A DNA stretch of 64,000 nt from Acidimicrobiales bacterium. GTDB taxonomy: Bacteria > Actinomycetota > Acidimicrobiia > Acidimicrobiales > SZUA-35. A program made the translations under genes and the position numbers. Where the stretch lies: NCBI GenBank assembly GCA_020629155.1, contig JAHDDW010000002.1, positions 1 to 64,000 of the forward strand, given 5' to 3'. The stretch's first letter is position 1; every line of letters begins with the position of its first letter. Positions 1 through 64,000 of the stretch are shown here, in pieces. The notes under the pieces were generated by a model that worked only from the letters and a program-made list of their open reading frames with translations, did no database searches and was not told the DNA's origin.

Positions 1-501
1 AAACAACCCGTTAATTCAAAACTGAACTTGCCGCAATCCCAAAGAGAACTATGCGTTAGACCTAACGCACACAAAAGCTTGACAGCGCATCCAAAGTTGA
101 GTGTGTTTGATACAGGTTTCGCAGCTTGGGCAGCAAAGGTAGCACCCAGCCAGCTTTTAACTACTCCTCATGTCTGGGGCGGCCTAGTGGAAAATTTTGT
201 TTCTCTAGAACTGTTAACACAAGCCAGTTGGATTTCATCAGCGTCACAAATCTACCATTGGCGGCAGAACAAACAAGAGGTGGATTGCATCCTTGTCAGT
301 CCACAAAATAGATATGTTGCTGTAGAGGTTAAAGCAGCTTCATCAGTCCATAATCAAGACACCAAAGGTATCAATCTTTTCAAAGAACGAGTCGGCAAGA
401 ATTTTATTGTCGGGATAGTACTTTATGCAGGTTCTGCTAGCTATCAATTAAACGAACACACGTGGGCTGTTCCGATTCATCATCTTTGGACTACTAAATA
501 A
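1..501 (+). CDS. DUF4143 ATPase C-terminal part (cut by window edge)
   Basis: The reading frame is open from base 1, so the gene starts before the window and only about 166 C-terminal residues are visible. The pattern of a conserved GGLVENF helix, a YHWRQ..EVDCIL core and a VAVEVKAASS strand is typical of the DUF4143 nuclease-like domain at the end of many bacterial AAA ATPases. The Glu-Val-Asp and Glu-Val-Lys positions match the PD-(D/E)XK-like core. The ATPase module itself is not visible. Function of this family is unsettled; many members sit on mobile or accessory DNA. A second, decayed piece of the same domain lies at 22877-23182. Confidence 0.8.
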   Translation, partial: KQPVNSKLNLPQSQRELCVRPNAHKSLTAHPKLSVFDTGFAAWAAKVAPSQLLTTPHVWGGLVENFVSLELLTQASWISSASQIYHWRQNKQEVDCILVSPQNRYVAVEVKAASSVHNQDTKGINLFKERVGKNFIVGIVLYAGSASYQLNEHTWAVPIHHLWTTK

Positions 502-503
502 AG

Positions 504-637
504 GGCATCCAAGCATGTCTATTTAGTTTAGATACCCTCGGTATTTCCGCTCCGATCGGGGCGTTTCCACGCAGATTTTAGCGGTTCTCTGGTAAAGCGA
601 TTTGATACAAAACGAATGAATAGAGATAGCGGTAAAT
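504..637 (+). repeat. Interspersed repeat R1, full-length copy A
   Basis: It begins with a GGGCATC...GATACCC inverted pair, then TCGGTATTTCCGCTCCG, a GGGGCGTTTCCACGCAGA block and TTTTAGCGGTTCTCTGGTAAA. About 100 bp match the reverse complement of 44505-44630 with roughly one change in ten by eye. It fills the gap between the DUF4143 gene and the J-domain gene and contains no ORF. Confidence 0.8.
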
Positions 638-642
638 CTTGG

Positions 643-1398
643 CTAGACAGCTTCGCTGTGGTGTTTGGCTACAGGCGTGTCCAATAGAATATTGCGAGCC
701 TCGGTAAGCTCTTCGATGCGTGTCGCCGCCGAGTTGTCTAGGCCGCCGTGATCGGGATGTGCTTTGCGCAACAACGAGCGGAACCTTTTTTTCACGATGC
801 GTTTAGAAGGCGACGTGCCGTTGAACGGATTAAAAGCTAATGTTTCCAATGCCCAGCTTCGTGAACCTGCGACCTGGGCACTAGCCAAAAAACCCTCGAC
901 AATATAGCTAGTGAAGCTTGCGTCTACGTTTTGGTTCCATGTTCGCGCTTTCTTCATGCTGCGAAATGCAACCCCTCTAGACTCTAACGGCAGTGATTGG
1001 GCCGCTAAAATTGCTCCTAAAACCAGCTGTTCTGGCAAAGCACTTCCATTGTTCAATTCAAAACGCAAAGAATCTTTGTGTTTGTGTATTCGTTGATTTG
1101 CCGAAAGAAGCCCGACTCTGTCGACTTGAAAGCGATGACGTACGATCGGCTGTGACACTTTGTGACCAGCAACGTAGCTAGCGAGAACATCATCGAGCTC
1201 TTCGCACAGATCAGCAGAGATACATCGATAGTTCTCAGCAGCGATCGCAGCCAGCAGCAAAGCGCCATAATATGGGTACTGCGTCGGCAAATTCTGCACA
1301 CCTAAAGCGATTCGTCTCGTTGGAGCCATTGGCCGGGAATGACATATCGCTAGCTCGGCTACAATCACATCCATTAACGTAGCATCTTCTGTGAGCAA
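643..1398 (-). CDS. J-domain-containing protein
   Basis: A 251-residue protein whose last 60 residues form a J-domain-like hairpin with the diagnostic HPD tripeptide in RKAHPDHGG, followed by the helix EELTEARNILLD. J domains stimulate Hsp70 ATPase activity. The N-terminal 180 residues are helical and I do not recognise them, so the substrate is unknown. It is not DnaJ itself, because there is no G/F linker or zinc domain and the J domain is C-terminal. The start overlaps the divergent PPK2 start by 8 nt; the internal ATG at 1374 would remove that overlap. Confidence 0.75.
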   Translation of the reverse strand: MLTEDATLMDVIVAELAICHSRPMAPTRRIALGVQNLPTQYPYYGALLLAAIAAENYRCISADLCEELDDVLASYVAGHKVSQPIVRHRFQVDRVGLLSANQRIHKHKDSLRFELNNGSALPEQLVLGAILAAQSLPLESRGVAFRSMKKARTWNQNVDASFTSYIVEGFLASAQVAGSRSWALETLAFNPFNGTSPSKRIVKKRFRSLLRKAHPDHGGLDNSAATRIEELTEARNILLDTPVAKHHSEAV

Positions 1399-2308
1399 AG
1401 AGTTATTTTCTCAACCAAAGAGCCGATATAGTACGGTGAGCTTTACAAGCTCAAGACGTGACATTCTGTCAGAAAGTGTGTTGAGAACCGTGACCTTTGC
1501 TATCGATCATTTTCAAGTTTCGCCTGGCCAAGGTGTTGACCTAAGCCTCATCGACGCTAACGACACTCCATTTTGGGATCCGACAGATAAAGCTGGTGCA
1601 AAAAAACATGTCGCGTCGCTGGCAAAAGAGTTGCAGCAGCAACAAGCTATGCTGTGGGCGCAAGGCAAACATAAAGTGCTCCTTGTTCTCCAAGCTATGG
1701 ACGCTGGCGGCAAAGACGGCACTATTGGCAAAGTCCTGAAAGGGATGAACCCTAGTGGCGTTCGAGTTGAATCGTTCAAAAAGCCAACGAACAACGAGCT
1801 TGCGCACGACTATTTATGGCGCGTCCACCAAAAAACACCTGGTGCAGGCGAGTTGACTGTCTTCAACCGAAGCCACTATGAAGATGTACTCGTTGTGCGA
1901 GTTATGGACCTGGTTGAGCCTCGTGTTTGGCAGAAACGCTACGATCACATCAAAGCGTTTGAGCAACTTTTATCTGATGAGGGCACGACAGTTATTAAAA
2001 TATATCTGCATATCTCTAAAGATGAGCAGCGAAACAGGCTACAATCTCGCCTTGACGAGCCGACCAAAAACTGGAAGTTTGACGTAGGCGACCTTGAGCA
2101 CCGCACAAAGTGGGACCAGTATCAAGAAGCTTTCCAAGACGCACTCAACAAAACAAGTACTGCGGACTGCCCTTGGTATGTGGTGCCAGCAAACCGAAAA
2201 TGGTATCGAAACATTGTTGTTTCAGAAATTCTCAACCAGACATTAACCGGCCTGAAACTCAGCTATCCCAAAGCCCCCGACATAGCCAATATTGTTATCG
2301 ACAGCTAG
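1391..2308 (+). CDS. PPK2 family polyphosphate:nucleotide phosphotransferase
   Basis: Polyphosphate kinase 2 enzymes move phosphate between polyphosphate and nucleotides in the cytoplasm. The Walker A loop AMDAGGKDGTIG is near residues 102-113, the lid region EPRVWQKRYDHI follows, and the NRSHYEDVLVVRV Walker B segment is near 159-171. The length of about 305 fits the PPK2-related class. The first 30 residues are not typical, and GTG codons at 1478 or 1490 leave a normal N-terminus starting near AIDHFQVSPGQGVDLS; either would also end the head-to-head overlap with the J-domain gene. Whether it favours AMP, ADP or both cannot be read from the sequence. Confidence 0.9.
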   Translation: MSKELFSQPKSRYSTVSFTSSRRDILSESVLRTVTFAIDHFQVSPGQGVDLSLIDANDTPFWDPTDKAGAKKHVASLAKELQQQQAMLWAQGKHKVLLVLQAMDAGGKDGTIGKVLKGMNPSGVRVESFKKPTNNELAHDYLWRVHQKTPGAGELTVFNRSHYEDVLVVRVMDLVEPRVWQKRYDHIKAFEQLLSDEGTTVIKIYLHISKDEQRNRLQSRLDEPTKNWKFDVGDLEHRTKWDQYQEAFQDALNKTSTADCPWYVVPANRKWYRNIVVSEILNQTLTGLKLSYPKAPDIANIVIDS

Positions 2309-2311
2309 CAG

Positions 2312-2923
2312 TTACGTAAGTAGTGATTTGGTTTTATCTTTCAGCTTATCGAGTCTTGAAGCCGACATTTCTAGGACTTCTTTCGCGTGTTTATGCGCTG
2401 CAGCTTTTTCGTTTTTATTGTCAATGCGGTCGAAGATTAAGAGGCCGTCAAGATGGTCGAGCTCGTGTTGAAACAGGCGAGCTGCTAAGCCATCAAGTTC
2501 GAAATGCAAAGGTTCACCAGCGCTAGTAAACCCTGAAACAGTTATTTTTTCTGGACGGTCAAGTGGCCAAAAAAAGTGAGGAATAGAAAGGCAACCTTCG
2601 TCATAGGACCAAAGCTCTTCGGAAAATGATTCGATAACAGGGTTAAAAATAACGCCGTACATTTGCTCGGAATTTTCATGGCCTGGGTGGCGTTCTGGGT
2701 TGACATCTCGCAAGTCATAAGCAAACGCCCGTAAGCTGATCCCTATTTGGTTAGCAGCGAGCCCGATCCCGTTATCTTCTTCATCGAGGGCTTTAAGCAA
2801 CGTTTTTGCTAGCTTCTCGGTCTTGGGGCCAAAGGACTCAACCTCTTTACAGCGAGTGGTTAAAACAGGGTCGCCTTGAACGCGTATGGTGTGGCCAATT
2901 TTTTTGTTAAGTGAAAGTTCCAT
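2312..2923 (-). CDS. def: Peptide deformylase
   Basis: It removes the N-formyl group from nascent proteins. All three metal and active-site motifs are present: GIGLAANQIG (about 52-61), EGCLSIP with the metal Cys near 111, and QHELDHLDG with HEXXH near 153-157. At 203 residues it is of normal length. It lies 14 nt downstream of a small membrane protein gene on the same strand, suggesting cotranscription, and ends 3 nt from the convergent PPK2 gene. No strong Shine-Dalgarno is visible at the ATG, which fits translational coupling. Confidence 0.95.
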   Translation of the reverse strand: MELSLNKKIGHTIRVQGDPVLTTRCKEVESFGPKTEKLAKTLLKALDEEDNGIGLAANQIGISLRAFAYDLRDVNPERHPGHENSEQMYGVIFNPVIESFSEELWSYDEGCLSIPHFFWPLDRPEKITVSGFTSAGEPLHFELDGLAARLFQHELDHLDGLLIFDRIDNKNEKAAAHKHAKEVLEMSASRLDKLKDKTKSLLT

Positions 2924-2937
2924 AGTTATTCAAATTT

Positions 2938-3150
2938 TTAGGATATGGTGCTCGATGAGACATCTGGTTGGCTAGTAACTGGTTCGCGCTCCCCTAGGTC
3001 AAGGTTATCTGCATCTTCTAGCTGCCCTGAAATTCGTTTATTTGCCAGCCAAAGCAAGAAGCCTACAATCCCCAACGGCGCTACCACCATTAATATTTCG
3101 TCCCAACCGCCTTGGTGGGCCACTAACTGTGCGAAGTAGCGTAGGTTCAT
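2938..3150 (-). CDS. Small single-pass membrane protein
   Basis: A 70-residue protein with one clear hydrophobic segment (ILMVVAPLGIVGFLLWLA, about 19-36) followed by a basic KRISG stop-transfer and an acidic, Ser/Thr-rich tail. This predicts one membrane pass with a cytoplasmic C-terminus. It sits just upstream of def in the same direction. No family is recognised and the function is unknown. Length, codon use and spacing make it a credible gene rather than a chance ORF. Confidence 0.6.
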   Translation of the reverse strand: MNLRYFAQLVAHQGGWDEILMVVAPLGIVGFLLWLANKRISGQLEDADNLDLGEREPVTSQPDVSSSTIS

Positions 3151-3328
3151 ACTTTCAATTCTAACAAAGAGGGCCGTCTTTAATCGAACATACCCTCTGT
3201 TTTCTGCTGCGTTCGATGGGTAGCTGCTCTATTGATCAAGAAAAAGGCGCTAGAAGGTATCCCTAGAGGAAAGTCGACTAAAACGCCGCGTTTCAGGTAG
3301 CCTAGAACGAATCGATAGCGGAGAAATA

Positions 3329-3670
3329 ATGCCTGAAGAATCGCCAATAAAAGATGCAACAATAGATGCTTCTGAAGAAGTTGTCGATCAGAGCGATCTC
3401 TACAGCAAAGTGGCTGATGTTGTGAAAACGATTCGACCTGCTGTGCAAGCAGACAATGGCGATATTTTCCTTCGAGACGTTGACGAAGCCTCAGGCGTCG
3501 TATCTGTTGAACTTGTGGGTGCTTGCGTGTCGTGTCCTGCGTCGACGCAGACATTGAAAGACGGGTTAGAGCGTATTTTGAAGCAACGAGTCGAGGGCAT
3601 TACCTCGGTGCAACATGTCGGCGCTGCTTTACTCGGCGAAACCGAAGACGGTACACCTGTCACATTGTAA
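3329..3670 (+). CDS. NifU-like C-terminal domain protein (Fe-S scaffold/carrier)
   Basis: A 113-residue protein made almost entirely of a NifU C-terminal domain. The core VVKTIRPAVQADNGDIFLRDVD is followed by GACVSCPAS with the CxxC cluster-binding pair near residues 66 and 69, then TLKDGLERILKQRV. Such proteins carry [4Fe-4S] clusters to client enzymes. The ATG is preceded by GGAG at a good distance. No other suf or isc genes lie in the window, so it is probably a stand-alone carrier. Confidence 0.92.
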   Translation: MPEESPIKDATIDASEEVVDQSDLYSKVADVVKTIRPAVQADNGDIFLRDVDEASGVVSVELVGACVSCPASTQTLKDGLERILKQRVEGITSVQHVGAALLGETEDGTPVTL

Positions 3671-3714
3671 ATCGATCTAGATGGTTTATTCCAAGTTCTC
3701 TTTTCCAGCTAAAT

Positions 3715-3936
3715 ACGTGTCACTCCCAGCCACCACGTCACTCCCAGCCAACCACCACGTCATTCCCAGCCAACCACCACGTCATTCCCAGCCACGACTG
3801 GGAATCTAATCAAGGAGAGATCCCCAATCAAGTTGGGGATGACGAGACCAAGTGGAGGATGACAAGATCAAGTGGGGACGACGAGACTAAGCTGGAGATG
3901 ACAAGAACAAGTGGGGACGACGGGATCGAGCTATGA
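3715..3936 (+). repeat. Interspersed repeat R2 with tandem arrays, copy 1
   Basis: Three parts follow one another. First, four near-identical units of CACGTCAYTCCCAGCC occur in tandem with ACCA spacers. Next come two hairpins, ATTCCCAG/CTGGGAAT and ATCCCCAA/TTGGGGAT. Last is a run of roughly 20-nt units of the type GATGACAAGATCAAGTGG. A 137-residue ORF across this block is low-complexity and not a gene. The same hairpin and tail recur at 63370-63495. Confidence 0.85.
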
Positions 3937-3946
3937 AGAAAAACAA

Positions 3947-3980
3947 AAGGGTGCAGCTGACAAATGTCAACTGCACCCTT
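3947..3980 (-). terminator. Rho-independent terminator of mscL
   Basis: AAGGGTGCAG-TGAC pairs with GTCA-CTGCACCCTT around a short AT loop. On the minus strand the stem is followed by TTGTTTTTC, as expected for termination just after the mscL stop at 4006. Confidence 0.8.
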
Positions 3981-4005
3981 TACGTTAGATAGCAATCGCT
4001 ACTTT

Positions 4006-4422
4006 TTAGCGACCACTTTTTAGAAGATCACGAATTTCAGTAAGCAGTGCTTGATCTGGTGTTGCCGCAGCAGTAGTTTTTGCTCCACCTTTGTTAAGAG
4101 CTTTAACAATCATAAAGACAACGAATGCTACAACAATGAAAGAGATAAGTTCTTGGAGGAAAGGCCCGACAAGAAGTCCACCTTCGACATCTTCAACTAT
4201 TTTTCCAGATTCAAGTTCTCTTTGACCGACGACTTCGCCACCAATTTTGAGATTAGCAACAAAACTGCCAGGATCGTTATTGCCCACGGCAAGACCGACA
4301 AGCTGCATAATGAGGTCAACCACGGCATCGACGACTGGTTTGATAGCGAGTGCTAGGACAAGGCCTACCGCCGCAGGGATTACATTAAATTTTTCTAAGA
4401 ATTCTTTGAATTCTTTTAGCAT
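4006..4422 (-). CDS. mscL: Large-conductance mechanosensitive channel MscL
   Basis: MscL opens under membrane tension to release solutes during hypo-osmotic shock. The N-terminus MLKEFKEFLEKFNVIPAAVG and first pore helix GLVLALAIKPVVDAVVDLIM match the family, as does the second helix (FLQELISFIVVAFVVFMIVKAL) and a charged C-terminal bundle ending LLTEIRDLLKSGR. It has 138 residues. The ATG at 4422 was chosen over an upstream frame extension because it has AAGGAG about 6 nt upstream and gives the canonical amphipathic N-terminal helix. The extracellular loop is longer than in E. coli. Confidence 0.93.
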   Translation of the reverse strand: MLKEFKEFLEKFNVIPAAVGLVLALAIKPVVDAVVDLIMQLVGLAVGNNDPGSFVANLKIGGEVVGQRELESGKIVEDVEGGLLVGPFLQELISFIVVAFVVFMIVKALNKGGAKTTAAATPDQALLTEIRDLLKSGR

Positions 4423-4573
4423 TATTTTCTCCTTTTGAGCGCCAACTGATCCTCTGTCAGCCAACTAAGTGTTTGTAACTTCTTGTAGACTAGAGGGTAC
4501 CAGTATCGTTAGCGTGCCGTATGGCGGGTAATTTTACTAAACCTAAACACTTTCGCAGGAAAGGTCACTGTTA

Positions 4574-5413
4574 GTGCTTGAACAAGACGCTTCATGTTAT
4601 AAACATAAGAAAAATAAGGCGTCAGTCTCATGCCAACGGTGTGAAAACCCTATGTGCGTATCTTGCATGCGTCAGGCCTCTGTGGGCTACCACTGCCCCG
4701 ATTGCGTCAAATCAAGCAGCCAAAAAGTGTATCATGGTATAGGCGCATCCGTAAGCGCACCATATGCAGTAGGCACCCTTCTAGCGGCAATTATCGGCGT
4801 GTATTTGCTACATTATTTCGGCGACGCTTCCGAAAACCCGCCATCGTATGCGTTGCGTTCATCATGGTGGCTGGTTGGCACAAAAGTAGAAAATGGTGAA
4901 TGGTGGCGTGTCATAAGCTCTGGTTTTGCCCATGCGAACATCGTGCACTTAGGCATGAATGGCTATGCGCTTTGGGTCTTCGGTAAAGAATTAGAAGAGC
5001 GTTTCGGCAAAGTTGCGTTGTCTCTGTTCTTTTTTGGTGGTCTATTCGGTGGGTCTTTAGCGGTAGTGCAATTCAACTTTTTTGCGCCGACGTTAGGGGC
5101 TTCAGGGGCGATCCTAGGACTAATCGGTGCACTATCTGTTGCGCTGTATGATCGTGGCGTAAATATTTTTCAGACACCTTTAGGGGGCATAGCCTTACTT
5201 AACCTTGGGTTGCCTCTATTGGTTACACAAATTTCTTTCTGGGGCCATATGGGAGGCTTTTTAGGCGGCGCACTAGCAGCTTGGGTGCTGCTTATTGCGT
5301 CTAAAAAAGTTTCTGAGAACCTCTATGTAAGTTGGGGTTTGACGGCGCTAACTTGCCTGACCTTAGCAGGAGCCTCCTACGCAGTTGTTGAAGCTGGGCT
5401 TTATCAGCAGTAG
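4574..5413 (+). CDS. Rhomboid intramembrane serine protease with N-terminal zinc finger
   Basis: Rhomboids cleave transmembrane helices. The first 45 residues hold a B-box-like zinc finger (CQRCENPMCVSC, then HCPDC). Six or more membrane segments follow, with GFAHANIVHLGMNG in the first conserved loop, the catalytic Ser in GASGA (about 177) and the catalytic His in GHMGG (about 225). The start is GTG with AGGAAAGG upstream. The zinc finger plus rhomboid arrangement is common in actinobacteria. Substrate is unknown. Confidence 0.9.
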   Translation: MLEQDASCYKHKKNKASVSCQRCENPMCVSCMRQASVGYHCPDCVKSSSQKVYHGIGASVSAPYAVGTLLAAIIGVYLLHYFGDASENPPSYALRSSWWLVGTKVENGEWWRVISSGFAHANIVHLGMNGYALWVFGKELEERFGKVALSLFFFGGLFGGSLAVVQFNFFAPTLGASGAILGLIGALSVALYDRGVNIFQTPLGGIALLNLGLPLLVTQISFWGHMGGFLGGALAAWVLLIASKKVSENLYVSWGLTALTCLTLAGASYAVVEAGLYQQ

Positions 5414-5418
5414 CCAGC

Positions 5419-5853
5419 TTATTCGACTTGTTGTTTGAGCAACGCTAGGTTCTGCTTCCAAATCAAACGCAAAACTGGTTTCGCTAGGAAAGCACCTAAC
5501 GGCCCACCCATCCACCAGGGAAAGAAAAGTTCTTCTTCCCAACTGAAAAACGTTTGGTTCTCACCGAGCGGCGTGAGCAGAAACTCGCCAACTCCTGTCA
5601 CGATGCCGCTATGAGTCACACCCATAGCAACGTTTTCTTCCCACCGTGTTATTTCCATTTTGTCATTCAGCGAGATAGGCCCAACCTTTGTAAGGCAATC
5701 AAACGTTGTGCCTACGCCCTGACGTTGCGTACTGGTGAACGAAATCGAATGTGCGTCTTTCATCCACTGTGTATGGGAATCGATATGTTGCACATAGTTC
5801 CAAAGCACTTCGGGTGTAACATCGAGAACGGTAGTTACCTTTATTTTTGGCAT
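5419..5853 (-). CDS. SRPBCC family (START/polyketide cyclase-like) protein
   Basis: A 144-residue single-domain protein. The opening strand and helix (VTTVLDVTPEVLWNYVQHIDSHTQWM) and the long C-terminal helix fit the SRPBCC helix-grip fold, which binds hydrophobic ligands in a deep pocket. There is no catalytic signature, so the ligand is unknown. It ends 6 nt from the convergent rhomboid gene and lies 15 nt downstream of purU on the same strand, so the two may be cotranscribed. Confidence 0.75.
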   Translation of the reverse strand: MPKIKVTTVLDVTPEVLWNYVQHIDSHTQWMKDAHSISFTSTQRQGVGTTFDCLTKVGPISLNDKMEITRWEENVAMGVTHSGIVTGVGEFLLTPLGENQTFFSWEEELFFPWWMGGPLGAFLAKPVLRLIWKQNLALLKQQVE

Positions 5854-5868
5854 ACACAGCCACCTTAC

Positions 5869-6732
5869 CTAATCAAAAACAACCGTTTTATGGTCGAGTA
5901 GAAAAATTCTATCTTCAGCATGAGCCTTAACAGCACGCGAAAGCACACGCCGTTCAACATCACGACCTTTTGTGGCTAGTTCGTTACGAGTTTCCCGATG
6001 TGTCACCGCAGCAACATCTTGCGTGATGATCGGCCCCTCGTCTAGCTCAGGCGTCACATAGTGCGCTGTCGCCCCAATCAACTTGACACCTCGGTCCCAT
6101 GCCTGTTGGTACGGGTCCGCACCTTTAAAACTCGGAAGAAACGAGTGATGAATATTAATAATCGACCCAGCATGTGCGTCACAAAAAGCAGGTGAAAGAA
6201 TCTGCATGTAGCGAGCCAACACAATGAAGTCAATAGCATGCGTATCGATAAGTTCGGCCACCTGCTGCTCAGCTTTTTGCTTGGCATCTGCCGAAACTTC
6301 GATGTGTTTAAATTGCGCATCATGTGCAACGGCAAGATCATGCAAATCGTTATGGTTAGAAACAACGATAGGTATTTCTAGAGAAAGTTCACCACTGTGG
6401 ATGCGGTAGAACAAGTCAATCATGCAATGGTCATACTTAGATACCATAAGTAACGCTTTACGAGGAACCGAGCGATCTCGGATCGAAAGGTGTGCTTGCA
6501 AAGAAGCACTCCGCTGCAACAACGCATCGCTAACCTTTTGGGGTGTTTCAATTGTTGTTTCGAATACAGAACGCATACAAAACGTGTTCGTCTGAGGCTC
6601 TCGAAATTCGCTATTGGCAATAATGTTTGCTCCAAGTTCAAGCAAACCTTGAGCAATGCTTGCCACGACACCTGGCTGATCAGGACATGAAAGTTTCAAA
6701 ACATAGGTTTTCACGGCAATACTGTAGTGCAC
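5869..6732 (-). CDS. purU: Formyltetrahydrofolate deformylase
   Basis: It hydrolyses 10-formyl-THF to formate and THF, balancing one-carbon pools. The N-terminal ACT domain begins LKLSCPDQPGVVASIAQGL (about 12-30) and the C-terminal formyl-transferase-like domain contains NIHHSFLPSFKG and DEGPIITQ. The catalytic Asn193, His195 and Asp231 equivalents are all visible. The start is probably the GTG at 6711 (giving an MKTYVLKLSCPDQPG-type N-terminus) rather than the GTG at 6732; neither has a clear Shine-Dalgarno. Confidence 0.93.
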   Translation of the reverse strand: MHYSIAVKTYVLKLSCPDQPGVVASIAQGLLELGANIIANSEFREPQTNTFCMRSVFETTIETPQKVSDALLQRSASLQAHLSIRDRSVPRKALLMVSKYDHCMIDLFYRIHSGELSLEIPIVVSNHNDLHDLAVAHDAQFKHIEVSADAKQKAEQQVAELIDTHAIDFIVLARYMQILSPAFCDAHAGSIINIHHSFLPSFKGADPYQQAWDRGVKLIGATAHYVTPELDEGPIITQDVAAVTHRETRNELATKGRDVERRVLSRAVKAHAEDRIFLLDHKTVVFD

Positions 6733-6779
6733 TTACGAACAAAAAAGCAGCACCTAGTTATGGGTATCCTTGGATGCCC

Positions 6780-7931
6780 TTATGTTTCGATAGTTATCGC
6801 ACTAACATTTTCTTGACGAAGCGATGCATGAAGGAAGCATGTTTGTTCACTCATAAACTGGATTTTTTGCGCAGTTGCTTCGTCTTCTTCTGTTGTCAGG
6901 AACGTGTGGGTATCAACAGGCTCAACATGAGCTTTGCCATCGCCAACAATAAAATCTGTATCTAAAATTACGCTATAGGCTGACAAATTTTTCTTTGCGA
7001 TAGCCACATAGCGGCCAATTTGGGTCATATAGCAAAACCCTACTCCTGCAGAAAGATACGCTAACGCACTTGGAGCTCGCCCCTGTTCAGATAGGTCGCT
7101 ACGAAAACAAAACAGCGACCCGTTCGGTTTAATAGCCTGAATTTTCGCTTCGATAATTTGGCTGTTTGTCACAGTGCAAACTGTTTCGATATGCAACATG
7201 CGTTTTTGCTCTTCACTAAAAGAGCTGCCCACCGTTTTAGGCTCTGTATGCAATGGTTTCGTGCAAGCAAGTTTTTCTAAAGCGTTTGTTAACGAAAGAG
7301 TAGCTGTTTCAGGTTTAGCTACCAAAATTTCTTCCGACGGATCTACAAGGTCATCTGCTTCTGAAACGAGAACATCTCCTGCGCTAATTCTTTTGCCGTT
7401 GTGATAGAGAGCGAACGTGTTTTGTAATGCCTGCTCCATACAAGCCTGCACAGGACACGTTTTTTGTGCAAGCACAATTAGTTCTTGCACAACATCAGCT
7501 GAAGCGCTGCTATCAGCCTTGATGGCTATCTCTGCTGGCAGTGAACCGCCGACCATATTGCCCCGAAGCGCAGAACCTTCCATCGTGTAATAGGTCGCTT
7601 GCTGCAACGTATAGTTAGCAAAAGTGACGCCAGCGTCGTGCGCATGGCGAAACAATTCTTTCGTGAAAGAAAAAGCAACAGCTGCAGCAAAAAAACCGAG
7701 AGGGAAAGCAGACAGGTCTGTGCCGTTTAAATACGCACCTTCGTCACAGACCATGCGCCATGTATCGCCTGTTTGACGGTTAGTAATTAGCGCTTCTTTT
7801 TGCATCCCTTCAAGAGCTCGAAACTTTGAACGAAACGATTGACGCGTCGAACCTTCATGCGACACATCAGGCTGTTGTTGCCCCGATTTATAGAGCAACG
7901 GATAGCCCAATGATTCTATAGATGCACTCAT
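6780..7931 (-). CDS. Tandem OsmC-domain protein
   Basis: A 383-residue protein with two OsmC-like modules. The first (about 20-190) has the helix with AQKTCPVQACMEQ; the second (about 240-375) has the SALAYLSAGVGFCYMTQIGRY helix. OsmC/Ohr proteins are thiol peroxidases, and the Cys residues in both helices could be redox active, though the exact catalytic pair is not certain. It is transcribed divergently from an FAD monooxygenase over a shared palindrome at 7989-8009, so the two probably act together, perhaps against an organic peroxide or aromatic compound. Confidence 0.75.
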   Translation of the reverse strand: MSASIESLGYPLLYKSGQQQPDVSHEGSTRQSFRSKFRALEGMQKEALITNRQTGDTWRMVCDEGAYLNGTDLSAFPLGFFAAAVAFSFTKELFRHAHDAGVTFANYTLQQATYYTMEGSALRGNMVGGSLPAEIAIKADSSASADVVQELIVLAQKTCPVQACMEQALQNTFALYHNGKRISAGDVLVSEADDLVDPSEEILVAKPETATLSLTNALEKLACTKPLHTEPKTVGSSFSEEQKRMLHIETVCTVTNSQIIEAKIQAIKPNGSLFCFRSDLSEQGRAPSALAYLSAGVGFCYMTQIGRYVAIAKKNLSAYSVILDTDFIVGDGKAHVEPVDTHTFLTTEEDEATAQKIQFMSEQTCFLHASLRQENVSAITIET

Positions 7932-7988
7932 TGCAAACTTCTTTCTACATGTGTGGGTAAGGATGCACTTCGAATTGTAGCATTGTTC

Positions 7989-8009
7989 GTATCTTAATTT
8001 TTAAGACAC
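7989..8009. promoter_or_regulatory. Palindromic operator between OsmC and monooxygenase genes
   Basis: Arms GTATCTTAA and TTAAGACAC are separated by TTT. They form an inverted repeat with one mismatch in nine, inside the 153-bp divergent gap. Size and symmetry fit a MarR- or HxlR-type dimer site. No such regulator is encoded nearby. Confidence 0.5.
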
Positions 8010-8084
8010 TCAAAATATGTGTGCAGCATCTATGTAGGCTGACGTGTCAACTCGAAGCTAGATGACCATAAAGGTGAGTCCATT

Positions 8085-9206
8085 GTGAAAAAGATTGTTG
8101 TCATTGGAGCAGGCCCAGCTGGGTGTACCCTAGCGAACTGGTGTCACGACGCTGGATTCGACGTTACTGTTCTAGAACGAGCTGACGAAAATCAAATTTA
8201 TGCGCGCGACAAAGCAGGACTGTTTAAAGCAAGTTCGTTTAGAATTCTCGACGAGCTGGGATTAGCATCCTGCGCGCCCGCAAAAAAGATGGTCACGATG
8301 ACACGTTTTATCTCGCCAGCTGGCGAGTCAATCACCGTGCCCCTTGCAGAGCTGACCGAAACGCAAGGGCGGCCAGTCTGCCCTCAAACTATCTTTAACC
8401 AGAATCTAATCAACCGTTTAAGACAAAAGAAAGTAGTTATGCGTTTCGCCACAGAAGTTATGGCGATCAAGCAAGAGAAAAACCCATCTGTGGTGCTTGC
8501 TAACGGCGAAACCATCGAAGCAGACATCGTCGTGGGTTGCGACGGCAACAGAGGCGCCACAAGAGCTGCGTTGCGTTTGGAATCAGAGCGGCATGATCTT
8601 GCCTATAAATGGCTGGTGATGACAGCAAACCCTCTTGCAGGCGTCGACGGTGTTATTTATGGCGTTGGGGGCAACAAGTTCGCTTGCCACAGCCCTCGGA
8701 CCGCAACTGAATCTCGCTATTACTTGCAAATTGACCAAGACGATACAATCGATGAGTGGGACGATAAAAAATGTAGCATCGAGTTGAAAAACCGTTTAGG
8801 CGTCAACGACTCATTACGCCTAACAGCCAAAAGAGAAATGTTGTTGCATTATCGGACTCCACTTCAACTTGGCGACAGAAGCGTTATGCTTGCTGGCGAC
8901 GCAGCCCATATCGTCGCACCTCTAGGCGGCCAAGGCATGAATATGGCGCTGGAAGACATCTATGCCTTGTCGAAACTATTTACTTTCTATCTAGCTTCAG
9001 ACATTGAGGCAGACGAACTTGTACCTATGTACGAAAAAATGAGGCTATCGAAGATAAGGCTCTCTATATCTTTCTCTCGAAAACTTCTTGCTATGACACA
9101 CGAAGGCGATGGCTACGCGTTGCAAGCGCTAGCAGACGACCGAACCGCTGCCACACAGTTTGCGCATAGCTATGTCGGCACCGAAGACGTTATTGAAGCG
9201 CTATAA
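8085..9206 (+). CDS. FAD-dependent monooxygenase (PHBH-like)
   Basis: A group A flavoprotein hydroxylase of 373 residues. The dinucleotide-binding GAGPAGCTLANW is at the N-terminus, the DG motif GCDGNRGATR is mid-protein, and the GD motif LAGDAAHIVAPLGGQGMNMALED is near residue 270. Overall shape resembles p-hydroxybenzoate 3-hydroxylase (RDKAGLFKASSFRILDELG region), so an aromatic acid is a likely substrate, but this is inference. GTG start with AAAGGTGAG upstream. Divergent from the OsmC protein; convergent with the mycothiol-dependent-type gene at 9216. Confidence 0.85.
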   Translation: MKKIVVIGAGPAGCTLANWCHDAGFDVTVLERADENQIYARDKAGLFKASSFRILDELGLASCAPAKKMVTMTRFISPAGESITVPLAELTETQGRPVCPQTIFNQNLINRLRQKKVVMRFATEVMAIKQEKNPSVVLANGETIEADIVVGCDGNRGATRAALRLESERHDLAYKWLVMTANPLAGVDGVIYGVGGNKFACHSPRTATESRYYLQIDQDDTIDEWDDKKCSIELKNRLGVNDSLRLTAKREMLLHYRTPLQLGDRSVMLAGDAAHIVAPLGGQGMNMALEDIYALSKLFTFYLASDIEADELVPMYEKMRLSKIRLSISFSRKLLAMTHEGDGYALQALADDRTAATQFAHSYVGTEDVIEAL

Positions 9207-9215
9207 CTGCCAACG

Positions 9216-9845
9216 CTAGAGCAATTCTCGAAGCTTGGCTACGCCTTCGCCTGTCAGCTCGTCAAGTGTGGGACGTCCCATCAACGCAAGAATAATTGCT
9301 TCGCCTTCACCAGAAATAAGTGCGCCGTCACCTGAAGTATAGTTGCTGTCAGTTGCTTCAAAAGCAAGACTGTCGAGTTTAGGAATCTCAAAGATTTTTT
9401 GTGCTTTCGAGTTGGTTGTGAGAAAGGTCAACGCTGTTTGTAGAACTTCTTCATCAAGTTTGCCTTCTGCATTAACCGATCGGCGGACATCTTGTGTATG
9501 GACTGCTGTGTCTGCGACTGATAGACCTTCAGGAAAGGTCGGAATAATCGCAGGTTTCGTTGATTTAGTGCGAAGGATAGAGACAAGCTCTTCGACTGAA
9601 TGCGCGTCGAGAGTTTTTTGAGCAGCAGCAACAGAGGCAGCGTCGAAGTTGAATTTGTGTTTGGCGATATTGAGGAAAAACGTAGGGAGCGGATCGTTCA
9701 CGAAAACAACTAGGTGAGCCAAAATGTGTTTTGGTGTCCATTTGTCGCAAAGTGTTGGGCTATTGAGCTGCTCTTCGGTGAGTGATTCGATCATGTCAGC
9801 GAAATCGTTTCTTGCTTTGCCTGCGATATGCCATGTTTTAGCCAT
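9216..9845 (-). CDS. Maleylpyruvate isomerase family (mycothiol-dependent, DinB-like) protein
   Basis: A 209-residue protein of the MDMPI/TIGR03083 group. The four-helix bundle starts FADMIESLTEEQLNSPTLCDKW, with metal-ligand histidines expected in HILAHLV and DTAVHTQDVRR. Family members use mycothiol, the actinobacterial thiol, as cofactor or partner, which supports the taxonomic call. Specific reaction is unknown. It lies next to an FAD hydroxylase, so a part in aromatic compound handling is possible. Confidence 0.8.
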   Translation of the reverse strand: MAKTWHIAGKARNDFADMIESLTEEQLNSPTLCDKWTPKHILAHLVVFVNDPLPTFFLNIAKHKFNFDAASVAAAQKTLDAHSVEELVSILRTKSTKPAIIPTFPEGLSVADTAVHTQDVRRSVNAEGKLDEEVLQTALTFLTTNSKAQKIFEIPKLDSLAFEATDSNYTSGDGALISGEGEAIILALMGRPTLDELTGEGVAKLRELL

Positions 9846-9987
9846 TAGTACTATTCCTCATCTTGACGTTACTGCTTACTTTACTGGCTTTCTACCATTA
9901 TTATTTTCGGCTGTATTTTTTCAAATCAGCATCGCTTACTCTTAATCTGAAAGCTACGTTAGCTCACAACATCGATAGAGTACATTT

Positions 9988-11322
9988 ATGGACAAACCTG
10001 CCCACTCGTCAGACTCTTCTCATGATCATGGTCATTCACATAGTCATGGTCACAGCCATGGTATGGAAGGTGGTTGGGCTGTATGGCGCAAGCAAACTAC
10101 GCTGCAAGTTGTGCTAGCTGGCATCTGTGGCGCAGCACTTGCGACATTTATCGGGGTGATTGCTTTATGGCCTGACGGCAGTGGCAAAGTTGCTGCTACC
10201 GAAAAAGCTGCCGAGTTTAGTGTTGTCTCAGAACCTGTTCTTATGGAGTTGACAGAAGTGATTAATGGGGAGTGCAGCTTTTCAAACCCTGAAGAACCTG
10301 AAGATAGACCCCAATGCATAACACTTACTGCTAGGACGGTTGACGAGTATATCCCTAAGGCGTACCGAAAGGACGACGTCGTTAACCGTAACCTCATCGT
10401 GGAAGCTGGAACACTCATAGGACTTAACGAAGTCCCTGTTGAAAGATACGGCAACCCTGAACTAAGTGTTGGCGACACTGTTGTTTTTGACTATTACGAG
10501 TCGTCAAATTCCTATGATTATGCTGGCGTTGAACGCCGTGGTTCGCTCACGCTTCTCATTATAATTTTTGTGGCCGTAGTGATCGCGTTAAGCCGTGTTC
10601 GTGGGCTAACTGCTTTGCTAGCCATGGCTGTAACAGTTGTGATTTTGATCACCTTCATAGCGCCATCGGTGCTGGACGGAAACAATCCGATTCTTGTTTC
10701 TGTTGTCGGCGCTTCCATGATTGCTTTTCTGAGTCTCTACTTAACGCATGGTTTTACGCCAGGCACAACCGTTGCGCTCGCAGGCACCTTAAGCGCTTTG
10801 GCGTTGACATTAGGCCTGTCCTGGTTCTTTTTTGAGATAGGAAATTTCACTGGTCTTGCTAGCGAAGAGGGCGCAACCCTCACGATTCTCGCAGCAGGCA
10901 TCGACATGCGAGCACTGTTATTAGGAGGCGCAATCATCGGAGCGTTAGGAGCGCTTGACGATGTCACAGTGACACAAGTAGCGACTGTGAGCGAGCTACG
11001 TCTACGCAATCCAGAGCTTACCGTTGCTGATTTGGTCACGTCAGGCATTCGTGTGGGGCGAGAACATATTGCTTCGACCGTCAACACGCTATTGCTAGCA
11101 TATGCTGGTGTGAGCATGCCGCTCTTGTTGCTGTTTGCGATATCGAATCAGTCGCTGGACATGGTTGCCAACACTGAAATTGTTGCCGTTGAAATAGTAC
11201 GCACGCTATGTGGATCAATCGGCTTAGTTGCCGCGGTGCCAATTACGACCTTTCTAGCTGCGCTCGTACACGCACGAATCGACCCAGCAGAATTACTGCC
11301 AGCATCAGAATCTGCCGAATAG
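9988..11322 (+). CDS. YibE/F family membrane protein with His-rich N-terminus
   Basis: A 444-residue polytopic protein. Residues 12-26 carry a histidine-rich stretch of HDHGHSHSHG type, followed by a membrane anchor, an extracytoplasmic domain of about 120 residues and seven or so membrane helices with the YibE/F signature regions (YLTHGFTPGTTVALAGTL and ALGALDDVTVTQ). The family is common in Gram-positives and its transport role is not settled. The His tail suggests divalent metal binding. ATG start. It has a free-standing 140-bp upstream region. Confidence 0.85.
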   Translation: MDKPAHSSDSSHDHGHSHSHGHSHGMEGGWAVWRKQTTLQVVLAGICGAALATFIGVIALWPDGSGKVAATEKAAEFSVVSEPVLMELTEVINGECSFSNPEEPEDRPQCITLTARTVDEYIPKAYRKDDVVNRNLIVEAGTLIGLNEVPVERYGNPELSVGDTVVFDYYESSNSYDYAGVERRGSLTLLIIIFVAVVIALSRVRGLTALLAMAVTVVILITFIAPSVLDGNNPILVSVVGASMIAFLSLYLTHGFTPGTTVALAGTLSALALTLGLSWFFFEIGNFTGLASEEGATLTILAAGIDMRALLLGGAIIGALGALDDVTVTQVATVSELRLRNPELTVADLVTSGIRVGREHIASTVNTLLLAYAGVSMPLLLLFAISNQSLDMVANTEIVAVEIVRTLCGSIGLVAAVPITTFLAALVHARIDPAELLPASESAE

Positions 11323-11372
11323 GTTGAAACTTAGAATAACACTAGTAAATGTCGCTTAACTCAGTAAAGGGG

Positions 11373-11401
11373 TTGACTTTTTAGTGTTTGTAGCCGATAC
11401 T
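11373..11401 (+). promoter_or_regulatory. Sigma-70-type promoter
   Basis: TTGACT (11373-11378) and GATACT (11396-11401) are separated by exactly 17 bp. No annotated gene follows on this strand for over 2 kb; the transcript would carry the leader ORF and hairpin described next. Confidence 0.5.
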
Positions 11402-11406
11402 AGAGG

Positions 11407-11500
11407 TAGGACATGCAGCGCTGCTGCGTGTAAGTACGCCCCGACTTGGTCTTGTAGCAAGACCCCGGGGTCTCTGCGCTTTTAAGGGCCTGTTTTATTT
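11407..11500 (+). ncRNA. Putative short transcript with hairpin
   Basis: Downstream of the promoter, CCCCG (11439-11443) pairs with CGGGG (11466-11470) and GGTCTTG (11448-11454) with CAAGACC (11458-11464) around a TAG loop. A T-rich stretch (TGTTTTATTTTA) follows at about 11491. The layout looks like a small RNA or a leader that lost its structural gene. No Rfam family is recognised. Confidence 0.35.
11413..11433 (+). CDS. Leader-peptide-like ORF MQRCCV
   Basis: A six-codon ORF (ATG CAG CGC TGC TGC GTG TAA) with AGAGGTAGG about 3-8 nt upstream, just after the promoter and before the hairpin. Tandem Cys codons recall cysteine-sensing leader peptides known upstream of sulfur genes in actinobacteria, but here no sulfur gene follows on this strand. 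Confidence 0.3.
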   Translation: MQRCCV

Positions 11501-12130
11501 TATGCTCGTTACTCTATGTCCGATTCTTGGATAAATAGCTTCATCTCTAGCGCATAGCATGTCGGTTCTTGAACTGGCTAGCAAGTCAGCTATTTTAAGA
11601 AGGGTCTCTTCTTTGCCAACGTGCTCAAGGTGGAAACGGGCATCAATTATTTTTTGATCTCGCAGTTTTTTAGCCATAGCTAAGTCATTCTTGTCGAGTG
11701 TTTTATGTTTTGCCTCTGGTCGAACTCTGGTTTCGATAGCTACTTGTGTAATGCCTCGAATACCCAAGTACACAAATGCTTGCTTAAGCTGTGAAGCTCT
11801 GGCTCCGTGTTCTTTTTCTCCGCTTGGTTTGATTGGCTTGCTGGTTTCTGCAATGTAGCCATCCCATTCGGCAATGCTATTAATCGCATCAATAGCATTG
11901 CGGCGGCGCGTGTGGCTTTTCATTTCGTGATAGTGAAGTTTGTAGTTTAAATCGGCCTCGATCTGCTGAAGCTGCTGACGCACAAGAGTAAGGTCAGCTC
12001 GCATGATGACCACAGCTGCTAGGGCATACTGCCATTGGGTTGTATCAGGCTTACCCGTTTTTCGGTTGCGTACTGGGCGTTTTGATTCGTCTATAAACGC
12101 TAGAAGATCTTCAGGTTTCGCAGCCACCAT
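11495..12130 (-). CDS. DUF3800-like protein
   Basis: A 211-residue protein starting LLAFIDESKRP, with the acidic IDES motif typical of DUF3800, a mid-protein KLHYHEMKS segment and a C-terminal KIADLLASSRTDML helix that matches the family's ADL motif. DUF3800 has a proposed RNase H-like fold and is often in accessory or phage-defence neighbourhoods, but its activity is not established. It stands alone here, convergent with the small transcript at 11407 and followed upstream by an AT-rich gap. Confidence 0.6.
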   Translation of the reverse strand: MVAAKPEDLLAFIDESKRPVRNRKTGKPDTTQWQYALAAVVIMRADLTLVRQQLQQIEADLNYKLHYHEMKSHTRRRNAIDAINSIAEWDGYIAETSKPIKPSGEKEHGARASQLKQAFVYLGIRGITQVAIETRVRPEAKHKTLDKNDLAMAKKLRDQKIIDARFHLEHVGKEETLLKIADLLASSRTDMLCARDEAIYPRIGHRVTSIK

Positions 12131-12261
12131 GCATCAAAGGATACCTACTAAATACGACAATATGTATGCATTGCTTAGCAATGTAACTAAAATACTCAAA
12201 AAGTAGACGACTACCTACTGGGCAGCCACCTGCTTTTTGGACTTATAACATAATGAGTTTT

Positions 12262-13374
12262 TTATGACAGTGAATCTGCTAGTAGCTGGGCATCAGTTCG
12301 CAGCATCGTGATGTAAGTGTCTGCGCCTGACCCTTCTTCTCCAAGCGAACCCGTATAGAGAGTGACGAGCTCAACACCGTCGAGTTCTTCCGCCAAAGCA
12401 GATGCTTCTTCGTCCGAGCTCTGAAATTCAGAGAAGATGGTTGAAACATCATTTTCAACTATCTTGTCTGACAGTTCTTGAAGCTCGGCTGGGTTTGTTT
12501 CTCCAAGCGTTGAAAGCGATGGCAGAACCACACCGACTATTTCCAATTCGTACTGATCAGCGAAATAGCCGAATGCATCGTGCGCTGTCACAAGTTTGCG
12601 TTCTTCGACTGGTATTGCTGCAAATAGCTCTTTAATCTCACCATCAAGCGATTGCAATTCTCCTTGATAGGCAGTTATACATTCATTTATTTTTTCGCTG
12701 TCAAGGCCAAGCTCTTCAACGGCTACCTTTTCAAATTCTGAAAGTGCTTCAGAAACGCCGATGGGGTTAAACCAGACATGAGGGTCGCCACCTTCATGAT
12801 TGTGCTCATCGTGACCTTCTTCATCGCTATGCTCGTCTTTGCCTTCGTCAGAATGTTCTTCATCCTCGTCGTGTTTCTCTTCATCGCTATGCTCTTTGTC
12901 GTCGCCATGCTTCTCTTCACCATGATCTTTTTCATCACCGTGTTCATCATCATGCTCGTCGTCGTGATGACCTTCACCTTCATATTCAAGTATTTCGACA
13001 TGGTCGGCGAATTCGAAAATCTTTTTACCGTCTGCTTCAACTGTTTCCAGCGTGTCAACAAGGCCTTCTTCAAGGGCGAGGCCATTGGCCACAATTAGGT
13101 CAGAATTGTCTAGCAATTCGCGATCTGCCAGTGAAAGCTCGAAGGAGTGCGGGTCAGCACCTGGGGGTATGATGACGTTAACGTCAACCAAACCGTCACA
13201 TGTTGCGTTTGAGATTACGTCACCCCAGATTGAAGTAGTCACTGCAATTGTTGGCAGTTCATCTTGCTGATTTGAAGCATTACTTGTGTCGCTCGTGCCG
13301 CAAGACGCCGCCAAAACAGCGACCGCCAAAAAACCACTAGCACCTTTAACCAATTTTGAGAACCTGCGGGACAT
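12262..13374 (-). CDS. znuA: Zinc ABC transporter substrate-binding lipoprotein
   Basis: It captures zinc outside the cell and delivers it to ZnuB. An N-terminal signal ends in the lipobox LAASC (Cys about 25). The cluster A-I fold is shown by TTSIWGDVISNATCDG, IPPGADPHSFELSLADRELL and a C-terminal TLGETNPAELQELSDKI region. Residues about 135-195 form a long His/Asp/Glu-rich loop, longer than in most ZnuA proteins, which is the known metal-collecting loop of zinc-specific members. The start is followed by a Zur-like box 19 bp upstream at 13393-13407. Confidence 0.92.
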   Translation of the reverse strand: MSRRFSKLVKGASGFLAVAVLAASCGTSDTSNASNQQDELPTIAVTTSIWGDVISNATCDGLVDVNVIIPPGADPHSFELSLADRELLDNSDLIVANGLALEEGLVDTLETVEADGKKIFEFADHVEILEYEGEGHHDDEHDDEHGDEKDHGEEKHGDDKEHSDEEKHDEDEEHSDEGKDEHSDEEGHDEHNHEGGDPHVWFNPIGVSEALSEFEKVAVEELGLDSEKINECITAYQGELQSLDGEIKELFAAIPVEERKLVTAHDAFGYFADQYELEIVGVVLPSLSTLGETNPAELQELSDKIVENDVSTIFSEFQSSDEEASALAEELDGVELVTLYTGSLGEEGSGADTYITMLRTDAQLLADSLS

Positions 13375-13392
13375 ATCGCCAACCTTTAAAAA

Positions 13393-13407
13393 TGAGAATC
13401 GTTATCA
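13393..13407. promoter_or_regulatory. Zur-like box upstream of znuA
   Basis: TGAGAATCGTTATCA is a 7-1-7 imperfect palindrome of the Fur/Zur type located 19 bp before the znuA start. It resembles the second site at 14767-14781. Confidence 0.75.
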
Positions 13408-13590
13408 AAACAGTATACGGTTGCCAATCTGTTTCCAACACTATTCTCCTTAGCCCTAAACGGGTGTAACTATGTAGCAAACAGTCTCTGGCAATCTCCG
13501 CCGATTTTAGAACCTAATCTATTTGCAGCTCAATGGGGCCAAAAGCCTTGTTAGCAACTATTTTGTTGGCCCTAGGTTTGGCTTCATACA

Positions 13591-14091
13591 ATGCAGACTG
13601 TCGGCCCAGTAAGATCTTTTAGTTGGCCGTGTATGCTGAATGGTATGGATGTGGTCAAGCAAAAGTCCGTGCATAAAGCTGCGGAGTCGAAACTGGCTGA
13701 GCTGAGTTTTAGATACACAACGGCGCGAAAACGACTCGTAGAGCTGCTTGCCAAAACCGACGGGCCGCTAACATTGCCAGAAATTTTGGCAACAGACAAA
13801 AAACTTGCACAAAGCTCCGCCTATAGAAACTTAGAAGTGTTGGTGCAGTGCAAAATAGTGGATCGAATATCTGGCATTAAAGAGCATGCCCATTACGAGT
13901 TAAGTGAATTTTTCACTGGCCATCACCACCACCTGTTTTGCCTCAGCTGTGGCGATGTTCAAGATATCGAAATCGATAATTGTGTCGAAGATACAATCGC
14001 GTCACTATTCGAAAGTGTGCTTAAAGAAAAAGCTTTTAAACCAGCAGGCCACACATTAGACCTACATGGTTATTGTGCAAGTTGTATATGA
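13591..14091 (+). CDS. zur: Fur family repressor, probably Zur
   Basis: A Fur-family DNA-binding protein. The winged helix holds RYTTARKRLVELLAKTDGPLTLPEIL, and the metal region has HHHHLFCLSCGDVQDIE with one CxxC and a second pair CASC at the end, the structural zinc site. The neighbourhood (znuA, znuC, znuB) makes zinc the likely corepressor. The true start may be the ATG at 13633 or 13645, since the first 18 residues are not typical. Its 3' end overlaps convergent znuC by 22 nt. Confidence 0.88.
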   Translation: MQTVGPVRSFSWPCMLNGMDVVKQKSVHKAAESKLAELSFRYTTARKRLVELLAKTDGPLTLPEILATDKKLAQSSAYRNLEVLVQCKIVDRISGIKEHAHYELSEFFTGHHHHLFCLSCGDVQDIEIDNCVEDTIASLFESVLKEKAFKPAGHTLDLHGYCASCI

Positions 14092-14720
14092 TTTGTTTCG
14101 GTTACAGCATCGCAGCGTTTGCAATGGTTAAGCAAGTCAAGATTGTGTGTCGCTAAAACAGTTACTGACCCTTGGTCTGCTTGTGTATCGATCCGCTTCA
14201 CTAAAACTTGCTGACTGATTGCATCCAAACCTGTAAACGGTTCGTCGAGCAAAAGCAGCTTAGGGTTCTGGATTAATGTTTGCGCAAGACGCACACGCTG
14301 TTTCTGACCACCAGAGAGTTCCCAATATTGTTTTTGGGCAAACGCTGTTATGTGAAGCTCTCCAATAACCTCGTCTAATCTTTGTCGAGACTCTCGATCT
14401 ATTCTGCGCCACAGGCCTGTTTTTTTATAGAGACCCATTTTGATAATATCAATAGCTTTGATAGGCATCCAACGTTCGTAGTTGTGGCTTTGCGTCAGAT
14501 ACGCGGTGGACCCTTTAAAAGGCGAAATAACATTACCTTGTGTCGGCTTGATGAGCCCAGCAATAACGTTGAGGAGTGTGCTTTTACCAGAACCGTTTGG
14601 GCCTGTGATCGCTAAAACTGAGCCGCCACTTGCGTCAAATGAGATGTTATCGACAGCAGTTTGAGCATCGAACTGCACAGACACGCCCTCTAATGAAAGT
14701 TTTGGTGAAGTAGTACGCAT
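14070..14720 (-). CDS. znuC: Zinc ABC transporter ATP-binding protein
   Basis: It powers zinc import. Walker A GPNGSGKST, signature ELSGGQKQRVRLAQ, Walker B LLLLDEPFTGLD and the switch His in ATHN are all present in about 216 residues. The ATG at 14720 was chosen because it has AGGAAAG upstream, and because the longer frame would run into the promoter: TATACT at 14744-14749 (minus strand) and the Zur box at 14767. The gene is divergent from znuB, so a single operator can control both. Confidence 0.92.
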   Translation of the reverse strand: MRTTSPKLSLEGVSVQFDAQTAVDNISFDASGGSVLAITGPNGSGKSTLLNVIAGLIKPTQGNVISPFKGSTAYLTQSHNYERWMPIKAIDIIKMGLYKKTGLWRRIDRESRQRLDEVIGELHITAFAQKQYWELSGGQKQRVRLAQTLIQNPKLLLLDEPFTGLDAISQQVLVKRIDTQADQGSVTVLATHNLDLLNHCKRCDAVTETNHIQLAQ

Positions 14721-14766
14721 AACTTTCCTGTCGTCAAAGTAGCAGTATACCACTCTTTTCGGCAAG

Positions 14767-14781
14767 TGAGAATGATTCTCT
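14767..14781. promoter_or_regulatory. Zur-like box in znuC/znuB divergent promoter
   Basis: TGAGAATGATTCTCT is a near-perfect palindrome. On the minus strand a TATACT -10 element lies at 14744-14749, with the box covering the -35 area. On the plus strand it sits 45-60 bp before znuB. Binding here would block both promoters. Confidence 0.8.
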
Positions 14782-14826
14782 ACGTAAACCCTTTAGACTG
14801 TGTACGTCCAGGAGAAACGAAAAGCT

Positions 14827-15690
14827 GTGGAATTTTTGACAAACCCTATTGCATGGTGGATAGAGCCGTTCACTGAAAATGTTTTTATGCAGAACCTTCT
14901 TTGGGTTAGTCTTTTGACTGTTATTAGCACATCGCTTGTCGGCACATGGGTTGTTGTGAATGGGCTAAGTTTTTTTAGTGATGCGTTAGCACACGGGGTG
15001 CTCCCTGGCATAGTTTTAGCTGTCATTTTTGGTTTTAATCCAAGCCTCGGTGCAATGCTGGCAGCGATAGTTATGGTCGCAGGCATGAGCGTGGTGCGTA
15101 ACAACTCTTCTCTACCTAATGACACATCGATTGGCTTACTTTTCGTTGGATTTTTAGCATTAGCTGTTGTCCTTATATCAAGTCCGATGGGTTCAAATAT
15201 TGGCGATCTAAATCGATTTCTGTTCGGGTCAATTTCAGGAGTAAGCTCGGCAGATATTTGGCAACAAGCCATAGTGGCTGTAATCACTGTGCTTTCTGTA
15301 ACGCTTCTTTATAGAGCTTTTGCTGCTGCTGCGTTTGATGAAGTACAAGCAGCGCTTCTTGGCCTTAGGCCAAAGATTGCCAATGCAATTTTATTGTTTT
15401 TGCTGGCAGTTGTTATAGTCTCGTCTTTTGAAACAGTTGGCAACCTGCTTGTCTTTGCCTTTTTAATCGCGCCGCCAGCAACCGCATCGATTTTTGCAAA
15501 AACTGTCCCTATGATTATGGTCTTCGCCGTTGGTTTCGGCGTTTTTGCTGTGATCGTGGGCTCGCTTGTAAGCTACCACTATGATACCGCCCCTAGCGCA
15601 ACGGTAGCCCTTGTCGCTGTTGTGATGTTCATGCTCGTGTTGACGGTCGATTCTTTAGGCAAAACCAGCTCAAAAGTCCGCTTATCGTAA
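14827..15690 (+). CDS. znuB: Zinc ABC transporter permease
   Basis: A metal ABC permease of the ABC-3 family with eight or nine hydrophobic segments. Recognisable regions are GTWVVVNGLSFFSDALAHGVLPGI, NDTSIGLLFVGFLALAVVL and the FETVGNLLVFAFLIAPPATA coupling region. The GTG at 14827 is 12 nt after AGGAG; a longer GTG start at 14800 is possible but would overlap that Shine-Dalgarno. It is transcribed divergently from znuC across the Zur box. Confidence 0.9.
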   Translation: MEFLTNPIAWWIEPFTENVFMQNLLWVSLLTVISTSLVGTWVVVNGLSFFSDALAHGVLPGIVLAVIFGFNPSLGAMLAAIVMVAGMSVVRNNSSLPNDTSIGLLFVGFLALAVVLISSPMGSNIGDLNRFLFGSISGVSSADIWQQAIVAVITVLSVTLLYRAFAAAAFDEVQAALLGLRPKIANAILLFLLAVVIVSSFETVGNLLVFAFLIAPPATASIFAKTVPMIMVFAVGFGVFAVIVGSLVSYHYDTAPSATVALVAVVMFMLVLTVDSLGKTSSKVRLS

Positions 15691-15748
15691 ACAATCGATT
15701 GCCAATTCAGATGACCAACACGGACGATACAATAGAGCAGATGCTTGA

Positions 15749-15874
15749 TCCAAGGATAGAAATAGAGTTGGCAGGGAATTTGCAAAGCTGAAAACACCTT
15801 ACAGCAGATGGGGTTTGCTTGAAGATGGTACTCTGCTACATGACAGACACTTTGTTCGAGAACTAGTTCAATAA
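15749..15874 (+). pseudogene. Start-less ORF fragment
   Basis: A 41-codon open frame without any start codon, ending RWGLLEDGTLLHDRHFVREL and a TAA at 15872. The composition looks protein-coding rather than random, so it is probably the tail of a lost gene. Family not recognised. The preceding 60 bases (15690-15748) show no feature. Confidence 0.3.
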
Positions 15875-15879
15875 AAGTA

Positions 15880-15916
15880 CTAGAACCTTCTGACTTTAAG
15901 CGTCAGAAGGTTCTAG
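15880..15916. terminator. Perfect 15-bp hairpin, terminator-like
   Basis: CTAGAACCTTCTGAC pairs exactly with GTCAGAAGGTTCTAG around a 7-nt loop. On the minus strand TACTTTTATTG follows, so it can terminate the small ORF at 15903-16121, whose stop lies inside the stem. Confidence 0.6.
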
Positions 15917-16121
15917 ATAGTTCGTAACCTGGGAAACTTGCAAGCAGCGGTCGCACCAGGTCTTCTCCACTAGCATACGGCACCAAACCGATAGAATAAA
16001 GCAAATAATTATGGAAATAAACTAGCAAACCAAACACTATCTTGATGGCCTCTAAGGTGAGCTTCCGTCGTCTTTTCGGAGTCACCGTTTTCTTTGGGGC
16101 ACATTTTTCGCCAAAGTCCAC
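15903..16121 (-). CDS. Small hypothetical membrane protein
   Basis: A 72-residue ORF with a basic N-terminal third (KKTVTPKRRRK) and one hydrophobic stretch (IKIVFGLLVYFHNYLLYSIGLV). A GTG start follows AACAG. Its stop codon is placed in the stem of a strong terminator hairpin, which argues for a real transcript. No family recognised; it could still be a chance ORF. Confidence 0.35.
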   Translation of the reverse strand: MDFGEKCAPKKTVTPKRRRKLTLEAIKIVFGLLVYFHNYLLYSIGLVPYASGEDLVRPLLASFPGYELSRTF

Positions 16122-16182
16122 CTGTTAAATCAATATCGTGTAAATATGCTCTACGTAGATCAAAACCCTTTAGGATTGCCCC

Positions 16183-16869
16183 ATGAGCGACCCATATTTC
16201 ACGACTAAGACGTTTGCCTTTCTAAAAGACCTTGCACAGAACAATTCACGAGAATGGTTCAAAGCGAATCAAGAAACCTTTGAAGAACATGTTCGTGAAC
16301 CCGCCCTTGAGTTTATAGAAGATTTTACGCCTGCGTTGGAAGCTATCTCGCCGCATTTTGTGGCGAGTGCACGCAAATCTGGTGGGTCTCTTTTTCGTAT
16401 TCATAAAGATACTCGATTCTCGAAAGATAAAACACCCTATAAAACAAATACAGGAATGCAGTTTCGCCACGAAAAAGCAAAAGATGTGCACGCACCAGGG
16501 TTTTATCTACACATTGAACCTAGCGCCTGTTTCATGGGTATCGGGCTGTGGCGACCAGAGACGAAAGTTGCCTATCAAATCCGTGAAGCTATCGACACCA
16601 ACCCCAAAGCATGGCTGAAGGCGACAACAGACGCAGCATTCATCGAGTTATTCACACAAGAAGGCGACTCGCTTAGCCGACCGCCCAAAGGGTACGACAA
16701 AGACCATCCACTGCTTGTTGACCTTAAACGGAAAGATTTTATCGCGTCAACAAAAATGACACAGAAACAAATCACCTCACCAGACTTGCTAGAAACGTTT
16801 GCCGCCAATTGCGAAATAGCCTCTGACTATATGGCGTTTTTATGCAAGGCGGTCGGCGTCAAGTTTTAG
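16183..16869 (+). CDS. DUF2461 family protein
   Basis: A 228-residue TIGR02453/DUF2461 protein. The family features are the N-terminal FAFLKDLAQNNSREWFKANQ, the SLFRIHKDTRFSKDKTPYKTN strand-loop with conserved Arg/Asp/Lys, and the FYLHIEPSACFMGIGLWRPE segment. Function is unknown; members are widespread in Bacteria and fungi. ATG start. It overlaps the convergent hydrolase gene by 11 nt. Confidence 0.9.
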   Translation: MSDPYFTTKTFAFLKDLAQNNSREWFKANQETFEEHVREPALEFIEDFTPALEAISPHFVASARKSGGSLFRIHKDTRFSKDKTPYKTNTGMQFRHEKAKDVHAPGFYLHIEPSACFMGIGLWRPETKVAYQIREAIDTNPKAWLKATTDAAFIELFTQEGDSLSRPPKGYDKDHPLLVDLKRKDFIASTKMTQKQITSPDLLETFAANCEIASDYMAFLCKAVGVKF

Positions 16870-17425
16870 AGGCTATCGCAAAGATCTGGTTTCGCAGTTC
16901 ACTAAATGTTGTGAACCCTGCTTCTGCATTAAGGTGCCCACCATTTCGAATCGAAACAAAATCTGCGTCGAGGCTATCGGCGATGGTGCGGCCAAGTTGT
17001 TCTGGCACATACGGATCGTCAGACCCGTGATAAACCCGAACGTAACCAGCGCGCTGCTTGACAAGTTCGAAATCGCATGGACCAGTAACAAAACTTGCAT
17101 TATGAGGATCAAACGCCTCGTTGCCTAGAAGCGTCAGAAAACCACTAACTAACAGACAAGCTTTAATCGCGCCGCCTTGCGGTTCTGAAGCCTCTAACGC
17201 TCGAATCAAAAAGCCAGCGCCCATACTATGACCCACGACAATATCGTCAGAACGCAGCGAACCTACGGTCTCGTCAAGGACTTTCAACCAGGCATCTAAC
17301 GACTGACCCTCAACAGTCGGGAACGTTGGAATAACCACATCGAAATCAGAAAGTTCGTCAGCCATAGAGGGAAACCAGTTTTCGTTCGGGTTCCCGTATG
17401 TTCCGTGCAGCATAATAACTCGCAT
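16859..17425 (-). CDS. RBBP9/YdeN-type small alpha/beta hydrolase
   Basis: A 188-residue alpha/beta hydrolase of the RBBP9/YdeN group. The nucleophile Ser67 is in GHSMG, the acid Asp136/137 in GSDDPYVP, and the catalytic His164 in NGGHLNAEAGF, the last motif being typical of this family. The oxyanion region HGTYGNPNENWFP is at the N-terminus. Members are serine hydrolases with poorly known substrates. ATG start; convergent overlap with the DUF2461 gene. Confidence 0.88.
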   Translation of the reverse strand: MRVIMLHGTYGNPNENWFPSMADELSDFDVVIPTFPTVEGQSLDAWLKVLDETVGSLRSDDIVVGHSMGAGFLIRALEASEPQGGAIKACLLVSGFLTLLGNEAFDPHNASFVTGPCDFELVKQRAGYVRVYHGSDDPYVPEQLGRTIADSLDADFVSIRNGGHLNAEAGFTTFSELRNQIFAIASKT

Positions 17426-17506
17426 TGTTCCCCAGTCTCGAATCGAATCTTCATTAAGGCTATCTCTATGTATTCATTTTGCTGGTTTCGAAGCTAGGGT
17501 GATTTG

Positions 17507-17884
17507 ATGGATATTTTTGAACGCCCTGTTGTTACTGTGCCTGCTGACGATAAGCCAAGCGAACTAACTATTGTTGATGATGTTGTCGGCGACGGCACTG
17601 AAGCAACGCCTGGAAGCCAAGTTGCCGTTGACTATGTTGGCGTTTCCTGGAGCACAGGCAAAGAGTTCGACGCTTCTTGGAACCGTGGCGACCAGTTCAG
17701 CTTCACTCTTGGCGCTGGACAGGTTATCAGCGGCTGGGACCAAGGCGTTACAGGTATGAAAGTCGGCGGGCGTCGAACCTTGATAATCCCACCGAATCTT
17801 GGCTATGGTGTCCGAGGCGCAGGCGGAGCAATCGGCCCGAACGAGACGCTTATCTTCACAGTAGATTTACGCTCTATCGGCTAA
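17507..17884 (+). CDS. FKBP-type peptidyl-prolyl isomerase
   Basis: A single FKBP domain of 125 residues with no signal peptide, so it acts in the cytoplasm on proline bonds. Motifs include VAVDYVGVSWSTGKEFDASW, FTLGAGQVISGWDQGV and the flap region NLGYGVRGAGGAIGPNETLIFTVDL. The ATG at 17507 follows AGGGTGATTT; a TTG just before it is also possible. It is followed by a strong bidirectional terminator. Confidence 0.93.
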   Translation: MDIFERPVVTVPADDKPSELTIVDDVVGDGTEATPGSQVAVDYVGVSWSTGKEFDASWNRGDQFSFTLGAGQVISGWDQGVTGMKVGGRRTLIIPPNLGYGVRGAGGAIGPNETLIFTVDLRSIG

Positions 17885-17923
17885 AAACTTATCGGAGATA
17901 AAATTGTGCACTCAATTTTAGAC

Positions 17924-17973
17924 AAAAGAAGGGGTTGTTTTGTCTAAAATTGGACAAAACAACCCCTTCTTTT
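17924..17973. terminator. Bidirectional rho-independent terminator
   Basis: A 21-bp perfect stem (AAAAGAAGGGGTTGTTTTGTC paired with its complement) around an 8-nt loop, flanked by T-runs on both strands. It lies between the convergent FKBP and RNA ligase genes and can serve both. Confidence 0.9.
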
Positions 17974-17980
17974 ATACTAT

Positions 17981-19027
17981 TCAGTCTTTCTGTTTTAGTA
18001 AATATCTGTTCGATATGGCTTTAACAATGCGCTCAGGCACTATGGCATCACCTTCATAACGCCAAACAATCCCTTCAGGCGTTCGCCCTGGCGTAACCTG
18101 CGAATCCAATGCGTCAGCTGCTTCAATCGCCTCGTCTATAGTTGAAGGAAAATCTATGGCCAACACGGGCGCTGCTAGTTTTCGAATAGATCCAGGCCAC
18201 TGCGGTGTCGGCAAGTCTCGCCCATCGACAATCAACCTGAAAGCAAAATATCGCAGCTCTCGCAGTTGCAGTGGATTGCTTTGTATCCCTGGGCCAACAA
18301 GCTCACCTTGCAACACTATCTTTGTTGCACCAAGCTCAGCCGCCAATGATGACAGCAGCGCTTCGATAGCTAACTCTTCGGCGACTTTCCACTGCGACTG
18401 GCCAACGTTTTCAAGCTCCAAGTTGCGACTGCATGCGCCGAAACTTGTTTCATTTGCTGACTCGTCAGCGTCGGTTCGATAATAGTATGACGTTGAGGTG
18501 CCATCGACTTTTTCTGTCGCAACCCAGTTAGACGTGTCAGAGAACTCTGCCAGCGTAACATTTTGGATCCGCTCAGCGTCGGTCATCGGCACAAAGCTTG
18601 GACGGTTTCCTTTTGCCTTGCCTGCAAGCGCCGCTGGCACAGGAGGGTCCCATTTACGCAAGTTGAGCACAGACGTAACGTCTCGCCCGACAGTCAAGTC
18701 ATCGCCAATTTCATCAGCAAAAAGCTCGACCGACAGCAACAGGCCTTGTGAAATTTTACCTCGCAGTTTAGCGGTCCGCAGAACGTGTCCTTTGTACCCG
18801 TCGACGGGGTCTGTTTTAACACCTCGTTTAATGAAGAATGAAAATCTTTCGTCGTCAGCGTGCAGCATTGTATCTATCTCAAAATAGATAACTTTGTCAC
18901 CTGGCGACACTTCCCCGATGCGTGTTATAACGTTCCAACCTCGAACAACAGCAATCTCTAACGCGTCAGCGTTATCATGCGGTTTCACTTCAAGAACTTC
19001 TTCGATTGTTGCCAATGCTCTAGCCAT
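17981..19027 (-). CDS. DraRnl-type (Rnl5) RNA ligase
   Basis: An ATP-dependent RNA ligase that seals 3'-OH/5'-phosphate ends. It has an N-terminal OB-like domain (about 1-120, [20 protein letters not shown]) as in Deinococcus radiodurans Rnl, then the adenylyltransferase core: motif I TEKVDGTS with Lys173, motif III-like [19 protein letters not shown], motif IV EGIVWRY and motif [10 protein letters not shown]. 348 residues from the ATG at 19027, which fits homologous N-termini better than a GTG nine codons upstream. No RtcB or Pnkp partner is nearby. Confidence 0.88.
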
Positions 19028-19149
19028 GGGTGCAAACCTAGCAGAGACAACCACGTTTTGTCACACGATTTTAGGCACATCATCAACGCTACGAGGCTGA
19101 CTGTTTGGAATAGTTCTCTGACGGTTCTTGTTTACTTTAGAGGATCGCT

Positions 19150-19240
19150 ACTTGTTGCTACCCTTTGCATTTCTGCTTCACAGCAAGAGACAACACGTAA
19201 TTTTAGCGGTTTTCTGTTAATGCGTTGTGCTAGAAAAGAA
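19150..19240 (+). repeat. Interspersed repeat R1, decayed copy
   Basis: GCTACCCTTTGCATTTCTGCTTC and ACACGTAATTTTAGCGG.TTTCTG.TAATGCG align with the middle and right part of copy A (504-637) but with many changes. It lies between the RNA ligase and MsrA genes, upstream of the msrA ribosome binding site. Confidence 0.55.
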
Positions 19241-19279
19241 TACGTTGAGGTACGCTTAACTATTGGAAGGAGCTGTTTT

Positions 19280-19912
19280 ATGGGTTTTTTATCTCGTTTG
19301 GGGTCCGCTTCTCATGAACCTATCGAAGGCCGCGATCAGCCATTGTTGACAAACCCAATACATCTAGTTCTTGGCACTTCAATGACCGAGCCATTCCCTA
19401 ACAATGTTGCCCAGTTGATTGTTGGCATGGGTTGTTTTTGGGGCGCTGAAAGACTTTTCTGGGAACTCAACGGTGTGCATACAACGGCAGTCGGCTACAG
19501 CGGCGGCACAACAAAAAATCCAACTTGGCATGAAGCTTGTACGGGCAGGACCGGCCATACCGAAGCTGTTCTTGTTGTGTCTGATCCTGCGGTGGTTACT
19601 GTTGAAGAACTCTTAAAAGTTTTCTGGGAGAATCATGACCCCACACAGAAAGATCGGCAAGGCAATGATCGAGGCCCTCACTATCGATCTGCGCTCTATG
19701 CCTCTTCACCCGAGCAATTGGCCGTGTTTGAAGCCTCAGCTGACAAGTATCAGAAACGACTCACATCTGCTGGTTATGGCCAGATTCAGACAGAGATTGC
19801 TCTTGCTGGGCCGTTTTATTATGCCGAACAAGCCCACCAACAATATTTGGCTAGGAATCCGCAAGGTTATTGCAATCATGGTTTTTGTCAAGCGGCCTAC
19901 GACGAACACTGA
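19280..19912 (+). CDS. msrA: Peptide-methionine (S)-S-oxide reductase
   Basis: It repairs oxidised methionine in proteins. The catalytic Cys52 is in [14 protein letters not shown], followed by [22 protein letters not shown] and the [23 protein letters not shown] block. Resolving cysteines are in YCNHGFC at the C-terminus. The ATG at 19280 is preceded by GGAAGGAG at 7-8 nt; the frame is open about 100 codons farther upstream, but that part is R1 repeat and not coding. The 40-residue N-terminal extension before the core is typical of longer bacterial MsrA. Confidence 0.95.
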
Positions 19913-19967
19913 CCGCCTGACATATTGCTTGACAGCTATCTAGGGTCTCGCCCGAAGAAAGCAACAA

Positions 19968-20055
19968 GCTGGTTGATTCTGGGATGGTCATTCCCGAGAA
20001 ATCGGGGATCTTGCCCAGCTGAGATTCCCACTTTCGTGGGATTGACGACCTGAAT
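19968..20055 (+). repeat. Interspersed repeat R2, decayed copy
   Basis: GGGATGGTCATTCCCGAG, TCGGGGATCTTGCC and GAGATTCCCA.TTTCGTGGGAT show the TCATTCCC/GGGGAT logic of R2 (3715-3936) but with divergent stems. The rest of the gap to 20250 holds a TGCGG...CCGCA hairpin near 20080-20100 and otherwise nothing I recognise. Confidence 0.45.
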
Positions 20056-20255
20056 AAGCTAGGAATCAACCATCTAGCTGTGCGGATCAGTTTTCCGCAT
20101 CGAGAGTACAGCTATTTTTCCTATAAACATGGCTTAACTGACCTGGTCTGTGTCGCAGCTTGTCAATTTAGAAACAGTTTTATATTATTTTGCCTCCCAC
20201 CGCTATTATTAGTAGGTCAAGTCTTGTCTTTTGATAGGGATCTAACTTTGTTAGT

Positions 20256-20284
20256 TTGACATTCGAGATGGTCTCGAACATTAA
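20256..20284 (+). promoter_or_regulatory. Promoter with palindrome filling the spacer
   Basis: TTGACA (20256-20261) is followed directly by TTCGAGATGGTCTCGAA, a perfect 7-3-7 palindrome (20262-20278), then CATTAAGAT as a weak -10. The site lies 28 bp before the ribosome binding site of the DUF937/OmpA gene. A dimeric regulator bound here would cover the promoter. Confidence 0.5.
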
Positions 20285-20311
20285 GATGATGAGAAAGGAC
20301 GGCACCTATAC

Positions 20312-21883
20312 ATGCCCTCCATATTTGAATCGGTAACAGAGCTGCTCAATGAAGAGAGCACTCTAGACGAAATCGGCAGTTTGCTAGGCGGAAACAAGAA
20401 ACAAGCGAAGAAAGCTATCGCTGGTTCTACTCCTAGCCTTGTGGCTGGACTAGCTGATAAAGCTGCTCAGCCAGGAGGCTCTGAAACCATAGTAGGTCTT
20501 CTAGACTCTGCGCAAGCACCAGACGCTGACACGATTTCTGAATTTATTACTGAAGGCAAACCCGACCAAGGTAACGATATAATCGACGGGATTTTTGGAT
20601 CCAATCGTGACGATTTAATCGAAACTATTTCTTCCAAAAATGATTTGGAACCAAAAATGGTTGGCAAATTGCTACCTATGCTGGCTCCTATCGTTATGGG
20701 TTTTCTTGCCAAGACACATAAAAAAGAAAAACTGGACAATGATGGCGTTGCTTCATTGCTCGGCGACGAAAAAGCTGCTCTTGTTAAAGATGGCCTAGTT
20801 GCTTCTAAAAAGAAAACTGCTAAAAAATCTGAAAAGAAAAAGCCTGTCGCTGCAGAAAAAGCTTCTAAGAAAGCTGACACAGCAAAGAAGGGTGCCAAAG
20901 CTGGCGTCGCTGGAGCTGCAGCTAGTGCGTCTGCTGCTAAAAGCAAAAGCTACAAGTCTGCGTCTGCTGCCAAAAACAAAGCTAAAACCGCAAAGGTTTC
21001 CTCTGGCGCTGCTGCTTCTAAAGCTAGAGGCGTCGCACAAGAAGAAGCTTCTCGTGGCTGGTTCTGGTGGCTTCTGGCAGCTATCGCTGGTGTGCTTGCT
21101 ATAGCATTCTTGCTTAAGCAGTGCGGCTCAGACGAGGAAACACCAAACGACGAGACGACAATTGCTAGCACAAGTGTCGTTGATGGCGAAAAATTAGCCA
21201 CAGAAGCAGAAGCTTCTATGGCTGACACCGATGGCCTCAAAGGCTACGCATTGAACGCTATTGCCAACACTGACGGTGTTGTAACGCTTCAAGGTAAAGT
21301 GCCTACAGAAGAGCTACGGGCTGCAGCAGCTGCAGCAGTTGAAGGCAACGAGGGTGTTACAAGTGTTGTAAACAGCATCGAAGTTGACGAAACTGTAGAA
21401 CCAACAGAAACAACAGTCGCTGGCGAAACAACCGTTGATGCTCCTAGCACAACAGTTGAGGCTCCAACAACAACTGCTGCGCCAGCTACAACAGCTGCAA
21501 GCACAACTGCGACTCCTCCCACAACAGCAAAAGCTGATTCTGGGTCTGCTGGTTCTTTGAACCTTGAACCTATTGAATTTGAAGAGTTCTCTTCACAGCT
21601 GACCGCTGATGGCCAAGCAACGCTTGATAAAGCTGCTGAATTTATCAAAGCCAACGAGGGTAGCTATGAAATTCAAGGTCATACAAATGATGTGGGCCCA
21701 GCTGATGGAAACCAGCGACTCAGCCAGAAACGTGCTGATAGAGCAAAGCAGTACCTTGTTTCAAAAGGTATCGCTGCTGACAGTTTGACAGCAAAAGGCT
21801 TTGGCGAAAGCACTCCTAAAGTTCCTCATGGATCTGCTGGCGCGCTTGAAGCTAACCGCCGTGTTGTGATTGTTTCTGCTTAA
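20312..21883 (+). CDS. DUF937-BON-like-OmpA membrane protein
   Basis: A 523-residue mosaic. Residues 1-160 resemble DUF937 (FESVTELLNEESTLDEIGSLLGG). Residues 165-245 are a Lys/Ala/Ser-rich linker. A single membrane helix (WFWWLLAAIAGVLAIAFLL) is near 250-270, then a BON-like repeat (GVVTLQGKVPTEELRAAAAAAV), a Thr/Ala/Pro-rich stalk, and a C-terminal OmpA peptidoglycan-binding domain (YEIQGHTNDVGPADGNQRLSQKRADRAKQYL). DUF937 should face the cytoplasm and OmpA the cell wall. One of three BON-like/OmpA proteins in the window. ATG with GAAAGGA upstream. Confidence 0.85.
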   Translation: MPSIFESVTELLNEESTLDEIGSLLGGNKKQAKKAIAGSTPSLVAGLADKAAQPGGSETIVGLLDSAQAPDADTISEFITEGKPDQGNDIIDGIFGSNRDDLIETISSKNDLEPKMVGKLLPMLAPIVMGFLAKTHKKEKLDNDGVASLLGDEKAALVKDGLVASKKKTAKKSEKKKPVAAEKASKKADTAKKGAKAGVAGAAASASAAKSKSYKSASAAKNKAKTAKVSSGAAASKARGVAQEEASRGWFWWLLAAIAGVLAIAFLLKQCGSDEETPNDETTIASTSVVDGEKLATEAEASMADTDGLKGYALNAIANTDGVVTLQGKVPTEELRAAAAAAVEGNEGVTSVVNSIEVDETVEPTETTVAGETTVDAPSTTVEAPTTTAAPATTAASTTATPPTTAKADSGSAGSLNLEPIEFEEFSSQLTADGQATLDKAAEFIKANEGSYEIQGHTNDVGPADGNQRLSQKRADRAKQYLVSKGIAADSLTAKGFGESTPKVPHGSAGALEANRRVVIVSA

Positions 21884-21911
21884 AAACAGTCTCAATTTTC
21901 ATTACTGTAGC

Positions 21912-21935
21912 AAAGGAGGCCTTCGGGTCTCCTTT
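21912..21935 (+). terminator. UUCG-loop terminator
   Basis: AAAGGAGGCC-TTCG-GGTCTCCTTT forms a 10-bp stem capped by a stable UUCG tetraloop, 28 nt after the OmpA gene stop. The T-run after it is short (TTTTGG), so efficiency is uncertain. Confidence 0.7.
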
Positions 21936-21986
21936 ACTGCTTTTGGCCGTGAAATCTAGAACACGTCTTGCAGCTAGACAAACCTG

Positions 21987-22862
21987 TTAACGTTGCCCTG
22001 ACAGTAAATTCTTGTAGAAATCCTGAGGTTCTGCGAAAAATCGTTTCCACAGCCCTGTTGATTCCAAAGATTCAAACGTTGTTTGTTTGGTTCCTGTTTC
22101 GGCGTTTAGCTCAAAAACGTGGGCACCTGGGAAGGCCATCAGCAATGGAGAATGTGTAGAAATAATAAATTGTGAGCCTTTCGCAAGTGACTGACTCATC
22201 AACGCACAAAACGACATGAGGCCTTGTATCGAAAGCGCAGATTCAGGCTCGTCAAGCAGATAAAGCCCTGCGCCACTGAAACGACTGGCTGCTAGGTCTA
22301 GGAATGATTCGCCATGTGAACGGTGGTGAAATTTGGGGAACGTTGGGGCGAGATGTTCGTCTTCTTCGATATGGCTAGCCATGCCATAAAACGTTTCAGC
22401 ACGCAGAAACCAGCCCCATCGCGGATTGCGATTCCATTCCAGCACAAGGTGGTCAGCGAGTGAGCTGTGCGTATCATGCGTTGCGAAGCGCAAGTTGCGG
22501 CTTCCGCCCTCTGGGTTGAACCTGGCGATAATCGCTATGGCTTCAAGTATTGTTGATTTACCAGCACCGTTGTTGCCCGCAAGAATGTTCATCGGCCCAA
22601 AGTTAAGCTGATCGAGCGTTTGTACAGCTGGCAAGTCAAGGGCGTAGTCGTTCGAGGCTTCGTCATCTTCTGACTGATTCGGTTCACCCTGCTCAGGTTT
22701 GTCATCAACTTTGTCTTGATACCAATCAGGAAAGTCGTTTTTGTCCCATTCATCGTCACTGCCATCGGTTTCCTGGCCAGTTGGTTGATCCACAGGTTCT
22801 TCAATCGGTTGATCGTTCAGCCGAACTCGACGGAGGAAAGGCGCGTCGCTTTTAGTGACCAT
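21987..22862 (-). CDS. AAA_21-type ATPase
   Basis: A 291-residue ABC-like/RecF-like ATPase. P-loop GNNGAGKST is at 96-104, a SHGESFLDL signature follows, and Walker B LYLLDEPESALS and the STHSPLL switch come later. This is the form seen in putative ATP-binding proteins of the YddK/AAA_21 group, often alone in genomes. Residues 20-72 are a very acidic, low-complexity insertion rarely seen in this family. No partner nuclease or permease is next to it. Function unknown. Confidence 0.85.
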   Translation of the reverse strand: MVTKSDAPFLRRVRLNDQPIEEPVDQPTGQETDGSDDEWDKNDFPDWYQDKVDDKPEQGEPNQSEDDEASNDYALDLPAVQTLDQLNFGPMNILAGNNGAGKSTILEAIAIIARFNPEGGSRNLRFATHDTHSSLADHLVLEWNRNPRWGWFLRAETFYGMASHIEEDEHLAPTFPKFHHRSHGESFLDLAASRFSGAGLYLLDEPESALSIQGLMSFCALMSQSLAKGSQFIISTHSPLLMAFPGAHVFELNAETGTKQTTFESLESTGLWKRFFAEPQDFYKNLLSGQR

Positions 22863-22876
22863 AGATCGAGTCTACT

Positions 22877-23182
22877 GTGGCAACAATTAACTATTTACAA
22901 ACAGGCTATGAAATAAACTATTGGAGAACCAAAGGCGGCTTAGAAGTTTATTTTGTTCTCTATGGCGAGGATCGACTGCCTGCTTTTGAAGTCAAACGAA
23001 CGGCGGCAATTAGGAAATCCCATACAAAAGGCTTACGTGCTTTTTATCAGGACTATCCAATGGCTGAAAGATGCATGATTTACGACGGCAAACAAAGACA
23101 ACGGCAAGACGGCATCACAATCTTACCTATCAAAGAAGCACTGTTACATCTCCCCGCTGTCTTAGGTGGCACATTTCGCTAA
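22877..23182 (+). pseudogene. DUF4143 domain fragment
   Basis: A 101-codon frame matching only the tail of the DUF4143 domain: YWRTKGGLEVYFVL, FEVKRTAAIRKSHTKGLRAF, ILPIKEALLHLP. The conserved acidic residue in the usual GxEVDF motif is Tyr here. There is no ATPase part and the gene upstream runs the other way, so this is a remnant, possibly from the same kind of gene as at 1-501. Confidence 0.7.
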
Positions 23183-23194
23183 GATGAGGAGATT

Positions 23195-23257
23195 ATGACA
23201 ACGTTTCGCACTGTCTCAAAAAAAGTAGCCTATGAAAATCTGTGGATGTCGTTCTGA
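23195..23257 (+). pseudogene. Nudix hydrolase N-terminal remnant
   Basis: ATG with GAGGAG at 3 nt, then MTTFRTVSKKVAYENLWMSF and a TGA. The VSKKVAYENLWMS pattern is the usual entry strand of ADP-ribose pyrophosphatase-like Nudix proteins, but the domain is lost after 20 codons. The rest of the gap (23258-23547) shows other short coding-looking frames (for example LKQHPNLVFCHLDYCKLDLS at about 23290-23350) broken by stops, and no intact gene. Confidence 0.4.
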
Positions 23258-23547
23258 TTTACGTTTATATTTAGCAAGGTTCGTTTCTACAAGTTCTGAA
23301 GCAACACCCAAATCTTGTGTTCTGTCATCTCGATTACTGCAAACTTGACCTCTCAAAACAGCGTGCGCTGACACACATGGGCTACACATCTGTTGCTGTG
23401 TCGCCTTAAGAACGATCATCCGTGCGAATTTCTTTCAGGTCGGCAAGGAACGATGCCCGGTGAATCGAGAAACGGCTACAACAAGTCAAATTGTGGGCTT
23501 TAACAACAAGCTCTAGCGAATTTGGGCGTGCTCAAACTGAAATTGAA

Positions 23548-23991
23548 TTAAACAGCTGTTTCGACATCTTTGGTTGCGAAGCAAATGATTTGCCTAGCAC
23601 CTTTGTCCCAGTTCGATTCTGTTGGGTAATAGATCTTCATTTGCAGATCTGATTCTTCATAGAGCTGTGAAAACGATTCAGCAAATTGGCGTTCGCAGTA
23701 GGCTCTAGTTTTCGTTTCGGCAGCTTCGGGTTCTGGATATTGCGAATTGATAGGAAAACCTTCAATGTCAACAGCAAAAACCTCAAGGATGTCGCTTGAG
23801 TCGCAATCGGCTTTTTTGACACGCCCTGGAGAGTTTTCACTTTCAGCAGGCAGCGAGGCTATACATTGGCCTTTAGTTAGCTCACCAATCGCCACTGTAG
23901 ACGATTTGCGAAACTTATAGATGCCGTACCCTGCCATGAGAAAAACCACCACAGCAGCAAAAACAAGTAAAGGCTTTTTATAGGTACTCAT
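23548..23991 (-). CDS. Membrane-anchored protein, septum-formation-like domain
   Basis: A 147-residue protein with an N-terminal membrane anchor (LLVFAAVVVFLMAGYGIYKF) and an outside domain with paired cysteines: GQCIASLP, KADCDSSDILEVFAV, AYCERQF and QIICFA. This spacing recalls the Septum_form/DUF4190-associated domain of actinobacterial envelope proteins, where the cysteines form disulfides. That assignment is tentative. Monocistronic. Confidence 0.55.
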   Translation of the reverse strand: MSTYKKPLLVFAAVVVFLMAGYGIYKFRKSSTVAIGELTKGQCIASLPAESENSPGRVKKADCDSSDILEVFAVDIEGFPINSQYPEPEAAETKTRAYCERQFAESFSQLYEESDLQMKIYYPTESNWDKGARQIICFATKDVETAV

Positions 23992-24106
23992 TCCTTAAAG
24001 GGTACCTCTTCCTTATCAATTTTCTCTAGCCGTCAGATGTTTAAGGTTTCAATCAAACAAATCGACTCACCCTTAAATGAAAGATCGAACCTTGTAAACT
24101 ACGTTG

Positions 24107-24616
24107 ATGGAAAGAAAAATCGTTGAAAGAATACTAGTTCGACGCTGGAAACCTTCAGACTTCGCAGATACAGCCGAATTAAACGAAGCTGCCGAAAAAC
24201 ACATAGGCATGTTGCCTGAAAGTGGTAGCTGGTCTAAGGATATGTTAGGGATTCAAGAAAAATTTATTGATAGCGGTGGCGACTTTATGCTTGGCCATAT
24301 CGATAATGAACTAGTTGTTATGGGCGGATACACCTGCCAAAAAACATTCGCCGAGATTAAAAGAATGAGAGTAACTCCAGATTTGCAAGGCAAAGGTATC
24401 GGACGCTGGTTTCTTACACTGCTCGAACGCGACATTAAAGAAAAAAATATAGAACAGATAGTTGTTAGCACCACCAGCGAACAACAAGGGGCCCTCCGTC
24501 TCTATGAGGGATCAAACTATCTAGAAGTTGGAAGACGGATAGAAGATAGAGATCACGAAAAAGGAATTGAAATCGTCACATTCAACAAAAACCTATCCTC
24601 GGCTAACCCAACGTAA
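24107..24616 (+). CDS. GNAT family N-acetyltransferase
   Basis: A 169-residue acetyl-CoA-dependent acetyltransferase. The core strand MGGYTCQKTFAEIKRMRVTPDLQGKGIGRWFL contains the Q/RxxGxG/A cofactor-binding motif (QGKGIG), and the C-terminal GALRLYEGSNYLEVGRR is the typical alpha4/beta7 element. Substrate cannot be told. ATG at 24107 or TTG at 24104. No operon partners. Confidence 0.85.
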   Translation: MERKIVERILVRRWKPSDFADTAELNEAAEKHIGMLPESGSWSKDMLGIQEKFIDSGGDFMLGHIDNELVVMGGYTCQKTFAEIKRMRVTPDLQGKGIGRWFLTLLERDIKEKNIEQIVVSTTSEQQGALRLYEGSNYLEVGRRIEDRDHEKGIEIVTFNKNLSSANPT

Positions 24617-24709
24617 GACAAGTAGTTAACACACCAAAACCCTTAGATGGTTTTTAGGAAGATCTACCTGTTTTCTTTGTCTTTGCGCGACTGTTGCCGA
24701 TCGAGATCT

Positions 24710-25945
24710 ATGAAGCAGCTACCAACTCCAGACAAAGGGCGGTTTCAGGCGTCGCGTTTCGTCGCGACGTACTTAGCCGATCTATGTTCTGACCAAAGCG
24801 ATGGTTCGCCGACAATTCGAGGCGGGCAAGAGGCTGCAAACAAAGCGTTAGCAGCTTTCGATGTTGCTGGGTATCACAAAAGTCGTGAAGAGGTATACCC
24901 AATTAGATCTCGTTCAGTTTCGACCCTATCGCCATGGGTAAGCCATGGCTTGTTGTCGTTGGAACAACTTTGGGACTATGTTGTCGACGGCCCAGCAGAA
25001 GATGTAGCTGCTTTCAGAACAAACCTATTATGGCAGGAGTACGCTCGTCATTGGTATAGCCGCCGTGAACCTACACCTCTAAACCGCCGCGCTGGTGATG
25101 CGACACACCACATAGATCATTCAATGGGCTGTATTGAGCTCACAGTTGACGAACTTGAAGAAGACGGCTGGATGCCGCATGAAGCTCGGCGTTGGTTCGC
25201 CAGCGATTGGGTTTCGAGACTAGGCAATAACTGGCAGGAAGGCGCAGACTATTTTCAACGGCACTTGATTGACGGATCCGAAGCGGCTAACCAGTTAAAC
25301 TGGCGACTAGCGAGTGCTTCGGCGCGACAGTTCTCGCGTTGGCAAGTTGAGGAGCGCGCTCCAGGTCTATGCGCTTCGTGCGAAAGAGGCACGACGTGTC
25401 CGGTGGAAAGGTGGCCACAAACGCCATGGAATAGTTCTATCGCAGATGTTCAAATAGAAAGTCAGCGTTTTGCCAGTGTACAACCCGATCTGCTTTCGGG
25501 TGGCGGCGAACCGACAGCGGTGTGGCTACATCCTCAATCGTTAGGAGATAATGATCAGGCGTTGACAGCCTACCCCTCGTTGCCTGCCGTGTTTGTATTC
25601 GATGAGGCCAGCCTTCGTGAAAAAAAGTTTTCTTCTAAAAAACTAATTTTTTGGATTGAGACTTTGGCTGAACTCAGCGAAAAAAGAGAGGTTCGTTTGT
25701 GGCGTGGCGAACGTTCAAAAATCTTATCGGGGGAAAATCTGGCCGCTACTGCTATTCCTACGCTTCGATGGAAACAGGCGGCACAGCCACTTGAAATAGC
25801 AAAATTGTTTCCATGGCGTTGGCTAGTTACGCCTACTGGGGGTTCAGTCACAACGTTTGCTGCTTGGCGTGAATCTACTGGAATCACAAATGAGTTTTTG
25901 CTGAAACAATTCGCCACTTTTGCACAAGAATTAAGCTACCTTTAA
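24710..25945 (+). CDS. Photolyase/cryptochrome-like protein with permuted domain order
   Basis: A 411-residue protein. Residues 55-215 resemble the photolyase FAD-binding domain: VSTLSPWVSHGLLSLEQLW, FRTNLLWQEYARHW, EEDGWMPHEARRWFASDWVSRLGNNWQEGADYFQ and the LIDGSEAANQLNWRL loop. Residues 268-400 resemble the Rossmann-type antenna domain (AVWLHPQSLGDNDQALTAYPSLPAVFVFD), which in ordinary photolyases comes first. Between them CASC and C at 221, 224 and 230 could bind metal or an Fe-S cluster. DNA repair or light sensing are both possible. ATG at 24710 is preferred because the upstream 21 codons look non-coding. Confidence 0.75.
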   Translation: MKQLPTPDKGRFQASRFVATYLADLCSDQSDGSPTIRGGQEAANKALAAFDVAGYHKSREEVYPIRSRSVSTLSPWVSHGLLSLEQLWDYVVDGPAEDVAAFRTNLLWQEYARHWYSRREPTPLNRRAGDATHHIDHSMGCIELTVDELEEDGWMPHEARRWFASDWVSRLGNNWQEGADYFQRHLIDGSEAANQLNWRLASASARQFSRWQVEERAPGLCASCERGTTCPVERWPQTPWNSSIADVQIESQRFASVQPDLLSGGGEPTAVWLHPQSLGDNDQALTAYPSLPAVFVFDEASLREKKFSSKKLIFWIETLAELSEKREVRLWRGERSKILSGENLAATAIPTLRWKQAAQPLEIAKLFPWRWLVTPTGGSVTTFAAWRESTGITNEFLLKQFATFAQELSYL

Positions 25946-25950
25946 TTGTA

Positions 25951-26388
25951 ATGGATATGGCAAATCGGTCGCACGAACCATATAGCATCGAGATAGAAAT
26001 TCCGTCTCGCGTCAATATGGTTTCTGTCGTGCGGATGATTGTGTCTGCCGCCACAAATTCTGTCGGCGCTCTGCATGGTGAACGCCTTGACGATCTTCGA
26101 TGGGTCACTTCTGAAGCGACAACAAACGCTATTCAAGCAAATCAGTCAACCAACCCTAGCGCTACGGTTAAGGTTACATGCGAGATTAATGACGGGCTAG
26201 TGCGCCTCATCGTGCAAGACAAAGGGCCAGGTTTGCCATCATTGATGAATGTGCCTGCTATCACAAACCCTGAACGTCTTGACATTGAAGGCTCATTCGG
26301 CATTCCACTTATTGAACATTTGAGCAGCAGCGTCAGCTTCCGATCAGAACCAACAGGCACAACCGTCGAAATGGAACTAGAACAGTAG
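25951..26388 (+). CDS. RsbW-like anti-sigma/HATPase_c_2 protein
   Basis: A 145-residue GHKL ATPase of the anti-sigma-factor type. N box EATTNAIQANQ, G1 box DKGPGLP and G2-like GSFGIPLIEHLSS are present. Such proteins phosphorylate anti-sigma antagonists or bind sigma factors. No sigma factor or STAS protein is next to it, so its partner is elsewhere. It starts 5 bp after the photolyase-like gene and is probably in the same transcript. Confidence 0.8.
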   Translation: MDMANRSHEPYSIEIEIPSRVNMVSVVRMIVSAATNSVGALHGERLDDLRWVTSEATTNAIQANQSTNPSATVKVTCEINDGLVRLIVQDKGPGLPSLMNVPAITNPERLDIEGSFGIPLIEHLSSSVSFRSEPTGTTVEMELEQ

Positions 26389-26814
26389 CTAGCTACCTGG
26401 CACTTCACACAAATCGTCGTTTACCTGCAGCAACCTGTGGTTTGGGTTGATTTCTTTCAGCTGCGCATAGTCGATATTTGCGCCTAATGAAGGGTTAGCA
26501 TTTTTCTCCGCTGCAACTGATATTCGAAGTGATTCTTCTCGTGTCGGTTCGGCCATACCGTAGTACACGGTTGCTCCTTTGGGGACATCGATCCAGCCTG
26601 TGTCTGAGTAAAGTGCTATGCTGATTTTTTGCTCGCAAGAATTCTTTACACTGACCTCTAAAGCTCTATCGCTAGAATTAGATTCATTGGCCTCCTCGCT
26701 GAAGACTAAAGAATATATTGCAACTGCACTGTAGAGAGCCACCACTGACAAAATGATAATGACCCACATTGGAAACTTCTTTTTCTCTGCCTCAACGCCA
26801 CCGATTACAGGCAT
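26389..26814 (-). CDS. Membrane-anchored envelope protein (paralogue 2)
   Basis: A 141-residue protein with one N-terminal membrane helix (MWVIIILSVVALYSAVAIYSLVF) and an outside domain containing VSVKNSCEQKISIALYSD, WIDVPKGATVYYGMAE and a C-terminal DDLC. The Cys-Glu-(Q/E)-(K/P)-I element and the later Cys match the upstream lipoprotein at 26805, so the two are paralogues. Their frames overlap by 10 nt, which suggests translational coupling. Function unknown. Confidence 0.6.
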   Translation of the reverse strand: MPVIGGVEAEKKKFPMWVIIILSVVALYSAVAIYSLVFSEEANESNSSDRALEVSVKNSCEQKISIALYSDTGWIDVPKGATVYYGMAEPTREESLRISVAAEKNANPSLGANIDYAQLKEINPNHRLLQVNDDLCEVPGS

Positions 26815-27212
26815 GAGTCTCCTTCCAAGGTTAGAATAGCCTCGTAGCTCAAACCATTCGCGTCAACTCCATCACCGATTTTCAGTGATGCAACTTCAAC
26901 TTCATAATCTATCCAAATGCTAGGTCTTGAAGTATCGCTGGAAGCAGAAGCTACAGAATACAAGAACGTGTCACCTTCAAAGTTTTCCTCCAAGGTTATT
27001 GCGTAATCAACGAAAATAATCTGTCCTGGTTCTACTTTTTGCCACTCACCTTGATAACTCCCAAAGAATGACCTTGCAATATAGATAGGTTCCTCGCACT
27101 TATTTTCTGCGGCAATATCGAGTTCGAAACGATCGCTTTCGCAGCCTGTAGCGACAAGTAGGCCAAGCAAAACAGCGGCCGCAGCCACTACAGATTTTCT
27201 CGAACTATACAT
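26805..27212 (-). CDS. Lipoprotein (paralogue 1)
   Basis: From the ATG at 27212 the signal VVAAAAVLLGLLVATGC ends in a lipobox Cys, so the protein is a lipoprotein of about 135 residues. The domain has AENKCEEPIYIARSF, WQKVEPGQIIFVDYA and a final GDSCL, matching the layout of the paralogue that follows. The longer frame start at 27236 would put eight residues before the signal and is less likely. First gene of a two-gene unit. Confidence 0.6.
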   Translation of the reverse strand: MYSSRKSVVAAAAVLLGLLVATGCESDRFELDIAAENKCEEPIYIARSFFGSYQGEWQKVEPGQIIFVDYAITLEENFEGDTFLYSVASASSDTSRPSIWIDYEVEVASLKIGDGVDANGLSYEAILTLEGDSCL

Positions 27213-27301
27213 ATCGATGATTGTACTTGCAAACAATTACTGTTGAGCGCTGCATTTCGTTAACTGGGTTGAGTTTCGTTAACAAAGATACCGATCAGAT
27301 A

Positions 27302-28375
27302 TTATTCGATATGGGCATCGAAAGAAAGGGGCATGTTTTTATCGAAACCAAGAAGGATTGGTTCGGCAAGAAGACGTATTCCGAAAGACTCGTGTACGGC
27401 CTTACCAATGTTATTAGCGGCTGCGATTACATCTGCTGCCTGTGCTTGTTGTGAACGATTAACTAAGCCAAGCGCATGGCCGTTAGCTAAGCCAACCTTC
27501 TCCCAGTTATGACCTCGCGTAAAACCAGCTTGCTCAACAAGCCAGCCAGCTGACAATTTTACTTTGCTACCGCTAGCTGGCCAAGAAGGCACTTTTCTCT
27601 CTGGGTCTGTCGCACAAATAGAAGTGTGCACAGCCACGTCGACTATAGGGTTCACGAAAAAAGATCCAGCGCCCCATGTTCCAGAGTCTTGCTGTGACCA
27701 CACCATATTTTTGCCGTGCCGCAACGCTAAAACATGTTCGTGAACGAGTGCGATATCAAAATCTTCGCTGCTGCTAGGCGAAGCTTGTGAGAGCTGTTCA
27801 CGCAACTCGCGATATTTCGGTGTATGACGAGACGTTTTCTGCAAACGCAAACAAGCGCCAAGAATAACGAACCTGCCTCGATCAGTGGATTTAAATCGTG
27901 AATCTCTGTAGGAAAACCCACAGTCACTTACTTCTATCGTGACTTTACGTTTCTCAAGCTTGTCGTAAGCAAAAACGTGGCGTATAAACGAGCAAATTTC
28001 AAATCCGTAAGCACCAATATTTTGCACAATAGCGCCGCCAACTGTCCCTGGGATGCCAATAAGCGATTCGGGGCCGCCCAGACCAGCCGCTGCGATAGCT
28101 ACAACCGTTTCATGCCAATTACCACCAGCATCGATGATCACGTCAGTTCTGTCGATATCGACAATGGCTGACTGGTCGCTAGTAAGCGCAACAACAGTGC
28201 CGTCGACGCCGCTATCTGCTACTAAAAGATTGCTGCCGCCGCCAATAACACGATGTTCGTCAAGGTCACCGAGAGCAGCCTCATACTCTGACGCCTTCAC
28301 AAAATGGAAAAAAGTGTCTGGACTGCCGCCGACGCGAAATGTTGTATAGTTTTTAAGTTCTGTGCTTTGCTGCAT
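27302..28375 (-). CDS. murB: UDP-N-acetylenolpyruvoylglucosamine reductase
   Basis: It reduces UDP-GlcNAc-enolpyruvate to UDP-MurNAc in peptidoglycan synthesis, using FAD and NADPH. The FAD-binding motifs VIGGGSNLLVAD and GIPGTVGGAIVQNIGAYG are present, as are SYRDSRFK, the catalytic Ser region GAGSFFVNP and the catalytic Glu in RLLAEPILLG. 357 residues, of the type I (longer C-terminal) class. It stands alone rather than in the dcw cluster. Confidence 0.95.
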   Translation of the reverse strand: MQQSTELKNYTTFRVGGSPDTFFHFVKASEYEAALGDLDEHRVIGGGSNLLVADSGVDGTVVALTSDQSAIVDIDRTDVIIDAGGNWHETVVAIAAAGLGGPESLIGIPGTVGGAIVQNIGAYGFEICSFIRHVFAYDKLEKRKVTIEVSDCGFSYRDSRFKSTDRGRFVILGACLRLQKTSRHTPKYRELREQLSQASPSSSEDFDIALVHEHVLALRHGKNMVWSQQDSGTWGAGSFFVNPIVDVAVHTSICATDPERKVPSWPASGSKVKLSAGWLVEQAGFTRGHNWEKVGLANGHALGLVNRSQQAQAADVIAAANNIGKAVHESFGIRLLAEPILLGFDKNMPLSFDAHIE

Positions 28376-28469
28376 CGCCTTTTAGCGTAGCTTCTCTTGC
28401 TGTTTATAGCTTGCAAGGCGACGTCTTTTGTCGCAGATCTTTACAGGCGTCTCTAAAAATTGTGGATGC

Positions 28470-28620
28470 ACTTTGCATTTCCGCTTCGCTCGCAGCATTA
28501 GCACGCAGCTTTAAGCAGTTTGCGTGTTAAGCGGTTCAGCAGAAAACAATAATATAGAGAAACACTTAACTAGTTCGACTGTTGGGGCGCTGCCACGCAG
28601 AATAGTGAAAATCTGCGACA
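28470..28620 (+). repeat. Interspersed repeat R1, decayed copy or copies
   Basis: GGATGCACTTTGCATTTCCGCTTCGCTCG and GCACGCAGC (28474-28515) match the R1 core, and GGGGCGCTGCCACGCAGA with AAAATCTGCG (28584-28617) repeats the GGGCG..CCACGCAG block. The remaining part of the 420-bp gap up to 28786 has no gene; it must contain the promoter of the OmpA-like gene. Confidence 0.55.
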
Positions 28621-28800
28621 AACTAAACTAGTGCGTCAACAGCTGTTTAAGAGGGCTCTCAGAGTTTCAGCGTTTTCCTTTAGCGATTCCTATTAATGTC
28701 TGTTTACGGTATGTGTGTTTCACCAGATAGAAGCTGCGACATCTACTAGACTAGGTACACATGTTAATCGACATATGGTAACTATTTAAGGAGTTTGCAA

Positions 28801-29631
28801 TTGTCTATTCTTAGGAAGAATCGGTGGGCTGTCCCACTGCTTGCTTTTTTTGCTTTAGCGATAAAAGCACTGCTGCTTACAATGATGACAGCGTCAGCAT
28901 CAACTGACGCCGCGACATCAGCATTAGCAGATCAACAGTTAGACGCGAACGTTTCAGTCGTTGGAATTGAGGGATCCGATGGGTTTGCAAGCGACGGGTT
29001 AAACATTATTTTAGAAGGCCCAGCCAGCGAAGAGCAAGCAGCTGTTGCAGCAGTAAAGACACAAGATGCTGTCAACAGCGTTGTGTACAGGCCGACAGAT
29101 GCGATCGGTGGTGAGCAAAACCCAGCATCGCCAACAGCCACGACGGCCTCATCGGCGCCAAGCAGCGACGATACGCCCGCAACAACAACTGGCGAAAAGG
29201 CGCTCGCCCCAGAAACCTCGAAGAAAGAACCTCCTTCTTCAGAAAATCCGCCTGCATCAGGTAACGCAATCGACGAAACATTAAACAAGCTGTTTGAACT
29301 TGAACCGATTGAGTTCACTAAAAACCGGTCAAACATTCGTAACAACTCGTTTGCAACGTTAGATAAAGCAGCGACGATACTAGCAGAAAATCCTCAAGTA
29401 GGGTCTCTCGTTGTTGTTGGCCACACAGATACTGACGGTGCGGCTTCTATTAACGCTGCGCTTAGCCAAGCACGAGCAGAAGCTGTTGTAGCGTATCTAG
29501 TTGAACAAAAAGGCATAGACGCATCTCGTTTAACGGCTGATGGCAAAGGTGAAACACAACCGCTTGTTACGCCAGAACTCAGTTCGGCTGACAAGCAGAA
29601 AAACCGTCGAATTGCATGGGAACGCGGCTAA
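28801..29631 (+). CDS. Secreted/anchored BON-like-OmpA protein
   Basis: A 276-residue envelope protein. An N-terminal hydrophobic segment (VPLLAFFALAIKALLLTMMTASAS) acts as signal or anchor, a BON-like repeat follows (LNIILEGPASEEQAAVAAVKTQDAVNSVVY), then a Thr/Ser/Pro/Ala linker and a C-terminal OmpA domain (GSLVVVGHTDTDGAASINAALSQARAEAVVAYL). It should bind peptidoglycan. The TTG at 28801 is 7 nt after AAGGAG; the earlier TTG at 28795 is too close. The next gene, a coiled-coil protein, follows by 76 nt on the same strand. Confidence 0.8.
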   Translation: MSILRKNRWAVPLLAFFALAIKALLLTMMTASASTDAATSALADQQLDANVSVVGIEGSDGFASDGLNIILEGPASEEQAAVAAVKTQDAVNSVVYRPTDAIGGEQNPASPTATTASSAPSSDDTPATTTGEKALAPETSKKEPPSSENPPASGNAIDETLNKLFELEPIEFTKNRSNIRNNSFATLDKAATILAENPQVGSLVVVGHTDTDGAASINAALSQARAEAVVAYLVEQKGIDASRLTADGKGETQPLVTPELSSADKQKNRRIAWERG

Positions 29632-29707
29632 TTCAAATCTACTTACACACACGAATCGGAAGGTATCCCCTTCCAGAAAATTTTCACAAACTACGAAAGG
29701 AACCCTC

Positions 29708-30988
29708 ATGGGTTGGTTATTTACAAAGATATTTCTCGCACTTCTCCTATGTTTTCTCATAGGACTTATGATCGGACTGCTTTGGTGGTGGTTTGACCGT
29801 AAGAAAGAAACACAAGTCAAAGATGAAACTAGTACGTTGAAGTCAGACACAAAAAAAGTTGCTGCACTTGAATCGGAGATAGCGTCGCTGAAAGCTTCTG
29901 CCTCTTCAAAAAAAGATGTCGAAGCTGAGCTGGCTTCTCTGAAAGTTTCGGCTAGTAAAAATAAGGGACTCGAAGCAGAACTTGCTGCATTAAAGAGTAA
30001 ATCTTCAAACACTGAAACGTTAGAGGCAGAAGTGGCTTCTCTTAAAGCTCAGCTCGTATCCGCAAAAGCTAAAACAGAGAAAATTCCTGCGCTCGAAACA
30101 GAACTTATTGATTTACGTAATCGCGCGCAGAAGTCAACTCGTTTAGAGAGCGAACTAGCTGAACTCAAAACAGCATCGTCAAAAAACAGTGATTTAGCCT
30201 TGCAGGTTTCAAGCTTGAAAGGCGAAGCATCAAAGGTTTCTGGTTTGGAAACACAACTAGCTTCACTAAAAGCACAAGCTGAGAAAGCATCAGTGCTCGA
30301 AGGCGAAGTTGTTGACCTTCGCAGTAAAGCGACAAAAGTTTCTGAGCTGGAGACACAACTAGCTTCTTTGAAGGCAAAAGCTGAGAAAGCATCAGCGCTT
30401 GAAAATGAAGTTGCTACGCTTCGAGACAAAGCTGGCAAGGTTGAATCGCTTGAGACAGAACTCAGCGAATGCAAAATAAAATCTGCTCGTGTTGGCGAGC
30501 TCGAAACTCAAAACGCTGCTCTCAAAGCGAAAGCTGAGAAAGTTCCAGCGCTTGAAAATGAGCTGGCTCAACTGCGTCGTCAAAGCACTCCTGTGTCAAC
30601 GGTTGCGACTAGCCAACCTGAGGTGAAAGTTGTGCCTCCAACAAGGCCGTCTAAAGTTTCTAAAGCAGCTGAAGATACGTCCTGGAGCACAGGTACAACC
30701 AAGTTAGGAACGCTAGGAGCGAACCATAAAGATGACCTTAAGGTCGTTAATGGCATCGGGCCAGTTATGGAAAAAACGCTTAACAGTTTCGGAATACAGT
30801 CGTGGGAACAACTTGCTGCCTTCACCGAAGAAGATATTGCTAAGGTGACCGAAGCAATCAGTGCTTTCCCTGGCCGTATCGAACGAGACAACTGGGTACC
30901 TCAGGCTAATGAATTAGTTGAGGAATTCCCGTTGAATAAACCCTATGACCGCCCAACGCGAGAAACCTTTCTAAACAAAAAGAAGTAA
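29708..30988 (+). CDS. Membrane-anchored coiled-coil protein with C-terminal HhH domain
   Basis: A 426-residue protein. One membrane helix (FLALLLCFLIGLMIGLLWWW) is at the start. Residues 45-300 are a long helix of about 12-14 repeats of the type VSELETQLASLKAKAEK with a 17-residue period. The end (residues 340-400) is a helix-hairpin-helix region (DDLKVVNGIGPVMEKTLNSFGI and an FPGRIERDNWVPQA tail). Such HhH tails occur in bacterial proteins that may bind nucleic acid or other proteins. ATG at 29708 has AAAGGA upstream; the frame is open for 56 codons before it but is unlikely to be translated. Confidence 0.8.
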   Translation: MGWLFTKIFLALLLCFLIGLMIGLLWWWFDRKKETQVKDETSTLKSDTKKVAALESEIASLKASASSKKDVEAELASLKVSASKNKGLEAELAALKSKSSNTETLEAEVASLKAQLVSAKAKTEKIPALETELIDLRNRAQKSTRLESELAELKTASSKNSDLALQVSSLKGEASKVSGLETQLASLKAQAEKASVLEGEVVDLRSKATKVSELETQLASLKAKAEKASALENEVATLRDKAGKVESLETELSECKIKSARVGELETQNAALKAKAEKVPALENELAQLRRQSTPVSTVATSQPEVKVVPPTRPSKVSKAAEDTSWSTGTTKLGTLGANHKDDLKVVNGIGPVMEKTLNSFGIQSWEQLAAFTEEDIAKVTEAISAFPGRIERDNWVPQANELVEEFPLNKPYDRPTRETFLNKKK

Positions 30989-31021
30989 CTCTAACGCATA
31001 GTTGCAGCTTACGTTTGTTCA

Positions 31022-31056
31022 AAAGGTCGCCTTCAGAGAAGGCGGCCTTTATTTTT
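31022..31056 (+). terminator. Rho-independent terminator
   Basis: AAAGG-CGCCTTC pairs with GAAGGCG-CCTTT around AGA, followed by ATTTTTG. It lies just after the coiled-coil gene and touches the stop codon of the convergent gene at 31049. Confidence 0.85.
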
Positions 31057-32083
31057 GTTCGACAAGCCCTAATGTTTTTTGCATAGGTTTTTGTCTAACT
31101 TTCCAAATATAAGAGTCAACAATATAGTGATGAAAGTTGATTATCTGATACATCACTATCGGCGGAATGAGTAACGCTAATGTTTGGGAGAGCGTGAAAT
31201 AAATAATTGAGCTTGCTGCCAGGCAAAGCCCGAAGTACTGCCATTTTTTTGAGGTTTGCGACAGCCGAGAAAGCAAAGATGCGTCACTGTTTTTAGTAAA
31301 CCTGCGATTGTTGAAATACCAAACAAAAGCTATGTATTGTGCATTATGCCAAATATTTATAGCTAGCCATCCAATCGTGACGTTACCGATGAGCAGATAA
31401 CCGAACCCAAAAACCATAAAGTGACTTGCCAGATAAAGGGTATGTAGCGGCGAAGCTTCGCCACGTCGCCACGCTTGATATCTTTTAAACGCTAGCCAGA
31501 TCACACCTGCACATGCGATAATTCCGACGCTATGAGCTGCTATTTCGGGAACAGGCACTGATTTAAATTCGGTCCCTAAAAACGTTTCATGCTGTTGTGC
31601 GCTGCGCCATAGTATCCCCCATGCAGGAAACAAGTAGAATACGAACTTTGCCATCATAGGGTTTTCGCTGGGTTCAGCCAGCCCTGCTTTGCGTTCATAG
31701 ACTCGACTAACGCCCCAAGATTGCCTTGTATAGTGCCACCATTGCCAATAAAAATAGACAGATGTTAGTGTCCACAGGCCGATCCCTTGGCTCAGCGCAA
31801 CAACAAAGACAACAGTGACAATAGGAGCCCATAGCAACATTTTTCGATGTTGCGTTCTTGTCTGTTCGTCGAAAATAGTTCGTGTGTAGGTTGAAATCAC
31901 ATGGTGATAGCCGAGCAACCAGACGTCGAGTAGCAGCACTGCGTTAAACAGTTTCGGTTGTGCTGCTACAAGCATTGCTGAAGCGATCGCTCCAAGGGCG
32001 ATCCATTGAATAAAAAATTTGTCGAAGGTTGGGTTTAGCAGATTGGGGCTAGTGCTCTGACTAGTACTTTTGATGTTTGTCAT
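31049..32083 (-). CDS. Polytopic membrane protein with conserved His motifs
   Basis: A 344-residue protein with about eight hydrophobic helices. Four histidine-bearing motifs stand out: GYHHVISTYTR, WWHYTRQSWG, NIWHNAQYIAFVW and NFHHYIVDSYIWK. They are spread over the membrane domain in the way seen in membrane di-iron or haem enzymes, but no named family is certain (a distant link to Brp/Blh-type carotenoid cleavage proteins is only a guess). The ATG at 32083 has AGGGGGAG at 6 nt; the longer frame to 32224 is not supported. Confidence 0.6.
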   Translation of the reverse strand: MTNIKSTSQSTSPNLLNPTFDKFFIQWIALGAIASAMLVAAQPKLFNAVLLLDVWLLGYHHVISTYTRTIFDEQTRTQHRKMLLWAPIVTVVFVVALSQGIGLWTLTSVYFYWQWWHYTRQSWGVSRVYERKAGLAEPSENPMMAKFVFYLFPAWGILWRSAQQHETFLGTEFKSVPVPEIAAHSVGIIACAGVIWLAFKRYQAWRRGEASPLHTLYLASHFMVFGFGYLLIGNVTIGWLAINIWHNAQYIAFVWYFNNRRFTKNSDASLLSRLSQTSKKWQYFGLCLAASSIIYFTLSQTLALLIPPIVMYQIINFHHYIVDSYIWKVRQKPMQKTLGLVEQK

Positions 32084-32322
32084 GGCAACTCCCCCTAAGC
32101 GTTGTCTTTTTTGCCTTCCTTGCCTACTTGTGTTGTGAAGGTCCCTCATTGTTTGTCGGCTAGGCGCAGCCGATCTTGAACAACCTTTGCACGGCCTGGG
32201 GCCTTCTGTGAAACACTCAACCAATCTTATGGGTTGTTTGACCTACATACGTCGCGATTTTCATTGCGTAGGCGTGGAATCATCGATAGCCTGGAGCAGG
32301 CAACCTTGACCGCTACGCAAAG

Positions 32323-34014
32323 GTGCCGATGGTTACGACTATGGCTGGGAATCCAAGAAAATTAAATGCAGCCAAGCGTGTACCTCTTAACGACCAGAGC
32401 AAGGCACCAAAGTTTAGCTCTTCGATGAATTCGTCCATTGGTACTGCTGTCGCCGCGTTGCGATGGGGTTCGCTTCTTGTTGGTTTATTTTTTGCGACTG
32501 TGTTGGCTGGCGAGGGTGAAGTTCGCGTTGTTGCAACACTTGCTATTGCGGTTTTTCTTACTTCCTGGCGCACGATTAACCCGATACGAATTAGCAACGC
32601 AAAAAAAGTGTCACTCATTTTCGCATTAGCAGATGTTGCAATTTTGGCTGCTGCTATTGGATTGCGAGAAGGGTTCGCGAACCCTTTTGTTGGCACAGTT
32701 TTTGTTGCAGTGGCTATCGTTGCGTTTGGTTGGGGATTTTTCTATGGAACACTTGCAGCTGCGATTTCTCTCGTTGTTTCCACGCTGGTACTTTATGTCA
32801 GCGGTGATCTTTTCCGTTTCCCGACGGCGTTAGAAATTTTAGCTCTTGCCGCAATCGGAATTTTGCCTGGTCTTGCTTTCGATCGTGTTATGCAGGTTGA
32901 TAGAAGTAGAGTTCTGTTAGGCCAACGTGACAGGCTTGTCGAGACAAATAGCTTGCTCGAAACGTTGCATGGGCTGGCTCGTACGTTGCCTTCTTCATTG
33001 GATTTAACCGAAGTTGTCGAAACTACAAAAAAGCAAATACAACAGACTTTCCAGCCCCATCGTATGGCTATTTTGATTTATGAAGAAGAAAAATGGGCGC
33101 CGCTGCTTCAAGATGGTTTTCAGATTGAACCAGAAACATCGACAGCTGAGCTTCCTGAGCCGTTAGTCAAAGCGACTCGCAGTGCTAAAGCAACTCTGAT
33201 CAATGATTTATCTGCTTACTACGATCGTTCAGGCAGCGCAATGTATGTTCGCTTGATCGCCAACTATAACGATGTCGGGCTTTTAGCAGTTGAACATTAT
33301 GATGCTCACCATTACGGCAACGCCGATAAAGAACTGCTTGAAGGCTTAGCCGACGTGCTGGCCTTAACGTTAGCTAACGCACGTTCATTTAACCGTCTAC
33401 GCACCTTAGCAGCGGCTGAGGAGCGCACACGAATTGCGAGAGATCTGCACGATCGCCTTGGTCAATATCTCACCTATATCGCCATCGAACTTGAACGAAT
33501 TACCAATAACGAGAAGAAAAAGAATCCTGATCTGAAAAACCTGCAGGATGAGGTGCAAGCAACAATCGCCGAATTTAGAGACACACTTTTAGAACTTCGG
33601 ACCGCGGTCACTTCGCAGAGGCCGCTTACTATTGTCTTGCCTGAAGTTATTGAACGCTTTAAAAAGCGGAGCAAACTTGAGGTGGAATTGCATGTTCCCG
33701 ATGATTTAAGTAGACTTTCAGCACCTGTTGAGAATGAACTGCTACGGATATCTCAAGAAGCGCTTACAAATATTGAAAAACATGCGGCCGCTTCTAGGGT
33801 TTATATTCATTGGAAAGTTGCCGATGGGAAAGGTGTGTTGGCTGTTACTGACGATGGTAGAGGATTTGAACCTGGCAAAGGAATACGAGGTAACGCATAC
33901 GGTTTAGTAGGTATGCGTGAACGTGCAGCCGCTATTGGTGCACTTTTAGACATTTCGAGCAAACCTGGGCAGGGGACAACAATTACTGTGCAAACAAAGC
34001 AAACACTAGATTAG
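32323..34014 (+). CDS. Sensor histidine kinase (NarL-type, GAF domain)
   Basis: A membrane kinase of 563 residues. Five or so helices (about 40-190) form the sensor, then a GAF domain (about 215-355), the HisKA_3 phosphoacceptor His near 376 in ARDLHDRLGQYL, and the HATPase with N box LLRISQEALTNIEKHA, G1 DDGRGFEPG and G2 YGLVGMRERAAAIG. It phosphorylates the NarL-type regulator encoded next. Signal unknown. The ATG at 32329 is an alternative to the GTG at 32323. Confidence 0.92.
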   Translation: MPMVTTMAGNPRKLNAAKRVPLNDQSKAPKFSSSMNSSIGTAVAALRWGSLLVGLFFATVLAGEGEVRVVATLAIAVFLTSWRTINPIRISNAKKVSLIFALADVAILAAAIGLREGFANPFVGTVFVAVAIVAFGWGFFYGTLAAAISLVVSTLVLYVSGDLFRFPTALEILALAAIGILPGLAFDRVMQVDRSRVLLGQRDRLVETNSLLETLHGLARTLPSSLDLTEVVETTKKQIQQTFQPHRMAILIYEEEKWAPLLQDGFQIEPETSTAELPEPLVKATRSAKATLINDLSAYYDRSGSAMYVRLIANYNDVGLLAVEHYDAHHYGNADKELLEGLADVLALTLANARSFNRLRTLAAAEERTRIARDLHDRLGQYLTYIAIELERITNNEKKKNPDLKNLQDEVQATIAEFRDTLLELRTAVTSQRPLTIVLPEVIERFKKRSKLEVELHVPDDLSRLSAPVENELLRISQEALTNIEKHAAASRVYIHWKVADGKGVLAVTDDGRGFEPGKGIRGNAYGLVGMRERAAAIGALLDISSKPGQGTTITVQTKQTLD

Positions 34015-34026
34015 GTGGAAAGAATT

Positions 34027-34677
34027 ATGATAAACATTTTACTCGCTGACGATCACGCCCTCTTACGAGAAGGTCTTAAAAAGTCTTTTGAAGGAGCTGG
34101 TGACACCGTTGTTGGTGAAGCCGCAACAGGCGAAGAAGCTGTTTCGTTAGCTAGGGCGCTACAGCCACAAGTTGTGTTGATGGATTTATCAATGCCTGTT
34201 ATGGACGGAATTGAAGCCACCCGCAGAATTAAAGAAGAGATGCCAGGCATCAAAGTGGCTGTTCTTACAATGCATGACGATATCGACAAGACACGTGACG
34301 CAATCACCGCTGGCGCAAGTGCGTACATGAGTAAAGGCACATCGTTTAACGAAGTTCGGGAAACTGTTTTGCGTGTTGTTGACGGAGAAACCGTACTATC
34401 TCCAGCTTTAGCAGGAGCGATGCTTAACAGCGTCCGAAACGAAGCGCCAAGTCAAGAGCTGCTTTCTGCACGTCAGGTAGAGATTTTGCAGGCAATTGCT
34501 GATGGGATGAGCACAAAACAAGCTGGTCGTCATCTTGGGATCACAACAAAAACTGTGCACAATCATCTTAATGCTATCTATCGCAAGCTTGACGCTCAGT
34601 CACTAACCCATGCTGTGCTAAGCGCTGTTCGTCTCGGCATTATCGATTTAGATTCTGAAGCTGCAGAAGCGGTATAA
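34027..34677 (+). CDS. NarL/LuxR-type response regulator
   Basis: A receiver plus LuxR HTH protein of 216 residues. The acidic pair ADD is at 7-9, the phospho-Asp53 is in [13 protein letters not shown], and the conserved Lys is in AYMSKGTS. The HTH is [43 protein letters not shown]. The ATG at 34027 has GGAAAG upstream. It follows the kinase without a gap, forming a classic two-component pair. Targets cannot be told; its own genes may be among them. Confidence 0.92.
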
Positions 34678-34719
34678 AACATCGCTGCACAGTAACAATT
34701 GTTTAAGGAAAGCTACAAA

Positions 34720-34744
34720 AATGGCCTTGTGAGTGAAGGCCATT
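34720..34744. terminator. Convergent terminator
   Basis: AATGGCCTT pairs with AAGGCCATT around GTGAGTG. On the minus strand TTTTTG follows, as expected for the acyl-CoA synthetase gene ending at 34746; it can also stop the response regulator transcript. Confidence 0.75.
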
Positions 34745-34745
34745 G

Positions 34746-36275
34746 TTAACCAATAGCTTCTGCTGTGAAAAGCTCAGCGTATTTAGCGCGCAGGTTAGAC
34801 TTTTTGACACGCCCAGTTGAAGACCTGGGTAAGTCATCAACGAAAAGAAATTCAAGCGGCACTTTATGTGGCGAAACTCGCTGCGCTATCGCCTCAGCTA
34901 ACATTGCAGGGGTCACTCTGTGATCGCCAACAATTAAAGCAGCGACTGCTTCATCCAACGTCGGATGCGGTAGCCCTATTACTGCGCTTGCTAAAACTCC
35001 TGGAATAGAATCTAGAATTATTTCGATTTCTTTAGGATAAATATCCATGCCGCCTGAGACGACTAAACTGGCAAGACGTCCAGCGAGCGTAAGCCTGCCG
35101 TCTGTACCGAAAAAACCTGCGTCGCCTGTTTTGAAGAATCCGTCAGCAGTGGTTTCTTCTGCGAAATGGTCAGGCATTTGCCAGTAACCAGCAAAAAGGT
35201 TTGCGCCTTTCACTTGCACTTCGCCAACCTCGTTTGAGCTCAACGGGTTGTCATCAGCGTCTGCGATACGCATAGCAACATTGGGTAGTGCATAGCCGAC
35301 GCTGCCAGCAAGTCGTTCGCCTTCAGGTGGGTTAGAAGCAATGATGCCGCATTCGGTTATGCTATAGCCTTCGCAAATTGCATGGCCTGTGCGTTCTAAA
35401 AACCGACTGAACGTCGAATGAAGCAGCGGCGCTGAGCTGGAAATAAACAGCCGAACAGTACGGCAGTCAACAGAACCAAACTCTGGGTCACTTAGCAACT
35501 CTTCGTATTGTTTTGGCAACGCCATTGCGACAGTGACTCGCTGTAAGTTTTTGACGACAGCTTCTCGACTGTATTCGGGAAGAAAGATTACTTCCGAAGC
35601 ATTCATAATTGCTGTGTGCAATGCTGTGAAAAGCCCAAAATTGTTTGAGATTGGCAGCTGATGAAGCAAAACGTCACCTTGTCGCCATCGCCAAATAGCG
35701 TGCAGAACTTGGGCGTTGCTTATTAAGTTGCCGTGGGTGATCATGACGCCTTTAGAACGGCCAGCCGAACCAGAAGTATAAAGAATACATGCCATATCGC
35801 TGGCATCTCGTCGGACAATAGCGTTCACAGGTGTTACTTCATTTGCAGCGTCAGCGAGCGTGCCTGTGCTGCGAGAACTTAAGGTATGCACTGTTGGGAC
35901 GCCAACAATATCAGCCACAGGTTTAAACTTAGTGACGTCTTCTTCTTTGCAAATCAGCACTGACGGTTCGACATCACCTAGATAGAAACCGATATCTTCA
36001 ACTGAACGGTTTTTAGGCAGCGGCACATACGTGAACCCACCTCGCAAACACGCAAGATACAGCGCAATAGCATCTGGAGATTTATCTATTTGGGCGACAA
36101 CACGATCACCAGGACGCACACCATTATGCGCTAGAACAGTAGCCATAGCAGCGCTGCGGCGATCTAGCTGGCCAAATGTGTATGTTAAGCCACCTGGGAT
36201 TGTCAAAAAAGGTCTATTAAGAGAATCAGCAAACTTTGACAAAAACAGTTCATAAATATTGTGACTCAAAATCAC
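34746..36275 (-). CDS. AMP-dependent acyl-CoA synthetase (malonyl-CoA synthetase-like)
   Basis: An ANL-superfamily ligase of 509 residues that activates a carboxylic acid with ATP and CoA. The P-loop-like A3 motif LYTSGSAGRSKGVMITHGN, the A5 motif GYSITECGIIASNP, the A7/A8 region FFKTGDAGFFGTDGRLTLAGR and the A10 Lys in DDLPRSSTGRVKKSNLR are all visible. The N-terminal half (VVAQIDKSPDAIALYLACLRGGFTYVPL) recalls MatB, but the acid is not certain. The gene is alone, flanked by a terminator and an R1 repeat. Confidence 0.85.
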   Translation of the reverse strand: MILSHNIYELFLSKFADSLNRPFLTIPGGLTYTFGQLDRRSAAMATVLAHNGVRPGDRVVAQIDKSPDAIALYLACLRGGFTYVPLPKNRSVEDIGFYLGDVEPSVLICKEEDVTKFKPVADIVGVPTVHTLSSRSTGTLADAANEVTPVNAIVRRDASDMACILYTSGSAGRSKGVMITHGNLISNAQVLHAIWRWRQGDVLLHQLPISNNFGLFTALHTAIMNASEVIFLPEYSREAVVKNLQRVTVAMALPKQYEELLSDPEFGSVDCRTVRLFISSSAPLLHSTFSRFLERTGHAICEGYSITECGIIASNPPEGERLAGSVGYALPNVAMRIADADDNPLSSNEVGEVQVKGANLFAGYWQMPDHFAEETTADGFFKTGDAGFFGTDGRLTLAGRLASLVVSGGMDIYPKEIEIILDSIPGVLASAVIGLPHPTLDEAVAALIVGDHRVTPAMLAEAIAQRVSPHKVPLEFLFVDDLPRSSTGRVKKSNLRAKYAELFTAEAIG

Positions 36276-36354
36276 TCCCTACCCAGTCGCTTGGAACAAG
36301 CGAGCCCTCATTTTATCAGACGAAAACCTTTTTAGACAATGCTCTCTATTGCTT

Positions 36355-36445
36355 TTCGGCATCTCTCATAATTGCAGATGCCCTCAATATTACCGCTGCG
36401 CCCGTCGCGTTTCACGCAGATAGTAGCGGGTCTGCTGGCAAGTGC
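36355..36445 (+). repeat. Interspersed repeat R1, copy
   Basis: GGCATCT.TCATAATTGC.AGATGCCC hairpin (36360-36384), then TCAATATTACCGCTGCGCCCGTCGCGTTTCACGCAG and TAGCGGGTCTGCTGG. Order of blocks is as in copy A. It fills the gap between the synthetase and reductase genes. Confidence 0.7.
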
Positions 36446-36478
36446 GTTACCACAACTTGTAAGGCCTCGACGAGATCA

Positions 36479-37690
36479 CTAAGCACGACTTTTGCGCAAT
36501 AGCGGGTCTGCAACTGCGAGAAGTTTATCTGCAACTGTTAAAACCTTGCCAGCGGCCCCAGGGGTTTCTGAATCTATCAGGTTACCCATAACACCTAGAG
36601 TGATATTAGCTATCGATTGCGTACCAACGGCTACACGCAGGCCACTGCGCAGAATCCAAGGGTGGCCGATAAGAAACGAAAAACGCCGTCCTGTGCGCAA
36701 GAACTGGTCAAACCGTTGCCCAACCTGTTCGTCATAACGGCTATGCGCTGTCTGCGGGTCGTCGAGGAAGAGTTGTGCAGCAAGCATGCCTGATTCTAGG
36801 CCATAGTCTATGCCTTCGCCGTTCATTGGGTTCACAAGACCAGCGGCGTCACCAATTGCGACCCAGCCCATGCCATGACGTTTCTTAACGCTCATCGGCA
36901 ACCGCCACGCTCTAGGGCGTTCAAGATTAGGGCCGATATCCCAGCTTTCTTGCACCAACGCACGGTAGGAATCAAGCAACGTGTTGAGGTTCAATTTTTT
37001 AAAGTTTTTCATTGTCGACAACGCACCGACGCCGATATTGACCGTGCCATCGCCTGCTGGGAACATCCAACCATAGCCAGGGACCGCCGTACCGTTTTTG
37101 TCTTTAAGTGTCAAGCAGGCTTCTAAATGTTTGTCATCATGGCGAGGCGATTCTGCATAGCTGCGAATTGCAAGGCCAAACGGTTCGTCTTCGTCGCGTA
37201 CCGCGCCGAGCATGCGCGCGACTTTTCCTTGCGCTCCTGTGGCGATAACAACCATTTTTGCCGCAATAGTTTTGTCGCCAACCTTAACGCCAGTAACAAC
37301 ATCGTTCTCTATCACAGGCACCGCTTCAGCTTCCCAAACAAGTTCCGCACCAGCATTAGCTGCAACATCTATAAGGTGTTTATCTAGCTCTCGACGCGGC
37401 CAGACAGCGCCATGTGAAGCAAACCGTGATGTTTGCGGCCACGCAAGTTCACGAACTTTTTTGCCTGCAATCATTCGCAAACCATCTATCGTGTGTGTCG
37501 TTGCTAGATCTATATCGAGCTCTTGCAACGCCGTGACAGCTCGCGGCGTTAACCCATCGCCGCATACTTTGTCTCGCCCATATTTCGCTTTGTCAAAGAC
37601 AGCTACGCTGGCTCCCCCACGAGCGGCTGTAATTGCTGCCGCTGCTCCTGCAGGGCCAGCACCTATAACAATCAGATCATACGAAGCCAT
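36479..37690 (-). CDS. Geranylgeranyl reductase family flavoprotein
   Basis: A 403-residue FAD enzyme of the GGR/MenJ family that saturates prenyl double bonds, probably in menaquinone side chains or lipids. The dinucleotide motif VIGAGPAGAAAAITAARGG starts it, the FDKAKYGRDKVCGDGLTPRAV loop is diagnostic of the family, and the GD region AIGDAAGLVNPMNGEGIDYGLESG is near residue 275. ATG at 37690 fits homologues; the longer frame to 37741 does not. Substrate is inference. Confidence 0.88.
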   Translation of the reverse strand: MASYDLIVIGAGPAGAAAAITAARGGASVAVFDKAKYGRDKVCGDGLTPRAVTALQELDIDLATTHTIDGLRMIAGKKVRELAWPQTSRFASHGAVWPRRELDKHLIDVAANAGAELVWEAEAVPVIENDVVTGVKVGDKTIAAKMVVIATGAQGKVARMLGAVRDEDEPFGLAIRSYAESPRHDDKHLEACLTLKDKNGTAVPGYGWMFPAGDGTVNIGVGALSTMKNFKKLNLNTLLDSYRALVQESWDIGPNLERPRAWRLPMSVKKRHGMGWVAIGDAAGLVNPMNGEGIDYGLESGMLAAQLFLDDPQTAHSRYDEQVGQRFDQFLRTGRRFSFLIGHPWILRSGLRVAVGTQSIANITLGVMGNLIDSETPGAAGKVLTVADKLLAVADPLLRKSRA

Positions 37691-37769
37691 AGGTGTAAGC
37701 GTATCTCTTAAATAGGAGAGCAGCCGCCCGATTTGTGCCACTTCATAGAAATATGGCTACCCTGAGAAG

Positions 37770-38075
37770 ATGGGCATCAAGGTGGGCAACTGGAAAATAG
37801 TTGTAGTTCTCGTTGTAAGTACGTTTGTAGCTAGTGGCTGTTTCGCTGGAACAGATGCGTATTCAGCTGCTGAACCCGCTAATTTCCTGTGGGGCATCTG
37901 GCATGGTTGGACCGCTCCATTAGCGATTATTTTGCACTTTTTTGATGACCAGGTGCGCATTTATGAGCCAGATAATACTGGCATATTGTATGACATTGGT
38001 TTCTATATGGCGATAATCAGTGGTTTCGGCTCGCTTGGTCTGTCTCGTCGAAAGATAAAAAGGAATCGAAGATAA
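37770..38075 (+). CDS. Small envelope protein, conserved hypothetical
   Basis: A 101-residue protein with an N-terminal signal or lipobox-like segment (VVLVVSTFVASGC), then FLWGIWHGWTAPLAIILHFF, VRIYEPDNTGILYDIGFYMAI and a basic tail. The GIWHGxxAP and YDIGF patterns occur in a small conserved family of unknown function in Firmicutes and actinobacteria. Divergent from the reductase gene. Confidence 0.65.
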   Translation: MGIKVGNWKIVVVLVVSTFVASGCFAGTDAYSAAEPANFLWGIWHGWTAPLAIILHFFDDQVRIYEPDNTGILYDIGFYMAIISGFGSLGLSRRKIKRNRR

Positions 38076-38171
38076 GCGGTTGTAAGGAGTAGGCTACTTC
38101 ATATGGCTATCTCTAAAAATAACTTTTGTTTATTGCTTGCTTGCACAAACACACGTGAAAACCTCCATGGC

Positions 38172-38225
38172 ATGACCCGAGCAGAGCGCCAGTGCAGTGG
38201 GCATCTACAATTTTTCAAGATGCCC
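38172..38225 (-). repeat. Interspersed repeat R1, left part, in deoC leader
   Basis: GACCCGAGCAGAGCG, then the GGGCATCT (38199-38206) / AGATGCCC (38218-38225) hairpin. It ends 2 nt before the deoC ATG, so no Shine-Dalgarno is present and the hairpin covers the initiation region. Confidence 0.65.
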
Positions 38226-38227
38226 GC

Positions 38228-38932
38228 ATGATAGATAAAGAAAGCCAAAGGTCTGGAATCCAAAGCAACCGTCTGAACCAGTTCACATCGATGGTTGACC
38301 ACACTATTTTGAAACCGCAAGCTACTGTTGCCGACGTTATGAACACCTGCGACGAAGCATTACAGCTAAAAACGGCGTCGGTTTGTGTGAACAGCTGCTG
38401 GGTAGAAGCAGTTGCGCAAAAACTTCAAGGTTCGCACGTTGCAGTTTGCAGTGTTGTTGGCTTTCCTTTGGGAGCAATGTTGACATCGAGTGTTGTGAGC
38501 GAAACGCAACATGTTGTACGTGCTGGCGCTGAAGAAATAGACATGGTCATCCCTCTCGGCCTGGTCGCGTCAAATGAATATGCAGCTATAGCTTCACATA
38601 TTGAGGCTGTGAGAGGTGCTTGCTCGGGTCTGGTTCTCAAGGTTATTTTAGAAACGGCTGTGTTGTCTGCTGAAGAGATCAAACGCGCGTGTGAAGTAGC
38701 CGTTGAGGCTGGAGCAAACTTTGTTAAAACTTCAACTGGTTTCAATGCTGCTGGAGGTGCGAGTGTGGAAGCAGTTTCTTTAATGAGGCAAACCGTTGGC
38801 GACTCGATCGGGGTTAAAGCCTCAGGAGCGATACGCACGTTGTCAGATGTTGACCGTATGGTTGACGCAGGTGCGAGTCGGCTTGGGATGAGCGCCACGC
38901 TCGCCGTCGTCAAAGAAATCGAATCGCTGTAA
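38228..38932 (+). CDS. deoC: Deoxyribose-phosphate aldolase
   Basis: It cleaves 2-deoxyribose 5-phosphate to glyceraldehyde 3-phosphate and acetaldehyde in nucleoside breakdown. TSMVDHTILKPQATVADV opens the barrel, the Schiff-base lysine is in NFVKTSTGF and the second active-site Lys in GVKASGAIR. 234 residues. The ATG at 38228 is chosen; a GTG at 38192 would translate into repeat R1. Upstream hairpin is discussed as a finding. Convergent with the LysM lipoprotein. Confidence 0.93.
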   Translation: MIDKESQRSGIQSNRLNQFTSMVDHTILKPQATVADVMNTCDEALQLKTASVCVNSCWVEAVAQKLQGSHVAVCSVVGFPLGAMLTSSVVSETQHVVRAGAEEIDMVIPLGLVASNEYAAIASHIEAVRGACSGLVLKVILETAVLSAEEIKRACEVAVEAGANFVKTSTGFNAAGGASVEAVSLMRQTVGDSIGVKASGAIRTLSDVDRMVDAGASRLGMSATLAVVKEIESL

Positions 38933-38956
38933 CAGCAGGAACTATTCCAAAAATTT

Positions 38957-39475
38957 TTATTGAGGAATTTTTAACACTTGCCCAGGTTTAAGGGTATCTC
39001 GGTCAGAAATACCATTAAAAGCTGCAAGCGACGAAAGCTTCACGCCATTGTTTTGCGCGATAACTGAAAGTGTGTCACCATCTTTAACAGTGTAATCAAC
39101 CGATTTGGTTGCGACAGTTGGTGTAGGGGTAGCTTTAGTTGTTGCTGACTGCGGAACGGTAGTCTTAGCAGGTAGCGATACGGGCGGAACCGTGCTAGCT
39201 ACAGTAGGCGGGCTCACAACAGTATTTGCACTAGTTACTTGCACGCCAATAGCGTTAGGGTCAAGAGGCTCATCAGCCAGTGTGACGCCAGCAACAGAAA
39301 CACTAGTCTGATTGTTTGGCACTGCGACGACACTCGCAGGCGCAGGAGGCAGCGCTAGCGAAGGCGCAGGATCACCCGCTGTTGCGCTGTCATTAACATA
39401 ACGACCACACCCAGCTACGCTAAGCAGCGCAAAGAATGCAGCGGCGACAACGAAAGCGTTTTTAGAGATACCCAT
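38957..39475 (-). CDS. LysM lipoprotein
   Basis: From the ATG at 39475, a signal with a lipobox (FFALLSVAGC) is followed by a Pro/Thr/Val-rich stalk of about 90 residues and a C-terminal LysM domain (YTVKDGDTLSVIAQNNGVKLSSLAAFNGI) that binds peptidoglycan. 172 residues. The frame is open to 39577, but the extra 34 residues lack coding features. No catalytic domain, so it probably has a structural or adaptor role at the wall. Confidence 0.82.
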   Translation of the reverse strand: MGISKNAFVVAAAFFALLSVAGCGRYVNDSATAGDPAPSLALPPAPASVVAVPNNQTSVSVAGVTLADEPLDPNAIGVQVTSANTVVSPPTVASTVPPVSLPAKTTVPQSATTKATPTPTVATKSVDYTVKDGDTLSVIAQNNGVKLSSLAAFNGISDRDTLKPGQVLKIPQ

Positions 39476-39596
39476 AACGATAAAGACTAGACAGCTTCTA
39501 GCAAAATACGATGTTTTTGAAAAAATCTCTTCCAAAGGAACAAACCAGCAGCTCGCAATATCAAAAACATAGACCACAAAGCCATTGCTTATCTTC

Positions 39597-40451
39597 CTAG
39601 CTTCGCCATTCGCCTGAACGAAGACGACGAATGCGCTCTTCGGCTTTCGGGTGCGTTGCGAATTTTTCAGAGAACTTCAGTTTGCGATTTGTGAGAGGAT
39701 TAATAATGTAATGACTAGCCTGCGGCGGCGGGACAGAAGAAGTGATTTGCTGCGAAAAACCGTGAAGCTTCTCTAATGCTCTTGCTAATGGTTCGCCGTC
39801 GTCGATAAGTCGAGCGGCCGAACGATCAGCTGCGTATTCTCTGCTGCGACTAATCGCCATTTTAATAAGGCCAGCTGCAAGTGGCGCAAGTAGTGAAAAC
39901 CCTAGAATGATAAATGGGTTACCGTTGTCTCGACGGTTGGACTGGCTCGGTGAACGCATCGCCGTCCACATAGCCATATTTGCTGCATAACTAATAACAG
40001 TTGCGATCATCGCAGCAACCGAGCTCGTCAAAATGTCACGATTTTTGATATGCGCAAGTTCATGAGCAAGAACCCCACGAATCTCACTCCAAGATAAATT
40101 CCGAAGCAACCCCTCGGTTACACAAACTGCTGCGTTCTTAGGGTTACGGCCTGTCGCAAAAGCGTTAGGCTGCTGCTCTGGAGAAATGTATAATGCAGGC
40201 ATTGGCATGCCAGCACGCTGTGTCAACTCCTCCATAATCGCTCGATATTTAGGAAGTTGAGAGTCGTCAAGCGGGATTGCCTTAGCAGCACGGATCGCAA
40301 GCTTGTCACTGAAAAAATATGACCCGCCGATCGTGACGAGCGAAATAAGAAAAGCGATCGTCAATCCAGTTGGGCCAAAGAAAAACCCGACCCCCATCAT
40401 CAGGCCAGCTAGTCCGCCAAGAAGAACCGCAGTTTTAACATGATTTATCAT
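39597..40451 (-). CDS. htpX: M48 zinc metalloprotease HtpX
   Basis: A membrane protease for quality control of membrane proteins. Two N-terminal membrane helices, then the active site HELAHIKNRD (His130, Glu131, His134), two further hydrophobic segments, and the third zinc ligand Glu in SREYAADRSA. 284 residues, typical length. ATG with no strong Shine-Dalgarno. Monocistronic. Confidence 0.93.
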   Translation of the reverse strand: MINHVKTAVLLGGLAGLMMGVGFFFGPTGLTIAFLISLVTIGGSYFFSDKLAIRAAKAIPLDDSQLPKYRAIMEELTQRAGMPMPALYISPEQQPNAFATGRNPKNAAVCVTEGLLRNLSWSEIRGVLAHELAHIKNRDILTSSVAAMIATVISYAANMAMWTAMRSPSQSNRRDNGNPFIILGFSLLAPLAAGLIKMAISRSREYAADRSAARLIDDGEPLARALEKLHGFSQQITSSVPPPQASHYIINPLTNRKLKFSEKFATHPKAEERIRRLRSGEWRS

Positions 40452-40615
40452 TAGTTGCTAGTCGCCTCGAAAGGTAGTCGATATTGCCTTTAATACTACC
40501 GTGTTGCTTGAATCTTAACCAGGTGAATCGGGCCATATTCCAGTAGGCAAATATAGACACAAATTTGATTCTCCCACATTGAGGGAGAACGTAGAGCTCT
40601 GCTAGACTTATCTTT

Positions 40616-41110
40616 GTGATAGTTCGACATGCTAATGATTCTGATGCCGAAGCTATCTGCCATATTTACAATTGCGAAGTGATGAGTTCTCTAGCAACTC
40701 TTGACATCAAACCACGCACCTTACGTGAACAAAAACAATGGATTGAAGACCGTTCAGGGCTACTTTCGGTTTTAGTTGCCGAAAAAAATGGCGTCGTCGT
40801 CGGTTTCGCAGCCTTAAGTTTCTATCGCTCATCTCATGGCTACCGATCTTCTGTAGAAAATTCGATCTATATCGCCAAAGACCAACGAGGCAACGGCTTG
40901 GGCACAATGTTGCTTGACAAGATCATCGAATCAGCACATCTGCAAGGGTTTCATAGTTTGTTCGCCCGAGTTTCAACTACGCAAGAATCGAGTCTACAAC
41001 TTCACACCAAACGTGGTTTTGAGACAGTAGGTATCGAACGTGAAGTTGGCAGGAAGTTCGGCAAATGGCGTGACGTAACAATCATGCAGCTGCTGTTGCG
41101 CAACCGCTAA
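40616..41110 (+). CDS. GNAT acetyltransferase, phosphinothricin-acetyltransferase-like
   Basis: A 164-residue acetyltransferase of the PAT/Bar subgroup. Motif A QRGNGLGTMLLDKII binds acetyl-CoA; the YRSSVENSIYIAKD segment and the C-terminal KRGFETVGIEREVGRKFGKWRDVTIM match methionine-sulfoximine or phosphinothricin acetyltransferases. Substrate is inferred only. GTG start. It is followed by a hairpin shared with the tRNA gene. Confidence 0.85.
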   Translation: MIVRHANDSDAEAICHIYNCEVMSSLATLDIKPRTLREQKQWIEDRSGLLSVLVAEKNGVVVGFAALSFYRSSHGYRSSVENSIYIAKDQRGNGLGTMLLDKIIESAHLQGFHSLFARVSTTQESSLQLHTKRGFETVGIEREVGRKFGKWRDVTIMQLLLRNR

Positions 41111-41119
41111 GCACAAACC

Positions 41120-41152
41120 CAAGGGGCAAGCAAACATTGTGCCCGCCCCTTG
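41120..41152. terminator. Hairpin between acetyltransferase and tRNA
   Basis: CAAGGGGC pairs with GCCCCTTG across a 17-nt loop. It can end the acetyltransferase transcript on the plus strand and the tRNA-Tyr transcript on the minus strand. T-runs are weak. Confidence 0.45.
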
Positions 41153-41163
41153 CTTGGTTTATC

Positions 41164-41249
41164 TGGTGGGCCGGGTAGGATTTGAACCTACGTAGTGCAA
41201 GCACAGCGGAGTTACAGTCCGATCCCTTTGGCCACTCGGGCACCGACCC
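41164..41249 (-). tRNA. tRNA-Tyr (GTA)
   Basis: On the minus strand GGGTCGG pairs with CCGGCCC as acceptor, with one G-T pair. The anticodon stem CGGA/TCCG holds the loop CTGTAAC (anticodon GTA). A class II variable arm (GCTGTGCTTGC) follows, then the T arm GTAGG-TTCAAAT-CCTAC. CCA is encoded. 86 nt with CCA. Confidence 0.97.
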
Positions 41250-41321
41250 AGGCCTACAAATGGTAGCAGTTATTTCCTTTGGTTCAATCGTTTTATCGTA
41301 AAGTTCGGATAGTTTTTAACT

Positions 41322-41816
41322 ATGCCAAGTTTTGATATTGTTTCAGAAATCACCCTAGACGAAGTGCGTAACGCAGTAGACCAAACCGATAGAGAAGTAA
41401 CAAATCGTTATGACTTCAAAGGGACAAACTCATCCATAAAGCTGTCAGACAAAGAGATGAACATTATTTTGGAGACAGCAAGCACCGACCGAATGACAGC
41501 ATTCAAACAAGTGCTTGAAGAGAAGCTTGTCAAACGCAAGGTTTCACTAAAATCTGTTGAGTTTAATGATGAACAAGATGCTGCGGGCGGACGAGTTCGT
41601 CTCCAGGTAGACCTGAAATCTGGTATTTCTACCGAAATCGCCAAAAAGATCAACCTTACGATTAAAGCTATGAAACTCAAAGGCGTGCAACCCTCTGTGC
41701 AGGGAGAAAAAATACGAGTCTCAGGCAAGAAAAGAGACCATCTGCAAGAAGTAATTGCGGCGCTTAAAGAAGAAGATCTCGACCTAGCGTTACAGTTCGA
41801 GAATTTTAGGGATTAA
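41322..41816 (+). CDS. yajQ: YajQ family nucleotide-binding protein
   Basis: A 164-residue YajQ protein. The N-terminus MPSFDIVSEITLDEVRNAVDQ, the strand TNRYDFKGTNSSIKLSDKEMNI and the C-terminal RVSGKKRDHLQEVIAALKEEDLDLALQFENFRD are family hallmarks. Some members bind cyclic di-GMP and nucleic acid; for others the role is open. Ends in an 11-nt overlap with the convergent PASTA gene. Confidence 0.93.
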   Translation: MPSFDIVSEITLDEVRNAVDQTDREVTNRYDFKGTNSSIKLSDKEMNIILETASTDRMTAFKQVLEEKLVKRKVSLKSVEFNDEQDAAGGRVRLQVDLKSGISTEIAKKINLTIKAMKLKGVQPSVQGEKIRVSGKKRDHLQEVIAALKEEDLDLALQFENFRD

Positions 41817-42927
41817 CAGCCTGACCTGCAGCCGCCAGCGGCGTCACTGGCACAACTCTATTGACAGAAACTTCAACAGTTGAACCTTCTTCTACCTCCA
41901 CGCCTGCTCCAGGGCTAGACGAAATAACATAGTTATTCGGAAGTGGCTCGCCATCTGCATCCAGTGCGTTTTTGACTAGCTTTGTTTTGAAAACCAGATC
42001 AGCGTCCTCGATAAGACCTTGCGCTTCTTGAGCAGTTAACCCAACAACGTTAGGGACTGCAACCGTTGCCACCTCAACCGTGGTAGTAGGTTCATCTTCA
42101 ATGGTGGTAGTAGACGAATCGACTGTAGTCACAGGGGTATCGACCGTGGTTACTGGATCATTTACTGTCGTCACGGTTGATGGCTTTGTGGTTACGCCCG
42201 AAGAAGCTGTCGTTGGTTTTGTCGTAACAAATGGAACACTTACGCCACCTTTTGTTGTTTCTTGAGGGGAAGCGACTGTGACAGGAGAAGCAGGGTCTGC
42301 TGGTTCTTCGACTGAGGCGCCTGGTTCTTCTCCGATAGGGTCAAGTGCGCCTCCATCTGAGGACACTGTCTGAGCGACAGTCGTACCGCTTTCGCTTGCA
42401 AGTTTATCTTCATCTTCGTCCGAGCCATCAGCTGCAACAATTTCGTTGCCGCCGTCATCGCTCCCTCCCCGAGAAAGCGCATAGCCGACGATAAGCGAGG
42501 CGATCAACACAAAACCAACCGCACCGATAACAGCAAGAACTCGACCGTTGACCGCTCCTTGCGGTCGTTCATCGATGAAACGCACATGCTGGTCATCGGC
42601 GTTGTCGTCTGAACCGAACTCGAATTCGTCCAACGGGTCTAGTGCCGCTACCTGCGGCTCTGTCACATGTTCTATATCGTCGAAATACGTGCCGTCGTCA
42701 TATTGCGTGAACTCTTCAATGCCCGAGGTACTCGGAGCAAAAGCTTCATCAGGGGTGATGGCGTCAACTTGTTTAGGCAATCCATAGCCGTCAGGCGCAT
42801 CAGGGACGCTACTTAAATCAATAGATTCGGTCTGGGAATCTATTACAGGAAGTTCGGCTGTCTCTGGGTCGTAGTCGTTGTAAAGGTCCTGATCTGACCG
42901 ATCGCCGCTTTGATTTCCGTCGTTCAT
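41806..42927 (-). CDS. PASTA domain membrane protein
   Basis: A 373-residue single-pass protein. About 130 acidic cytoplasmic residues lead to a membrane helix (VLAVIGAVGFVLIASLIVGYAL, about 133-154), then a Thr/Val/Ser-rich stalk with repeated TTVDxPVTTVD units and one C-terminal PASTA domain (VPNVVGLTAQEAQGLIEDADL). PASTA domains bind muropeptides or beta-lactam-like ligands. There is no kinase domain, unlike PknB. The cytoplasmic part has no recognised domain. Confidence 0.85.
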   Translation of the reverse strand: MNDGNQSGDRSDQDLYNDYDPETAELPVIDSQTESIDLSSVPDAPDGYGLPKQVDAITPDEAFAPSTSGIEEFTQYDDGTYFDDIEHVTEPQVAALDPLDEFEFGSDDNADDQHVRFIDERPQGAVNGRVLAVIGAVGFVLIASLIVGYALSRGGSDDGGNEIVAADGSDEDEDKLASESGTTVAQTVSSDGGALDPIGEEPGASVEEPADPASPVTVASPQETTKGGVSVPFVTTKPTTASSGVTTKPSTVTTVNDPVTTVDTPVTTVDSSTTTIEDEPTTTVEVATVAVPNVVGLTAQEAQGLIEDADLVFKTKLVKNALDADGEPLPNNYVISSSPGAGVEVEEGSTVEVSVNRVVPVTPLAAAGQAVNP

Positions 42928-43053
42928 TTGTTCCGCCTTAGTAAATCCCTCGCATCTATATACTAAAGGATTAATTCTTTACTACCCTACCATGAGGGTA
43001 GGTTGTCGAAGAGTCTTGTCAAATAGGCGTTCTTACACTCACTAGTAGGTCAA

Positions 43054-44472
43054 ATGTTAAGAAAACTTGAACGATTAGGTAGAATTGCCGCCGTAGGCGC
43101 TGTGGCGTTACTCGTAGCTGGAGCCTGTGGAGGGTCAAATTCGCTGCATGGAGCGGCGAGCGTCAACGACCTTCGGGCTCCCGGTCTAGGCAATGGAGGC
43201 TACGACGTTAAGCAATATGACGTGTCTTTAGTGTGGGATAACGCCGAAAAGTATTTAACAGGCACTGCCGAAATCACAGTAGTGACGACCCAAGATGTAG
43301 AGCGCATCAATTTTGACTTTGCTGATTTACAAGCAACAGCTATCACATCCACCGACGGGCAGAATCTAGATTTTTCTCAAAAAAACGATGAACTAGTCAT
43401 CTCATTAGACAAAGTTTTTCAATCAGGTGAAGAATTGATGTTATCTGTCGACTATGAAGGCACCCCCACTGAAACAACAAAAGGAATTTTCGGCGGAGGC
43501 TGGCGCCAACGAGAAGACTTCATCTATGTGCTGGGCGAACCTTTCGGTGCTGCTCACTGGTTTCCAGTGAACGACCACATTAGTGACAAAGCACAATTTT
43601 CGCTACAAGTAACAACTGATGCTTCACAAAATGTGTTTAGCAACGGAACCCTTGTCGACAAACAGCGTGAAACAAACGGCGACATCACATGGTCATATGC
43701 AATGGAGCAACCAATCGCTAGCTATCTTACAACGCTTCTCATTGGCGATTTTGTTTTAGACGAACAAGACACAGTAAACGGTGTTGCTATCCGCAACGTA
43801 TTTCCTGCATCGTTACCAGCGGCGAAACGCAACGCTTTCGACTCTCAAGACGAGATGCTCCAGTTTTTTTCTGATCAATTTGGGCCATTCCCTTTTGATG
43901 TCTATGGCTCAGCTGTTGTTGATGATCCCAATTTGCGAGGCGCGTTAGAAAATCAAACACTTTCTGTTTTTGGTTCAAACAGTATAAACCAGGAAATTAT
44001 TGCCCATGAACTAGCCCACCAATGGTTCGGCGATTCTGTTACTCCTACTACGTTCGGCGATCTTTGGCTCAATGAAGGATTTGCGACCTATGGATCGTAT
44101 CTCTGGTTTGAATTCAACGAACAGCGTGACATCGAACGTGTGATTAGCAGACATCTGCCCCTTGGAGTAAACCTTGCGTCTTCTCCTGCAAGACCGCCAG
44201 AAGATGCCGCTCAAATGTTTTCGCCGTCAGTGTATATTCGCGGCGCTTTTGTTTTGCATGCTTTGCGGCTAGAAGTTGGCGACGAGACGTTCTTTGAGAT
44301 CTTACAAAACTATGCTGAAACCTATAAATATGGGAACGCTTCGACACAGCAGTTTATTGATGTAGCTGAGAGAACTTCCGAACAAGACCTATCGTCTGTT
44401 TTCGATGTTTGGCTTTTCGCTGATGAACTACCAGATACCCTTGGCTCCATTGACCTTTCGGCGTATCAATAG
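43054..44472 (+). CDS. M1 family zinc aminopeptidase, lipoprotein
   Basis: A 472-residue secreted peptidase. The signal ends in LLVAGACGGS, a lipobox. The N-terminal saddle domain is followed by GALENQTLSVFGS (substrate-binding GxMEN-like), the zinc site HELAHQWFGD (His318, Glu319, His322) and NEGFA with Glu341 exactly 19 residues after the second His, as in M1. It lacks the long C-terminal domains of aminopeptidase N, so it is a compact member. ATG start. Confidence 0.92.
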   Translation: MLRKLERLGRIAAVGAVALLVAGACGGSNSLHGAASVNDLRAPGLGNGGYDVKQYDVSLVWDNAEKYLTGTAEITVVTTQDVERINFDFADLQATAITSTDGQNLDFSQKNDELVISLDKVFQSGEELMLSVDYEGTPTETTKGIFGGGWRQREDFIYVLGEPFGAAHWFPVNDHISDKAQFSLQVTTDASQNVFSNGTLVDKQRETNGDITWSYAMEQPIASYLTTLLIGDFVLDEQDTVNGVAIRNVFPASLPAAKRNAFDSQDEMLQFFSDQFGPFPFDVYGSAVVDDPNLRGALENQTLSVFGSNSINQEIIAHELAHQWFGDSVTPTTFGDLWLNEGFATYGSYLWFEFNEQRDIERVISRHLPLGVNLASSPARPPEDAAQMFSPSVYIRGAFVLHALRLEVGDETFFEILQNYAETYKYGNASTQQFIDVAERTSEQDLSSVFDVWLFADELPDTLGSIDLSAYQ

Positions 44473-44504
44473 AGAGCACACCTTGCTTTTCTAAAGACTG
44501 TCTC

Positions 44505-44630
44505 TATTTATTCGTTTTACATCGAATCGTTTTACTAGAGAACCGCTAAAATCTGCGTGGAAACGCCCCGAGCGGAGCGGGAATACCGAGGGCATCTATA
44601 ATGAATAGAGATGCCCTAATTTATTTTAAA
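44505..44630 (-). repeat. Interspersed repeat R1, full-length copy B
   Basis: The reverse complement of copy A: ACTAGAGAACCGCTAAAATC, TGCGTGGAAACGCCCCGAGC, GGAATACCGAGGGCATCT and a closing AGAGATGCCC that pairs with GGGCATCT. The outer sequences (ATTCGTTTTACATCGAATCG) also match. It fills most of the gap after the M1 peptidase gene. Confidence 0.85.
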
Positions 44631-44694
44631 AATTGGTGACGTCTGAACTTTTTCATGCACCTGTTATAGACAAGAAACTATCGCAAGGGATGCA

Positions 44695-44931
44695 ATGACC
44701 TATTACCACTCTATGATGCAACAAGATATTTCAGAGCGAATCAAAACAATTGCCGCAACGTTAGAAGCAGCAATTGAACGTCGCGATCAATCGGCGCAAC
44801 AGGCGCTAAAAAGTTGGAGCGGCCCTTTAGCCGTTGACTTTCGCAACGCGATACTTGCCGAAAATCAAGCAGCCAAAACGCTTATTTGGCAACTCGGAAT
44901 AAAGGCAAACTTCTCGCTCGCGAACAAGTGA
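44695..44931 (+). CDS. Small WXG-motif protein
   Basis: A 78-residue protein with two helices joined at SWSGPLAVDFR, which has the W-x-G...A..F pattern of WXG100/ESAT-6 proteins. It is shorter than the usual 95-100 residues, and no ESX ATPase or partner is nearby. It could be a real WXG-type secreted protein or only resemble one. ATG with AAGGGA upstream. It ends 1 nt before the convergent sugar transferase stop. Confidence 0.5.
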   Translation: MTYYHSMMQQDISERIKTIAATLEAAIERRDQSAQQALKSWSGPLAVDFRNAILAENQAAKTLIWQLGIKANFSLANK

Positions 44932-44932
44932 C

Positions 44933-46351
44933 CTAATAGGCTCCGTCGCTTTTCATTACCGCGGGGATAGTTTTTAGAAGAATAGAAACGTCGACGAGCA
45001 GCGACCAGTTGTGCACATAATAAAGGTCCAGACGAGTGTACTCTGCGAATGTTGTACCGCTTCGACCCGACACCTGCCACATGCCTGTGATCCCTGGCTG
45101 CACTTCGAGACGAGCGAAAAGATCTTTTTCCCACGCTGCTGTTTCTGCTTGCAACGCTGGTCTTGGGCCAACCAGACTCATCTCGTTTTTAAGAACGTTG
45201 ATAAGTTGCGGCAGTTCATCGAGTGACGTTTTACGCAAAAAAGCCCCTATTTTAGTTATGCGAGGGTCATTACGCATTTTAAATAGCGGCCCATCACCTT
45301 CGTTTGTTTGAGCAAGATCAGCAAGACGTTCTTCGGCGTCAACAACCATCGAGCGAAACTTCATCATCGCGAAAGGTTTACCAAAGCGTCCAACTCGTTC
45401 CTGACGAAAAAATATAGGGCCAGGGGAAGTGAACTTCACTAACAAAGCAAGTACAGCAAACACGGGGGCCGCAGCCAATAAAATGCCGCCTGCAATGGTG
45501 ACGTCAAAAGTTCTTTTCGCAAACGCACGCCAGCCGCTGCGAGGGCGAGGCGCTATCCACATAGCCACCGACGATCCCAGGCTTCTTGTCGCAAGACGTT
45601 CGGTCGCAATATCAGAAAGCGCTGATGCCAAATCGACATATAGCCCTGCATCAAGTAGGCCTCGCACTAAATGGTTTACTCGCTGACCGCTAATAGAAGA
45701 TTCGACGACAACAACTCCTTTTGCGCCGATCCGCTGTACAGCAAGCAGTGTTTGCGTCAGCAAAGCCTCCTTCGTGTCATAGTCGTTTGGGTCTATACGC
45801 TCCAAAATAGTATGTGGGCTTGAAACGTCAGCGCCAATAGAATCTTGCAACTGCTGGCCTGTTTCTCCAGCCGCGACGAGGACCGATCCCCACAGCGCCT
45901 GCCCTGACTTACGCCGACGAGCAAACCAACGTCGTACAAGTTCACGCTCGATGATCACCGCCACAAGACTTAGAAAAAATAGCGCTATCGAAGCTCGCAA
46001 CGTTACGTCAGCGCCAACGAGTAAGGCCGCAACGCCTATGGTAACTACCGTACGCACACCACAGCGAATAAGTCGTGCTAACTCTTGTCGTCGATCGGTA
46101 ACTAATCGGGCGTTATAGAGACGGCCTACAACCATCCAGCCACAGAAAAGAAAACCAAAGTTACCTAACAATACTAGATTATCGATACCAAATACATAGT
46201 TAGCTACAAAAAGAGCGAAGGTTATTGCTAGCCAATCACTAGCGAGAACGAGCATCCTGCGTATGGCTACAGACCTAGACGGTTGTTCGTCAATAGCAGA
46301 AGTCTGCCGCTGGACTCTATCTTCTACTGTGAGCTGATCAACCGATGACAT
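44933..46351 (-). CDS. Polyprenyl-phosphate sugar-phosphate transferase
   Basis: A WbaP/PglC-type initiating enzyme for exopolysaccharide or glycan assembly, 472 residues. Four to five N-terminal helices and a CoA-binding-like region lead to the transferase core: [76 protein letters not shown] and [23 protein letters not shown]. The ATG at 46351 is preferred over a TTG at 46405, but no Shine-Dalgarno decides it. No glycosyltransferase cluster is beside it. Confidence 0.9.
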
Positions 46352-46440
46352 AGATATTGTGTACATCGACCATATAGCTTCATAATTAAGGAGAAGAATT
46401 GGCAACCGATTTTTCGCACCCTAACCTAGCCTGTCACGGT

Positions 46441-46690
46441 TTAGGATTGATCTTTTTCGAATAGTTTCGACACTCTCAGTTTTGATGACGGTAGGGCTTT
46501 GCGGATGATGAACCCAGCGTGTCGGTTCGTTACTATCCTGCCTGTTTCTGTTAGTGATAAGACGGCCGCTAGTTTCTGCATGTTTGATAGTATCCGCGTA
46601 TTTCTAGCGGCATGTAGGTAATGGGTGTAGCGGCTTCGCAGGTGATGCCATTGAAGGTGTCCATGTTGACTGGCGGGGTGGAAGGCATGG
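46441..46690 (-). pseudogene. Two-frame coding remnant
   Basis: On the minus strand one frame reads MPSTPPVNMDTFNGITCEA and on to MPLEIRGYYQTCRN, then a stop; a shifted frame continues NMQKLAAVLSLTETGRIVTN and ends FEKDQS before the stop at 46441. The two pieces could be one gene with a frameshift. No family is recognised. Confidence 0.3.
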
Positions 46691-46694
46691 TGGT

Positions 46695-46958
46695 TTAGAT
46701 TTCTGGTCCGATGTAGTGGATTATTTGGTTGTTGTCTGCTGGTTCCCAGATGATGAGCCAGTCTTGTTTGTTTCCGTAGACTGGTATTCCCCATAGTTTG
46801 GTTTGGTGGTACCGTCGTTGCCGCGCCTTTGACGTTGTGGGGTGGTCTTCGATGAGGTCTAACGCGTCGTTGATTTTGTTGTATAAATGTTTTTGTGTGG
46901 CGTCGTTTTGTAGCTGGTTTAAAGCGTTTTCAGCGTCGACATGAAAAAGAAGAGACAT
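46695..46958 (-). CDS. RelE/ParE-like small toxin candidate
   Basis: An 87-residue basic protein. A helical N-terminus (LFHVDAENALNQLQND...YNKINDALDLIEDHP) is followed by beta strands RRRYHQTKLWGIPVYGN, DWLIIWEPA and IIHYIGPEI. This layout and the LWGIPV..DWLIIWE motif fit small mRNA-interferase-like toxins of the RelE fold. Its partner is probably the AbrB-like protein on the other strand (47073). Activity is inference. Confidence 0.6.
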   Translation of the reverse strand: MSLLFHVDAENALNQLQNDATQKHLYNKINDALDLIEDHPTTSKARQRRYHQTKLWGIPVYGNKQDWLIIWEPADNNQIIHYIGPEI

Positions 46959-47009
46959 ATATATATTGTATCAACCCACACAACAATACCCACTTTCCCA
47001 TATGGCGGT

Positions 47010-47038
47010 TTGTGGGTTTATGGGTTATGTGGTATAAT
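47010..47038 (+). promoter_or_regulatory. Promoter of AbrB-like gene with flanking inverted repeats
   Basis: TTGTGG (47010-47015) and TATAAT (47033-47038) with 17 bp between. The -35 region overlaps repeated GTGGGTT / ATGGGTT words that are complementary to AACCCACA and ATACCCAC at 46976-46992, a likely autoregulatory operator region for the divergent pair. Confidence 0.55.
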
Positions 47039-47072
47039 GTTGTATGATGCGAATCGAGAAGAGGATAACAGT

Positions 47073-47324
47073 ATGAACACTTCACTAATTGAAGTAGACG
47101 ACCGTGGACGCACCAGCTCACTTAAAAGCCTTGAAGTTAAACCAGGTAGTAAATATCTTGTCACAGGTTTAGAAGACGGCACGCTGCTATTCGAGCCAGC
47201 GGAAATTGTGACACGCCATGAACTAGCGTTGCTACGCAATAAAGAACTTGTTGATCAAATAGAACAAACCCGTCTAGACCCATCGAAACTTGTAGAGTCA
47301 AAATCTCGCAGACCTCGAAAATAG
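47073..47324 (+). CDS. AbrB/MazE-like DNA-binding protein, likely antitoxin
   Basis: An 83-residue protein. The first 45 residues (IEVDDRGRTSSLKSLEVKPGSKYLVTGLEDGTLLFEPAE) match the swapped-hairpin SpoVT-AbrB fold: a D-x-RGR turn, a KPG turn and a DGTLxFEP strand. The C-terminal tail is helical and basic and could cover a toxin. The ATG at 47073 follows GAGAAGAGG; the longer frame start is in the promoter. Divergent from the toxin-like gene, which is an uncommon arrangement. Confidence 0.6.
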   Translation: MNTSLIEVDDRGRTSSLKSLEVKPGSKYLVTGLEDGTLLFEPAEIVTRHELALLRNKELVDQIEQTRLDPSKLVESKSRRPRK

Positions 47325-47432
47325 AAACAACATGAGAAGGCTAGCAGAAACATGATGGACCTATCTAGATGATTCCCGTTGCGTCAAATATCGAAAGTTC
47401 CTCTATCTCACAAAGCTTGCCACTACGGAGTT

Positions 47433-48311
47433 CTATCTATACTTACTCTTCTGTGGGTTGTTTACTAATGCTTTGACAAGCGACTCGGCGAGTGGGTTGT
47501 GGGTTCGTTGCTCTCGACGCGCGATAACAAGGTTTCTATAGAAGAGCGGCGATGCACTGGCTCTATAAATTTCGTCATGACCTTCAGCCTGAGATAGTGG
47601 CAAAACAGTCCACCCCATTCCAAGGGCAACCATCTCTTTCAGCACCTCTGGCTGGTGCGATTCGGCTGCTACTTCAAAACGGCAACCCAGCTTTTGCAGT
47701 GCTTCGGAAGCCAGCCGCCTGGTGTGTGAACCTTGAGGAAATGTCACCCATGGGCCCCACTGCGGCGGCTTTATTTTAGCTGCACCTTTTGGCCCATACA
47801 CTGCCATGGGCTCTTTTAAAAGCGCAATCTCATCAATACCTGCCAACGCATCACTTGGCTGCGCAATTATCGCCAATGCCAACTCGCCGCTGCGAACCTT
47901 AGCTACCAGCTGACTCGACGGAGCGACAGTTATATGCAAATCAACATCAGGGCGAGCCGCTTTGAACGATTTTAACAATTGTGGATAATGCTGCACAGCC
48001 GCCACATCGATCATGCCAATATGAATCGAGCCAACCATGCCTTCTTTAGTCGAACGCAACCAACTTTCCATGTCTTTTGTCAACGTCACAACGCTCGCTG
48101 CATAGCGATAGATCTCGCGCGCATCAGGGTTTGACACTTTTGTGCGTCCTTGCGTCTGGAAAAGCGCTACGCCGCATCGACGTTCTAGCTCAGTCAGGCC
48201 CTGACTTATGGCTGACAATGACACGCCCAATGTTTTTGCGGCATTGCTCAGTGAACCTGTTTTGTCGACTGTTGCTAGATAAAGAAGCTGTTGAGTTGTT
48301 AGTTGCAGCAT
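47433..48311 (-). CDS. LysR family transcriptional regulator
   Basis: A 292-residue LTTR. The winged helix LLYLATVDKTGSLSNAAKTLGVSLSAISQGLTELERRCGVALF is at the N-terminus and a periplasmic-binding-like coinducer domain follows. It is transcribed divergently from ino1 with a T-N11-A type palindrome at 48343-48360 in the shared gap, so it probably regulates itself and ino1. Coinducer unknown. Confidence 0.9.
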   Translation of the reverse strand: MLQLTTQQLLYLATVDKTGSLSNAAKTLGVSLSAISQGLTELERRCGVALFQTQGRTKVSNPDAREIYRYAASVVTLTKDMESWLRSTKEGMVGSIHIGMIDVAAVQHYPQLLKSFKAARPDVDLHITVAPSSQLVAKVRSGELALAIIAQPSDALAGIDEIALLKEPMAVYGPKGAAKIKPPQWGPWVTFPQGSHTRRLASEALQKLGCRFEVAAESHQPEVLKEMVALGMGWTVLPLSQAEGHDEIYRASASPLFYRNLVIARREQRTHNPLAESLVKALVNNPQKSKYR

Positions 48312-48342
48312 GCTAGTTAGTCTACAAGCTCAATAAACAATA

Positions 48343-48360
48343 GTTAAGCATTACTTAAAC
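48343..48360. promoter_or_regulatory. LysR box between lysR and ino1
   Basis: GTTAAG-CATTA-CTTAAAC has TTAAG/CTTAA arms spaced as in a LysR T-N11-A site. It lies about 30-40 bp from both start codons. Confidence 0.6.
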
Positions 48361-48399
48361 GACAACAAATACACTTTACTATAACTTATCATTGCCGTC

Positions 48400-49713
48400 A
48401 TGTCTAAAAACACAACAAAAGCTAAAACCATCGCCCCTGCTTCTGGCAAGCTCGGCATTCTAACACCTGGCATTGGTGCCGTTGCCAGCACATTTATTGC
48501 AGGTGTGCTCGCAGCTCGCAGCCAAGGAGCCGCCCCAATAGGCTCCGTCAGTCAGATGGCGCACGTCCGCCTTGGCTCAAAAGAGGAGAACCGCAACCCT
48601 AAGATCAACGAATTTGTTCCACTTGCCACCTTAGATGACCTTGTTTTTGGTGGTTGGGATCCAGTTTCGGCAAACGCACTTGATGCAGCCCGCACCGCAG
48701 GCGTGTTGGAAGATAAAGACTTAGCCCCAATCTCATCAGAGCTTGAAGGTGTCGTCGCTATGGACGCTGTTTTTGACAATAAGTGGGTGACTCGCCTTGA
48801 AGGCACCCGAGTTAAAAAAGAGACATCAAAATGGGCGCAAGCTGAAGCATTAATAGCAGACATCGCCTCGTTCGGTGAAGAAAACGGCTGTGACCGCATG
48901 GTTATGGTGTGGTGCGGCTCGACCGAAGCCTACCAAGAAGCAAGTGACGTGCATATGACCCTCGCAGCGTTTGAAGAAGGGCTCAAGAATGACGACGACA
49001 ACATTTCACCAAGCCAAATTTATGCATACGCCTCGATTCAAGCAGGCGTTCCATTCGCGAACGGCGCACCGAACCTTTCTGTCGACTTGCCGTGTATGCA
49101 AGAACTTGCCGACGCACGCAACGTGCCTATTGCTGGTAAAGACTTCAAAACAGGTCAAACCTTGATGAAAACCTTGATTGCTCCTGGTTTGAAAGCACGA
49201 ATGCTTGGCCTGCGTGGGTGGTTTTCAACAAACATTTTAGGTAACCGTGACGGTGAAGTTCTTGACGCGCCAGAAAACTTCAAAACCAAAGAAAGCTCGA
49301 AACTTGGCGTTATAGACACCATTTTGCAGCCTGAAACCTATCCAGACCTTTATGGCAATATTGATCACGTTGTTCGCATCAACTACTACCCACCACGTGG
49401 CGACAACAAAGAAGGCTGGGACGCAATCGACATTTTCGGTTGGATGGGCTACCCGATGCAAATGAAAATCGACTTTCTCTGCCGTGACTCTATTTTGGCT
49501 GCACCGATTGTGTTAGACCTTGCGCTCTTCTTAGACCTTGCTGCACGAGCAGGCGAATCAGGTATCCAAGAATGGCTAAGTTTCTATTTCAAAGCACCAC
49601 AAGAAGCAAACAATAACCCAGAACATGATATTTTCATTCAGCAAACAAAACTGAAAAACACGCTGCGTGAATGGATGGGTGAACAACCTGTGACACATTC
49701 AGAAGCTGGCTAA
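48400..49713 (+). CDS. ino1: myo-Inositol-1-phosphate synthase
   Basis: It converts glucose 6-phosphate to inositol 1-phosphate using NAD, for phosphatidylinositol and mycothiol. NAD-binding GKLGILTPGIGAVASTFIAGV is at the N-terminus, then the NGAPNLSVDLPCMQELAD, GKDFKTGQTLMKT and GLRGWFSTNILGNRDG segments of the family. 437 residues, as usual for the bacterial long form. ATG start; divergent from a LysR regulator. Confidence 0.93.
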   Translation: MSKNTTKAKTIAPASGKLGILTPGIGAVASTFIAGVLAARSQGAAPIGSVSQMAHVRLGSKEENRNPKINEFVPLATLDDLVFGGWDPVSANALDAARTAGVLEDKDLAPISSELEGVVAMDAVFDNKWVTRLEGTRVKKETSKWAQAEALIADIASFGEENGCDRMVMVWCGSTEAYQEASDVHMTLAAFEEGLKNDDDNISPSQIYAYASIQAGVPFANGAPNLSVDLPCMQELADARNVPIAGKDFKTGQTLMKTLIAPGLKARMLGLRGWFSTNILGNRDGEVLDAPENFKTKESSKLGVIDTILQPETYPDLYGNIDHVVRINYYPPRGDNKEGWDAIDIFGWMGYPMQMKIDFLCRDSILAAPIVLDLALFLDLAARAGESGIQEWLSFYFKAPQEANNNPEHDIFIQQTKLKNTLREWMGEQPVTHSEAG

Positions 49714-49727
49714 AATCTTCTGCGGAC

Positions 49728-49768
49728 CCTTGGAAACTGGCCAGCAGCAACTGCGTCAGCTTCCAAGG
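49728..49768. terminator. Hairpin after ino1
   Basis: CCTTGGAAACTG pairs with CAGCTTCCAAGG (one mismatch in twelve). It lies 15 nt after the ino1 stop. The T-run is weak. Confidence 0.5.
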
Positions 49769-49826
49769 CTTGCATTTAACACAATCAAGATGCCCCAACT
49801 TCACAAACGATAGGTAGCCTGAACGG

Positions 49827-50477
49827 GTGGATCAAGAAGCGGTTTCGTTAAACGAAAAAGATATACTTTCGACGCTTGACGCAGACAAAGAAGGCCTCGT
49901 CTGGGAAGACTCTCTTTGGAAGCCATCCAACAGTTATAAAGGAGTCGTAGCCTCACAACTTGATGCGCACCCAAGCACTGACTTTATTGCAACAACACTC
50001 GGCCAAACACTACGGGCCTTTCACGACATCGCACACACCAACCTTGCTGTATTACTCGACACGATAACGTGGGAAGATACGTTCGAGCAAATATCATCAC
50101 GGTTAAACCATCCCGCATTTTCGCCGACTCGCCTCGTCGAGCCTTATAGCCGTTACCAAGCTGAAGAGCTGCTCACCAATTTCACACACGCAAAACCGCA
50201 AACCATCGATGACGACCTTGTGGTCTCATTCGGTTATCAACTAGCTGATCTTGCATATGTAGAGGGCGACCGAGTTGCAGCGCTCAAAGATATCGACCAG
50301 TGTGTTATCGCCGACCGTTATTATGACCTAGCCATCAACCACATTAATCTGCATGCACTTATCGGCCCCGAGGCGCTCTATAGCTTTTATGACGGTTATG
50401 GCACGACACCCAACATCGTCAAGCTAGACCATTACATCATGGCAGCGACACTTTTAAGCAAAGGCACGCCGTGCTAA
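49827..50477 (+). CDS. Aminoglycoside-phosphotransferase-fold protein, degenerate
   Basis: A 216-residue protein matching the C-terminal lobe of APH/kinase-fold enzymes: TLGQTLRAFHDIAHT, then GDRVAALKDIDQCVIADRYYDLAIN, which corresponds to the GLIDxGxxxxADRxxDLA metal loop. In the catalytic loop the usual HGD is missing (VVSFGYQLADLAYV). The N-lobe is very short. It overlaps miaA by 7 nt and is probably translated with it. It may be a pseudo-kinase or a binding protein. Confidence 0.55.
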   Translation: MDQEAVSLNEKDILSTLDADKEGLVWEDSLWKPSNSYKGVVASQLDAHPSTDFIATTLGQTLRAFHDIAHTNLAVLLDTITWEDTFEQISSRLNHPAFSPTRLVEPYSRYQAEELLTNFTHAKPQTIDDDLVVSFGYQLADLAYVEGDRVAALKDIDQCVIADRYYDLAINHINLHALIGPEALYSFYDGYGTTPNIVKLDHYIMAATLLSKGTPC

Positions 50478-51367
50478 AGCCGCTTGTTATCGTGGGGCCG
50501 ACAGCATCTGGCAAATCAGCACTTGCTCTGTCGTTAGCCACTACGTATACGCCTGCCGAAATTATTTCAGCTGACGCAATGGCAGTGTATCGCCAGATGG
50601 ATATAGGCACCGCAAAGCCATCTGTTGAAGAGCGTGAAGCAGTCCCCTATCATCTTGTTGACGTTGTGGACTCGTCAGCGACGTTCGCTCTTTCTCAGTT
50701 CCAAGAGTTAGCTCGTCAGGTGCTGGTGGACTGCCAGAAGCGGCGAGCAACACCGCTAATTGTTGGGGGCACAGGGCTATATGTGCAAGCTGTTGTTGAT
50801 AACTTTACTATCCCAGGGCAGTTTCCCGATGTGCGTGCGCAACTTGAACAAGAGCCAACCACAGAACTTCTCTGGCAGCAGCTTGACAAAAAAGACCCCG
50901 TGGCAGCTGCCAAAATGGAACCAACAAATAGACGGCGCATCCTTCGCGCGTTAGAAGTAACGCTGGGTTCTGGACAGCCCTTTTCTTCGTTCGGCCCTGG
51001 GGTTGATAAATACCCTGCAAATGATTTTTGTCAAGTTGGTTTAGACATAGATCGTGATGTATTAGACAACAGGATTAACCAACGCTTCGACGCTCAACTA
51101 AAAGAAGGCTTCTTAGAAGAAGCGAAACGTTTACATGCAGGCAATCTGTCGAAAACAGCACGACAAGCGTTGGGGTATAAAGAATTTTTCGCTCACCTTG
51201 ACGGCCAGTTATCGTTTGAAGAAGCAGTCGCAGAAGCAAAACAACGTATTAGACGATTCGCTCGACGCCAACAACGCTGGTTTCGACGTGACCCACGCAT
51301 TACTTGGTTTGATGCAACCGACCCAGATCTAGCAGCTAACGTTGCAGCTCATTGGAACAATCGTTAA
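50471..51367 (+). CDS. miaA: tRNA dimethylallyltransferase
   Basis: It adds the isopentenyl group to A37 of tRNAs reading UNN codons. P-loop VGPTASGKSALAL (about 8-20), the substrate segment ISADAMAVYRQMDIGTAKP, GGTGLYVQAV and the C-terminal IRRFARRQQRWFRRDPRITWFD are conserved. 298 residues. GTG start inside the end of the preceding gene, so coupling is likely. No miaB is visible. Confidence 0.95.
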   Translation: MLKPLVIVGPTASGKSALALSLATTYTPAEIISADAMAVYRQMDIGTAKPSVEEREAVPYHLVDVVDSSATFALSQFQELARQVLVDCQKRRATPLIVGGTGLYVQAVVDNFTIPGQFPDVRAQLEQEPTTELLWQQLDKKDPVAAAKMEPTNRRRILRALEVTLGSGQPFSSFGPGVDKYPANDFCQVGLDIDRDVLDNRINQRFDAQLKEGFLEEAKRLHAGNLSKTARQALGYKEFFAHLDGQLSFEEAVAEAKQRIRRFARRQQRWFRRDPRITWFDATDPDLAANVAAHWNNR

Positions 51368-51420
51368 GAGCACGCGAAACCAACTTCAGAGAATGCCAGA
51401 CCGCTAAAGAACCAACAGAA

Positions 51421-52314
51421 CTATTCTGTTGTGGTTGTTTCCTCGTCGCTTTTTTCAGTGGTCGAAGATGCGTTAGCTTCTTGCTTCTCTCCGGCAGCAG
51501 AGTCCGCCGTTTCTTTGCCTTCTGCCGATTGCAAGCTTTCTAAGAAACCTTCTGGAGGAGTTAGCTTTGAGAATTGAAACACGATGCGTCGATTTGCCTC
51601 GCGACCTTCGGGAGTGTCATTCTTACCAAATTGTTCAGTTTCTCCCACTGGGTTTTTCGATATTCGATCAGCTGCAACACCTTGATCAATTAGCCACTCT
51701 TCAACAGCATCTGCACGAGCTATAGCTAGCTGCTGATTTTGGTCTTCAGGTTTACTTTCGGCCCTTTGCGTGTCAGTGTAGGCATATATTTCAACTTCAA
51801 GTGTGTCTGAGAATTCTAAAAATTTTACCAAAGCCTCTAACGAAGGAATCGTAGCATCAGGGTCAATTTCTGTTATCCCAGCTTCAAAAATATTGGGGCT
51901 TACCACTGCCACAGTAAAGTCATCTTTTAGATTAGTTGTAATCTCTTCATCAATCTCATAGTTGTTCACAACTTTGTCTTCATCACCCAAAATTGCAACA
52001 CCCAACGCTTCAAAGAAAGCACTGTTTTCTTCTGAATCAACTGTACCTTCCAGGTATAACGTGCCGTTACGCATCTCAGATTTGCGTTCTTCTGCAACGT
52101 TTCCAGAAGATAACTCTTCATCGATTGTTTTAACTTCTTCAGGCTGGGCAAGTGACGAGGCTGGAGCACTTGCTTTGGCATCTTGTGTTTCGATTTGCAC
52201 GTCATCCGAAGCAAACGGGCCGATACCTTCTTGCTCCATTATTAAATACCCTAGCCAACCGCATACACCAGTTAGGACTACCGCAGCGAAAGCCCAAACT
52301 TTTGTACTATTCAT
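51421..52314 (-). CDS. BON-like/OmpA envelope protein
   Basis: A 297-residue protein with an N-terminal membrane helix (VWAFAAVVLTGVCGWLGYLIM), an acidic linker, a BON-like module (MRNGTLYLEGTVDSEENSAFFEALGVAIL), and a C-terminal OmpA domain (VEIYAYTDTQRAESKPEDQNQQLAIARADAVEEWLI) followed by a Glu/Ser-rich tail. The ATG at 52314 has GGGAG upstream. Same design as the proteins at 20312 and 28801. Confidence 0.8.
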   Translation of the reverse strand: MNSTKVWAFAAVVLTGVCGWLGYLIMEQEGIGPFASDDVQIETQDAKASAPASSLAQPEEVKTIDEELSSGNVAEERKSEMRNGTLYLEGTVDSEENSAFFEALGVAILGDEDKVVNNYEIDEEITTNLKDDFTVAVVSPNIFEAGITEIDPDATIPSLEALVKFLEFSDTLEVEIYAYTDTQRAESKPEDQNQQLAIARADAVEEWLIDQGVAADRISKNPVGETEQFGKNDTPEGREANRRIVFQFSKLTPPEGFLESLQSAEGKETADSAAGEKQEANASSTTEKSDEETTTTE

Positions 52315-52469
52315 ATTGCCAGCTCCCAAAATTCTTCTTAATCATTCAACAACAGTGTTGAATAAGATTCAGGATATCATACGTATCGAAAAACTAGACA
52401 GCAAGGAAATATACCTACGTTGAGGAAATACTTGGGGAACTTTTTGCGAACTTGCGGCGTCTTATAGGC

Positions 52470-52520
52470 ATGAAAAAAGTAGTTATGGTTCTTTTGCTAT
52501 GCCTTATGTTCACAATTTAA
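52470..52520 (+). CDS. Signal-peptide-like mini-ORF
   Basis: A 16-codon ORF, MKKVVMVLLLCLMFTI, of pure signal-peptide character with a possible lipobox-like Cys. No domain follows. It may be a small membrane peptide or a remnant. Confidence 0.25.
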   Translation: MKKVVMVLLLCLMFTI

Positions 52521-52548
52521 ACCCATTAGGGTGCATGTAATGCTGGCT

Positions 52549-55500
52549 TCAACTGTTATCGGCCATCATGGAAACAACTTGTAGTTCTACTGATTTTGCT
52601 TTGTTTGCTGACGTAAGCGGCAGGCGCACTATATTACTATCGCCTTCGAATATCGGCGCAATACCGTTGGCGTAGATTTCGACAGGCACATCAACGTTTT
52701 CAAGATCTGCTACATCTTTGATCGCCATTTCAAACGGCTGCGAACGCTGTGAACGAATAGCCTGCGGCACATAGTGACGATCAACCCACAACACATCACC
52801 ATTGTCATCTATATAGGAGGCAAGCACCATTGGAATCGCAACTTCTCTCGTGCCGTCATTACGCAACTCGCCTGCAAGGTTACCGTCGTCTGTTACTTCT
52901 ATGTCGTTGACACCTACGCCACGGTAGAGCCCATAGGAAGTCACTACAGCCTTGGCATACACCTCAACCGAAGCGATGTCTGCCTCAAGCGTCAACGGTT
53001 TTTGCACCAATGGATCAAAGTCAACGTTTTCACCTGCTGCTACATCTTGAAAGTCAACTCGAAACGGGGTCGTCTCACCAGGGTTCAGCGTTTTAGACAT
53101 GAAGTCGGTGGCATTATATTTTGCTATCTGCTGACCGTCAGCGTCACGCAAAATAGCGGTCACCGTCAAGTCAGCTGGGTCTACGTCGGTGTTTAGGATC
53201 TGGCCGACCACAACAGGCAAATCGTCTTTTGCCACTAACTGTGCCGAAGTGATCGCTATTTCAGGGCGGTCTTGAATGTCGGCCAAATCACTTGTTGCAG
53301 ATGTGACTCGCCGACGGCCTTGCACAAGATAGTCGACTTCGCTTCGTCGCACGAGCTGATCTGGCGGCACTGTCGGGTCAGCTGGCTGCGGCACAATAAA
53401 CCATGAGCCGTTGCGCTTGCGCAGCTCAATATCTTGGGTACTGTCGTACCAATCCAACGCAGTGAGATACGTGGCTTTTACCCGCACGACCGCTTTTGTA
53501 TCACTGCGCTCAAGAATTTCTGTGTCGATTGAGTCGAGTTTTGCATATGATGCTAGTAAACCGCCGTTGACTGAAAGCTGCAAGCGCCACAGCTCATAGT
53601 CAATGCCAGCTTGAGGATCTAGCCGACTATAGGCATCAGCGAAACGACGAAAGTCTAGATCCTCGTAATAGGTTTCGATAACGTCTTCTATTGTCGGTTG
53701 TTGCGCAACTGCTAGCATCGGTTTGGCGAACAGCGACGCACACAATACTGCTAACACACAAATCCGCAGCAGTTTTACTTTCCAGGATATTTTTTTGCTT
53801 ATCCTGCCGCGAACTCGCGCCAGAATTTTCTCGCCAACCGAGACTTTTGTCTGCGTTGTTGTCTCGACTTTTGCAGCAAGCTTTTGCAGCAATCGATCTA
53901 TCCACGCAAACGGCCCCCAAAACTTCGCCGCTGCACTGGGATGATTTTTTATTGTACATCCCTTCGGTATTTCCGCTGCGCTCGGCGCGTTAGCACGCAG
54001 CAAGTACTCAGTTTTCCGCGTCGATGACCACAGGTTAAGAAACAGCAATACAAATGCTCCACAAATCATTGTTGGAGGAATCGTTCCCCACATAAATCGT
54101 TGCCAATACGGTGCCTGGTTGTCGGGCAACTGCGCTGGCAGTGGTTCAATGTCTGCACGCTCCCACACGACAATGCCGTTTTCCAACGGGCCAAGTTGAT
54201 GCCATCCAGCAAACGTTAGTAACGGGTCATAAAATTTGTCGTTAGAGAACACAAATTTGAGATTGTATTTCTCTGGCACCTCTAAAAACTGTTGCAACGA
54301 CCCCAACCCAGATACACCACGGTATTTAGCGCCTTCAAGCCGTTCGATGCTAGTAGAAGTGAGCTCTGGCAACCGCCTTGCTGAATGATAGTTGCCGTCG
54401 ACTTGTGTGGCTGTTGTTTGTGCAGACAATCGAGCCATTTGATCGCCGAACCCAAGGGTTAGGTAACGCCAGCGCTCGTGCTGATCTTTTTCGATGAACG
54501 ACACGATCGGGTCGGTTGCTATTTCGTCTGGCTGGAACGGGCGATATTTTGCTAGCGTCGCAGAAAAAAGCGACAACGCAATCATTGCTACCACCAGACT
54601 TATCTGAACGAAGCGAAGCAGAAAAGTGCCGCCTGTGTGACGTAACCACGATGCTATAGACCCACGTTCTATACTTGTGACTAACAACCCAGCGAGCGGC
54701 AAGATCATTATCGCCGCCCAGAACGTGAACCTGTCTAGCGTCAAGATGTCGAACGCGCCGCCCAGCAGCATTCTTGGTACTGGTGTTGTGCCGCCAGTGC
54801 CCAACACAAAAAGTAAGAATAGCGATGCGGCTAACGGCCACATGCGGCTGACGACTGCGCGAACAAGCGCATAGGGCAATACAAAAAACATGAGACCCCA
54901 TGGAATCGCAAAAAAGATTAACCCGATGTTGCGGTCAGCTAAAAAGTTTGCTCGACTGCCGTGTGGGATGGCGACCTGGTTGATCGGGTCTTGCCCAGAC
55001 CAAATCCAATACGGCATCACGACAATTACAAGCACGCAGATCAGCAACGGGCCAACAACTGCCAACCGTACTGTTGCTGGCCAGACTCTGCGTAAACGTC
55101 TTGCCAGCATCGGCAACGCGTTTTGTATCGACAACACGCTGCGAAACTCTCCCCCTATTTCGCCTGGTAGAGCAATTCGCGATTGTCGAAGCAGACCGGC
55201 AACAAGCACTGGCCCTAAGAAAAAGATGGACCCAAAAAGCGTAGTAACGTGATGACCTGCGGTACATGCGCCCAACACAACCACGCCTGAGAGCAAGTTT
55301 TTGAGCCGCCCTTCAAACACCCAACGGCTAATAAACGGCAACGCGTTCAACAAAAATGCGAGCGCGAACGTTGTTGGCAACTGGCCATAAAGATGCACGG
55401 TTTCTGCTATCGCCGACGAAGCCACTAACAGTAATGCTGCGTTTGCAGCGGCCTCTTTTGATACCCACAGGCGCGAAAATCGATAGACCCCGATTGTTAG

Positions 55501-55848
55501 CATCAGCAGCATCGTTATCTGCACCGTGACAAAAGCCAGTTCTAAACTGCCTAAAACCTTTGATAACGCTGCCATTGCCATGTGTGTGCCAGGCGGATAT
55601 GACACCGTTGTGAAGCCTGTATACCAGCGTTGATCCCAGCTGCTGAACCAGTCTCGTGCATAATGGTCACCCATAAACATATGCACATAAGCATCGTAGG
55701 TGCCTTTATAGGACCCAAAAAGCAGTAGCGACCCGTGGTAGAAAAGTGTTAAAACTAGTGCCCATCGCAAACGCTTCGGAAAATCGACGCTCGACAAAAA
55801 CGACACCGAACGAAGCTTTTTGCTATATGTTCTCCGAAAAGAGTCCAC
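52549..55848 (-). CDS. Large GT-C-like membrane protein with FxLYD C-terminus
   Basis: A 1,099-residue protein. About 12 N-terminal helices carry GT-C-type loops (TYDAYVHMFMGDHYARDW and YPPGTHMAMAAL), as in YfhO- or PMT-like glycosyltransferases. A large extracytoplasmic loop and helix follow (about 600), then a linker holding an R1 repeat, a second hydrophobic segment (about 690), an NTF2-like region (AYSRLDPQAGIDYELW) and a C-terminal FxLYD-like domain (AITSAQLVAKDDLPVVVGQI). It probably moves sugars or lipids at the envelope. The R1 insert adds residues LLRANAPSAAEIPKGCTIKN. Confidence 0.7.
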   Translation of the reverse strand: MDSFRRTYSKKLRSVSFLSSVDFPKRLRWALVLTLFYHGSLLLFGSYKGTYDAYVHMFMGDHYARDWFSSWDQRWYTGFTTVSYPPGTHMAMAALSKVLGSLELAFVTVQITMLLMLTIGVYRFSRLWVSKEAAANAALLLVASSAIAETVHLYGQLPTTFALAFLLNALPFISRWVFEGRLKNLLSGVVVLGACTAGHHVTTLFGSIFFLGPVLVAGLLRQSRIALPGEIGGEFRSVLSIQNALPMLARRLRRVWPATVRLAVVGPLLICVLVIVVMPYWIWSGQDPINQVAIPHGSRANFLADRNIGLIFFAIPWGLMFFVLPYALVRAVVSRMWPLAASLFLLFVLGTGGTTPVPRMLLGGAFDILTLDRFTFWAAIMILPLAGLLVTSIERGSIASWLRHTGGTFLLRFVQISLVVAMIALSLFSATLAKYRPFQPDEIATDPIVSFIEKDQHERWRYLTLGFGDQMARLSAQTTATQVDGNYHSARRLPELTSTSIERLEGAKYRGVSGLGSLQQFLEVPEKYNLKFVFSNDKFYDPLLTFAGWHQLGPLENGIVVWERADIEPLPAQLPDNQAPYWQRFMWGTIPPTMICGAFVLLFLNLWSSTRKTEYLLRANAPSAAEIPKGCTIKNHPSAAAKFWGPFAWIDRLLQKLAAKVETTTQTKVSVGEKILARVRGRISKKISWKVKLLRICVLAVLCASLFAKPMLAVAQQPTIEDVIETYYEDLDFRRFADAYSRLDPQAGIDYELWRLQLSVNGGLLASYAKLDSIDTEILERSDTKAVVRVKATYLTALDWYDSTQDIELRKRNGSWFIVPQPADPTVPPDQLVRRSEVDYLVQGRRRVTSATSDLADIQDRPEIAITSAQLVAKDDLPVVVGQILNTDVDPADLTVTAILRDADGQQIAKYNATDFMSKTLNPGETTPFRVDFQDVAAGENVDFDPLVQKPLTLEADIASVEVYAKAVVTSYGLYRGVGVNDIEVTDDGNLAGELRNDGTREVAIPMVLASYIDDNGDVLWVDRHYVPQAIRSQRSQPFEMAIKDVADLENVDVPVEIYANGIAPIFEGDSNIVRLPLTSANKAKSVELQVVSMMADNS
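53938..54002 (-). repeat. Interspersed repeat R1 inside a coding sequence
   Basis: The reverse complement reads CTGCGTGCTAACGCGCCG, AGCGCAGCGGAAATACCGAA and GGGATG...CATCCC, aligning with copy B (44505-44630) through the hairpin. Read in the frame of the membrane protein it gives no stop. It lies in the linker between the membrane domain and the C-terminal domain. Confidence 0.75.
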
Positions 55849-55986
55849 CTATCAAAGTCGGCATTTCCAACCCATGATCAAGCGGTTCTAGAACCCAGGC
55901 AAGCTACGACTAGGAGCAGAAACGTGCTATCTATGCAATAATGGGGTAGAAAGGTTGAATAACAGATTATCGCGAAGGAGCTATAC

Positions 55987-56193
55987 ATGCCAGGTAAGAT
56001 GAAGCCAGAATTCTTAGGTCTGACACCACATCAGATTCAGAAAGAATTGGATCAAGCTCAGTTAGACCGCAGAACCGCAGAACATGAAACCATAGCTATA
56101 TTTGATGGCCTAATCGAAAAAGCAAAAGCTAGAGGTGTGCATAAGATACCAGCCCCGACGGTGATCGATAAGCGCTCGGGATCACCTGTATAG
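55987..56193 (+). CDS. Small hypothetical protein, first of a pair
   Basis: A 68-residue helical, charged protein (LTPHQIQKELDQAQLDRRTAEHETIAIFDGLIEKAKARGV) with GAAGGAG placed 7 nt before the ATG. The next gene starts 5 nt after its stop. The size order and tight spacing resemble a toxin-antitoxin pair with the antitoxin first, but no family is recognised. Confidence 0.5.
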   Translation: MPGKMKPEFLGLTPHQIQKELDQAQLDRRTAEHETIAIFDGLIEKAKARGVHKIPAPTVIDKRSGSPV

Positions 56194-56198
56194 CTTGA

Positions 56199-56519
56199 AT
56201 GGCAACATACAGGAACGTAAGGTTTGACGAGTCTTGTCTAAATAGATTCATCAACGAGTTAGAGATTCATAGTTTAAGAAGCCACCCGATTCTTGTCGAC
56301 GAGATAATGCCTAATTTAATTAGCGCTTTCAAAGAGTTATGGCCAACTTTGCTTCAGCCGTTCAAAGAAGATTCACTAATAAGAGCATACGAATTCCGTA
56401 GCGACTACGTCCCCTATATGATTTTTTTCGCTCGCCTCGAATCAATAGCCATAGATTTAGAAACAGTACAAGAATTCATCGTCATCTATGATGTTGAAAT
56501 AGCCACTGAGATCCGTTAA
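56199..56519 (+). CDS. Small hypothetical protein, second of a pair
   Basis: A 106-residue protein, helical at the start and probably strand-rich after AYEFRSDYVPYMIFFARLESIAIDLETVQEFIVIYDVEI. That C-terminal layout is loosely like HigB/RelE toxins, and the order after a 68-residue gene fits a TA module. No catalytic residue can be named. Starts 5 nt after the upstream stop. Confidence 0.5.
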   Translation: MATYRNVRFDESCLNRFINELEIHSLRSHPILVDEIMPNLISAFKELWPTLLQPFKEDSLIRAYEFRSDYVPYMIFFARLESIAIDLETVQEFIVIYDVEIATEIR

Positions 56520-56537
56520 GGGTTCATACACGTCGCT

Positions 56538-57134
56538 TCAACTAGCTTGACATGTCCAAGGCTCTCGCTGCTGTTTTAACAGAAAAACTATCACTGCAAT
56601 AGTTATAAGCTGCAGCACAGCAAGAACTAGCATTATTTTTGTATGTCGCGAAACAATGTCTTGATACTCAATCAACAGGAAAGGCTCTGGATTAGTAACT
56701 TCTGTTATGTAAGGATCTGATTCTAGCCTCTTAAATTTGTTCAGATCCGATAGGTGAGTCGTAACAGTCAGGCTCGGAGCTACAGTCTGTTCAGAGAGCA
56801 ACCCAACCATCTCAGGCGAATCTGCAAAATAGGCTTTGGTTTCTTCAGATGTTTCAGTCCTACCTCTGTAGCGGACGCTATAGACCTTATAGCTAGAGTT
56901 CATTTCGATGCTTTCTTGCAGCTCTTGAGCACGCTGATCTATAACGTTTTCAGACAGAAGATTACCATCTCCATCCTCCTGCTCTAGCCAAAGTGTAGAA
57001 TCTACTACTTCTTTCGCCTTGAGCTGTCTGTTCGATTTCGCAGCTGAGGAAACCATCCCAACACATAAGACTGCCGCTAACCCAATCAGAACATAAAGGA
57101 TAATTGGACTTTTTCTTTCAGAAATATCCGCCAT
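56538..57134 (-). CDS. FtsX-extracellular-domain-like two-helix protein
   Basis: A 198-residue protein with a membrane helix at each end (IILYVLIGLAAVLCVGMVSS, and IMLVLAVLQLITIAVIVFLL). The middle resembles the FtsX outside domain: VVDSTLWLEQEDGDGN, YKVYSVRYRGRTETSEETKAYFADSPEMVGLL and APSLTVTTHLSDLNKFKRLESDPYITEV. In FtsX that domain activates peptidoglycan hydrolases. The permease helices and FtsE are absent. The fit is by eye. Confidence 0.55.
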   Translation of the reverse strand: MADISERKSPIILYVLIGLAAVLCVGMVSSAAKSNRQLKAKEVVDSTLWLEQEDGDGNLLSENVIDQRAQELQESIEMNSSYKVYSVRYRGRTETSEETKAYFADSPEMVGLLSEQTVAPSLTVTTHLSDLNKFKRLESDPYITEVTNPEPFLLIEYQDIVSRHTKIMLVLAVLQLITIAVIVFLLKQQREPWTCQAS

Positions 57135-57219
57135 TTATCCAGTATAAAAGAACAGCTTACAGTACACTCTTTGACAGTTTACGCAATTATATGCACACTT
57201 ATACTTGCGGAGGTTGCTT

Positions 57220-57450
57220 ATGGCTTAACTAACTATTTACTTAGAAGACGAAGTAGCGAAACAACTTAAAAAAGCGGCGGAGGAAACTCACGTTTCGCAA
57301 AGCAGCTTAGTTTCTGAACTTATCCGAAATCGACTTTCAGCCGAATGGCCGACTTCAGTTAAAGACCTGGCTGGAGCTTGGCAAGAGTTCCCAACAGCTG
57401 AACGACTGCGGGATTCTTTGGGCTCTGACCTGTCTCGCGAAGATCTATGA
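57220..57450 (+). pseudogene. vapB: VapB-type RHH antitoxin with TAA at codon 3
   Basis: ATG GCT TAA, then an intact frame LTIYLEDEVAKQLKKAAEET through to VSQSSLVSELIRNRLS and a C-terminal WPTSVKDLAGAWQEFPTAERL tail that should cover a PIN toxin. GGAGG sits 6 nt before the ATG. The expected third codon would be CAA. The frame is otherwise open to the TGA that overlaps the vapC start (ATGA). So either the antitoxin is not made from this ATG or the stop is an artefact. Confidence 0.7.
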
Positions 57451-57842
57451 ACTTTTTTTTAGACACAAATACTTTGATTTACTATTTTAAAGATCAAGGC
57501 CACGTTGCAAAGAACCTGCTGGCAGTTTCTCCAAAACAGATTTTTATCCCCTCCACAGTCGTCTCCGAACTTCAAGTAGGGATTCACAAATCAACATCGC
57601 CACAGAAACGAACAATGCAACTGCATGCACTACTCGAATCTGTCTCGATTACTTCTTTCGGACATGAAGAGGCACTAACCGCAGCGAAAACACGCGCAGC
57701 GCTCGAAGCCAAAGGTACATCTATTGGGCTATATGATATTTTGATAGCAGCAACGGCGTTAAAAAATAGTGCGACACTCATAACTAGAAACACAAAGGAA
57801 TTCGAACGAGTCGACGGCCTAGCGGTAGAAAATTGGTATTAA
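57447..57842 (+). CDS. vapC: VapC-type PIN-domain toxin
   Basis: A 131-residue PIN RNase. Acidic active-site residues are Asp6 (FLDTNTLIYYF), Glu41 (VVSELQVG) and Asp97 (GLYDILIAA), with RNTKEF near 114-119 as the fourth position. VapC toxins cleave specific tRNAs or rRNA. It starts in an ATGA overlap with the antitoxin gene, the usual coupling. All key residues look intact, so the toxin should be active if expressed. Confidence 0.9.
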   Translation: MNFFLDTNTLIYYFKDQGHVAKNLLAVSPKQIFIPSTVVSELQVGIHKSTSPQKRTMQLHALLESVSITSFGHEEALTAAKTRAALEAKGTSIGLYDILIAATALKNSATLITRNTKEFERVDGLAVENWY

Positions 57843-57851
57843 GCTAAGAGC

Positions 57852-57935
57852 ATGAGAAACAACATTATCTTAGTGACCACTGACAGCAAAGACCTGGTTT
57901 CCAGTATTGCCGAAGCTTGCTCACTACATGAATAG
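57852..57935 (+). CDS. Mini-ORF before ABC genes
   Basis: A 27-codon ORF (MRNNIILVTTDSKDLVSSIA..LHE) whose stop overlaps the ABC ATPase start (ATGAATAG). It looks like the first strand and helix of a receiver domain. It may be a remnant or a leader that couples translation. Confidence 0.3.
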   Translation: MRNNIILVTTDSKDLVSSIAEACSLHE

Positions 57936-58671
57936 AAACCACGCCCATTCTTCTCGCATAGAAGCTACAGGGCTTAGCAAATCGTACGACGGTCATATAG
58001 TTGTTGACGATGTTAGCTTGGCAGTGCCTGCCGGCGAAATCCATGCGCTAATCGGCCTCAACGGCGCAGGGAAAACAACCCTCATGCGAATGTTTCTAGG
58101 GATGATCAAACCTGATAAGGGCAGCGCTTTCATTAGCGGCGTTGACGTCAACACTGGTCGACCCCAATGGCGCAACGTGGGTTATTTGATTGAAACCCCC
58201 TTTGCCTATGCAGAGCTTTCAGTTGTTGAAAATCTCAAAGTCTCGGCGATTCTACACGGCGTAGAGGAAAGTCTTATTGACGAAATGGTTGCTGCAACAG
58301 CTGAAAAATTCGGAATCGCACAATACAGCAGTCGAGCTGCTCGTAAACTCTCGCTTGGGAATAGGCAAAAACTTGCTCTCGCTTCGGCAATGTTACACAA
58401 GCCGTCGATACTCATTCTAGATGAGCCTGCCAATGGGCTAGATCCTGCTGGTGTCGTAGCAGTGAGAGAAATGCTCGCAGAAGTGGCCGATGATGGTGTT
58501 TCAATATTTGTTTCCAGCCATCACCTCGACCAGGTTGCTCGCATAGCCCATAGCATGTGGGTTTTGCAGTCTGGGAAGCTTGTAGGCAAACTCGACCCTG
58601 ACGGTGCGGACCTCGAAACGACTTTTTTTGAGATGATTTATGAGGCAGACCAGATGAAAGGGGCTAACTGA
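57928..58671 (+). CDS. ABC transporter ATP-binding protein
   Basis: A 247-residue exporter-type ATPase of the CcmA/NatA group. Walker A GLNGAGKTT, signature KLSLGNRQKLALASAM, Walker B ILILDEPANGLDP and the switch SSHH are present. It pairs with the permease that starts at its stop codon. The ATG at 57928 is preferred; a TTG at 57907 would overlap the mini-ORF further. Substrate unknown, possibly an antibiotic or lipid. Confidence 0.9.
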   Translation: MNRNHAHSSRIEATGLSKSYDGHIVVDDVSLAVPAGEIHALIGLNGAGKTTLMRMFLGMIKPDKGSAFISGVDVNTGRPQWRNVGYLIETPFAYAELSVVENLKVSAILHGVEESLIDEMVAATAEKFGIAQYSSRAARKLSLGNRQKLALASAMLHKPSILILDEPANGLDPAGVVAVREMLAEVADDGVSIFVSSHHLDQVARIAHSMWVLQSGKLVGKLDPDGADLETTFFEMIYEADQMKGAN

Positions 58672-59435
58672 TGCAGCGAGCGTTCAACGTCGAAGTTATG
58701 AAGTTTCGCCGCTCCCCCGTAGCGTTACTCGCTACTGTTGCAGTTGTTCTTCTTGTCCCAGCGTTAAGCCTTGCCATGTCTGCGCTCGTAGGACGCAACC
58801 CTGCTTCAACGCTTGCTCTGAAAGCTGAAGCATTGGTGGGTGATGGCGGCTGGGAAGGCTACCTTAACGTGGCAAGCCAGGTATCGGCAGCTGCTGTGTT
58901 TGTTGCCTCAGGTTTTGTTGTTTCGTGGATATTCGGCAGGGAATACGCCGAGCGAACATTTTCGTCGCTCTTTGCACTCCCTGTTTCGCTGGCTTCAATC
59001 GCTGCAGGCAAGCTGCTTGTACTCGCAATCTGGTCGCTGCTGACCGCAACCGCGATGGTTTTTATAGCTGGAACCCTCGGCGCTACAGCAAGTCTCGAAG
59101 TTGACGGCCTCAACATCGCTGGTTCGTTATGGAAGCTATTTATTGTTTCTTTTTCTTCAAGTGTTCTGGCTATGACTGTCTCCGTCGTGGCAAGTATTAC
59201 TAGAGGATATTTTGCGTCAGTCGGCGCCGTAATTGTCCTCGTCGCTTTCGGGCAGTTATCTGTTTTGTTCGGCGTCGGAGGATGGTTCCCGATCGCAGTC
59301 CCAGGGCTACTAGCCGTGTCTGGCTCCGAAGGCGTCCCTCCTGTGATTTGGCCCCAGATCATATTCGCCTGTTTAACAGTAGCTACAACAAGCTACTTTA
59401 CTATTTGGTGGTGGGGTAGATCGTCCGCTATCTAA
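58671..59435 (+). CDS. ABC-2 type permease
   Basis: A 254-residue membrane protein with six hydrophobic helices. The N-terminus FNVEVMKFRRSPVALLATVAVVLLVPALS and the GREYAERTFSSLFALPVSLASIAAGKLLV cytoplasmic loop are typical of ABC-2 permeases (NatB/bacitracin-type exporters). It starts on the stop codon of the ATPase gene (TGATG overlap), so the two form one transport unit. Confidence 0.85.
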   Translation: MQRAFNVEVMKFRRSPVALLATVAVVLLVPALSLAMSALVGRNPASTLALKAEALVGDGGWEGYLNVASQVSAAAVFVASGFVVSWIFGREYAERTFSSLFALPVSLASIAAGKLLVLAIWSLLTATAMVFIAGTLGATASLEVDGLNIAGSLWKLFIVSFSSSVLAMTVSVVASITRGYFASVGAVIVLVAFGQLSVLFGVGGWFPIAVPGLLAVSGSEGVPPVIWPQIIFACLTVATTSYFTIWWWGRSSAI

Positions 59436-59501
59436 ACACAAAAACACTTGCTGACCACTCAAGGCAGCCCTGATAGCGCTTACAACGTTGTTTTAGAAGC
59501 T

Positions 59502-59684
59502 TTACGCTTCCACTTCGACTATGTCACCTGCGTATTCACCAGCTAAGAGTTTTGTAAGCGTCTTCTTGGCGGCGTCTTTCGATTTGTATGCCTGGCTTGT
59601 GGCTACGATTTCGCCGTTGCCAGCTTTGACTCGGAAACACCATTTGTCGTCTTTGCGTTGGAAAAGTTCACCTTTGCCTGCCAT
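59502..59684 (-). CDS. DUF1508/YegP-like protein
   Basis: A 60-residue protein of the UPF0339/DUF1508 type: GELFQRKDDKWCFRVKAGNGEIVATSQAYKSKDAAKKTL. The family has a short beta-beta-alpha-beta repeat; most members have two copies and this has one. Function unknown; some are linked to stress. ATG start. Confidence 0.85.
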   Translation of the reverse strand: MAGKGELFQRKDDKWCFRVKAGNGEIVATSQAYKSKDAAKKTLTKLLAGEYAGDIVEVEA

Positions 59685-59784
59685 AGCTACCTTACTTTCT
59701 ACTCTATTTTTGCTGATTTTCTATCGACTAACTACACGCATAGTAAACCATTTCCGTCAGGTGGTCCAGCAACAACACAATCTA

Positions 59785-60402
59785 TCAGGCACCTAAACGG
59801 TCAGTTGCTGTTGCAAGAACACCTCGAACATGCGCTTGTGTCATGCCAAGGCCAACACCAGCTTGCTGAATTTCTTTCATCTCGGCGGCATCAACCGAAC
59901 CATCAGCGACAGCAAGATCAACACAGGCGTTTAATAACGTCTCTTTTCCGTGCTCGTTCAGTGAACCAGCCAAGGTTGAAAGCTGCACCGCAAGACCAGC
60001 CGACGGCAATGTTTTGATGTCTTCATCTAGATGTTGCTGCGTATACGGCGTGTCAGAATATTGTTGCATGATTTCAAGCCCACGCTTTTTCTCTAAGTCG
60101 TTGACCACGCCGTCAGCGTTGATAATCGCCACAACCGCATAGCGAACTGCGTTGGCGAGATTGTCCATAATCTGTGCTGTCGTCGGGTTTGTTAACACGC
60201 GAGGGTCATATGAAGATTTACAGGAATCGCATTCTACGAACTCGCCTAAGGCATTTAACGGAAGTATTGGAATCCAGAAAAAAGTGAACCAACGTTTTGC
60301 TTCTTTTTTTGAAAACCCACGATCAACGCCTTCGTGAGGACATGCAAACATGCCCGATTCGATAATTTTGTAACGAGCTTTGAAACCCCAAACTAATAAC
60401 AT
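59785..60402 (-). CDS. TerB-like protein with N-terminal zinc ribbon
   Basis: A 205-residue protein. Its N-terminal part has a zinc-ribbon-like set of cysteines (FACPHEG and ECDSCKSSY) around a hydrophobic FFWIPILPL stretch, and the C-terminal 120 residues form a TerB/DjlA-like helical bundle (ADGVVNDLEKKRGLEIM and AVADGSVDAAEMKEI acidic metal motifs). The ATG at 60402 has AAAGGCGG upstream. Role in metal or stress response is inferred. Confidence 0.75.
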   Translation of the reverse strand: MLLVWGFKARYKIIESGMFACPHEGVDRGFSKKEAKRWFTFFWIPILPLNALGEFVECDSCKSSYDPRVLTNPTTAQIMDNLANAVRYAVVAIINADGVVNDLEKKRGLEIMQQYSDTPYTQQHLDEDIKTLPSAGLAVQLSTLAGSLNEHGKETLLNACVDLAVADGSVDAAEMKEIQQAGVGLGMTQAHVRGVLATATDRLGA

Positions 60403-60566
60403 GCATCCGCCTTTATACAATTTACAGCACACATACGCATGCAAAAGTCGAGTTTACATCATGTGAGTGCAAATAAATCTACAGGCCGTTTGGAGTGCTA
60501 TTCCGCTAGGATACAGAAATTTTGGCCCTATACTAAGGGAACCTTATCGCTAGTCGAAAGATACAG

Positions 60567-61580
60567 ATGACTACCACACTTGATCCTTTTGCTGAACCTT
60601 TTGGAACTATCTTCAGTGATCATATGACTGTCGCGACCTATGAGAACGGCTCCTACAGCTATAGTGGCCAGACCCAACCTTTGCAGCCTTTCTCGATGCA
60701 CCCTGGGTCGCATGTTTTGCATTACGCAAGCACGTGTTTCGAAGGTTTGAAGGCTCACCGACAGGCTGACGGTTCTGTCGCCATTTTTCGCCTCGACGAT
60801 CACGTTGCACGCATGCAAGAAAGCATCGCAAAGTTCCACGTCGAAACACCAGACGCAACATTACTCAAACAGCTTATTCTCGACGCTGCAACTGCTAACG
60901 CCGGCGATACACCGCCAAACCCTGGGTCGCTCTATATCCGCCCTGCTTTTATCGGCACGTTAGAAAACATTGGAGCTGCTGCATCGCCAACCACCTCTGG
61001 GCTGCTCTATGTTGTCAATTCGCCTGTAGGTGACTATTTCAAGGGCGGCATCCGACCTTTATCGCTACTGATTGAGACACAGCAGCCTCGCACAACCCCA
61101 CAATTTGGTGCAGTGAAATCAGGAGCTAACTATGCGATGGCGTTAGGCCCAACACTCAAAGCAAAAGCAGACCATGGCGTTGATCAGGTGCTTTTTGCTG
61201 CTGGCGATGATGTCACAGAAACAGGGGCAGCCAATTTCTTTTTGATCGATGATACTACGGTGATCACACGCGAGCTTGACGACTCGTTTCTCCATGGCAT
61301 TACAAGACAGTCAGCGGTAACGCTCGCAAAAGAACTGGGCTATGACGTGCAAGAACGTAAGCTACCTGTCGACGAACTAATTTCGTGGCAAGGCGAAGCA
61401 TTCCTTTCTGGCACTGCTGCGGTGCTCGCTCCTGTCGGCAGCATCGTGCTAGAAGGACAAAAAATCACATTCGGCGATGGCCAGAACGGGCCGAACACAC
61501 TGCGTTTACGAGAAGCGCTCACAAATATTCAGGTCGGCAAAGCCGCCGACACGCACAGCTGGATGACAAAGATACGCTGA
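60567..61580 (+). CDS. ilvE: Branched-chain amino acid aminotransferase
   Basis: A fold-type IV PLP enzyme that makes Val, Leu and Ile from their keto acids. The catalytic Lys184 is in GAVKSGANYA, preceded by YIRPAFIGT and HYASTCFEGLKAHR, and followed by the ETGAANFFLID and SGTAAVLAPVG phosphate-binding segments. 337 residues, as in the actinobacterial form. ATG at 60567. Confidence 0.93.
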   Translation: MTTTLDPFAEPFGTIFSDHMTVATYENGSYSYSGQTQPLQPFSMHPGSHVLHYASTCFEGLKAHRQADGSVAIFRLDDHVARMQESIAKFHVETPDATLLKQLILDAATANAGDTPPNPGSLYIRPAFIGTLENIGAAASPTTSGLLYVVNSPVGDYFKGGIRPLSLLIETQQPRTTPQFGAVKSGANYAMALGPTLKAKADHGVDQVLFAAGDDVTETGAANFFLIDDTTVITRELDDSFLHGITRQSAVTLAKELGYDVQERKLPVDELISWQGEAFLSGTAAVLAPVGSIVLEGQKITFGDGQNGPNTLRLREALTNIQVGKAADTHSWMTKIR

Positions 61581-61657
61581 CTTGAGAAAGTTGCAACCTA
61601 AGCAATTTGTGCCATAAGGCCTAGTCTGGTAGGCAAGAATCTGGCCGATACATAGGT

Positions 61658-63347
61658 ATGCGTTTCTTTGCTTCTGGAAAATTTTTTGCCATGGCAATAG
61701 CTGCATGTCTCATCGGCGCCCTTTCAGGGCCTTCTCCTGTAGTAGCGGCTGGGACAGACGGGCCGACCATTTGGTCTGATGATGTGCAGGGCACAACCAC
61801 AAAAACGGGATCTGTTTTTGGCAGCAAATGCGCCAGCGGCTCGGCTAACGCTGTTGAAGAATCTGATACGTTGGCACTTATGGATGATTGGGCGGCCGCA
61901 GCAGTGTCTGCTAATTTTACCTATTTGTCTCCAGCTGTGACCCCTGCCGACGATGTTTCAGGTGACTCGGCTGTGTTGTCTTTCCCTGGTGTAAGTGACG
62001 TGTCGGTCACGGTTTCTCGCAGACAAGTACCACCAGCGAACGCGACAAACCCAACAGATGCATCAACTGGGGCTCTTTCTAACAATGCAAAATTTTCAGA
62101 TTCGGCTCGACTGCAAGATTGCGCCCCACGCCCAGCTGATCTAACATCGGCTCCTGCTGGCATGTTGATGCCATCAACGGCTAGTTTTTCAGGCCTTGGA
62201 GCAACTCCAGCGACCTTTTGGAACGCAACGACGTTTCCGGCTGGGAACCAGTTAGATGCAGCTTTGTTTGAATTTTCTCGACCTGTTGGAGCATTTGGTT
62301 TATGGTTTGGCGATCTTGAAACCCGGCCACCAGTTACTGGTGGCGGCGGCGCATTGGCTATCGTCAAGTTACTTGACAGTGCGGGTAATGTCATCCAGTC
62401 GACAGAGATTTTACCTGATGAAGCTAGCATCGATGACAGCGTTTGTGGAGGCGCAGCGCAATCAACTGACAATCTTGGCTGCGGTAACCAAGCATCTCGA
62501 TTTATCGGGTTCGTTGAACCCACAGAGTCAGTCGCATCGATGCTTGTGATCGTTGGCGAAGATGATTCATGCGCCCAAGCTAGCCAATGTGACGGCATTA
62601 CTGAGTATCTTTCATGGATAGGGCCAATGCTTGCCGAGCCACAACCCGACCTTACAGTCACAAAGACGCTGGCTGCTCCTGCGCCCCAAGCAGTGGGCGA
62701 CCCTGTTTCGTGGACTATAACGGTGTCTAACATTGGGCAGCGTCATGCCGCAGCGGGCTGGAGCGTCACTGACGTATTTGACTCAGGCGTCAGCGGTGTG
62801 ACGCTAAGTGGAAACGCAACCGAGGTTGACTGTAGCGCAATAACTAGTTGTGTTGGGTTGATGCAATTAGACGAAAGTGATTCAATTACATAACAGCCAG
62901 CGGCATCCACGAAGCGGCCTATGGAGTTGATGTTCACAACGCTGCGTATGTCCTGCCGAAGGTGATATTACTGAACTTGTTATAGAAGGAACACCACCAA
63001 ACCCAGACGAAAACAGCGCCGAAACTGAAACAAATAACGACGCAAACGCAAAACAGATCTCAGAACCTCCGCCAGAGACTACAACAACCACATCGTCAAC
63101 AACCATTATTGAAACAACAGACGTTTCAGAGACGACGGGGCAAACCACTCTAGAGCCAAATAGCACAACTGTGGCTACACAAAAAACAACGCAGCCAGCT
63201 ACGACCGTTACTAACCAGCAAGTAGACAGTGCAGAGTTAGGACAGTTAGCATTCACAGGGGTCTCATATCGATATTCAACTTCTGCAGCCTTGGTTTTTC
63301 TCGCTATTGGAATTGGGCTGGTCCGACACAAACGCCAACATCTTTAA
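61658..63347 (+). pseudogene. LPXTG-like surface protein with DUF11 domain, two frameshifts
   Basis: The first frame (61658-62893) encodes a signal peptide, a Cys-containing ectodomain (about 30-310) and the start of a DUF11 domain (LTVTKTLAAPAPQAVGDPVSWTITVSN). It stops at 62891. A second frame continues ITASGIHEAAYGVDVHNAAY, and a third gives GDITELVIEG, a Thr-rich stalk and the anchor LAFTGVSYRYSTSAALVFLA with a basic tail, ending at 63347. Two single-base deletions (about 62887 and 62952) would explain it. The protein would be sortase-anchored if restored. Confidence 0.75.
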
Positions 63348-63369
63348 CGGCTAAATAGCTATTTCAAGC

Positions 63370-63495
63370 CACACCACGTCATTCCCAGCCCCGACTGGGA
63401 ATCCAACCATGGAGATCCCCAATCAAGTTGGGGATGACGGGACCAAGTGGGGATGACGGGACCAAGTGGGGGATGGAGAGATCAAGTTGGCAATC
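63370..63495 (+). repeat. Interspersed repeat R2, copy 2
   Basis: CACGTCATTCCCAGCCCCGA, CTGGGAATC and the AGATCCCCAA/TTGGGGATGACGGG hairpin, then about three units of GATGACGGGACCAAGTGGGG. It matches 3715-3936 but lacks the four leading tandem units. Confidence 0.85.
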
Positions 63496-63604
63496 TAGAA
63501 TACACAAACACCTTGGAATAAACCATCTAGTTTAGGCTCTGCGAATCATACGCCTGTGTATAAGTAGCCTTGAAGAACCATATATAAGCCTGTATGCTTG
63601 GCAT

Positions 63605-64000
63605 ATGGCGGACAGAAAACCTTCTCACAGCATGGCGGCGCAACTCGTTCGACGAGTGACGCTAAATAATGATCAGTCGTTGGTGAACAAATATGCTTCT
63701 GCTTCGCGTGGGGAGATCGTCAAAGACCTTTTAGCAGCTCCGCCAGACACAAGCATTGCACCAGGTGAGTCGTTCAAAACATATGCAAGTGGTACAGTTT
63801 CTTGGTGGGTCGACAAAATGTTGAAACCGTCGAATCCGCTCCAAGAACGCATGACCTGGTTTTTCCATACGTTTTTAACGTGCAATACGTTTAAAATTAG
63901 TGAGCTTATGGTCGCAGACCAGCTAAATATTTTACGCCAGGGATGTTTTGGCAACTATAGGGATCTACTTAAAAAGTTTTGCAGTTCAGGGGCCTTAATT
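63605..64000 (+). CDS. DUF1800 family protein (cut by window edge)
   Basis: An open frame from ATG 63605 to the window end, 132 residues. It has WWVDKMLKPSNPLQERMTWFFHTFLT and a later QLNILRQGCFGNYRDLLKKF, the pattern of DUF1800 (W-W-x3-M...P-L-x-E-R-M...F-W-H; Q...LR..A.G.F..LL). DUF1800 genes are usually followed by a DUF1501 gene. It is not complete here, so no function is inferred. Confidence 0.8.
   Translation, partial: MADRKPSHSMAAQLVRRVTLNNDQSLVNKYASASRGEIVKDLLAAPPDTSIAPGESFKTYASGTVSWWVDKMLKPSNPLQERMTWFFHTFLTCNTFKISELMVADQLNILRQGCFGNYRDLLKKFCSSGALI

Follow-up and report, generated by a model that had tools for sequence, protein, structure and literature searches.

The 64,000-nucleotide stretch of Acidimicrobiales DNA analysed here (the window) contains an open reading frame in which motifs of a photolyase FAD-binding domain precede a Rossmann-like half. 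The question is whether this gene encodes a photolyase whose two domains have changed places and, if so, what the protein does. The gene and its domains are as follows.

24710..25945, + strand: coding sequence of the inverted-domain photolyase (FAD domain followed by alpha/beta domain), 411 amino acids, with a start that agrees with that of relatives (MxxLPxP...)
24710..25417, + strand: catalytic FAD-binding helical domain, residues 1-236 (Pfam PF03441; hhalign to canonical photolyases, 3.4e-26)
25481..25894, + strand: alpha/beta (Rossmann/HUP) domain of the photolyase antenna type, residues 258-395 (profile alignment, AlphaFold, Foldseek)

Relatives start at the position of the ATG at 24710, which leaves a longer frame from the ATG at 24647 unsupported. 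A single scan of species genomes yielded 37 loci, titled mostly Acidimicrobiia, Acidimicrobiales or Actinomycetota. The main alignment (A1) holds 35 sequences, and the wider residue comparison 83 (82 relatives and the window protein). A1 has 46 invariant columns (n=35), C141, C221, C224 and C230 among them. Two loci (L019 and L021) lie on contigs titled Spirochaeta and Deltaproteobacteria; their proteins nest among those of Acidimicrobiia and the contigs are probably mislabelled MAGs.

The N-terminal half is a photolyase FAD domain. All A1 members (35/35) match Pfam FAD_binding_7 (PF03441), and it was a profile of residues 1-236 (A4) that gave the 3.4e-26 alignment with the canonical photolyase FAD domain. 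Profile searches of the PDB returned the CPD photolyases 1tez and 1owl (class I) and 4u63 (class III) as best matches, so that class I/III CPD photolyases are the nearest relatives of the family's FAD domain. The alignment with the canonical FAD domain ends past the WQW motif, the domain being C-terminally truncated relative to class I photolyases, and a family-specific ending, YGFSRWQVEKRAPGLC..C.....CP, replaces the remainder. The window protein retains the FAD residues Y55, S71, L73, S74, W108, R160, D188 and N194 as well as the electron-transfer tryptophans W175 and W198.

Single-sequence Pfam and NCBIfam scans of the window protein missed the C-terminal domain, and profile-profile comparison was needed. 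A profile of residues 258-395 (A2) aligned with canonical class I photolyases over their residues 5-156, the whole N-terminal domain (6.4e-8, score 57); reversed, column-shuffled and FAD-part controls scored 11-19. The domain lacks the RDLR motif and ~20 residues of its canonical counterpart. AlphaFold on A1 produced a confident model (pLDDT 87, pTM 0.89) with five strands in the C-terminal half. For the domain folded alone, the best two PDB matches in Foldseek were both M. mazei class II photolyase (probabilities 1.00 and 0.99, TM 0.53 and 0.52), followed by universal-stress-protein folds. Structure prediction, which the original prediction had proposed as a check, thus placed photolyases on top, but with weak E-values (0.012 and 0.025). 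Weak matches of the C-terminal half to Pfam DNA_photolyase occur in 3 of the 35 A1 members. In two canonical photolyases of other genomes (G194:C60 and G036:C33) one and the same ORF is matched upstream by the C-terminal part of the family model and downstream by its FAD part, so the domain order is truly reversed. It is most improbable that the protein instead joins a short FAD domain to a Rossmann-like C-terminal half of unrelated origin: searching PDB sequences with the profile of this half gave nothing significant and the Foldseek values are modest, with other folds close behind, but the cleanly controlled alignment covers the entire canonical N-terminal domain, three members weakly match the Pfam model, and the family model matches the N-terminal domain of canonical photolyases. 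Kinship with the N-terminal domain of PhrB/DPRP was considered and rejected (profile alignment, 0.2).

FAD-first order is found in 35/35 A1 sequences and in the other full-length relatives. With both halves homologous to canonical domains by profiles and structure, the predicted order is confirmed: in the protein of the window ORF the photolyase FAD domain leads and a photolyase alpha/beta domain follows. The condition named beforehand as refuting it, a C-terminal half that is no photolyase Rossmann domain, was put to the test and did not apply.

A CASC-x5-C element at the join of the two domains had been noticed as a possible cofactor site. It belongs to a set of four cysteines.

25130..25132, + strand: Cys141, the first of the cluster cysteines, opposite the 'TxMxC' cysteine of FeS-BCPs (PhrB C350) in the alignment
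25370..25399, + strand: C221-x2-C224-x5-C230, the other three predicted [4Fe-4S] ligands, spaced as C254/C257/C263 of Synechococcus RS9916 Phr4

C141, C221 and C224 are kept in 82/82 relatives and C230 in 81/82, and the CxxC-x5-C spacing holds in 83/83 sequences. In a profile alignment with Acidimicrobiia FeS-BCP homologues, C141 falls on the TxMxC cysteine and C221/C224 on the CxxC, and C230-P was matched by motif to the FeS-BCP alignments A5/A6. The cluster cysteines of PhrB are Cys 350, 438, 441 and a fourth (PMC3204975). Because the four conserved cysteines align with those of FeS-BCPs, a [4Fe-4S] cluster is predicted for the family, and the cofactor proposal gains Cys141 as its fourth putative ligand. 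CxxC Fe-S cysteines are absent from the DPRP/PhrB-type photolyase homologue in the window's own genome (L040, G000:C5) and from those of ~1 Mb genomes (L087, L090, L091, L095, L102 and L107).

The order of the domains had been read as opposite to that of known photolyases and as a new class of variation; neither holds, since reversed forms were already published as NewPHL in 2020, SPL in 2021 and Phr4/Phr5/Phr6 in 2022. Haney et al. 2022 (PMC9426592) describe Phr4/Phr5 (two genes) and Phr6 (one gene) of marine Synechococcus/Cyanobium, with the FAD domain first and the photolyase domain second, and with cluster cysteines C169, C254, C257 and C263 in RS9916 Phr4. Compared by description, these proteins resemble the window protein in both domains, in the four cluster cysteines and in the same CxxC-x5-C set, which lies ~80-85 residues past the first cysteine (C141/C221/C224/C230 in the window). 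As order and cysteine spacing are shared, the architecture is a known one, to which the window protein adds a new member. In marine Synechococcus/Cyanobium the protein is often split in two genes, whereas the window gene is fused, its lesion pocket is changed and its family is linked to a kinase gene (see below).

Two further published groups compare as follows. PMC9649867, PMC9498864 and PMC9178010 describe SPL (Xu et al. 2021) as proteins with an FAD domain of class I/III type, without an alpha/beta domain at the N-terminus and, in some cases, with four cysteines, all as in the window protein; they also describe SPL as without an alpha/beta domain, whereas the window protein has one at its C-terminus. 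PMC13274461, citing Emmerich et al. 2020, gives NewPHL/SPL an inverted domain topology. NewPHL, with its FAD domain first (PMC13274461; PMC9426592), has a C-terminal 'Z-domain' and no cluster cysteines, unlike the window protein, in which the cysteines are present and the C-terminal domain matches the N-domain of canonical photolyases in profile alignment. A mark of NewPHL is that it repairs CPDs in single-stranded DNA. FeS-BCP/PhrB proteins share the four homologous Fe-S cysteines and a related FAD domain (4.8e-9), but carry a PhrB-type N-terminal domain (PF04244) in canonical order. No such domain precedes the FAD domain of the window protein, its C-terminal domain is unlike it, and the family pocket is of CPD type. 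Class I CPD photolyases are homologous in both domains; relative to them the order is reversed, cysteines are added, the C-terminal part of the FAD domain is replaced and RDLR is lost. The window protein is an Acidimicrobiia member of the reversed-domain photolyases, set beside Phr4-6, SPL and NewPHL by architecture, cysteine spacing and FAD-domain kinship. As a member of this recently recognised kind it is ordinary but well conserved, with a notable loss of the lesion pocket in this copy.

These comparisons suggest a single architecture behind proteins that were published under three names. Proteins called short photolyase-like, reportedly including R. fascians SPL, may carry the alpha/beta domain at the other end rather than lack it, a point of relevance to the view that they are primitive ancestors.

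What the protein does was approached through the residues that contact the lesion.

25022..25024, + strand: Asn105 at the CPD-binding Glu position, which we take to be E274 in E. coli numbering; E or Q in every other member of the protein family
25178..25192, + strand: His157 and Arg161, where photolyases have Asn and Met (WLVNQTRMW in the family, WMPHEARRW in the window)
25307..25309, + strand: Leu200 where WQW has its second Trp, a lesion contact (residue comparison)

At the five CPD-contact positions the family reads E-W-N-M-W, and 73 of the 83 sequences show no loss. Where (6-4) enzymes carry His, CPD photolyases carry Asn, and a Glu of theirs bonds the 5' pyrimidine (PMC3204975). Because the family has Asn, not His, and Glu, not Gln, at two pocket positions, CPD repair is favoured, and the family as a whole is most likely a CPD photolyase. 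Haney et al. predicted (6-4) activity for the Phr4-6 form from its Fe-S cysteines (PMC9426592); the CPD-type pocket seen here runs against that prediction.

The window protein is very probably an inverted-domain photolyase of the SPL / Phr4-Phr6 / NewPHL kind, with an FAD domain and four-cysteine Fe-S site followed by an alpha/beta domain. Domain order, the homology of both halves and the conservation of FAD, Trp and Cys residues are established by the analysis, while cofactors, activity and antenna are inferred. Light would excite the reduced FAD, recharged via W175 and W198; an electron would pass from FAD to a pyrimidine dimer held in the E-W-N-M-W pocket, splitting the ring. The [4Fe-4S] cluster may be structural or redox-supporting, and the C-terminal domain would cap the FAD domain and perhaps carry an antenna.

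The window copy departs from this scheme in its pocket, which reads N-W-H-R-L, four of the five contact residues being changed. Just past Leu200 lies a 4-residue loop deletion; another alignment puts the gap at the Trp itself. Since the flavin and cluster sites are kept and four of five lesion contacts are not, we would expect a light-reactive flavoprotein, and on balance these changes suggest that the window copy no longer does ordinary CPD repair. Nor is it the genome's sole photolyase, as a canonical photolyase (L038) and the DPRP homologue are also present. Pocket losses, in the window protein and in similar copies, go beyond the literature consulted.

The changed pocket might reflect a shifted substrate preference, for example towards (6-4) photoproducts. 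His157 sits at the catalytic His position of (6-4) photolyases, a residue common to these and to FeS-BCPs (PMC3204975), but Arg161 occupies the place of the second (6-4) His, WQW has lost its second Trp, and Asn at the Glu/Gln position is unlike any (6-4) enzyme considered. We therefore regard an altered-substrate photolyase as improbable.

Pocket losses affect seven sequences, and on the tree about five changes are most parsimonious, of which at least two are forced. All pocket-loss sequences that bear a taxonomic family label belong to the window's family. The presence of a canonical photolyase, found in 34 of the 39 genomes of that family, was considered as a clean explanation of pocket loss and rejected, one genome (G590) being without one and having lost the pocket anyway. 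Most members of the same taxonomic family have a kinase gene directly downstream on the same strand, at 4-474 nt; we found no mention of this linkage in the literature consulted.

25951..26388, + strand: HATPase_c_2 protein, a SpoIIAB/RsbW-like anti-sigma serine kinase, 5 nt past the photolyase stop (Pfam PF13581, 2e-18)

The kinase gene matches TIGR01925 at 1.4e-14, below the curated cut-off, and its ATP-binding motifs are conserved. In the flanks of inverted photolyases outside the window's taxonomic family it was not found.

Because the kinase gene is linked to the photolyase in this family, some copies could be inverted cryptochromes, photoreceptors in which a change induced by blue light at FAD (or the Fe-S cluster) would be passed to the RsbW-like kinase and on to a sigma factor. 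It fits this reading that FAD, Trp and Cys residues are kept while the lesion pocket is lost, that the loss arose several times within the kinase-linked family, and that the kinase keeps its ATP-binding motifs. Most photolyase-kinase pairs, however, retain an intact CPD pocket, so the linkage needs no sensor; neither a partner sigma factor nor a gene for an anti-anti-sigma factor came to light; and a protein of the same genus (G572) has lost FAD residues too, with the kinase gene absent from its examined flank. We regard such photoreceptors as unlikely, and hold it a shade less likely still that the pocket-less, flavin-bearing copies act as cryptochrome-like sensors on the RsbW/SpoIIAB-like kinase, a light input to a partner-switching stress pathway. 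If the pocket losses mean new functions, photolyases would have turned into sensors several times independently in this family, with a gene for a candidate output adjoining.

Relaxed constraint in the window's genus, with the canonical photolyase doing the work and the inverted copy drifting towards loss, is a further reading, which we rate as unlikely. At ~115 columns conserved to at least 90%, the window protein has 29 changes and its two genus-mates 24 and 55, against a median of 2; the three are the most divergent of the protein family (the window second, the genus-mates first and third) and lie on long branches in the tree. The protein of G572 (L162:2873-4081) is an intact 403-amino-acid ORF with all four cysteines and has lost FAD-site residues (S74P, W108E and D188G equivalents), a loss that would suit decay. 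The ORFs are nevertheless intact over ~400 codons in all three genus members, the four cysteines persist even in G572, a retention that plain decay would not favour, and the third member (G573) keeps E-W-N-L-W. A light-reactive flavoprotein that has given up ordinary CPD repair is the reading we prefer for the window copy.

The inverted photolyase is present in 26/396 genomes of the phylum, 35/248 of the window's order and 38/39 of its family. Among 198 genomes of the class, full-length matches occur in 35 genomes of one genus (~0.6-1.1 Mb, GC ~0.30), sampled members of which gave no canonical DNA_photolyase (PF00875) match above the cut-off. Reversed-domain photolyases are thereby extended to a broad range of Actinomycetota, streamlined ~1 Mb genomes included. 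Viral contigs held no relatives, and phage records gave canonical-type matches over the FAD part only. Outside the phylum, alphaproteobacterial relatives from Ruegeria, Peteryoungia and Niveispirillum have no CxxC...C cluster cysteines and so fit NewPHL. Deinococcus plasmid proteins are full-length relatives; on a plasmid of Deinococcus sp. QL22 the FAD and alpha/beta domains are two genes overlapping by ATGA (L118:1312-2085 and 2082-2603), a split comparable to Phr4/Phr5 in another phylum.

Two further genes were also noted. In a ~1 Mb low-GC genome of the class, the end of the inverted photolyase gene is overlapped by a gene for an F420H2-dependent quinone reductase (L164:2649-3119, - strand); the deazaflavin 8-HDF, which is known as a photolyase antenna, is common to F420 chemistry. 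In the window itself, an ORF at 21987-22862 (- strand) has a long acidic N-terminal stretch and weakly matches ABC-type and RecF/SMC-like ATPases at both ends.
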